A DNA stretch of 36,218 nucleotides, from positions 1 to 36,218 of the forward strand of contig JALUPA010000162.1 of the NCBI GenBank assembly GCA_027054335.1. The letters are read 5' to 3'. The translations under genes and the position numbers were made by a program. This DNA is from Ardenticatenaceae bacterium (GTDB lineage Bacteria > Chloroflexota > Anaerolineae > Promineifilales > Promineifilaceae). Shown here piece by piece: positions 1 through 36,218 of the stretch. The notes beneath the pieces were generated by a model. The model saw nothing but the letters and a program-made list of their open reading frames with translations, was not told where the DNA came from and ran no database searches. Each line of letters opens with the position of its first letter. The stretch's first letter is position 1.

Positions 1-243
1 GCCGGGATGGATGGCGTCTGCGCCGGCTTGTTGGGCGGCGGCGATAATCGCGTCAATGTTCAGGTAGGAGTCTGTGGCGGGAGAGGGGCCGATGTGTACG
101 GCCGTATCCGCCAGCCGCACGTGCCGCGCTGCCCGGTCCGCATCGGAAAACACGGCTACAGCGCGAATTCCCATCTGGCGGCAGGTGCGAATAATGCGGC
201 AGGCGATCTCGCCCCGATTGGCAATGAGGAGGGAGTGGATCAT
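1..243 (-). CDS. Biotin carboxylase N-terminal domain (acetyl/acyl-CoA carboxylase subunit), truncated by window edge
   Basis: Reverse complement from the ATG at 243 reads [81 protein letters not shown], the typical biotin carboxylase N-terminus (ANRGEIA.RI.R). Open to position 1. Confidence 0.93.
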
Positions 244-252
244 GGTAATTGG

Positions 253-292
253 GTAACTGGGTAACTGGGTAATTACCCAGTTACCCAGTTAC
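253..292. repeat. Perfect 40-bp palindrome made of GTAACTGG units
   Basis: gtaactgggtaactgggtaa|ttacccagttacccagttac: 20-bp arms, no loop, 8-bp internal period. Confidence 0.95.
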
Positions 293-295
293 TTT

Positions 296-1264
296 TTACA
301 ACGGCGCAATAAACGAATGTCCGGCCAACCCGTCATTCATCATAAACCAGCCGGTGAGCCAGATGCGGCGCACGGTGAGGAAGGGGTCTATGGCGGTATG
401 TTCGTTGGGGGATAACGGCCGTTCCGAATAATAACCGGCAAAAAACGCTTCCGCCGATTCCGGGGAATCCTGGTGAATCAGCCCGGTGTTGTGTAGGAAG
501 ACGGCAATATCATAAGCCCGCCAACCCTGGCCGCACCAGTCAAAATTAAAAAACGTGGGCTGATTGGCCTCATCAAAAAAGACGCTGCGATTGTGGAAAT
601 CACCGCCAATTGGCCCCCAACTGTCCGGTGTGCTTTCCTCATTGTTGATCAGTTCCAGAAGCTGCTCCTTAGCATCTTCCGCCGAAAACAGAAGCAAATC
701 CAAATCTTCTATATGTTCCGCATCTTCATCCCAGTATCGTTTGATGCGGGCTACCGGCCGGTCAATCAGGAACTCCAAATCCAGTTCCGGGCGGTGGTGG
801 CGCGGTTCGTATTCATTGGAAACCAGGTGAATGCGGGCAATTTCCCGCCCCATTGTGTAAAGCTGTTCTTCATCTTGCAACGAAAGGGGAATGCCGTGCG
901 CGTAACTGAAAACCGCGTAGTAGCGCATCCCTTCCGGGGCGTTTAGCCGGCCCAAAAAACTACCATCTTTGCGGGCAATGGGATAGGCTACCGGCATTCC
1001 CTTCTGTTCCAGAAAATTCAGCCAGTCCAGTTCATACAAATAGCAGGCTTCACGCCGTTCCAGGCGCTTGCCCGGCTGGTAAACGCGGATGACAAACTTG
1101 TCGCCGTTGCCTGTGGTAATCAGATAATGATCATTGTCTTGGGTGCGCAGCATTTTGCTGAACAACTTGCATCTGATCGGCCCGGCAAAATCATATTCAG
1201 CTTCAACCAATTCCGCCAGGGCATCGGCGGCTACGAATGAACGTACAACTCGAATTTGTTCCAT
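296..1264 (-). CDS. Phosphotransferase family protein (aminoglycoside phosphotransferase/homoserine-kinase-like fold)
   Basis: 322 aa ORF with GPIGGDFHNRSVFFDE...FFNFDWCGQGWRAYDIAVFLH, resembling the APH catalytic HGD.H.N and D.. motifs. Confidence 0.8.
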   Translation of the reverse strand: MEQIRVVRSFVAADALAELVEAEYDFAGPIRCKLFSKMLRTQDNDHYLITTGNGDKFVIRVYQPGKRLERREACYLYELDWLNFLEQKGMPVAYPIARKDGSFLGRLNAPEGMRYYAVFSYAHGIPLSLQDEEQLYTMGREIARIHLVSNEYEPRHHRPELDLEFLIDRPVARIKRYWDEDAEHIEDLDLLLFSAEDAKEQLLELINNEESTPDSWGPIGGDFHNRSVFFDEANQPTFFNFDWCGQGWRAYDIAVFLHNTGLIHQDSPESAEAFFAGYYSERPLSPNEHTAIDPFLTVRRIWLTGWFMMNDGLAGHSFIAPL

Positions 1265-1280
1265 ATTCTGTTCCTTAAAT

Positions 1281-1312
1281 TTGTAATTGGTAATTACCCA
1301 ATTACCAATTTA
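1281..1312. repeat. Near-palindromic GTAATTGG micro-repeat filling the intergenic spacer
   Basis: ttgtaattggtaattacccaattaccaattta; same unit class as 253-292. Confidence 0.8.
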
Positions 1313-2473
1313 CCGTCCCGGTAAAATATCTTCATATTTGGCAATAATGCCCATCATAATTTCATCTGCACCGCCGCCGATGGAGAGGAGACGGGCGTCG
1401 CGGAAGTAGCGGGCCATGGGGTATTCTTCCACGTAGCCCATGCCGCCGTGAAACTGGAGGCAGGTATCGGCTACTTCCCGCGCCAGCCGCCCGGCTTTCA
1501 GTTTAGCCATGGATACTTCTTTCGTTAAATCCATACCGGCGACCAGCATCCGGGTACAATGGTACGCCAATTGGCGTAATGCTTCCACTTCCGTGAGCAA
1601 TTCGGTAATTTTAAAGTGAATCCACTGGTTGTCAATGAGCGGTTTGCCGAAGGTTTGCCGCTGGCGAGTGTAATCAATGGTCAGTCGGATGATGCGCTCC
1701 ATACCGGAGACGCTCATCAAGGTCCCGGCCAGGCGCTCCTTTTGGAACTGGCGCATTTGCAGGATGAAGCCCATCCCTTCAGCGCCGATGCGGTTGGCCT
1801 GGGGCACGCGCACGTCCTCAAAAGTGAGGATGGCGGTGTCGCTGCTGTGGTTGCCCAGCTTTTCCAGCTTGCGGCTGACGCTGAAACCGGGCGTATCGGT
1901 GGGGACGATGATGAGGGACATGCCTTTGAAGCCGTATTCGCCGCTGGTGCGGGCCAGGAGGGTGAGGTAATCGGCCTGCGTGCCGCTGGTAATCCACATT
2001 TTGCTGCCGTTGATGACGTAGTCATCCCCGTCGGCTACGGCGCGGGTGCGGATGGCGGCTACGTCGGAACCGGCGTCCGGTTCGCTGACGGCGATGGCGA
2101 AGACGGCGTCGCCGCTGATGGCCGGGGCCAGGAATTTTTCTTTTTGCTGCGGCGTGCCGTATTCGGCCAGGGCGGGGGTAGCCATGTCGGTTTGTACGGC
2201 CAGGGCCATGGGCACGCCGGCGCAGTCGGCCCGGCCCACTTCTTCCAACATGATGACCTGGTACCAGTAGTCCAGCCCCATGCCGCCGTATTCTTCGGGG
2301 TAGGTTATGCCCAGCAGCCCCAGATTGCCCGCTTTTTTGAACAGGTCGTGGGCGGGAAAAGTGCGGCTTTCTTCCCAGGCTTCGACGTGGGGGTTGATTT
2401 CGGTTTCTACGAAACGGCGCACGGTTTGGCGGAACATTTCGTGTTCTTCGGTGAAGTAGAGGGAGTTGGTCAT
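1310..2473 (-). CDS. Acyl-CoA dehydrogenase family protein
   Basis: 387 aa with FAIAVSEPDAGSDVAAIRT, QTFGKPL and LQFHGGMGYVEEYPMARYFRDAR signatures. Confidence 0.95.
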   Translation of the reverse strand: MTNSLYFTEEHEMFRQTVRRFVETEINPHVEAWEESRTFPAHDLFKKAGNLGLLGITYPEEYGGMGLDYWYQVIMLEEVGRADCAGVPMALAVQTDMATPALAEYGTPQQKEKFLAPAISGDAVFAIAVSEPDAGSDVAAIRTRAVADGDDYVINGSKMWITSGTQADYLTLLARTSGEYGFKGMSLIIVPTDTPGFSVSRKLEKLGNHSSDTAILTFEDVRVPQANRIGAEGMGFILQMRQFQKERLAGTLMSVSGMERIIRLTIDYTRQRQTFGKPLIDNQWIHFKITELLTEVEALRQLAYHCTRMLVAGMDLTKEVSMAKLKAGRLAREVADTCLQFHGGMGYVEEYPMARYFRDARLLSIGGGADEIMMGIIAKYEDILPGR

Positions 2474-2488
2474 GGTTTCTCCTTAGTT

Positions 2489-2509
2489 GGGCGATTTGCC
2501 AAATCGCCC
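2489..2509. repeat. Palindromic element GGGCGATTTgccAAATCGCCC
   Basis: 9-bp perfect arms; flanked by 'ta' on the right so the element reads TAGGGCG... on the minus strand. Confidence 0.85.
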
Positions 2510-3534
2510 TACCGGTTGAAGCCGGCAATGGTGGCTTGCCAGCCGGCGTCGTTTTGGCCGGGGATGAAGGGCAGGTAGTAGCCGACGCGGGTGAGGCGGT
2601 TGCCGTATTTTTTCTGGATAACGCCGGGCAGTTCGGCCCAGGTTCCCTGCACGGCGAGGGTGTCCAGGATGTCGTCGTTGATGAGGGCGGGCATGTCGGG
2701 CCAACGGCCGTTGCGGGCCATCTCGCTTAGTTGTTCCGCCGTTTCTTCCCAGCCGTGCAGTTGGGCCAGAACGCGGTAGGCAGGGGTACTCATGTAGAAG
2801 GCGATTTGCTGCTTGACGTGGCTTTCGGCCCAGGCGGCGTACTCCGGGTCGTCGGTGGGGATGGCGAAGACGGCCGTGACCAGGCCAAACCCTTCCTGCT
2901 GACGGCCGCTTTTAGCCATGCCCGCTGCAATGTGGGGCAGGGCAAACTCATCCAAGTATTTGACGGAATGGAGGGCGTGCAAGTGGACGCCGTCGCATAG
3001 TTCCCCGGACAGTTGTAACATTTGTTTGTTGACGGCAGCGATGTAAATGGGCGGGTTCGGATAATCCAGCGGTCCCGGATTGAAGAAGGGGGTCATCAGC
3101 TTGAGGTGGAAAAATTCTCCCTGGAAGCGCAGCGGCGCGCCGTTTTGCCAGCAGTCCCACACGGCGCGGATGGCCTGGATGGTTTCGCGCATCTTTTTGA
3201 CCGGTTTTTCCCAGGGGACGCCAAAGCGGTAGAGGTTGTGCGCCTTGACTTGGGGGCCGAGACCGAGAATGAAACGGCCGTGGCTGAATTTGGCTAAATC
3301 CCAGGCCAATTGGGCCAGGACGGTAGGGCTACGGGGAAAAGTGACGGCGATGGCCGTGCCCAGCGTCAGCTGCTGGCTGTGTTCGGCGGCCAGCGTCAGG
3401 GGCAGGAAAGGATCGTGGTTGGTTTCGGCCGTCCACAGGCCGTCAAAGCCGAGGGCTTCGGCTGCGGCGGCGTAGGCGGCCATTTTGCTCAAGTCGTGTA
3501 CCAGTAAGGTAGTGTCAAATTTCATAAACGTCAC
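2509..3534 (-). CDS. LLM-class F420-dependent oxidoreductase (TIGR03617-like)
   Basis: 341 aa; MKFDTTLLVHDL...AAEALGFDGLWTAETNHDPFLPLTLAAEHSQQLTLGTAIAVTFPRSPTVLAQLAWDLAKFSHGRFILGLG is typical of luciferase-like monooxygenases. Confidence 0.9.
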   Translation of the reverse strand: MTFMKFDTTLLVHDLSKMAAYAAAAEALGFDGLWTAETNHDPFLPLTLAAEHSQQLTLGTAIAVTFPRSPTVLAQLAWDLAKFSHGRFILGLGPQVKAHNLYRFGVPWEKPVKKMRETIQAIRAVWDCWQNGAPLRFQGEFFHLKLMTPFFNPGPLDYPNPPIYIAAVNKQMLQLSGELCDGVHLHALHSVKYLDEFALPHIAAGMAKSGRQQEGFGLVTAVFAIPTDDPEYAAWAESHVKQQIAFYMSTPAYRVLAQLHGWEETAEQLSEMARNGRWPDMPALINDDILDTLAVQGTWAELPGVIQKKYGNRLTRVGYYLPFIPGQNDAGWQATIAGFNR

Positions 3535-3542
3535 TCGGTTCC

Positions 3543-3577
3543 CAGACCTTCGCGGTTTTGGAAACCGCGGCGGTCTG
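3543..3577. repeat. Intergenic palindrome CAGACC tt CGCGGTTT tgg AAACCGCG gc GGTCTG
   Basis: Nested 6-bp and 8-bp complementary arms between a gene start and a gene stop. Confidence 0.75.
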
Positions 3578-3587
3578 AATGTTGCAT

Positions 3588-5036
3588 TTATTCTGTCGTC
3601 AGGATGGGCAGGCTGAGTTCTACGACAGCGCCGTTGCCATCCGGTTTATTGTAGAGGCGGTAACGGCCGTTAAACTGGGCAATCAACGTGGCTACGGTGG
3701 CCAGCCCCAGACCCATGCCCTTAATCTCACCGGTAAATTGCTTTTCGCCCTGATAGTAGGGCAGCCATACTTGCTCTAATCTCTCATGGGGTACGCCGGC
3801 GCCATCATCCTTGATGGTGAATAATATCTGGTTGTCCTCAGCCATCTGCACCTCAATATCTACTTGCGGCGAATGTTGGGGATGGAATTTTCGCGCATTT
3901 TCCAGAAGCTCCATCAAGATAAAGCGCATGGCTACGGTGGAAACAGACAAAAATATATCTTTGGTGGGTAACAGGTGGAGATGAATTGATTTCAAGCCTG
4001 AATTCTGGCGAAGCTGTTCCACAATGTCGGGCAGGCTGCTTAAATCAAAATAGTCGCCTTTTACTGAAGATTTGGATAAAGAAACATATTGTAAAATGTC
4101 CCGCACAGCTTCATTTAGCCGCGAGGCATTTTCATAGGCGCCTGTTATCAATTCGGCAGATTCTTTTGGGGAAAGTTGGTCGCTGTAATTGACTAACAAT
4201 TCCAGCCCACTTAGGATGGAAACAAGCGGCGTGCGTAATTTGTGCTGCATAACGCGATGGAAGGCGTATACATCCTGCTGAAAACTCATCCTGGTGGATA
4301 CGTTTATCAAGCTGACAATATATGTTTTTTCTCCGGTCTCGGGCAATGAATCTGCGATTTCTACTTGCAGCCACAATGATTCAACGTGCGATGTTTCTGG
4401 CCGTACCAGATAACGGGCTTCTTCTCCTGGCAGCGGCCATGTTTCCCAGGTGTGGGGTGGTTCCAGCCGATACTGCCGTTTAGCCAGTAAAAGAAAAGAG
4501 TCTGCCGGCAGCGTATCTTCCGGGGCAATGCCTAAATACATTCTGGCTTTAGGGTTGGCAAAAAGAATAAAGCCCGGTTCGTTGATAATCAGGTAGCCTA
4601 CTTCAGAACGCATAACAACGTGTTCAAAACGGGCGCGCTCTGCTTGCAGCAGGCGATAGCGGTTCAGGCGCGTTATGGTGCGTATGCGCACTTGTAATTC
4701 CTGGCGGTCAAAGGGTTTGGAAATGAAATCGTCTGCGCCGGCTTCGATACCCCGAATACGGGAGTCGCGGTCATCCAGAGCGGTTAAGAACAGGATGGGG
4801 ATTTTGGCAGTAGCGGGATTGGCGCGCAGGCGGGTACAGGTTTCAAACCCATCCATTTCGGGCATCATTACGTCCAGGAGAATCAGATCCGGCAGCAGTT
4901 TGTCGGCCATTTCCAACCCTTTAAGACCATTGGGCGCTACGTGGGTTTCGTAACCCTGTATTTGTAAAATTTCGCTCAAATTTTCGCAGCTAACAGGATC
5001 GTCGTCTACGATCAAGATTACCGGGTTCTCGCTCAT
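3588..5036 (-). CDS. Hybrid response regulator receiver / PAS-like / sensor histidine kinase
   Basis: MSENPVILIVDDDPVSCENLSEIL (receiver); HRVMQHKLRTPLVSILSGLE (H-box-like); GMGLGLATVATLI (ATPase G box). Start placed at the internal ATG at 5036 rather than the ORF-track start 5180. Confidence 0.88.
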   Translation of the reverse strand: MSENPVILIVDDDPVSCENLSEILQIQGYETHVAPNGLKGLEMADKLLPDLILLDVMMPEMDGFETCTRLRANPATAKIPILFLTALDDRDSRIRGIEAGADDFISKPFDRQELQVRIRTITRLNRYRLLQAERARFEHVVMRSEVGYLIINEPGFILFANPKARMYLGIAPEDTLPADSFLLLAKRQYRLEPPHTWETWPLPGEEARYLVRPETSHVESLWLQVEIADSLPETGEKTYIVSLINVSTRMSFQQDVYAFHRVMQHKLRTPLVSILSGLELLVNYSDQLSPKESAELITGAYENASRLNEAVRDILQYVSLSKSSVKGDYFDLSSLPDIVEQLRQNSGLKSIHLHLLPTKDIFLSVSTVAMRFILMELLENARKFHPQHSPQVDIEVQMAEDNQILFTIKDDGAGVPHERLEQVWLPYYQGEKQFTGEIKGMGLGLATVATLIAQFNGRYRLYNKPDGNGAVVELSLPILTTE

Positions 5037-5285
5037 TTTTATCTCCTGTGGACATTGTACGCTATTGTGAATTATTCTGTAGGGAATGGCGCTGATAGTA
5101 TCCGGGCTTACGGCCGTTGTGGTTACAGGAAGATAGTCACAATAGACCCTCCGATTATACAAAGTTATTCGATTTTGCAACTTTTTTAGGAAGAATCGTT
5201 ATGGGTGATTGACGAGTGTATTACGTATTCTGTAAAGTGGCGCAAGCTACCGTAGAGTTTACATTTTGTTGTGACCGTTCACTCC

Positions 5286-5420
5286 CCCGTCTCGTTCCCA
5301 CGTTCTACGTGGGAATGCCCACCCGGACGCTCTGCGTCCACGTGACGCGGAGCGTCTGGCAAGAGCATTCCACGCGGAGCGTGGAACGAGGGAGGACGAG
5401 GGAGGGGAACGAGGGGGGTG
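5286..5420. repeat. Interspersed multi-hairpin palindromic element (CTCGTTCCCACG..CGTGGGAATGC .. GCATTCCACG..CGTGGAACGAG)
   Basis: Nested inverted repeats TTCCCACG/CGTGGGAA (5295-5315), GGACGctctGCGTCC (5325-5339), GACGCggaGCGTC (5344-5356) and TTCCACG/CGTGGAA, with outer arms CTCGTTCC/GGAACGAG. Confidence 0.88.
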
Positions 5421-5425
5421 AATGC

Positions 5426-6310
5426 TTACATTTTGTTCCAGGCGAGTTCCGCCGCGTGAAGTGTATTTTGCATAAGCATGGCAATAGTCATCGGGCCGAC
5501 GCCGCCAGGGACAGGGGTGATCGCCCCGGCCACTTCTTTGGCCGACTCAAAATCTACGTCGCCTACCAAACGGTAGCCCCGTTTGGCGTCGGGATCGTCT
5601 ACGCGGTTGATGCCCACGTCAATGACAGTGCAGCCGGGCTTGAGCATATCGCCTGTGACCATTTGCGCCCGACCGATAGCTGCCACCACAATATCAGCCC
5701 GCTGCAAATGGGCTTTCAGGTCTTTGGTGCGGCTGTGACAAATGGTGACGGTGGCGTTGGCTTTTTGCAGCAGCATGGCCATAGGCAGTCCTACAATGTT
5801 GGAACGGCCCAGAATGACAGCTTCTGCCCCGCTGATTTCTGTGCCTGCGTCGCGCAGCAGCTCCATGCAGCCGGCCGGCGTGCAGGGGATGAATAGGGGA
5901 GTGCGCCCTTTCATGGCTAAACGGCCGATATTTACCGGGTGGAAGCCGTCTACATCTTTCTCCAGATCAATGGTATTCAGTACGGCTTCTTCGTCCAGAT
6001 GGCCGGGCAGGGGAAGCTGTACCAGAATGCCGTTTACTTCCGGGTCGGCATTCAGTTTGGCAACGACTTCTTCCACTTCTGCCTGGGTAGAATCGGCCGG
6101 CAGGGTAATGCCGACGGAACGGATGCCCAGTTTTTCGCAGGTGCGCTGTTTCATGCGCACGTAGGTGGCGGAAGCCGGGTCTTCGCCGACGAGGACGGTA
6201 GCCAGGCCGGGGACGTAGTTGTGTTCTTCTTTCATGCGGGCTACGGCCGTAGCCACTTCTTCTTTGACCCGGTTTGCCACTGCTTTTCCATCAATGATAT
6301 AAGCTGACAT
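5426..6310 (-). CDS. folD: Bifunctional methylenetetrahydrofolate dehydrogenase / methenyltetrahydrofolate cyclohydrolase FolD
   Basis: 294 aa; [70 protein letters not shown]. Confidence 0.97.
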
Positions 6311-6320
6311 CTTTATCCTC

Positions 6321-6357
6321 CAAAAAATAAAAAGGTCTCCCGACTTACCGGAGACCT
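6321..6357 (-). terminator. Intrinsic terminator or leader attenuator on minus strand
   Basis: AGGTCTCC (6333-6340) / GGAGACCT (6350-6357) stem; minus-strand 3' side is TTTTTATTTTTT. Confidence 0.8.
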
Positions 6358-6446
6358 ATACCATCAAATTAATGTACGTTTTCAACCAAACGGTTTGGTT
6401 GGATGACGTATCCTGCAAAACAACACTTTTACGGGTGACGCTTTTG

Positions 6447-6659
6447 CTATTCAGGCAATATGTTTGTACCCATAAATTTATCCAGCCACACACCCAACGC
6501 GCAAGCGAGAGCTAACGATGTAAAGAAAGTATACCAAATGCCGAATTCTTCCAGATTGGTGCCAATCAATTTCACAATAACAAAGGTGACGCCAAACCCA
6601 AAGGCGAAAGATATAATTGCCAATAGTAGCCGCTTAATCCACATATTTGCTGCCTCCAA
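6447..6659 (-). CDS. Small membrane protein (two predicted hydrophobic segments)
   Basis: 70 aa; LLLAIISFAFGFGVTFVIVKLIG and WYTFFTSLALACALGVWL. Located between a terminator-like hairpin and an RR gene. Confidence 0.65.
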   Translation of the reverse strand: MEAANMWIKRLLLAIISFAFGFGVTFVIVKLIGTNLEEFGIWYTFFTSLALACALGVWLDKFMGTNILPE

Positions 6660-6711
6660 CTAAGATAGAAAGTTTTGTGTTTTTTATCACAATTAGCCGA
6701 TTGTGACAATA

Positions 6712-7128
6712 CTATTTGATGTTTTCGTTGGCTAAAACTTCACGGACGTGGTGGGTCAATTCTTCCGGCGAAATAGGTTTGGTTAAGTAAACGTTGGCGC
6801 CGGCCCGCAAGCCCTGGTTAATGCTGTCCAGGTCTGTCTTGGCGCTGAACATGATGATGGGTAAATCGGCCGTTTCCGCATCATTGCGAATAGTTTCACA
6901 TACGGTAAAGCCGTCCATTCCCGGCATCATTACGTCCAGCAAGATGATATCCGGCCGGTTAATCCGCACTTTTTCCAAAGCGTCAAAACCGTCTTCTGCT
7001 TCCAGCACATTAAAACCGGCCCGAACTAACATCAACCGCAGCAAAGCTCGCGCCATCGGCTCGTCGTCTACAACCAAAACTGACTGATTTATGTTTTCCC
7101 CGGATGTTGACGGGTAATCTCTAGCCAC
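6712..7128 (-). CDS. Response regulator receiver (CheY-like)
   Basis: QSVLVVDDEPMARALLRLML...DIILLDVMMPGMDGFTVCETIR...TKPISPEEL. Confidence 0.93.
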   Translation of the reverse strand: MARDYPSTSGENINQSVLVVDDEPMARALLRLMLVRAGFNVLEAEDGFDALEKVRINRPDIILLDVMMPGMDGFTVCETIRNDAETADLPIIMFSAKTDLDSINQGLRAGANVYLTKPISPEELTHHVREVLANENIK

Positions 7129-7222
7129 TTTGAGTCCCTAATTATCTCAGCCTCATATTATGGTAAATTAACCAGTTACCTTAATTGTATTCTATTCTGA
7201 ATTTCCGGCAATTGGCGGACAA

Positions 7223-8068
7223 TTATTCGGGTATTTCAAGCAAGGGTAATTCAATTTCCAGCCCTTCACGGGTCAGGAAGGTGCGGGGCATGATGGCCTG
7301 GGCCTGGGCAATGATTTCGTCAAGCTGGTCGTCCGTTAAGTCGGGAGAGTAGTGGAAGAGGCCCAGGTTTTTTACCCGGGATTCCAGGGCCGCCTGGACG
7401 GCTTCCAGCCACGAACTGTGCCCAAATTCTTCATGCTGCCATTTCTCTTCGGTAGAGGCAAAGTGGGCATCGTGTACTAATAAATCGGCGCCTTCGGCCA
7501 GACGCAATAAATTTTCGTCAAAATTGTCCTGGTAATGGCTGATGTCGCTGGCGTAGACAAAGACTGTCCCCTTATTTTCGATGCGAAACCCCAGACAACC
7601 GCCGGGGTGATTCAAATCGGCCACGGTTACTTTGGTATCGTCGCCAACGATGAGAGTTTCCCCATTTTGCACTTCTTTGACAAGAAGGTCGGCCGGTAAA
7701 GATTTGTAGGTGAAGGGCAGGTAAGGTTCAATGAACTGGCCTTCCATAATTTCTTTTAGCTGTTTGCCCATTCGTTTACGGCCTACGAGGACAAAGCGAT
7801 TGTTGCGGCCAAAAATGGGAGCGAAGAAGGGGAAACCTTGAATATGATCCCAGTGGGTGTGACTGATGAAGATGCTGCCGGTGATACGACTGTCAACCGT
7901 TTTCACCAGTTCTTTGCCTAAATGGCGGATTCCTGATCCGGCATCTAAAATGATGAGTTGTTCATCCGAGGTGTGGATTTCCACACATGATGTGTTACCG
8001 CCATATTTAATTGTGCCCGGGCCTGGCGTTGGTATTGTGCCGCGAACACCCCAAAATCGAATACGCAA
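7223..8068 (-). CDS. MBL-fold metallohydrolase (RNase Z/PhnP-like)
   Basis: 281 aa; MRIRFWGVRGTIPTPGPGTIKYGGNTSCVEI, ILDAGSGIRHLG, ISHTHWDHIQGFPFF. Confidence 0.9.
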   Translation of the reverse strand: MRIRFWGVRGTIPTPGPGTIKYGGNTSCVEIHTSDEQLIILDAGSGIRHLGKELVKTVDSRITGSIFISHTHWDHIQGFPFFAPIFGRNNRFVLVGRKRMGKQLKEIMEGQFIEPYLPFTYKSLPADLLVKEVQNGETLIVGDDTKVTVADLNHPGGCLGFRIENKGTVFVYASDISHYQDNFDENLLRLAEGADLLVHDAHFASTEEKWQHEEFGHSSWLEAVQAALESRVKNLGLFHYSPDLTDDQLDEIIAQAQAIMPRTFLTREGLEIELPLLEIPE

Positions 8069-8087
8069 GGTAAACCTCGTGGTTTAA

Positions 8088-8120
8088 TAAAAAAAGCCCG
8101 CTTTCTCTCTGGGGCGGGCT
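8088..8120 (-). terminator. Intrinsic terminator downstream of RR gene 8152-8541
   Basis: AGCCCGC (8095-8101) / GCGGGCT (8114-8120) with an A tract on the left, i.e. a U tract on the minus strand. Confidence 0.8.
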
Positions 8121-8151
8121 GGCGGACTGGAATGCCGTTTTAGGAAAATAT

Positions 8152-8541
8152 TTATTGGGCGTTACTGCTAATCACTCGTTCTACACTGTCCAGCAGCTCT
8201 TGCGGGCCAAAAGGTTTGGTGATGTAATCGTCTACACGAGCGATATGCAGGCCCAGCACTCTATCTATACTTTGCGCTTTGGCCGTAACGACGATGACGG
8301 GAATATCGCGCATCTCGTCGGAGGCTTTCATCTTTTGATATACTTCCCAGCCATCCATTTCCGGCATCATCAAATCTAATAAAACCAGGTCCGGTTTCAC
8401 TTCTGCGATTTTTGCCAGTCCTTCCCGGCCACCCACAGCCCCGGTCACATCAAATCGGCTGCGTCCCAGGATGAGTTTAACCAGTTCGATCATTTCCAGT
8501 TCGTCTTCGATGCACACTACTTTTTTTGGCTCGTCAGTCAT
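8152..8541 (-). CDS. Response regulator receiver (CheY-like)
   Basis: KKVVCIEDELEMIELVKLILGRS...DLVLLDLMMPEMDGWEVYQKMK...VIVVTAKAQS...ITKPFGPQELL. Confidence 0.93.
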   Translation of the reverse strand: MTDEPKKVVCIEDELEMIELVKLILGRSRFDVTGAVGGREGLAKIAEVKPDLVLLDLMMPEMDGWEVYQKMKASDEMRDIPVIVVTAKAQSIDRVLGLHIARVDDYITKPFGPQELLDSVERVISSNAQ

Positions 8542-8697
8542 ACCAGTTATTCCTTAAGTTTATTTAGCATCTGTGGTTATCAAACCAGCTAGTTTATGTT
8601 TAATAAGGGTATCACAGGCACATAGAGTTGTCTACATTTATGCCCCTGCCTTTTATACCAAATTCACGCCCCCTTTTATATAAGTAAAGAGTCCCTG

Positions 8698-9582
8698 TCA
8701 GGCCAGCAGGGTTATTTTCTCCGGCAGCACGATACATTCTATGGAAGTGAGCGATTCGGAAATGATTTCGCCGTCAGCATGAGCGGGCGTACCGGGTTGG
8801 CTTTTGATGAGGATGCGGGAAGAACGGCCGTAAACCACATCCTTATGCCCAATGTGCGCGCGCCGCATCAATTTCAGCAAGATATTTACGACTGTCAACT
8901 TCGATACTTCCGGTACCATCACATAATCCAGCAAGCCGTCAGCCACCTGGGCATCCGGGGCCATGTAAAAACCGCCGCTGCGCGGCCCGTTGCAGACGGA
9001 GAGCAGATACACTGGCCCATCGTAACCGCCGCCATCCCAGGTGACTTGCATTTGCCAGGCGCGTAATTTGCGCAACGCTTGCAGCATGGCGGCCACGTAA
9101 CGCATTTCCCCTTTGATGCGCTGGATTTTGATATGTTCCAGCGTGACCATCGGTTCCATGGCCACGGCGCAGGTGTTGATGAAGTACCGTTCGTTAATTT
9201 TGCCGCAATCAATCAGACGGGCACGGCCGTTGGCAATAAGTTGCGCCGCTTCCGTCAAATCCAGCGGGATGCCGACGGCGTGACAAAAGTCATTGGCTGA
9301 CCCCAGAGGCAACGCGCCAAAGGGGACGGTAGGATTGTCGCCGGCAGCCTGTACCAGCCCATTGATCACTTCATTCAGCGTCCCTTCGCCGCCGGCGGCT
9401 ACCACGGCATCGTACCCTTGGGATACGGCCGTAGCCGCTAACTCAATTGCCTCGCCGGCCCCGGAGGTTTGGGCAATATCCGGGGTAAGACCTACGGCCG
9501 TTAACGCCGTCTCCACCTCCGGCAGACGAGACCCGGCCCGCCACCGGTTTGCATAGGGATTGAGAATTACCTTAACTTTCAT
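8698..9582 (-). CDS. Diacylglycerol/lipid kinase family protein (YegS/DagK-like)
   Basis: VKVILNPYANRW, VAAGGEGTLNEVINGL, FGALPLGSANDFCHAVGIP. Confidence 0.92.
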   Translation of the reverse strand: MKVKVILNPYANRWRAGSRLPEVETALTAVGLTPDIAQTSGAGEAIELAATAVSQGYDAVVAAGGEGTLNEVINGLVQAAGDNPTVPFGALPLGSANDFCHAVGIPLDLTEAAQLIANGRARLIDCGKINERYFINTCAVAMEPMVTLEHIKIQRIKGEMRYVAAMLQALRKLRAWQMQVTWDGGGYDGPVYLLSVCNGPRSGGFYMAPDAQVADGLLDYVMVPEVSKLTVVNILLKLMRRAHIGHKDVVYGRSSRILIKSQPGTPAHADGEIISESLTSIECIVLPEKITLLA

Positions 9583-10303
9583 GTGTTACCCAGCCCAAAC
9601 CTTCTCGTAAAAATTGGGGTTTATTGGTGATAAGGCCATTCACCCCCAAATCAAGTAAACGCTGTGCTTCTACCGGATCATCTATCGCCCAGGTATGCAC
9701 CCGCCAGCCATGTTTACGCGCCCAGGCCATATACGCTTCATCCACCAGTGTGTGTTTGGGGTGATGGGCTTCCGCTTTGGCCAGCAGATATTTATATTTG
9801 AACTGCTTCTTGTACCAGATGTGGGCCACCATTGTCTGCGGCGTTAAATGCTGCCGCGCCCGGCGCACCATGAGTGGGTTGAATGAGGAAACCAGGACCT
9901 GACTGGCCAGATTGTGCGCCTGAATCCGGTCGGCTACGGCCGTTGCCAGACCATTCGCATCCACTGTAAAAGGCTTTAATTCCACATTGTACAAAATGCC
10001 TGACCCCATCATTTCAAACAACTCATCCAAGGTGGGGATTGCTTGGCCCATACCGGCGTCCAACGTTTGCAATTCCGCCACTGTCATATCCGAGACTTTG
10101 CCGCTGCCATTTGTGGTGCGGTCCACTGTTGTGTCGTGAATGATGACGACACGGCCGTCGGCCGATAACTGCACATCCAACTCAATCCCGTCAGCCCCTT
10201 GCTCCTGAGCCAGGGTAAACGCGGCCAACGTATTTTCCGGCGCATCCGCGCTGGCTCCGCGGTGTCCAATTATCAGGGGGCGGGAGAAAGATAACCAGTC
10301 CAT
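9572..10303 (-). CDS. Glycerophosphodiester phosphodiesterase
   Basis: PLIIGHRGASADAPENTLAAFTLAQEQGADGIELDVQLSADGRVVIIHDTTVDRTTNGSG. Overlaps the next gene by 11 bp. Confidence 0.95.
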   Translation of the reverse strand: MDWLSFSRPLIIGHRGASADAPENTLAAFTLAQEQGADGIELDVQLSADGRVVIIHDTTVDRTTNGSGKVSDMTVAELQTLDAGMGQAIPTLDELFEMMGSGILYNVELKPFTVDANGLATAVADRIQAHNLASQVLVSSFNPLMVRRARQHLTPQTMVAHIWYKKQFKYKYLLAKAEAHHPKHTLVDEAYMAWARKHGWRVHTWAIDDPVEAQRLLDLGVNGLITNKPQFLREGLGWVTHES

Positions 10304-10317
10304 AAAGAGATTGGAGA

Positions 10318-11634
10318 TTATAATTCCACGAAATACGAATCTGCCGCCCGATCAATCAAATTTTTTGTCAATTGAGGTTCGACGCCCAGATAATCGGCAA
10401 TATCCATCAATTGTTCAATCAAATCACGCGGGTGGTTGGCCCGGAGTTTCTGGTTACGCCGCACATAATACTCTTGCAGCAAATAACGGACGCTTTGCTC
10501 CTCATACGTAATCCCATTCATTTCACACACATGTTTAAAAATTTTGCGATACCCATCAAATGACGGTGATTTCACCTCAATCTTGTGCCGAATACGCCGC
10601 AAAAACGCCTCATCCACCAAATCTCGTGGCGGCAAATTCGTGGAAAATACAATCAGCACCTCAAACGGCACTTCCATCTTGCGGCCTGTGTGCAAAGCCA
10701 GAAAGTCAATCTGCTTTTCCATCGGTACAATCCAGCGGTTCAACAGATCGCGCGGGCGCACCTGCTGCCGGCCGAAGTCATCAATCAGGAACATACCCCC
10801 ATTTGCCTTCATCTGAAACGGCGCTTCGTAATACTTGTTCACGGGATCATAGTTTAATTCCAGACCATCCAGCGTTAGTTCCCCGCCTACGGTAATAACC
10901 GGCCGTTTAATGCGTAGCCAGCGTGCATCTCCGCGACGGCTGCCCAAAGAAGCCGTCGTCATTTTCGGATGCGCTTCCGGCACAGCAATATGGTTGATCT
11001 CATCGAACACTTTGATGATTTGCGAATCTACCTCAATGGCATAGGGAATATACATATCATCTGTCAAAATCATACGGCCGATACTTTCTGCAATGGTCGT
11101 CTTGCCGTTGCCGGGAGGGCCATAGAGAAAAATGGATTTGCCTGAATTAGCCGCCGGGCCTATCTTGTCCAGCATAGCATCTTCCAGCACCAGATGAGAA
11201 AGCGCCTGGCGAATGCGGGCCGGATTAACCTGGAGCCGCTTGCCTCCTTGGGCCTTGATGGCTGCCACATAATCTTCCCAGGGTACCGGCGCCGGCCCCA
11301 CATAAGTTGTGCGCTCCAACTGTTCGCGGGCCCGCGCTGCTCCTTTGTTGGTGATGAGATATTGGTAAGTTGCTGCTCCCAAACCGCCAGAACCTTTTAC
11401 TTCACACATCTGCTCCCGTTTCAGAAAATCCATTAAGGGGCTGACCACAGTGGCAAAAGGCAGGTGCATATATTCGGCAATGTCATGCCCGGTAAGCTGC
11501 CCCCGAAAATACATAAATTTAAGCGCCAGGTCTTGTAAAAATCCCTGGCTTAAACCGGTATCTTCAATGCTGGATACCGGCGCAGGTTCCCAATCAGATG
11601 CAATCGAGCCAGTTCCAATGGTATGTGTTGTCAT
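10318..11634 (-). CDS. AAA+ ATPase with N-terminal winged-helix-like region
   Basis: 438 aa; Walker A FLYGPPGNGKTTIAESI, Walker B-like GMFLIDDFGRQ, LIVFSTNLPPRDLVDEAFLRRIRHKIEV. Confidence 0.85.
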   Translation of the reverse strand: MTTHTIGTGSIASDWEPAPVSSIEDTGLSQGFLQDLALKFMYFRGQLTGHDIAEYMHLPFATVVSPLMDFLKREQMCEVKGSGGLGAATYQYLITNKGAARAREQLERTTYVGPAPVPWEDYVAAIKAQGGKRLQVNPARIRQALSHLVLEDAMLDKIGPAANSGKSIFLYGPPGNGKTTIAESIGRMILTDDMYIPYAIEVDSQIIKVFDEINHIAVPEAHPKMTTASLGSRRGDARWLRIKRPVITVGGELTLDGLELNYDPVNKYYEAPFQMKANGGMFLIDDFGRQQVRPRDLLNRWIVPMEKQIDFLALHTGRKMEVPFEVLIVFSTNLPPRDLVDEAFLRRIRHKIEVKSPSFDGYRKIFKHVCEMNGITYEEQSVRYLLQEYYVRRNQKLRANHPRDLIEQLMDIADYLGVEPQLTKNLIDRAADSYFVEL

Positions 11635-11763
11635 GGCTTTTTCTCCCGTACTACCGGCAAAAAATTCATAGCTGGTGGCGGATGATTAATGGTTGATACA
11701 AATCACTAACCACTAACCGCGCATTTGACCAATCTTTTAACTACTGTACCTCATTATACCAGA

Positions 11764-13176
11764 TTATGTTATCTCTTGAACCTGAATTAAATTAGTCCGT
11801 CCCCGTGCGCCAAACGGAATACCGGCCGTAACCACCAGCCGGTCACCTTTATTCAAGCCAAACGGCCGCATTGCTTCAGCCGTTTTGTTCAGCATTTCAT
11901 CCGTATCTTCAAAATCAGCCACAATAATACATTCTACTCCCCATACCAAGGTCAGTTGGCGTTGCGTTTCCAGTTGGGGAGAAACGGCCATAATCGGGGT
12001 GATGGGCCGGTGGCGGGCAATTTGGCGTGCCGTGTGCCCGGACATGGTTGTGCTGACAATGGCTCGCGCCGCCACCTGCTCCGCTACATTACAGGCTGCC
12101 GCGCTAATTGCCTGAGTAATTGAAGTGGAGTTGACGATTTCTGCCTGACGTCTGATCCGCCAGGTGTCGTAAGGAAATTCTCCTTCCGTGATTTCGGCAA
12201 TGTGGCGCATCATCAAAACTGATTCCACGGGAAAACGACCGGAAGCAGATTCGTTGGACAGCATCACAGCGTCTGTCCCGTCCAGAATAGCGTTGGCTAC
12301 ATCACTGGCTTCTGCTCGTGTGGGCCGAGGATGGTTCACCATAGATTGCAGCATTTGGGTGGCGGTGATGACCGGCTTGCCCACTTTGTTGCAGCAGCGG
12401 ATGATCCGTTTTTGCAGCAGCGGCACTTCCTGGGGCAGGACTTCTATCCCCAAATCACCCCGCGCCACCATCATGCCATCGGCCGTGTCCCGGATTTCCT
12501 CCAAATTGTCGATGGCTTCTTTTTTCTCAATTTTGGCAATGATGGGAATGGCTGCATTATCTTCGGCCATCAGCGCCCGCAGTTCGTCTATATCTACGGC
12601 CGTGCGCACAAACGAAAGCGCCACGTAATCCAATTTTAGCTCACAAATTAGCTTCAGGTCTACCCGGTCCTTTTCCGTGATACTGGAAATGGGCAGTTCC
12701 GTACCGGGAACATTGACCCCCTTGCGCGATTCCAGCAGGCCGGCCACCGTGGTAATACAAAGCAGCGTATCCCCCCGCTTTTCCGCTACCGAAAACTCTA
12801 CCTCTCCGTCGCCAATTACCAGCTTGGCGCCCGGTTCAATCACTTCAATCACATCGGGGTGCGGGAAATGGATCATGGCCGGCTGACCCCGGTGCGGCGT
12901 CAAAACCACCTCATCTCCCAGAGAGAGGTGGATGCCGCCTGTTTTCACTTGACCGAGGCGTAATTTGGGGCCTTGTAAATCACCCAGAATTCCCAGTACC
13001 TGACCTTCAGCCTGGGCTACTTGGCGCAGCGTGGTTACAGTGGCGCGGTGGCTTTCGTGGTCGCCGTGAGAAAAATTAATGCGGGCTACAGTCATACCCG
13101 CTGCTAACATTTTACGAATCGTTTCCGGGTCGTTTGAGGCTGGCCCGATGGTAGCTACGATTTTTGTCCGAGGCAT
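11764..13176 (-). CDS. pyk: Pyruvate kinase
   Basis: MPRTKIVATIGPASNDPETI...VARINFSHGDHE...IIAKIEKKEAIDNLEEI...MVARGDLGIEV...PVITATQML...DGTDAVMLSNESASG. Confidence 0.98.
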   Translation of the reverse strand: MPRTKIVATIGPASNDPETIRKMLAAGMTVARINFSHGDHESHRATVTTLRQVAQAEGQVLGILGDLQGPKLRLGQVKTGGIHLSLGDEVVLTPHRGQPAMIHFPHPDVIEVIEPGAKLVIGDGEVEFSVAEKRGDTLLCITTVAGLLESRKGVNVPGTELPISSITEKDRVDLKLICELKLDYVALSFVRTAVDIDELRALMAEDNAAIPIIAKIEKKEAIDNLEEIRDTADGMMVARGDLGIEVLPQEVPLLQKRIIRCCNKVGKPVITATQMLQSMVNHPRPTRAEASDVANAILDGTDAVMLSNESASGRFPVESVLMMRHIAEITEGEFPYDTWRIRRQAEIVNSTSITQAISAAACNVAEQVAARAIVSTTMSGHTARQIARHRPITPIMAVSPQLETQRQLTLVWGVECIIVADFEDTDEMLNKTAEAMRPFGLNKGDRLVVTAGIPFGARGRTNLIQVQEIT

Positions 13177-13310
13177 TTGTCATCTCAATTATCCGGATTC
13201 ACTGTCCGGCCATATAGTTTCTCAATTGTGTTGGTTTTCAATGCCAATAACCCATCTTGCCGGAAATAGTTTCTGGTAGAAGTGAACCCACCTGTTTACC
13301 CAGTTTCATA

Positions 13311-13354
13311 CCCCTCAAGTCCCCGGCGCTTGGGAAGTACCGGGACTTGAGGGG
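13311..13354. repeat. Intergenic hairpin CCCCTCAAGTCCC .. GGGACTTGAGGGG
   Basis: 13-bp perfect arms (13311-13323 / 13342-13354). Confidence 0.8.
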
Positions 13355-13360
13355 CATAAA

Positions 13361-13401
13361 AGGAAAAAGGGACATTGCCGCTATAAGATTGGCAACGTCC
13401 C
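13361..13401 (-). terminator. Intrinsic terminator of gene 13431-14489
   Basis: Minus strand GGGACGTTGCC..GGCAATGTCCC (one G-U pair) followed by TTTTTCCTTTT. Confidence 0.8.
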
Positions 13402-13430
13402 TATAAATGTCTGAATTCTCTTACCACCGA

Positions 13431-14489
13431 TTAGTCTACCGGTTTGAGAGCAATTTGAATGTCATCATCTTCCATGCGCGTTACATTGAGCTGAATAGCG
13501 CTTGATTCTTCAAAGTTTTCTTCCAACCATAAATGTACGGGTGAACTTAGCACCAGCCGGGCCATATTATGTGGCTGTAACCGCCAGACTGAGCAACCTT
13601 TATCATATATCCCATCATAATAAACAGTTACCGGCCGGGTTTCGGTGCGGGAGTTGATGGCAAAGTAGGGCCAATGTTCCGTTGTCATGTTGATAAAACC
13701 ACGGCGCAAATGTAACGGTTTCAATTCGGCAATGTAGACAAAACCATCTTCGCCCAGTGGTTGATACTCTGGAATAGCCGCCGTTTTCTTTACAGTTTTC
13801 TTTTTAACCGCTTTTTTACGTTTCTTGCCGGTTTTTCCCGTCAGCAAATTCATAACTGGCAGTAAAGCGTCTACTTGGTCACCCATTACCGACACTACGG
13901 CCCGAGACATTGCCGCAATTTGTTCTGATGGGAAGCGCCGGCTTAAGTAAATGGGCGTTACCCATTTGGGTTCACTGTTTAGATACGCTGTTTTCTCAAA
14001 CAGTTCAGCGGCCGTTTCCTGATCCAGCTTTACCAAACCATCCTTAAACAAATCGGCATAATGAGAAACTTCCTGCGTTTCTTCATCAATTTGCATTTGC
14101 TGCACGCGCAATGACCATTCTGTGCCCAGCTCTGTAATGACCCGGTGAGCCATAGTTGGTTGGGTGACGGCCATTTTCAAGCCTTTGTTCAATACGGTTT
14201 TGTCTGTCAAGACCAACTGCATTTCCAAACTCATGGGCCGGGCATAAAACAGGATGTGAATATCGCTGTCTACATCTTCACTGGCTGCCAGATAAACACA
14301 TTGTTCCGCCCGGTTCAGCCCGGAAAAAGGTAATTCCTGGCGCGTTTTGGAAGATAAGGATCCATGCAGTTCATGGATGAACATTTCCATTTGGTCCAAG
14401 GCATAATTGATTGCGGTTTCTTCGCCCGCCCAGCTAAAAGCGGTAAAAACAGGCATAGTAAGACCTGTAAATTGAGTAGTTGCTGCCAT
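13431..14489 (-). CDS. Hypothetical protein with Lys-rich linker, no family recognised
   Basis: 352 aa, long ORF with plausible composition; internal KTGKKRKKAVKKKTVKKTA. Confidence 0.75.
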   Translation of the reverse strand: MAATTQFTGLTMPVFTAFSWAGEETAINYALDQMEMFIHELHGSLSSKTRQELPFSGLNRAEQCVYLAASEDVDSDIHILFYARPMSLEMQLVLTDKTVLNKGLKMAVTQPTMAHRVITELGTEWSLRVQQMQIDEETQEVSHYADLFKDGLVKLDQETAAELFEKTAYLNSEPKWVTPIYLSRRFPSEQIAAMSRAVVSVMGDQVDALLPVMNLLTGKTGKKRKKAVKKKTVKKTAAIPEYQPLGEDGFVYIAELKPLHLRRGFINMTTEHWPYFAINSRTETRPVTVYYDGIYDKGCSVWRLQPHNMARLVLSSPVHLWLEENFEESSAIQLNVTRMEDDDIQIALKPVD

Positions 14490-14584
14490 TTTTTACATTC
14501 CTTGCGTTCGTCTTATTGAATGGTTTTTAACAGGGGTTGTTGATGAGGATTCCCGTTTAATGTCACCTCTATTTATATCCCAGC

Positions 14585-15832
14585 TTAGATATTAGTCAAG
14601 TTTGGAATCATTTCTACAGCCATCGCCACCGCCTCGCCGCCGCCCAGACACAAGGCGGCAATGCCCCGGCGCAGACCCCGATTTTGCAAAGCATACAGCA
14701 GCGTTACCAGCACCCGCGCCCCGCTGGCTCCCAGAGGGTGCCCCAGAGCGATGGCCCCGCCGTTTACATTCACCTTGCCCCAATCCCAGTTGTAACCGGC
14801 CTGGGTCAATTCTGCGCCGTTAGCTAACACCTGGGAGGAGAATGCCTCATTTAGCTCAATCAAATCCACCTCGTCCAGCGTCCAACCCACCTGTTTCAGC
14901 AGGCGGGGGATGGCTTTGGCGGGGGCGGCGAATAACCACTGCGGGTTTACGGCTGCCAGCGTGTACCCCACGATCCGGGCCATTGGCTTGACGCCTTGTC
15001 GTGCTGCTTCTGCCTGGCTGGTGATGACCAGGGCGGCGGCGCCGTCATTCAGGCCAGGCGCATTACCGGCCGTTACCACACCGTCCTTCTCGAACGCAGG
15101 CGGCAGTTTGGCTAACAGTTCCAGGCTGGTCGTTACTTCATACCCATCGTCAAAAAAGTTGGCCCGAATAGATTCGTCTTTGTCTATCACAATCGTACTC
15201 TGGCGTGTTTTGATTTCTACAGGGACGACTTCATCCCGGAAGTAGCCGTTGCATGTAGCCGCGGCCGCCTTCTCATGGCTTTTCAGAGAAAAATTATCCA
15301 TCTCCTCGCGGCTGATTGCAAATTGGCGGGCGATAAATTCGGCAGCGTTGCCCATGGGCCATTCCTGAAAGGAACACCACAAGCCGTCGGTCATCAGCGA
15401 ATCTTTTAGTTGAGCATCGCCAAAGCGCAAACCCTGGCGGGCTTTGGGCAGCAGGTAAGGGGCGTTGCTCATGCTTTCCATGCCCCCAGCCACAAATACG
15501 GCCGCTTCCCCGGCTTTGATGCTGTTGGCTGCCAGCATGACGGCCTTGAGGCCGGAGCCGCATACTTTGTTGACGGTAGTGGCCCCTACCGTGTCCGGCA
15601 ATCCACCGCGCAGGGCAGCTTGCCGCGCCGGGGCCTGCCCCACACCGGCCGAAACTACGTTGCCCATTATCACTTCATACACGCTGCGGGGATCAATACC
15701 GGAACGGGTGACGGCCGTTTCCACCGCAATCGCCCCCAAATCCGTCGCCGACTTTCCCAACAGCCCCCCGTTAAACCGGCCCGTCGGCGTCCGAGCCGCG
15801 CTCAAAATAACAACTTCATTATTTGTACTCAT
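14585..15832 (-). CDS. Acetyl-CoA acetyltransferase / thiolase
   Basis: [84 protein letters not shown]. Start likely at MSTNNEV (15832). Confidence 0.96.
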
Positions 15833-15872
15833 TGTTAGCACCTCGTTCAGTTAGAAATGTGGGCAGTGATCT

Positions 15873-15927
15873 GTGATACGTGATGCGTGATGCGTGCCCA
15901 TTGTCACGTATCACGCATCACGCATCA
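15873..15927. repeat. TGATRCG micro-tandem repeat followed by its inversion
   Basis: gtgatacgtgatgcgtgatgcgtg (15873-15896) and cacgtatcacgcatcacgcatca (15905-15927). Confidence 0.9.
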
Positions 15928-16821
15928 ATATATTTCCGGCACAAACGTCTGCTCCGTAATCGGCGGCCGGATGTAATCTTTGTTTTCTTCACGCGGCGGC
16001 AGTTCGATGGGTGGTGGCGTGATGTCTTCGTAGGGAATCCGGCTGAGGATGTGAGTAATGCAGTTCAGCCGCATCCGCTTCTTGTCGTCGGCATTGACTA
16101 CGTACCAAGGCGCTTGCTTGATATCGGTGTAATCAAACATGCGGTCTTTGGCCTTGGAGTATTCTACCCAGCGCCGCCGGTCTTCCAAATCCATCGGACT
16201 GAGCTTCCACCGTTTGTACGGCGTATATACCCGCGCCTGAAAACGCCGCTCCTGTTCTTCATCGCTGACGGAAAACCAGTATTTGAGGAGAATGATACCA
16301 GAACGCACCAGCATTCGCTCAAACTGAGGGCAGGAGCGCAAAAATTCCCGGTACTGTTCCTCCGTACAAAAGCCCATCACGGGTTCCACCAAAGCGCGGT
16401 TGTACCAACTGCGGTCAAACAAAACGATCTCTCCGGCAGCGGGCAAGTGGGCCACGTATCGCTGAAACCACCATTGGGTGCGTTCCCGGTCGCTGGGCTT
16501 GGGCAGAGCCACTACGCGCACAATGCGGGGATTGGTACGTTCGGTGATGCGCTTGATGACGCCCCCTTTGCCGGCCCCGCTGCGTCCTTCAAATACAATG
16601 ATGACGCGCAACCCCTGTTCGGCCACCCAGTATTGCAGATTGACCAGTTCTGCTTGTAAGCGGGCTAACTGTTCTTCGTAATAGGCTGTTTTGAGCTTGC
16701 CGTTTTTTTTGTAGACGGGCGGTTCGGGGGGCAGTAAATGTTCGGTAATGCCCTCGGCAATAAAGGGCGCATAGGCGTCTGCTACGGCCGTAGCCCCTTT
16801 GTGCTTCTTATTCTTTGGCAT
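15925..16821 (-). CDS. ppk2: Polyphosphate kinase 2 family protein
   Basis: VIIVFEGRSGAGKGGVIKRITERTNPRIVRVVALPKPSDRERTQWWFQRYVAHLPAAGEIVLFDRSWYNRALVEPVMGFC. Confidence 0.97.
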   Translation of the reverse strand: MPKNKKHKGATAVADAYAPFIAEGITEHLLPPEPPVYKKNGKLKTAYYEEQLARLQAELVNLQYWVAEQGLRVIIVFEGRSGAGKGGVIKRITERTNPRIVRVVALPKPSDRERTQWWFQRYVAHLPAAGEIVLFDRSWYNRALVEPVMGFCTEEQYREFLRSCPQFERMLVRSGIILLKYWFSVSDEEQERRFQARVYTPYKRWKLSPMDLEDRRRWVEYSKAKDRMFDYTDIKQAPWYVVNADDKKRMRLNCITHILSRIPYEDITPPPIELPPREENKDYIRPPITEQTFVPEIY

Positions 16822-16835
16822 AGCGCCTCCTTTGT

Positions 16836-16879
16836 TAGTCGGTCGGATAGTCGAATAGTCAAGTAGTTGAGTAGTCGGG
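16836..16879. repeat. AGTCGRAT / AGTAGT micro-tandem spacer repeat
   Basis: agtcggtcggatagtcgaatagtcaagtagttgagtagtcggg, quasi-period of about 8. Confidence 0.75.
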
Positions 16880-16903
16880 CGTTTTCGTCACCTTTTCACC
16901 CTG

Positions 16904-18001
16904 TCATCCAACCGTAATCAATTCCTTCGTAAACGTCGTCAAGACCCGGACCCCATCTTCTATTACTACCACGTCATCCTCGATGCGTACCCCGCCCCGT
17001 TCTGGTAAGTAGATGCCCGGTTCGACCGTAAAGACATTGCCGGGGCGCAGCGGTTCCGTATAGCCCTGCATCATAAAAGGTGGTTCATGCACTTCCACGC
17101 CCAGGCCGTGTCCAGTGCGGTGGATGAAGTAGTTGCTATAGCCGGCCTGGGTAATAACGGCGCGAGCGGCCGTATCCACCTCTTCCCCCGTCGCCCCGGG
17201 CCGGGCGGCAGCAATACCGGCAGTGTTGGCTTGATTTACCACGTCGTACACGCGGTGTAGTTCTGCGTCAATCTCACCCACGGCAAAAGTGCGGGTGATG
17301 TCGGAAGGATAGCCGTCTGCGATACAGCCCCAATCTATCACCAGCAGATCGCCGGATTGCAACGGCCGTTCCGTAGGCACAGCATGAGGCGAAGCCCCGT
17401 TAGGGCCGGTCGAAACAATCGGGCCAAAAGCCATTACCTCTGCCCCTTCTTCATATTGAAGCTGCGTTAACCTGGCTGCTACCTGCTTTTCCGTCATCCC
17501 CATTTTGAGTTGGGGAAGCAGCCGCTTCATCGCCCGTTCTGATATGCCGATGGCCCGTTCCATAGCAGCAATTTCGGCCGGGTCTTTCGTCAGACGCAGG
17601 GCCATGACGAGAGGTTCGGCCTGAACTGTGCGTAGACCAGGAGCGTACTCTTGCAGTAGTTCATATTCCAGCACCCGCATATGCAGGGATTCCACAGCCC
17701 ACAGGCTGCCGGACAAATTCAATTGAGCGGCAGCTTGCCGGAAAGCGCCGGCATAGCCTGTTTCATCGCTCCAGCCAAAAATGCGTTCCGGCAGAATACC
17801 GGCCGCTTCCGCCTTCATGGCTTCCAGGTTAGGGATAACGATAGCCGGTACACCGTCGGCCGGATAGAAAAGGACAATCGGCCGTTCGCTGAGATGGGAA
17901 TGGATGCCGCTGAGGTAGACCATATTTGGCCCCGGCACCAGGGCTACGCCATCCAGGCCGTGTTCTTGTATTTGTCGGTTCAATTTTTGGATTCGGTTCA
18001 T
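16904..18001 (-). CDS. Xaa-Pro peptidase family protein (M24)
   Basis: LLVIDWGCIADGYPSDITRTFAVG, HRTGHGLGVEVHEPP, NVFTVEPGIYLPERGGVRIEDDVVV. Confidence 0.95.
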   Translation of the reverse strand: MNRIQKLNRQIQEHGLDGVALVPGPNMVYLSGIHSHLSERPIVLFYPADGVPAIVIPNLEAMKAEAAGILPERIFGWSDETGYAGAFRQAAAQLNLSGSLWAVESLHMRVLEYELLQEYAPGLRTVQAEPLVMALRLTKDPAEIAAMERAIGISERAMKRLLPQLKMGMTEKQVAARLTQLQYEEGAEVMAFGPIVSTGPNGASPHAVPTERPLQSGDLLVIDWGCIADGYPSDITRTFAVGEIDAELHRVYDVVNQANTAGIAAARPGATGEEVDTAARAVITQAGYSNYFIHRTGHGLGVEVHEPPFMMQGYTEPLRPGNVFTVEPGIYLPERGGVRIEDDVVVIEDGVRVLTTFTKELITVG

Positions 18002-18108
18002 GGGAATTACACCTGTTACGGCTGGGCCACAATTGAAAAGGCATTGCCGGAGATGACATTATGTAAATTTTTGAACGCAGATTAACGCAGATAATATGGA
18101 ATAGCGTT

Positions 18109-18333
18109 TCAGGCAATGCCTGCGAGCATACTTTCCGCTTCATGTGGTATATCAATCAGCACAAAGTATGACGCCGGGTACAAATAATCTTCACCTGTTT
18201 CATCTATAATTCGCAGGTAACGGCTTCGCGCAGCCGATTCATCAGAAAGCACTTGATATACCATGCGAACCTTCAGATCATCTTCGTATCCGCTGTTATC
18301 AATACAAATTGCAAACTGGTTTTTATTATCCAT
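18109..18333 (-). CDS. Small conserved-type hypothetical protein (MDNKNQFAICIDNSGYEDDL...ESGEDYLYP-like)
   Basis: 74 aa ORF directly downstream of 18340-18574. Resembles, from memory, small proteins common in cyanobacteria and Chloroflexota. Confidence 0.7.
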   Translation of the reverse strand: MDNKNQFAICIDNSGYEDDLKVRMVYQVLSDESAARSRYLRIIDETGEDYLYPASYFVLIDIPHEAESMLAGIA

Positions 18334-18339
18334 ATTTGT

Positions 18340-18574
18340 TTAGTCCAAAAAACGCTTGATTTTTATACGTCGTTTACCAATTACCCTGAGCTTCATACCA
18401 ATGTATTTCTGCCAACCTTATTGTATCATCAAATAGTCGGACTGTTGCTACTTCCTTTCGTTTTCGCCAGCGTCCCCGGCCGAACCTGGATTGCAATGAC
18501 GCTAACTCCTGAATAGCGCTGCCCGTGGCCATTGTTTCAATATCAGTTATTTCGCCGACAATCTCAAATCTCAT
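18340..18574 (-). pseudogene. Small conserved-type protein MRFEIVGEITDIETMATGSAIQEL...HWYEAQG interrupted by a 1-nt frameshift
   Basis: Reads to HWYEAQGNW* (stop 18374), but the shifted frame continues IGKRRIKIKRFLD* to 18340. Start ATG overlaps the upstream TGA (ATGA). Confidence 0.6.
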
Positions 18575-19074
18575 TGATTTTCTTCCAATTCGATGAGCTG
18601 TACGCCGGCCTGGACTGATTCGCCGATGGCGCAATGCACGGCCGTAACCACCCCGTCACAGGGCGCTTGAATCGGGATGACCATTTTCATGGATTCCAGA
18701 AGAATCAACCGGTCGCCGGCGGCCACCTGCGCCCCGACTTCTACCAGAATATCGGTAACGACGGCGGGAATGGTGGCAGCCAGGGAACTGTTGGCAGCAG
18801 AAGAACTGGCGCTTCGTTCCCGCACCCGTTCGGCGGTAAAGGTACGGCCGTTAACCCACAATGCCCGTTTGTCCCCCTGTTTCACCCCGGCCACGCGAAT
18901 TTGTTGACGACGGCCGTCCGGGTATTCCCGCTCCAGTAAAATAGTGTGTTTGTCGGCGTGAATAAGGCGGAGTACGGCCGTGTCTGTCCCATCCTGCACA
19001 TGCAGCGTCTCACTTTCCCGAAAAACCTCAAACTTCCGCGTTTCACCCTGAATAGCAAGCTGGAATTTTGCCAT
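18571..19074 (-). CDS. Biotin/lipoyl attachment domain protein (acyl-CoA carboxylase biotin carrier)
   Basis: VVTDILVEVGAQVAAGDRLILLESMKMVIPIQAPCDGVVTAVHCAIGESVQAGVQLIELE, a biotinyl domain with an SMKM motif. Confidence 0.9.
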   Translation of the reverse strand: MAKFQLAIQGETRKFEVFRESETLHVQDGTDTAVLRLIHADKHTILLEREYPDGRRQQIRVAGVKQGDKRALWVNGRTFTAERVRERSASSSAANSSLAATIPAVVTDILVEVGAQVAAGDRLILLESMKMVIPIQAPCDGVVTAVHCAIGESVQAGVQLIELEENQ

Positions 19075-19117
19075 AAATCAAGCCATCATCCTTGAGTAGC
19101 AGTGCCCAAAAGTTTCC

Positions 19118-19555
19118 TCAACTCACCCCGGCAATATAATCCTGCAAATGGTTAATAACCACTTCCTGTTCTGAGATGACGGCTTTCACCACATCGCCGA
19201 TAGAGATAATACCTATCAATTCACCGTCTTCGTTAATAACAGGCAGATGGCGGATGTGTTTATCCGTCATCAAAGCCATGCACTTTTGCAGGTTTTGGTC
19301 GGGCCGCACCGAAACCACGGGCGCAGTCATAATCTCGCTTACCGGCGTCGTCTTGGAAGAGCGGTCATGCAAGGCTATTTTGCGGGCATAATCCCGCTCT
19401 GAGACAATACCGACGATCTCGCCATTATCAATCACCAGGAGCGAACCTACATTCATGTCAGCCATTAGTTTGATAGCCTCAAATGTTGTCGTGTCCGGGG
19501 TCACAGACCAGACGTCAAACCCTTTTGCCTGTAAAAGCTGATTCACGGTTGTCAT
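19118..19555 (-). CDS. CBS domain-containing protein
   Basis: Two CBS repeats: AIKLMADMNVGSLLVIDNGEIVGIVSERDYARKI; CMALMTDKHIRHLPVINEDGELIGIISIGDVVKAVI. Confidence 0.95.
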   Translation of the reverse strand: MTTVNQLLQAKGFDVWSVTPDTTTFEAIKLMADMNVGSLLVIDNGEIVGIVSERDYARKIALHDRSSKTTPVSEIMTAPVVSVRPDQNLQKCMALMTDKHIRHLPVINEDGELIGIISIGDVVKAVISEQEVVINHLQDYIAGVS

Positions 19556-20892
19556 ACGCTGCCTCCTTCGGTTTCTGTTTTCTTATGCACTTTCAGTTTT
19601 AACTCGTTCACGGATTCAACAACCACGTCTTCACCAAATTGTAACGGTTCTTCGGCTTGAGCTTGCCACAATTCACCGTTGACAAAAACGTAACCGGCGT
19701 AGGTTCCGTTTTCTTCGCTTGGCTCAAACGTGTCTCGTACTCGGCCCGTCTGCCCGATCATGCCCGGTTGGCCGGTGAGGGGTTTCTGTTTTTGAGCGCG
19801 AGCAGCTTTGCCCATGATGAAGAGGAAGAGTAGGGCGGTACCGCCGGTAATGCTCAGGGCCACGGGGATAGAAATGCGGGAAAATTCCGGCGTGCCGGGT
19901 GAATTGAACAACACCATCAATCCGGCAAACAGCACAATTGTCCCGGCAATGGCTAACGCACCGTGATTGGTTGCCATCACTTCCGCCAGGAAAAGGACAA
20001 AGGCGATGACAACTAAACCTAACCCCAAATAGTTTACCGGAAGCTGCCCCAGCCCGTACAAGCCCAATCCCAGCATAATTATACCAATCAAACCGGCCAC
20101 CCAGCCGCCGGGATTGGAAATCTCAATGATGATCGCCTGGATGCCAATCGCCATGAGGATGCCTACGATGATCGGATTGGCGACAGCGTGCAGGATGCGT
20201 TCCAGCGGACTCATGTCATAGGGTTGCTGGTTGACCCCGGCCGTTTCCAGCGCCATCTCTTCCCCGTTCACCTGGACTGTCAGGCCGTCTAACTGGTTCA
20301 GTAAATCAGTCGTGTCGTCAGCAATGGCGTCTATCAGACCGGCGTCCAGGGCTTCTGTGGCGTTTACGGCCGTAGCCTCCGTAATCATGCGCACCGCCAA
20401 ATCAGTGGCTTCCTCGCCGCGCACGGCCGTCAGGTTACGCATCGTGGCGCTCAACGCCTCCATCTCCTTGCGCTTGATCGTTTCCGGCAAATCTGCCCCG
20501 TCACCACCCACCGGAGAAGCCGCGCCAATAATCGTGTCCGGCGCCATTCCTGCCGCATCCGCTGCCAGGGTAATCACACTGCCCGCCGATGCCGCCATCG
20601 CCCCGCTGGGAGCCACGTAAACAATGACCGGCACGTCCGCATTGGCAAAGCTCTGCACGATGTCCAGAGTCACGTCAATCGCCCCGCCCGGCGTGTCCAG
20701 TTGGATGAGAACAGCGTTGGCGTTTTGTGTCTCACCCGCCCGGATGCCTCGCTCGAAGTAGTTGGCCATTGCCGGCGTTACTGGCCCTTCAATATCCAGC
20801 ATCAGCACGTCCCCGGACTGCGCCTGGACGCTGTTTAAGCCCCACAATAACAGCACTACCAGAATAAGCAAAACGCCTCTTCTACTCATCAT
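19552..20892 (-). CDS. NfeD family membrane serine protease (ClpP-like N-terminus)
   Basis: VLMLDIEGPVTPAMANYFERGI, IQLDTPGGAIDVTLDIVQSF, VAPSGAMAASAGSVI, multiple TM segments, C-terminal OB-like NfeD domain. Start placed at MMSRRG (20892). Confidence 0.93.
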   Translation of the reverse strand: MMSRRGVLLILVVLLLWGLNSVQAQSGDVLMLDIEGPVTPAMANYFERGIRAGETQNANAVLIQLDTPGGAIDVTLDIVQSFANADVPVIVYVAPSGAMAASAGSVITLAADAAGMAPDTIIGAASPVGGDGADLPETIKRKEMEALSATMRNLTAVRGEEATDLAVRMITEATAVNATEALDAGLIDAIADDTTDLLNQLDGLTVQVNGEEMALETAGVNQQPYDMSPLERILHAVANPIIVGILMAIGIQAIIIEISNPGGWVAGLIGIIMLGLGLYGLGQLPVNYLGLGLVVIAFVLFLAEVMATNHGALAIAGTIVLFAGLMVLFNSPGTPEFSRISIPVALSITGGTALLFLFIMGKAARAQKQKPLTGQPGMIGQTGRVRDTFEPSEENGTYAGYVFVNGELWQAQAEEPLQFGEDVVVESVNELKLKVHKKTETEGGSV

Positions 20893-20921
20893 AAATCCGT
20901 GTCCATCCAGTTCGGTCCGCT

Positions 20922-22166
20922 TCATCCGTGGCCCCCTGCCAGGGGTAAAGCTACGATGAACTGGCTGCCTTCTTCCCCGGCGCTTTCGGCCCAGATACGG
21001 CCGTGATTCAATTCCACTAACTCTTTGGCAATGGACAAGCCCAGCCCCATCCCTTCATGCTGCCGCACCAGCGGCGATTCTACCTGGTAAAAACGGTGAA
21101 AGATACGCTCTAACTGGTCTTCGGGAATGCCGCTGCCGCTATCCTGAATGCGGAACCAAGCTTCCCGCCCCTGCCGCTCCAGGTTGATGGTGATACGGCC
21201 GTTTTGCGGCGTAAATTTGACGGCGTTGTTAAGCAGATTACTTAGGACGACTTCGATCATATTTCTGTCTACGACCACGATCAGCGGTTCTGCCGGTAGG
21301 TTGAGGCTGACGGTTTGGTTTTTGGCGACGGCCGTTTCGTCAGACGCCAGTTCCATTTCCTGCACCAGCGTACCCAAATCCACCATTTGTCGCAGCAGCG
21401 TCGTCTGGCCTGCATCCACATAGCTTAAGTTTGCCATATCCTGAATCAGCCCGCGTAGATGAACGGCCGCATCCAGCACCGTATCAAACTGTTCCGCCAC
21501 CGTTTCGTCCGCCTCTTCCCGCAAGAAAGAGACGTAACCCATGATAACGGCCAGCGGCGTGCGTAATTCATGTGAGGCGATGGAAATAAAATTCGATTTC
21601 ACCTCATCCAGTTCGCTTAAAGCGGCATTGGCCTGCTCCAATTCTGTAAAAAGCCGGGCCTTTTCCACCGCTACCCCGGCAATATCAGCCAGCACGGCCA
21701 ACGTCTCCAAATCCTGGACGGAAAAATGGGCTGCGTCTACCTTGTTAAGCGCTTCCAGCACCCCCACCGGTTCCTGATTCACGTTGCGCATAGGCACGCC
21801 CAAAATCTGGTGCGTGTCAAAATTGATGGCCTGCCCTACCTGCGGATTCCACCGCGGATCGCGGCTTACGTCCTGAATATACATCGGCTTATTTGCCTGT
21901 AATATCGCCCCGGCAATACTATCATCAAGCGGAACTGCTATCTCAGCCATCTCCGAAGGAATCTGATTGGAGGAGGCTTTGAAATGCAGCTGATGGGTGC
22001 GCGGGTCCAGCAGGAGAATAGAAGCCGCTTCCGCCTGAGTCAGATCGGCCGCTTCTTTAATAATGTGAGAAAGCAGGTCGTCTAAATTGGTGATGGAATT
22101 GAGCGCCCGACTGATTTCCACCATACGGGACAAGCGGGCGGCATCCAATTTAGGTTTGGTGTTCAT
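20922..22166 (-). CDS. GAF domain sensor histidine kinase
   Basis: GAF region DLTQAEAASILLLDP...; FISIASHELRTPLAVIMGYVSFL; NLLNNAVKFTPQNG; GMGLGLSIAKELVELNHGRIW. Confidence 0.95.
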   Translation of the reverse strand: MNTKPKLDAARLSRMVEISRALNSITNLDDLLSHIIKEAADLTQAEAASILLLDPRTHQLHFKASSNQIPSEMAEIAVPLDDSIAGAILQANKPMYIQDVSRDPRWNPQVGQAINFDTHQILGVPMRNVNQEPVGVLEALNKVDAAHFSVQDLETLAVLADIAGVAVEKARLFTELEQANAALSELDEVKSNFISIASHELRTPLAVIMGYVSFLREEADETVAEQFDTVLDAAVHLRGLIQDMANLSYVDAGQTTLLRQMVDLGTLVQEMELASDETAVAKNQTVSLNLPAEPLIVVVDRNMIEVVLSNLLNNAVKFTPQNGRITINLERQGREAWFRIQDSGSGIPEDQLERIFHRFYQVESPLVRQHEGMGLGLSIAKELVELNHGRIWAESAGEEGSQFIVALPLAGGHG

Positions 22167-22361
22167 GGCAAATGCCTCCCGGCCAGACCAACCCTTCTGC
22201 CCTGACCGATAGTGGCAACGATGACCCTATATGAGTATGATACGGTATGCTGACTACTAAGACAAGGGGAGATGCGGGCGTGGGTAACGGGATTTTTTGT
22301 TGATGTTGGATTGTTACCGCCAATTGTCTGGGATTGCAAATCCCAGGCTGAGATAAGAAGT

Positions 22362-22448
22362 ACGCTGAAGCGCACTAAAATGTTATCCGGGCACGATCTT
22401 AACGCGCTTTAGCGTGTTTTCTATCTCCGACGCCGAATGGCATTCGGC
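22362..22448. repeat. Two intergenic inverted repeats in divergent promoter region
   Basis: ACGCTGAAGCGC (22362-22373) / GCGCTTTAGCGT (22404-22415), 11/12 pairing; GCCGAATG g CATTCGGC (22432-22448). Confidence 0.75.
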
Positions 22449-22483
22449 GGTGCTATTGAAATTGATGCAAGGGTAAGAACGAG

Positions 22484-22675
22484 ATGCAAAAAAGTGTGGA
22501 AACTAATTTGGAAGAATTGCAGAGGGATTTGCTTGAATTTGAACAACAGTACGGTTTGTCGTCAGAAGAATTTTACCGCCAATTTCAAGCAGGCGATTTG
22601 GGTGATCGCATGGATTTCATAGAGTGGGCTTCTATGTTTCAAATGCACCAGAATCTACGTGATGAAAACAAGTAA
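22484..22675 (+). CDS. Small hypothetical protein (antitoxin-like size, Glu-rich helix)
   Basis: 63 aa MQKSVETNLEELQRDLLEFEQQYGLSSEEFYRQFQAGDLGDRMDFIEWASMFQMHQNL; overlaps hemW start by about 17 bp. Confidence 0.65.
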   Translation: MQKSVETNLEELQRDLLEFEQQYGLSSEEFYRQFQAGDLGDRMDFIEWASMFQMHQNLRDENK

Positions 22676-23831
22676 TACCAGTTTAAGTCTCTACCTGCAC
22701 ATTCCTTTTTGCCGCCATCGCTGCTCTTATTGCGATTTTAATACGTATACCAGTCTGGCGGATTTACAGGAGGCATATGCAGCGGCACTGATTGCCGAAA
22801 TCGGGCAGGCGGCGGGGGAGGCGCGGCGGCCAGTTCACACGGTCTTTTTTGGCGGGGGGACGCCTTCATTGCTGTCGCCGCAGGCTATTGCCCGGATTTT
22901 GCAGGCGGCGCGGGAGCGGTTTGTTTTGTCACCCACGGCCGAAATTACGATAGAGGCCAATCCGGGGACAGTGGACGAGGCTTACCTGACGGCCGTCCGT
23001 GCCGCCGGCGTCAATCGTCTCAGTTTTGGCGTCCAGTCCGCCATTCCTGCGGAACTACAACTGCTGGAACGGGAACACGATTTTCCCGCTGTTGTCGAAG
23101 CGGTGCAGATGGCCCGCGCTGCCGGTCTGGAGAACTTTAACCTGGATTTGATTTATGGCCTGCCGGGGCAAACGCTGGCCAGCTGGGAACAAAGTATCCG
23201 GGCGGCGCTGGCTTTAGACCCGGCCCACCTCAGCCTCTACTGCCTGACGATTGAACCGGGAACGCCAATGCAGCGCTGGCTGGAAAACGGCCGTATCTCC
23301 CCCCCCGATCCTGACCTGGCTGCCGACCAGTATGACCTGGCTTGCCGTCTGCTGGCTGAAGCCGGTCTGGAACATTACGAAATTTCCAACTGGGCCAAAC
23401 CGGGGCTGGCCTGCGCCCACAATCTGACTTACTGGCGCAATGGTGAGTATCTGGGGCTGGGAGCGGGGGCGCACGGTCATGCCACCGGGGTGCGTTATGA
23501 AGTGGTGAAGCAGCCGCGGGTGTACGTGCGCCGGATAAGTACGGCCGTATCTCCCCCAACATATCCCCTGACAACGGCCGTAGCCCGCCACCACACCCTC
23601 ACCCGCCGCGAAGCGATGTCCGACACCCTCATTACCCAACTGCGCCTTTTGCAGGAAGGGCTGGATACGGCTACTTTCGCCGCCAAATTCGGCCAGACCC
23701 TTGAAGAAGCGTATGGGGATACCCTGTTACAACTTAAAGAATGGGGATTGCTGGAGGAGAGGAACGGCCGTCTTTTGCTTACCCGCAAAGGTTGGTTCCT
23801 CAGCAATCAAGTTTTCTATAGGTTTATGTAG
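22659..23831 (+). CDS. hemW: Radical SAM coproporphyrinogen III oxidase-like / heme chaperone HemW
   Basis: LYLHIPFCRHRCSYCDFNTYTSL (CxxxCxxC), HTVFFGGGTPSLL, EANPGTVD, NRLSFGVQS, NFNLDLIYGLPGQT. Confidence 0.96.
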   Translation: MMKTSNTSLSLYLHIPFCRHRCSYCDFNTYTSLADLQEAYAAALIAEIGQAAGEARRPVHTVFFGGGTPSLLSPQAIARILQAARERFVLSPTAEITIEANPGTVDEAYLTAVRAAGVNRLSFGVQSAIPAELQLLEREHDFPAVVEAVQMARAAGLENFNLDLIYGLPGQTLASWEQSIRAALALDPAHLSLYCLTIEPGTPMQRWLENGRISPPDPDLAADQYDLACRLLAEAGLEHYEISNWAKPGLACAHNLTYWRNGEYLGLGAGAHGHATGVRYEVVKQPRVYVRRISTAVSPPTYPLTTAVARHHTLTRREAMSDTLITQLRLLQEGLDTATFAAKFGQTLEEAYGDTLLQLKEWGLLEERNGRLLLTRKGWFLSNQVFYRFM

Positions 23832-23855
23832 GACAATTTTACAAAATTGTCCTAC
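23828..23855. repeat. Palindrome GTAGGACAATTTT ac AAAATTGTCCTAC overlapping hemW stop codon
   Basis: 13-bp perfect arms, 2-nt loop. TAG stop (23829-23831) lies inside the left arm. Confidence 0.92.
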
Positions 23856-23897
23856 GTGAGTCCGCGAAAATCTGTCTTATTCGTGTCATCTGTGGTT

Positions 23898-24347
23898 CTA
23901 TGGCTCCTCATCAAGCCGCACGATGTCCAGCGGGGTATCCTGGAGCCAGGGTGACTTCCAGGACGCGGCGTTGTTGGGCGGTGTTACCCGGTTCGCCGAC
24001 GGTGGCGCCCCGGTTGAGGCTGCTCAGGGTGGCGCGGGGCGGCGCAGCCAGACGAATGGCCGGGTTCCAACTGGTGAGGGTAGTCGCCAAACCGTCCATC
24101 TCCAAAGCACGAGCAATCAGTCCCACGGACTGAACGCAGAACGGTCAGGCGGGAACCAGCAGAACGCCGTCAATCTTCTCCCCGCGGATGGCTTCCCGGA
24201 TGGCGGGAATGGTTTTGCGGACGGTGCGGCGCTGTTTTTGGCTCGTTGGTAAATTTTATAATTGGGCGTCCCGCTGGTTTGCAGGTCAGCCAGCCAGCCG
24301 CTTTCGTAAGTCTCACCCCACGCATCCAGATTTTCTACAATGTCCAT
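23898..24347 (-). pseudogene. Decayed GrdB/selenoprotein-B-family (glycine/sarcosine/betaine/D-proline reductase-like) gene with in-frame TGA
   Basis: SD-preceded ATG 24347: MDIVENLDAWGETYESGWLADLQTSGTPNYKIYQRAKN, frameshift, then RRTVRKTIPAIREAIRGEKIDGVLLVPA-TGA-PFCVQSVGLIARALEMDGLATTLTSWNPAIRLAAPPRATLSSLNRGATVGEPGNTAQQRRVLEVT, frameshift, QDTPLDIVRLDEEP*. Confidence 0.6.
24117..24133 (-). promoter_or_regulatory. Candidate bacterial SECIS-like hairpin
   Basis: Minus strand TCAGTCC GTG GGACTGA, 7-bp stem. Apical loop begins 18 nt after TGA (24147-24145) and has G as first loop base. Confidence 0.4.
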
Positions 24348-24514
24348 CAATTCTGCCTCCTTTATTTTTGCGCCAGTGTAACGGCCGTTGCGTCACAAAC
24401 CGGAATCTACCTTACAAACACGGTAAGCAACCACGGCTACGAAAGCGAGTAGGGTAGCAAGCCGGCGAGTTACTGCTGCTTTCGCAAACAGCACTTTTCC
24501 AACAAGCCCCCTCC

Positions 24515-24548
24515 GAACCGGACTTGAACCTTTCAGCTCATCCGGCTC
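24515..24548 (-). ncRNA. Group II intron domain V
   Basis: 34-nt GAGCCGGATGAGCTGAAAGGTTCAAGTCCGGTTC, GAGCC..GGTTC closing stem. Confidence 0.92.
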
Positions 24549-24558
24549 TCCAGTAACT

Positions 24559-26424
24559 TTAACGAACGCGCTTTCCGTCATATTTTCCGAGTGTTATTCG
24601 TTTATGACATTCGGTGCAGATAAACAACGTTTTCCGCCTACGGGCTATCATTTCCTTTACCCAATTGGGCTTGGTTTTTCTGCCCTGCCATTGTCGTTTC
24701 AGGTCTGCTAATTTTCTGACATGATGGCCCTCTAACGGCCCTTTCTTGCCGCATAATTCGCATTCCTCTTTGAGTAACCTTTCCACAAGTTCGCTTCGGG
24801 TACTCTGAACAACATATGGGGGTACGATGTTATCTGCCAAATAATCAGGTTGGCTGCGCTTTTGGGATTTCTCCCCACATCTGGCAATGAGTGGACGTTT
24901 ACCTTCTCGCTCAATGATCACTGCGATGTGGGTCATTTCGTCCCCTTGCCCCTTCCGTTTGTGCTTCTTGTAGATGTCCGTTTTCTTGCATTTGTGTTTG
25001 GCTGCCAGTGTATGCACCAATGATTCCATGCAATAGTAACGCACTTTGTACAAGCCGCTTCTCCCGGTTGAGGCAAGTGCATAATACTGCTGTAACCCGC
25101 GTATTTCCTGTCCGAATGTGTTTGTGATGTCATAGTCGCTCCGGTCAAGGATATATCCCCGTTGGTGTGGCTTTCCCTTCTTGGTATATTTCCGACACCA
25201 TTTGGTGATAACGTTCGCTGGGATATTCAGTTTTATGTTGCCGTTCACGCTTCTGCGCTTTTTACCATCCTTGTACTTTGTCACCTTGTTGTCGTCTATT
25301 GAGATGCTGATTTCGTATCCCAAGAAACGCGCCTTCTCGCGTTTGGCATTGGTGATAAGCGTTTTCTTTTGTGAGACTTCCAATCCGAGGGTTGTCAAGA
25401 ATTCGCTTATTTCTTCTTTGATAGCGATGGCTTCTTGGCGACTGCCGATAAAACCAAGCAAGAAATCATCAGCATACCGTACATAGCGCAATCTCCGATA
25501 ATTCGGGTCATGTGTCATTTGTGTTGGTATTTGCCGCAATTTTCTGCCCAGTTCCGTATACTCTTCCCAGTCTGCCTTCACAATTTCTGCATCTACGCCT
25601 CGACTTTCTCGTCTGAGCGCCCGACTTTTTGTGTTATTGCGTTTGCTGAGGAGTTTTTGATATTCTGGATTCGCTTCCTTTTTCTTCCCTTTGGTATATT
25701 TGGGTATCAGTTCATCTTCTATCCATTGATCTAATTCATGGAGTACGATGTTGGATAAGAGCGGACTGATAACACCGCCTTGTGGTGTCCCGGAGTGTGT
25801 CTGATGGTAAATCCAATCTTCCACATATCCAGCTTTCAACATACCTTTGATAAGTTTTAGAAAACGATTGTCCCGAATATCTCGGCTAAGTATTTCCAAG
25901 ATGGTTTTGTGGGGGATGTTATCGAAGCAACCTTTGATGTCGCCTTCGATAAACCAGGTGACGCCTGTCCATTTCTTCTGGATGCTTTTTAATGCTGTCA
26001 GACAGCCCCGGTTAGGGCGAAACCCATGACTGCTATCCCTGAAGCGTGGTTCGTAGTACGCCTCTAACGCCATTCGCATCACTTCCTGAACCATTTTGTC
26101 GTTCCATGATGGGATGGAGATAGGACGCTGTTGTCCATCTGCTTTGGGGACATACTTTCGGTTTGCTGGTTTCCACTTATAGTTACTATTTTCCAGTTGC
26201 CGGATAATGGTCTCTATCCGTTTCAACGACATTCCTTGTATGGTGTCATTGGGATCGCTTCCTGCTGTTGTGCTGCCATCGTTAGCATATAATTTGGCAT
26301 ATGCTTTCAGAAACAGTCCTTTACGCCGTATGTTGCGATACACACGCTGTAAAGGCAGACGACGTTTACCCCTATCGTTAATTACATGTAGGTACTTGTC
26401 TGCTAAGAGCATTTCGCTTGTCAT
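24559..26424 (-). CDS. ltrA: Group II intron reverse transcriptase/maturase with C-terminal HNH-type endonuclease
   Basis: RPISIPSWNDKMVQEVMRMALEAYYEPRFRDSSHGFRPNRGC, GTPQGGVISPLLSNI, RYVRYADDFLLG, CELCGKKGPLEGHHVRKL..ICTECHKRI. Start at the ATG at 26424 (SD aaggag). Confidence 0.96.
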   Translation of the reverse strand: MTSEMLLADKYLHVINDRGKRRLPLQRVYRNIRRKGLFLKAYAKLYANDGSTTAGSDPNDTIQGMSLKRIETIIRQLENSNYKWKPANRKYVPKADGQQRPISIPSWNDKMVQEVMRMALEAYYEPRFRDSSHGFRPNRGCLTALKSIQKKWTGVTWFIEGDIKGCFDNIPHKTILEILSRDIRDNRFLKLIKGMLKAGYVEDWIYHQTHSGTPQGGVISPLLSNIVLHELDQWIEDELIPKYTKGKKKEANPEYQKLLSKRNNTKSRALRRESRGVDAEIVKADWEEYTELGRKLRQIPTQMTHDPNYRRLRYVRYADDFLLGFIGSRQEAIAIKEEISEFLTTLGLEVSQKKTLITNAKREKARFLGYEISISIDDNKVTKYKDGKKRRSVNGNIKLNIPANVITKWCRKYTKKGKPHQRGYILDRSDYDITNTFGQEIRGLQQYYALASTGRSGLYKVRYYCMESLVHTLAAKHKCKKTDIYKKHKRKGQGDEMTHIAVIIEREGKRPLIARCGEKSQKRSQPDYLADNIVPPYVVQSTRSELVERLLKEECELCGKKGPLEGHHVRKLADLKRQWQGRKTKPNWVKEMIARRRKTLFICTECHKRITLGKYDGKRVR

Positions 26425-27055
26425 AACTTTCTCCTTCATGTGAGTTACCTGTGCCCCTTCGCCATGTAGTCGGCATTACCCGACCTCAGACTACTATGGG
26501 CACTCCGTTACCATATGCCTCTCGGCACTTAGGCAATCCCTGAGTTCCTATTGATTGACGTTCTAGGCCGACTTAGGTCTCCCGTTTGTATCCTTACCAG
26601 CTCTCAATGAGCCGTGTTACAGATGATTAACTTGCGGTTTGACGTTGAATCTATCATTCCGCCATCTGTACCCAAGTTTCAGCCAGTTTGCTTGGGGAAC
26701 CGTTTTTCTTTCACTGGATACTAGGATTCAGGCAGTCTAGCTTTGACCATATCAGCCACACCTTGCGTCGTCGTCTTGGGAGTTTCTGGCCTCCCTCAAC
26801 TCGCTTTACTGAGATGCTGTGTTCACAGCCTCCTTTCGGGGAACTGCTAACTCAGTTGGTGTTACAGCGGTTGTTAACATGCTGTAGCTTCCTTTGGAAG
26901 CAATCTAATCAATAAGCACACAGGCGCACTTCTACCACACCCCTATCACAAATATCAGGTGGTTGTCAGGTGGTTGGCAGACGGCCGTCACGTACTTTAC
27001 CAGAAGGGATGGCATAATGGCAGCGTGTGTGGTTCTTTGCTTTCGGAGGTGTAGT

Positions 27056-27361
27056 ATGTCAATCTCAAAAAGTCTTTTGCAGCGGGGGATAGCTTTGGCC
27101 AAGATGGGGAAATGGGATGACGCCCGGTTGGTGCTGACTGCCGTCATCGAAGAGGAGTCCGAAAATAAAACAGCCTGGCAGTGGTATATGAAAACGTTCC
27201 AGACCAACGGTGAGCGGGCCGAAGCGTGCCGCCGGTGGCTGCAATACGAACCGTTTAACCTGACAGCCCGCGCCGAAATGAAAAAAGCTGCCAACCGGCT
27301 TAAGGCCGACGGCTTTTTGCGGCATCGGTTGGGGGCCGGCTTTCTCCTTACGGAAATGTAG
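27056..27361 (+). CDS. Small TPR-like hypothetical protein
   Basis: MSISKSLLQRGIALAKMGKWDDARLVLTAVIEEESENKTAWQWYMKTFQTNGERAEACRRWLQYEPFN. ggaggt SD upstream of ATG 27056. Confidence 0.75.
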   Translation: MSISKSLLQRGIALAKMGKWDDARLVLTAVIEEESENKTAWQWYMKTFQTNGERAEACRRWLQYEPFNLTARAEMKKAANRLKADGFLRHRLGAGFLLTEM

Positions 27362-27405
27362 GGCGATTTTGTCAATCACCGCCCGATTTACAAAACCGGG
27401 CTACA
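27357..27405. repeat. Degenerate/composite palindromic element TGTAGGGCGATTTTGT..ACAAAACCGGGCTACA
   Basis: Outer arms pair with 3 mismatches; TAG stop of 27056-27361 lies in the left arm. Confidence 0.75.
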
Positions 27406-27406
27406 G

Positions 27407-28351
27407 TCAGGTTAACCGGTGCTTAAGGACACGTAGCCAGCCCCGTACCTGAATACCGGCCAGGATAACGGCCGTCACCGGCCGGGGATACTGCTCACTG
27501 TAAAACTTGCCGTAAAAAATCTTCATCGCCCGCACGGATTCTTTGGCTACCTTTACCCGTGTCTCTTTAGGCGGCCGGGCAATGTCCGCCGACTCCTTGC
27601 GTAGGCCGGAGCTGGCCCCCTTATAATGCAGCACCGTCACGTGCGGGTAGTAAATAATCTGGTAGCCGGCCTGGCGGATGCGGTAGCAAAAGTCAATATC
27701 CTCGCCATAGAAAAAGTACGTCTCATCCCAGCCGCCCAATTCCCGGCACAAGGCCATAGGCATCATCATAAATGACCCGGCAATCACGTCAATGGGATGG
27801 GTTTCGTTGAAGTTTTGGTAGGTCTGGAAGTAGCCGTCGAAGCGGGGCCGGCCGGGGAAGAGGCGGTTGAGGCCGGTAAAGTGGCATAGTGAGTTCCAGG
27901 GCGTGGGGAAGCCGCGATGGTTGTCCGGGTCGCGTTGGCCGTTGGGGTACATCAGCTTGACGGTGATCGCCCCGACTTCCGGGTGCGCGTCCAGGTAGGC
28001 TAACGGCCGTACCAAAGCCTCCCGCCCCACCCGCGTATCCGAATTGAGAAAAAGCACAACACGGCCGTGAGCGACGGCCGTCCCCTGATTATTCGCCGCC
28101 GAAAAACCCACATTTTCCTCATTCGCCAGCAAGACCGCTTCCGGATATTTTTGCTGCACCATCTCCTGGCTGCCGTCTGTGGAGGCGTTGTCCACCACGA
28201 TGGTCTCCAGGCCGCCGGGCGGTTTTTCCGCTGCGGCCAGTGAGTGCAGGCAGTCGTCCAGCAGTTGGCAGGTGTTGTAGTTGACGATGACGATGGAGAG
28301 ATTGGGAGATTGGAGATTGGGAGATTGGGAAATTGGAGATTGGTTGGTCAT
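27407..28351 (-). CDS. Glycosyltransferase family 2
   Basis: LSIVIVNYNTCQLLDDCLHSL, IVVDNASTDGSQEMV, GFSAANNQG, LFLNSDTRV, GEDIDFCYRIRQAGYQIIYYP. Confidence 0.95.
   Translation of the reverse strand: MTNQSPISQSPNLQSPNLSIVIVNYNTCQLLDDCLHSLAAAEKPPGGLETIVVDNASTDGSQEMVQQKYPEAVLLANEENVGFSAANNQGTAVAHGRVVLFLNSDTRVGREALVRPLAYLDAHPEVGAITVKLMYPNGQRDPDNHRGFPTPWNSLCHFTGLNRLFPGRPRFDGYFQTYQNFNETHPIDVIAGSFMMMPMALCRELGGWDETYFFYGEDIDFCYRIRQAGYQIIYYPHVTVLHYKGASSGLRKESADIARPPKETRVKVAKESVRAMKIFYGKFYSEQYPRPVTAVILAGIQVRGWLRVLKHRLT
28296..28346. repeat. GATTGGGA micro-tandem repeat overlapping the 5' end of the GT2 CDS
   Basis: gagagattgggagattggagattgggagattgggaaattggagattggttgg. Confidence 0.92.
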
Positions 28352-28361
28352 GGCATTAGTC

Positions 28362-29168
28362 TTAGAGGTGACGGAGGTATTGCTCCGGGTTGTTCAGGAA
28401 GGAGCGGGTGAGGGTGACGTGTTCCAGTTCCTCGTAGGCGGCGGTCTGGATGGGGGCAAAGTCGAAGCTGAGAATCTGGGCGTCGGGAAAGGCCATGAGG
28501 ATGGGGGAATGGGTGGCGATGATGAATTGGCAATCCTGGGCGGTCATTTGTCTGAGCATGGAGAGTAAAGTCAGTTGGTGCATGGGGGACAGGGGCGTCT
28601 CCGGTTCGTCCAGCAGGTAGAGGCCGCCGGGCTGGAGGCGGGATTGGAACAGTTCCAGGAAACTTTCGCCGTGGGAGTAGGTGTGCAGATTACGGCCGTG
28701 CTGCGCCCGCAGCGCCTGTAACTCACTCACATGGGGCATTTTAGCCAGCCCTTTAGCCGTGTCTGATCGGCCGGTATATTCCCGGTCTACCCGCTGAATC
28801 TCCGCCAGTAGTTCCGCTTCCATCCGGTTGAGCCGCTTGACGTAGCCAAAGAAATCTTCGGCCCGCAAGAAAAATCCCTGGTGAATCTTGATGCGCCATA
28901 CCAGCCGCAGGAGATTGGCTAACTCCTGTACATGATCCAGAGAACTGTCCCGCTCTACGTCTTCGCTGCCCACGGTGTACGCGCCTACGGCCGTAGCCAG
29001 CGCTTCCAAAAAGGTAGACTTGCCGGAGCCATTCTCACCCACCAAAAATGTCACCGGCGCGGTCAACTCCACCTGGCGGAAATGGCGCACCGCTGGAATA
29101 TTGAAAGGAAACTGTTCCGCCTGCTCGGCCGGAATAGGGTTCAGGCGAATGGCGCGTAAATGAATCAT
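28362..29168 (-). CDS. AAA/ABC-type ATPase (RecF/SMC-like, OLD-like)
   Basis: APVTFLVGENGSGKSTFLEALA (Walker A), YLLDEPETPLSP (Walker B), FIIATHSPILMAFP. Start placed at MIHLRAI (29168). Confidence 0.92.
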   Translation of the reverse strand: MIHLRAIRLNPIPAEQAEQFPFNIPAVRHFRQVELTAPVTFLVGENGSGKSTFLEALATAVGAYTVGSEDVERDSSLDHVQELANLLRLVWRIKIHQGFFLRAEDFFGYVKRLNRMEAELLAEIQRVDREYTGRSDTAKGLAKMPHVSELQALRAQHGRNLHTYSHGESFLELFQSRLQPGGLYLLDEPETPLSPMHQLTLLSMLRQMTAQDCQFIIATHSPILMAFPDAQILSFDFAPIQTAAYEELEHVTLTRSFLNNPEQYLRHL

Positions 29169-29185
29169 CCCGCCAATTGTGCCGT

Positions 29186-29216
29186 TTGTAGGGCGATTTG
29201 CCAAATCGCCTTACAA
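29186..29216. repeat. Palindromic element TTGTAGGGCGATTTgccAAATCGCCTTACAA
   Basis: 14-bp arms with one mismatch; same family as 2489-2509. Confidence 0.85.
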
Positions 29217-29299
29217 GCGCCCAACATCTGTTGACGCACCCCCTATTAAGATTACAATTAGATCAGGTACAATAAAACCAAGATGACAGAATGATCTGC

Positions 29300-29332
29300 A
29301 CCTTGTCACCCTATCACCCTGTCACCTTGTCA
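29300..29332. repeat. CACCYTGT micro-tandem repeat upstream of FAD oxidoreductase
   Basis: accttgtcaccctatcaccctgtcaccttgtca, quasi-period 9. Similar unit at 16884-16908. Confidence 0.8.
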
Positions 29333-29349
29333 TAGCAAGAGGAGACACC

Positions 29350-30540
29350 ATGACCACCTACGATTACCTCATCATTGGCGCCGGTATTTTTGGCCTGACG
29401 GCCGCAGTGGAGCTAAACATGCGGGGCCACAGCGTCGCGCTGCTCGATCCCGGCCCCATCCCCCACCCCCTGGCCGCATCCACCGACATCAGCAAAGTCG
29501 TGCGCATGGAATATGGCGACGACGAGCAGTATATGGCGATGGTGGAGCAGGCAATTACCGGTTGGCACGAGTGGAACATGCGCTTTGGCATGGTTTACCA
29601 TCAGGTCGGCGTGACGATGCTCACGCGACGGCCGTTGCAGCCAGGCGATTATGAGTATGAAAGTCTGATGCTGCTTATCAAACGGGGCCATCGCCCGGAC
29701 AGATTGGAACCGGACGACATTCGCCGCCGCTTTCCCGCCTGGAATGCGGACGTGTACGTGGACGGCTTTTACCACTCCCGCGGCGGTTATGCAGAAAGCG
29801 GCCGGGTGATCGAGGCGTTGGCAGACAAAGCGGACGTTGAAGGGGTCTACCTGCGCGCCGGCCGTACTGTGAATGAGATTTTGCTGAAAAACGGCCGTTG
29901 TCAGGGCGTCAATACCGTCGAGGGCGAAACCTTTTCCGCCGGACACGTCATTGTGGCCGCCGGGGCCTGGACGCACATCCTGCTGCCGGAACTGGCCGGG
30001 GTGATGCGGGCATCCGGCCATCCCGTCTTCCATCTAAAAGTGTCAGACAGATACCTGTTCAGCCCGCCCAAGTTTGTTGTCTTTACGGCCGACATCACTC
30101 ACAGCGGCTGGTACGGCTTCCCCTACCACCCGGATGAGCGCGTAGTCAAAATTGCCAATTACGGCGTGGGGCAGACGCTGCACCCGGCCGAGGACGAGCG
30201 GCTGGTTACGGTGGAAGATGAACACACGCTGCGCCAATTCCTGGCCGAGACCTTCCCGGCGCTACTGGACGCGCCCATCGTCTACACGCGCCGCTGCCTG
30301 TACAGCGACACCCTGGACGAGCATTTCTGGATTGACCGCCACCCGGAGATTGAGGGGCTGACGGTAGCGGCCGGGGGCAGCGGCCACGCCTTCAAATTTG
30401 CCCCCATCCTGGGCGGCCTCATCGCCGACGCGGCCGAAGGGTTTGTCAACGAATGGCTGCTCAAATTCGCTTGGCGTGAGTTGACGCCGGAGACGGCCGG
30501 GCAGGAACCGGCCCGTTATCATGGCGGCGCAGATTCATAG
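29350..30540 (+). CDS. FAD-dependent oxidoreductase (DAO family, sarcosine/N-methyltryptophan oxidase-like)
   Basis: YDYLIIGAGIFGLTAAVELNMRGHSVALLDPGPIPHPLAASTDISKVVRMEYG; VIVAAGAWTHILLPEL; AAGGSGHAFKFAPILGGLIAD. Confidence 0.93.
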   Translation: MTTYDYLIIGAGIFGLTAAVELNMRGHSVALLDPGPIPHPLAASTDISKVVRMEYGDDEQYMAMVEQAITGWHEWNMRFGMVYHQVGVTMLTRRPLQPGDYEYESLMLLIKRGHRPDRLEPDDIRRRFPAWNADVYVDGFYHSRGGYAESGRVIEALADKADVEGVYLRAGRTVNEILLKNGRCQGVNTVEGETFSAGHVIVAAGAWTHILLPELAGVMRASGHPVFHLKVSDRYLFSPPKFVVFTADITHSGWYGFPYHPDERVVKIANYGVGQTLHPAEDERLVTVEDEHTLRQFLAETFPALLDAPIVYTRRCLYSDTLDEHFWIDRHPEIEGLTVAAGGSGHAFKFAPILGGLIADAAEGFVNEWLLKFAWRELTPETAGQEPARYHGGADS

Positions 30541-30548
30541 ATGAGTCT

Positions 30549-30820
30549 ACTGAAAAAAGCCGCGGATTGCGCGGATTTGTCTGGATTTTTTTCTGGTAAA
30601 TCTCCGCGCTCTCCGCATCCTCTGCGGTTTTTTCAGTAAAGTCATAGATCCAAACAATCATTTTTAGCCGCGGATTGCGCGGATTTGGAGGATTTGGCGC
30701 GTTTTTACGTAGAATAATCCTGAGTCTTCCGAAAAAAGCCCTTTGGCAGACAAAACAGCGCAAATTTTAGTCGAGTAAAATCCAGATAATCCGCGCAATC
30801 CGCGGCTTTTTTCGGTAAAG
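30549..30820. repeat. Composite intergenic repeat built on AAAAAAGCCGCGGATTGCGCGGATTTG modules
   Basis: Direct copies at 30558-30579 and 30666-30687, inverted copy at 30788-30807; long inverted arms (actgaaaaaagccgcggattgcgcgga / tccgcgcaatccgcggcttttttcggta). Confidence 0.85.
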
Positions 30821-30900
30821 TCAATCCTGGCAGAATAAACCTGTCTTCCGCCCATCTCGCCCCAAACCCGGCCGCGTGGGGGCGAGATGGCGCGGCATAA

Positions 30901-33900
30901 CTATTCTGCAATGGTAAGCTGGTCGCTGGCGGAGCGGCCCCAAAAGGCCAGGTCGTACATGGCGTAGGCTTCGGCGGGCATGGCGGTGAAACGGCCGTCG
31001 TGCGTCGCCCGCGCATAGTAAGTGTAAACGTGTGTCCCCGCCTGCATCTCCGTAATGAAAAAGCTCACCCGGTTGCCCCGAATTTCCTTGTAGTTGTAGC
31101 CATATTCACGCCAGCGCGGCGCTGCGTCGAGACGCTGCGTCGTATTCAGCCCTTCATTCAACGCTTCCAGGCCGCCAGGCAGCTTGTCTTCCACAATCAT
31201 GTAACTGCCCCGTTCCGGCAGCGTCGCCGTCAGGCGCACTTTGACCAGTTCGCCGGCCGTAATCGTTTCCAGCGGTTTGTCCGTTTCCGGGTCGAGGTAG
31301 GCGCGTTCTATCTGGATGACGCCGGCCGCCTCAATGTCGCTTTGGGGCAGGTAGACGCGGCTGTTGATGGTGTAGTACAACGGCCGTTCCCCATCCTGAG
31401 TAATCACAATTTCATTTTCGCCCGATGGCAAATCGGCGCGGGGGATGGTCAGGGTGACGGCTGGCGCGCCTTTACCCAATGTCCCCTGGGCAATCGTCTC
31501 CCCGTTGAGCTGCGCCGTGTACCGGCTGCCGGCCGAAGCGTCGCTAAAAGCCGTCGCCAGCAAATGATCCGTCAGGCCGAGGATGGCGAAAGAGGTTTCA
31601 TTGGTCGTGCCCCAGCCCTGCGCCTGCCGTTGGCTCATCAGCCAGCGCGCGATGCCCCCTTCCAGCAGATGGCCGGGGCGGATTTGGCTGAAGGCGCTCA
31701 GGGCCAGAGCGGTACTGCGCGTGTCGGAAGCCATTGTTTTTTGCCGGTAGTAGCCGTCTCTGGCGCTGCCTTCCCAGTGGACGCGGTCGTTGCGGGTGAC
31801 GGCCGTATCCGCCAATCCGTCCACAATCTCCCGCGCCAGCGCCGCTTCGCCCAACTCGTCCAGCGCCAGGGCTAATCCGGCCAGGCTGAACACGTCCCCC
31901 TGGAGCGCCGTTTGATCCTGAGCCAAAGCCAGCGTGGCCGCTTCATTCGGCCGCCCGGCGGCGGCCAGGGCGTACAGGGCAAAGGCGCGGGTGCGCGGGT
32001 CCATCTGTTCCAGATGTTCGTTCAGCCAGGCCGCGCCCCGCTCAATTACCTGCGGATCGATCTCGTAACCGGCGTCGGCCGTCTGCGCCAGGCCAAAGAC
32101 GACCCAGGCTGTCTGGTAATCGTGGCTGGGATCGTCAAACCACCAGCCCCAGCCGCCGTCCAGATGTTGGAAGCCGTACAGCCGCTGGATGCTGGCGTTG
32201 ATATAGCCGGGTAGTTCCGCTTCCAGCGTAGGGTCGCTGACGCCGAGTTGATTCAGAGCGCGGCCTACGACGGCGTTGGGCAGCGCTTTGCTCATCGTTT
32301 GTTCCACGCAGCCGTAGGGGAAGCCGGTCAGGTAGTCCAGCCCCTCCAGCAGCGTCCCGGCGATGGAGCGGCTCAACTGAATTTCCACGTAGCTCAGGGG
32401 CAGGGCGTCGTCCGGGATGGCGACGGTGGCGCTCAGTTGGCTGTTGAATTGGCCTACCTGCGTTTGCACATCCGGCACGGCCAGCGGGTTGATGGTCAGA
32501 GGCAGGCGCGCGGCGTCGCCGGGGCCGCTGCCGCTGGCGGCGATGGTCAATTCGGTGGCGCCGGCGGCTGCGGCCGTTACGCCCCAGCCGACAATTTGCT
32601 GCTTGCCCGGCGGCAGAGTAACCGTGTGCGCGGCCGAACCCTCAATCTCTAATCTCGAATCGCCAATCGTCATTTCCACAACCAATTCCTGCGTTTCGTC
32701 GCTGTAATTATGCACAATGGCGGAGAGGACGGCCGTATCTCCCGTCGTCAGGGCGCGGGGCAGGATGGGGCGGACGATGACCGGCTGGTGGGTGCGAATT
32801 GTGGCTGTCGTCTCGCCGACTTGCGTATCGGCCGTCGCTGCTTTGGCTGTCAGCCGCCACGTCGTCAGGTTATCCGGCAGGGTGACGGTTACGGTGGCTT
32901 CCCCTTTGTAATCCGTTACCAGAACAGGGAACCAGGCGGCCGTATCCTGAAAATCGCTGCGCGGCGCGGCTGCGGTTGGGCCGCCATCTCCCCCGCCGCC
33001 CATGCCGCCTTCCCACATCCAGCGCACAAGGGCCAGCGAGTTGTAACTGCGTACTTGGTTGCCCCGCGGGTAATAAAATGCGTCATACATGGGGCCGGAC
33101 AGTTCCTCGCTCAAGGCAAAGATTGCTTCATCCACCAGCGCCAGCGAGAGTTCGGCGGAGACCGACTCCCCCTTGTAGTTAAGAACGCGTACAGTGAACG
33201 TCGCTTCTTCGCCGGGAGCGTACACCTCTTTGTCCGGGGTGACGCTCAGTTGCAGCCTTTTGTCGGCGGCGGGGACGCTCAGATTGACGTAAGCGGATTG
33301 CAGGCGGCTTTCGGGCAGGCTGGTGTTTGTTTGTTCGGTGATGAGGGTGCTTTGTTCCTGCCAGACGTGAATAGCGGCGTAGACGTTGGGCGTGTAATCC
33401 GGCTCAATGGGGAGTTCAATGACGGTGACGGGCGCGGTGAGCTGTACCAGGCGCTCATCCCGCACCTGCCCCCGCTCGATGGTGAGCAGGGCCGGGCCGC
33501 TGACGCTGGATTCGACGATGAGGCGGGCGGTGTCGCCGGGAGCGTAGGCATCCTGGTCGGCGCTGATGGACAGGCTGTTGTCGTCCCGGCCGTACCAGCG
33601 GGCGTAAAAGTTGCTGAAGGCGTAGACGTAGGTGACGTAGCGCAGGTTACGGCCGTTGCCATCCTTCCCGCTGAGGCGTAACTGGTAATGGCCCGGTTCC
33701 TCAATGGTCACATTGAAGGCGGCGCGGCCGTCTGCGCCGGCGCGCCCTGTCATTGACTGGATGACGGCGCTGTATTCCCCATCGTTGACGTTCCAGCGGC
33801 GCACGGTCAGTTCCAGTTGGCGGTTGGCAACCGGTTGGTCAAAAATGTCTCGCACGGCGGCGTTGACGGTAAAAGGCTGCTCCGGCTTGTGGACGTAGCC

Positions 33901-36218
33901 GTGGCTGTCGGCCGTCAATACTTCCGCCGTGTTGTGCAGGGTGACGGCCGTGTAGCCGGAAACGGTCTGGTGGCTGCCGTCGTCTACAGTGGCTTCGATC
34001 CCCAGCGTAATGCGCCGGTGATTGCTTTGCCACGAGTAGTAGTTGTAATAACCATCCAGCGCGTTATCGTTCCAGCCGGGCAGGGTGAGGGTGAAACGGC
34101 CGTTTTCATCCGTCCGGCCGCTGATTGATTTGTTGGTATAGGGCTGCCACCAGTTGGGCAGGGATTGCACGACGACGGCGGCGTTGGCTACCGGTTCGCC
34201 GAAGAAGTAGCGGGCTTCTACCGTTATTTCGATGGGTTCGCCGGTGAGATACGCTGTTTGGGCGGCCGTTACCGTCACCTCGTAATCCGGTTTGCGGTAA
34301 TCTTCCACCTTGAAAATTTGCTCGTGTTCGGCCCCGTTCAGGGAAACGGCGATACGCCAGTCGCCCAGCGGCGCGCCTTCCGCTATCTGGAACGCGCCGT
34401 TGACGCTGCCAAAATCATTGGTGGACAGTTTCTCGGTGCGGACGACGTTGCCCCGACTGTCGCGGATACGCGCGGTAACGGCCGCGCCTGCGGGCGGCAT
34501 ACTGAGCAGCGCGTCGTCGTCCAGGCGCAGGATAGCTTTGTAGTAGACAGTCTGCCCCGGTTTGTAGATGGGGCGGTCGGTGTGGATGAAGGCGGCGGAT
34601 GGGGCGTTGCGGGGCGCGGGGCGGCGCCAGTTGCGCCAGCCGTAGCTGCCGGAACTGCTCCATTCCGGCCCCAGGCCGCTGACGGTTATACCGTCGCCGC
34701 TGCGGGCCACCACGATGAGCGGCTCAGTGGCCGGCGGGCCGCCTTCGTTAAAGGGCGGGATTTGGGCGCGGAAGATGCCGTCTTCTCCGGTTTGCCCCTG
34801 GGCCAGCGGTTCGCCGCTGCGGGCGTAAACGGTCACGGCGGCGTCAGGTACAACTTCGCCGTTGATGTCCGTTACCCAGGCGGTGATTTGCCCCTGCGCC
34901 TGTTTGACGACGAGCGTATGGGCCGTGAGCGCCAGGAGAAGCTGCGCATCTGTTTCCCCGGCGCGCATGTTGAGGACGTAAAGGCCGGGCGGCGCGTCTG
35001 CGGGCAGGATGAGTTCGTGGACGTTGGCCCATTGGGTGATAGCCGGTTCGGTTTTCATCTCCCAGGCGTAGGCGGGGGATTGGCCGTCGGGCAGCAGGTT
35101 GGGCCGGGCTTCGTTGCTCCAGGGGGAGAGACGTTTGAAGTTGGAACTGTACTGCGTCAGGAATTGTTCCAGGGTGAGGGGATACAGTTCAAAGGCGACA
35201 CTCATGGGCACATTGGCGGCGGTTTGGAATTGGACGGCGCGACGGCCGTTGGCGTCTACGATCTGGGCGTTGGGGCCGTAACCAAAGTCGGCCAGCGTTT
35301 TTAGCTGTCCGGTGGTGAACTGCCAGGTGTCGGGTTCGGTGAGGATCGCTTCTCCGGCGGCCCCGCGCGCTTCCGGGCCGATGGTCACGGTGTAGGCGGT
35401 GTTGGCGGCGAAGTAGCCGTCTGCCGGGTGGAAGGTGAGGGTGGTTTCGTCCCAGGCAAAGCTGCCGTCTACCGGCGGTTCCAGGGAGAAGGCGGCTTCG
35501 GTGGCCGCTTTGTCCATAGGCCGGTCAAAGCGGATGCGGATGACGGTGGTCGGGTCTGCGCCGTCTCGCGTGGGAAACCGGCTGAGGATGGGCGGCGGGG
35601 TGATGAAGGTCAGTGGGTCGGGCGAGGGTACGGGCGCGCCATCGTCCGCTTGCAGATCGCCGGTGAACTGGATGGTGTATTTGGCGGCGGGGGGCAACGG
35701 CCGTTCCGGAATGATGGTGAGGCGGGTGCGGCTGGCGTTCCAGCTCATTTTGCCCTGCATGTCCGGTTTGATTTGCAGGTTTTGGCTGACGGCCGTTGTG
35801 TCCATTGGGTAGTTAAAGCGGATGGTGATGGGAGCGTCCGGCTGGCTGGCGCTGGGGGCGCCGATGCCTTTTACGGCTTCTTTCAGGCGCACGTTCCAGG
35901 TGTACGGCTCAGAGAGGTGGACGCGGCTCCGGGTCATGGCCGACTCGTCCAGGGTGAAGGTGTAATCGGCGGCGAAGTCGAGGGGCTGCGTTATCTGGAT
36001 GAGTAAGGTTTTGCCTTGCCAAGATAGATCGTAGGGCAGCGGCGGTTGGACGCTCAGGGCGTTGGCGACGCTGGCCTTGTCCATCTCGACGTTGAAGAGG
36101 AGCTTGAGAAGGGGCTGGCGGTCGGCCACGGTTTCGCCGGTGGGGACGTGTCCCCGGACGTGGCCGCTGGCAGACCGCCAAGTTGTTTCGGCGGCGGTCG
36201 GGGCGATGGGTGTGGGGG
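30901..36218 (-). CDS. Alpha-2-macroglobulin family protein with Big_5-like N-terminal domains and thioester motif, 5' end beyond window
   Basis: Frame stays open past the ORF-track GTG at 36129 to the window edge (PTPIAPTAAETTWRSASGHVRGHVPTGETVADRQPL). FIHTDRPIYKPGQTVYYKAILR (MG2), YGCVEQTMSK thioester (32299-32310), LPDNLTTWRLTAKA. Confidence 0.95.
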   Translation of the reverse strand, partial: PTPIAPTAAETTWRSASGHVRGHVPTGETVADRQPLLKLLFNVEMDKASVANALSVQPPLPYDLSWQGKTLLIQITQPLDFAADYTFTLDESAMTRSRVHLSEPYTWNVRLKEAVKGIGAPSASQPDAPITIRFNYPMDTTAVSQNLQIKPDMQGKMSWNASRTRLTIIPERPLPPAAKYTIQFTGDLQADDGAPVPSPDPLTFITPPPILSRFPTRDGADPTTVIRIRFDRPMDKAATEAAFSLEPPVDGSFAWDETTLTFHPADGYFAANTAYTVTIGPEARGAAGEAILTEPDTWQFTTGQLKTLADFGYGPNAQIVDANGRRAVQFQTAANVPMSVAFELYPLTLEQFLTQYSSNFKRLSPWSNEARPNLLPDGQSPAYAWEMKTEPAITQWANVHELILPADAPPGLYVLNMRAGETDAQLLLALTAHTLVVKQAQGQITAWVTDINGEVVPDAAVTVYARSGEPLAQGQTGEDGIFRAQIPPFNEGGPPATEPLIVVARSGDGITVSGLGPEWSSSGSYGWRNWRRPAPRNAPSAAFIHTDRPIYKPGQTVYYKAILRLDDDALLSMPPAGAAVTARIRDSRGNVVRTEKLSTNDFGSVNGAFQIAEGAPLGDWRIAVSLNGAEHEQIFKVEDYRKPDYEVTVTAAQTAYLTGEPIEITVEARYFFGEPVANAAVVVQSLPNWWQPYTNKSISGRTDENGRFTLTLPGWNDNALDGYYNYYSWQSNHRRITLGIEATVDDGSHQTVSGYTAVTLHNTAEVLTADSHGYVHKPEQPFTVNAAVRDIFDQPVANRQLELTVRRWNVNDGEYSAVIQSMTGRAGADGRAAFNVTIEEPGHYQLRLSGKDGNGRNLRYVTYVYAFSNFYARWYGRDDNSLSISADQDAYAPGDTARLIVESSVSGPALLTIERGQVRDERLVQLTAPVTVIELPIEPDYTPNVYAAIHVWQEQSTLITEQTNTSLPESRLQSAYVNLSVPAADKRLQLSVTPDKEVYAPGEEATFTVRVLNYKGESVSAELSLALVDEAIFALSEELSGPMYDAFYYPRGNQVRSYNSLALVRWMWEGGMGGGGDGGPTAAAPRSDFQDTAAWFPVLVTDYKGEATVTVTLPDNLTTWRLTAKAATADTQVGETTATIRTHQPVIVRPILPRALTTGDTAVLSAIVHNYSDETQELVVEMTIGDSRLEIEGSAAHTVTLPPGKQQIVGWGVTAAAAGATELTIAASGSGPGDAARLPLTINPLAVPDVQTQVGQFNSQLSATVAIPDDALPLSYVEIQLSRSIAGTLLEGLDYLTGFPYGCVEQTMSKALPNAVVGRALNQLGVSDPTLEAELPGYINASIQRLYGFQHLDGGWGWWFDDPSHDYQTAWVVFGLAQTADAGYEIDPQVIERGAAWLNEHLEQMDPRTRAFALYALAAAGRPNEAATLALAQDQTALQGDVFSLAGLALALDELGEAALAREIVDGLADTAVTRNDRVHWEGSARDGYYRQKTMASDTRSTALALSAFSQIRPGHLLEGGIARWLMSQRQAQGWGTTNETSFAILGLTDHLLATAFSDASAGSRYTAQLNGETIAQGTLGKGAPAVTLTIPRADLPSGENEIVITQDGERPLYYTINSRVYLPQSDIEAAGVIQIERAYLDPETDKPLETITAGELVKVRLTATLPERGSYMIVEDKLPGGLEALNEGLNTTQRLDAAPRWREYGYNYKEIRGNRVSFFITEMQAGTHVYTYYARATHDGRFTAMPAEAYAMYDLAFWGRSASDQLTIAE

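Follow-up and report, generated by a model that had tools for sequence, protein, structure and literature searches.

The window, by which we mean the whole 36,218-nucleotide stretch of DNA analysed here, carries on its minus strand two pieces of a PrdB/GrdB-like selenoprotein gene, now lying in different reading frames (Table 1). The ATG frame opens with MDIVENLDAWGETYESGWLADLQTSGTPNYKIYQRAKNSAAPS and is preceded by AAAGGAGGCAGAATTG-ATG, the good SD and start codon recognised earlier in a sequence-only reading of this DNA, and by-eye alignment matches the N-terminus to MNVVENLAEWEQEFGDGWLAHLKKTGETYWKIYARPHNRAAPS of an intact ortholog (L013). In the frame of the other half, and with TGA read as U, the strand gives KTIPAIREAIRGEKIDGVLLVPA-U-PFCVQSVGLIARALEMDGLATTLTSWNPAIRL..., or KTIPAIREAIRGEKIDGVLLVPA-TGA-PFCVQSVGLIARALEMDGLATTLTSW... 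with the codon written out; past this TGA, which the same reading had placed in frame at a U-x-x-C site, the next stop comes only at 23913. The selenocysteine (Sec) half is 72% identical to the ortholog in G034 (E = 4.4e-36). Upstream lies a ~2.5-kb group II intron (24449–26929, minus strand), whose 3' end is some 100 nt from the pseudogene ATG and whose 5' end is probably the GUGCGCC at 26929.

Table 1. Features in and around the pseudogene, with the evidence for each.
Feature	Position	Strand	Evidence or remark
PrdB/GrdB-like selenoprotein pseudogene	23898..24347	minus	N-terminal and Sec-containing parts homologous to intact ~258-aa orthologs
Pseudogene start ATG	24347-24345	minus	
Pseudogene residual stop TAG	23900-23898	minus	
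UGA Sec codon of U-x-x-C motif (UPFC)	24145..24147	minus	TGA at homologous codon of relatives
Internal-deletion junction	24216..24240	minus	Tyr-to-Sec distance and alignments; exact breakpoint ambiguous
Second lesion, ~8 nt lost between ...LEVTLA and QDTPLDIVRLDEEP	23935..23950	minus	DNA alignment with orthologs
Bacterial SECIS core UCAGUCC-GUG-GGACUGA, 7-bp stem, 3-nt GUG loop	24117..24133	minus	Folding, covariation, published model
Group II intron 3' end (domain V/VI)	24449..24550	minus	Rfam RF00029, 64.1 bits, E = 1.5e-10; upstream of the pseudogene and separate from it
Group II intron 626-aa ORF	24559..26439	minus	ORF list; reverse transcriptase and HNH assigned by eye

In the intact relatives, about 258 aa long, the N-terminal and Sec-containing pieces share one frame, the TGA aside. 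In these orthologs a span of 140–141 codons (420–423 nt) separates the conserved Tyr from the Sec codon, versus 104 nt in the window copy, so that about 319 nt, approximately codons 44–150 of the orthologs, have been lost; a further ~8 nt are missing close to the C-terminus, after which the sequence is again in the ATG frame and runs to the tail QDTPLDIVRLDEEP-TAG. The alignments thus bear out the earlier suggestion of a missing middle and two frameshifts. Both deletions disrupt the frame, no open frame is left, and a working protein cannot be made; that the copy is a dead PrdB/GrdB-like pseudogene, as had been suspected, is well supported by these comparisons. We see next to no chance that the shortened gene still functions, be it through a small protein reached by frameshifting or through the 76-aa peptide of the ATG frame: a good ribosome-binding site and start codon are kept and the net loss is divisible by three, but the central region is gone and with it the invariant or nearly invariant H98, D109, P115, G126 and G129 (ortholog numbering), and the ATG frame ends at 24119–24117 after 76 residues, the last part of which is unrelated to the family. 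A C-terminal frame change is also seen in the ortholog L141 (~3001–3778, Caldilineales mag.17), with TLNRGSDPW... versus TLGEPGDSAQQRR in the next frame, which may be either a sequencing error or another instance of loss.

The status of the TGA was assessed in four overlapping sets of homologs. Within the same GTDB family, 38 matches at E <= 1e-12 came from 25 of the 52 genomes, among them that of the window, and exactly one TGA is present in each match, i.e. in the window copy and the 37 others. It stands at the UxxC site in all 26 fully translated homologs (family matches or other close relatives) and in 32 of 32 named relatives, mostly Chloroflexota, which were scanned with patterns excluding the TGA site itself; among 400 genomes of the phylum, both strong matches have one TGA. 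The contig scan gave no match with the remnant as the query and matches with the ortholog alignment. No Cys form at the TGA site was found among the homologs searched, with searches able to detect one, and aligning the codon to homologs, as had been proposed, returned TGA wherever it was inspected. An in-frame UGA at the position of a redox motif (UPxC) is thus kept across the relatives examined, as in a selenoprotein. Two ortholog copies come from MAGs of Neomarinimicrobiota and Calditrichota (L132 and L136), the rest of the set being from Chloroflexota, and these suggest horizontal transfer or binning errors.

A feature added to the earlier observations is a SECIS hairpin after the TGA. In the published model of the bacterial SECIS, an apical loop of 3–9 nt sits on an upper stem of 4–16 bp, with a G among the first two loop positions, at a distance of 16–37 nt from the UGA (PMC13188914); the hairpin in the window agrees with it throughout, having a 3-nt loop with G first, 7 bp and a UGA-to-loop spacing of 18 nt. 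Among 18 homologs, 98.4% of the helix cells are paired and there are 14 changes affecting both sides, versus 3.5 in shuffled alignments, a number reached in none of 500 shuffles; for the ortholog group alone (29 homologs), 98.0% are paired, with eight both-side changes versus 0.9 and again none of 500 shuffles reaching this. In four orthologs a compensating synonymous swap, CAG...CTG to CAA...TTG, preserves the pairing without altering the encoded residues, something that selection on the protein does not explain. Paralogs of the UPDC type (UPDC.NVPVLAR; L018, L020, L021, L023–L026, L028 and L036) have the Sec TGA and no 7-bp stem, and that clade may use a different hairpin as its SECIS.

The host genome (G000) is 92% complete, with 5.5% contamination and 761 contigs, and a search of it for selA, selB, selC and selD recovered all four: the tRNA-Sec scores 69.3 bits, above the cut-off, with a TCA anticodon called by ARAGORN, selB scores 343 bits, and selA is found as two pieces on two contigs. 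The SelD protein has Sec of its own at CAGUASK, and one formate dehydrogenase alpha subunit (FdhA) has Sec at HCARLUHSSSVAG (L057, minus strand, and L144 being the SelD and FdhA loci). Given the machinery and these Sec-containing proteins, Sec decoding is probably still active in the host, and the pseudogene would represent a lost member rather than a sign of a lost trait. The intact paralog that the earlier reading had looked to was not forthcoming: no other PrdB-like gene was found in the 92%-complete genome, and intact orthologs exist in related genera. In the intact gene, SECIS and machinery suggest that SelB, bound to the downstream hairpin, would bring Sec-tRNA(Sec) to a ribosome meeting the UGA, and that Sec would be inserted at the redox-active UxxC, where a helix begins; in the lineage of the window, the central and C-terminal deletions would have left no functional protein.

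These lines of evidence bear directly on the simplest rival account, that a Cys-containing ancestor died and its TGC then decayed to TGA. Random stops are to be expected in a pseudogene, but the homologs examined, among them intact genes, carry TGA and never TGC or TGT, the SECIS after it covaries, and the host decodes Sec; together these rule out such decay, to which we attach practically no probability. On this comparative evidence, the TGA is an ancestral selenocysteine codon, and the proposal that the remnant implies an ancestral Sec-encoding gene holds.

The loss was probably recent, as indicated by the UGA, second Cys and SECIS hairpin that are still intact. Compared with orthologs, the remnant has a dN/dS of 0.15–0.41, and the intact genes among themselves have 0.11–0.27 over the same columns; with synonymous sites near saturation these values are a rough guide, and the overlap of the ranges suggests that most of the divergence built up under selection, in keeping with an inactivation not long ago. 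The same signal can be turned around: if the deletions were an assembly artefact of the MAG and the gene intact in the organism, the remaining substitutions would likewise appear selected, the genome is a draft with many contigs and some contamination, and the two gaps sum to ~327 nt, a multiple of three. Against this, the two lesions are separate, ~280 nt apart, and the second is just 8 nt long; the remainder of the 36-kb contig reads normally; and the single other genome of the same genus (G001) has no copy at all, its hemW being followed by a different sequence. We consider an artefact unlikely. Far more probably, and with considerable confidence on our part, the locus is a PrdB/GrdB-like selenoprotein pseudogene in an uncultured, Sec-decoding member of the Chloroflexota, with an ancestral UGA Sec codon and with central and C-terminal losses.

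The placement within the wider family needs some care. Among named profiles, PrdB (TIGR04483) comes closest, followed by GrdH, GrdF and GrdB. TIGR04483 is matched by all 26 intact homologs, yet the scores of 38.7 bits for the remnant and 92.4 bits for an intact ortholog (L010) fall short of its equivalog cut-off of 300. The same ortholog passes the threshold of Pfam PF07355 (GRDB) with 26.7 bits over residues 47–140 (gathering score 22), and 25 of the 26 intact homologs match PF07355 at E <= 1; a Pfam scan of the shortened window copy gave no match. Against GrdB itself the intact L010 scores 21.5 (TIGR01917, cut-off 602.2) and 26.8 bits (TIGR01918, cut-off 65.45), passing neither. As the Pfam threshold is the only one passed, the original assignment to the GrdB family stands at the level of PF07355 and gives way below it, PrdB being nearer; by their profile scores, the intact members are relatives of PrdB and GrdB and not proven members of either. 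They share the UxxC motif with PrdB (PMC1088965) and differ from GrdB, which has UxxCxxC (PMC13188914), also in being shorter, 258 aa versus a profile of 431 positions. The PrdA partner was found in none of the 52 family genomes, where the positive control likewise matched nowhere.

Selenoproteins described as PrdB, with UxxC, were among the commonest in the Sargasso Sea and Global Ocean Sampling (GOS) surveys, and the GOS data included 235 Sec forms and 110 Cys forms (PMC1088965, PMC2398784). Likened by description only, these environmental proteins of uncultured bacteria have the same Pfam domain and the same motif as the subfamily studied here, in which, unlike in the GOS set, Cys forms are not seen. 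The pseudogene is a new, if dead, representative of a known kind of selenoprotein, one common in environmental data; our literature search, which had partial coverage, returned no account of the branch in Chloroflexota or of a comparable pseudogene.

Some indication of what the protein once did comes from the predicted structure of an intact ortholog (pLDDT 93.6). In the model Sec174 lies just before helix 175–190 and after a beta strand, and the N-terminus of a helix following a strand is a usual place for redox-active Cys and Sec residues. Searches with the model returned no similar solved or viral structure at E <= 0.001, and the sequence-profile matches in the PDB look like chance. Gene neighbourhoods of the orthologs vary between genomes and give no functional clue. 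By analogy with the catalytic subunits PrdB and GrdB, the original activity was likely a thiol-driven redox or reductive step at the Sec/Cys pair. A more ambitious interpretation, which we put forward as tentative and as somewhat less probable than its negation, is that the intact orthologs make up a branch of the PrdB/GrdB superfamily in Chloroflexota that is uncharacterised and Sec-only, together with the copies in Neomarinimicrobiota and Calditrichota MAGs; with neither PrdA nor GrdA as partner and no conserved neighbouring genes, these proteins would act alone and hence catalyse an undescribed reaction, and the window would show the loss of the branch in one lineage.

Gain of selenoproteins is known to be balanced by loss (PMC1794560), and the case described here is a fairly ordinary instance of loss. 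It appears to capture that loss in progress: the dead gene still shows its Sec codon and SECIS, and the decoding machinery is retained, presumably owing to FdhA and SelD. Standard annotation would end such genes at the UGA. The PrdB-like branch of Chloroflexota, with only Sec forms seen and a SECIS that covaries synonymously, would provide a clean test case for models of the bacterial SECIS.
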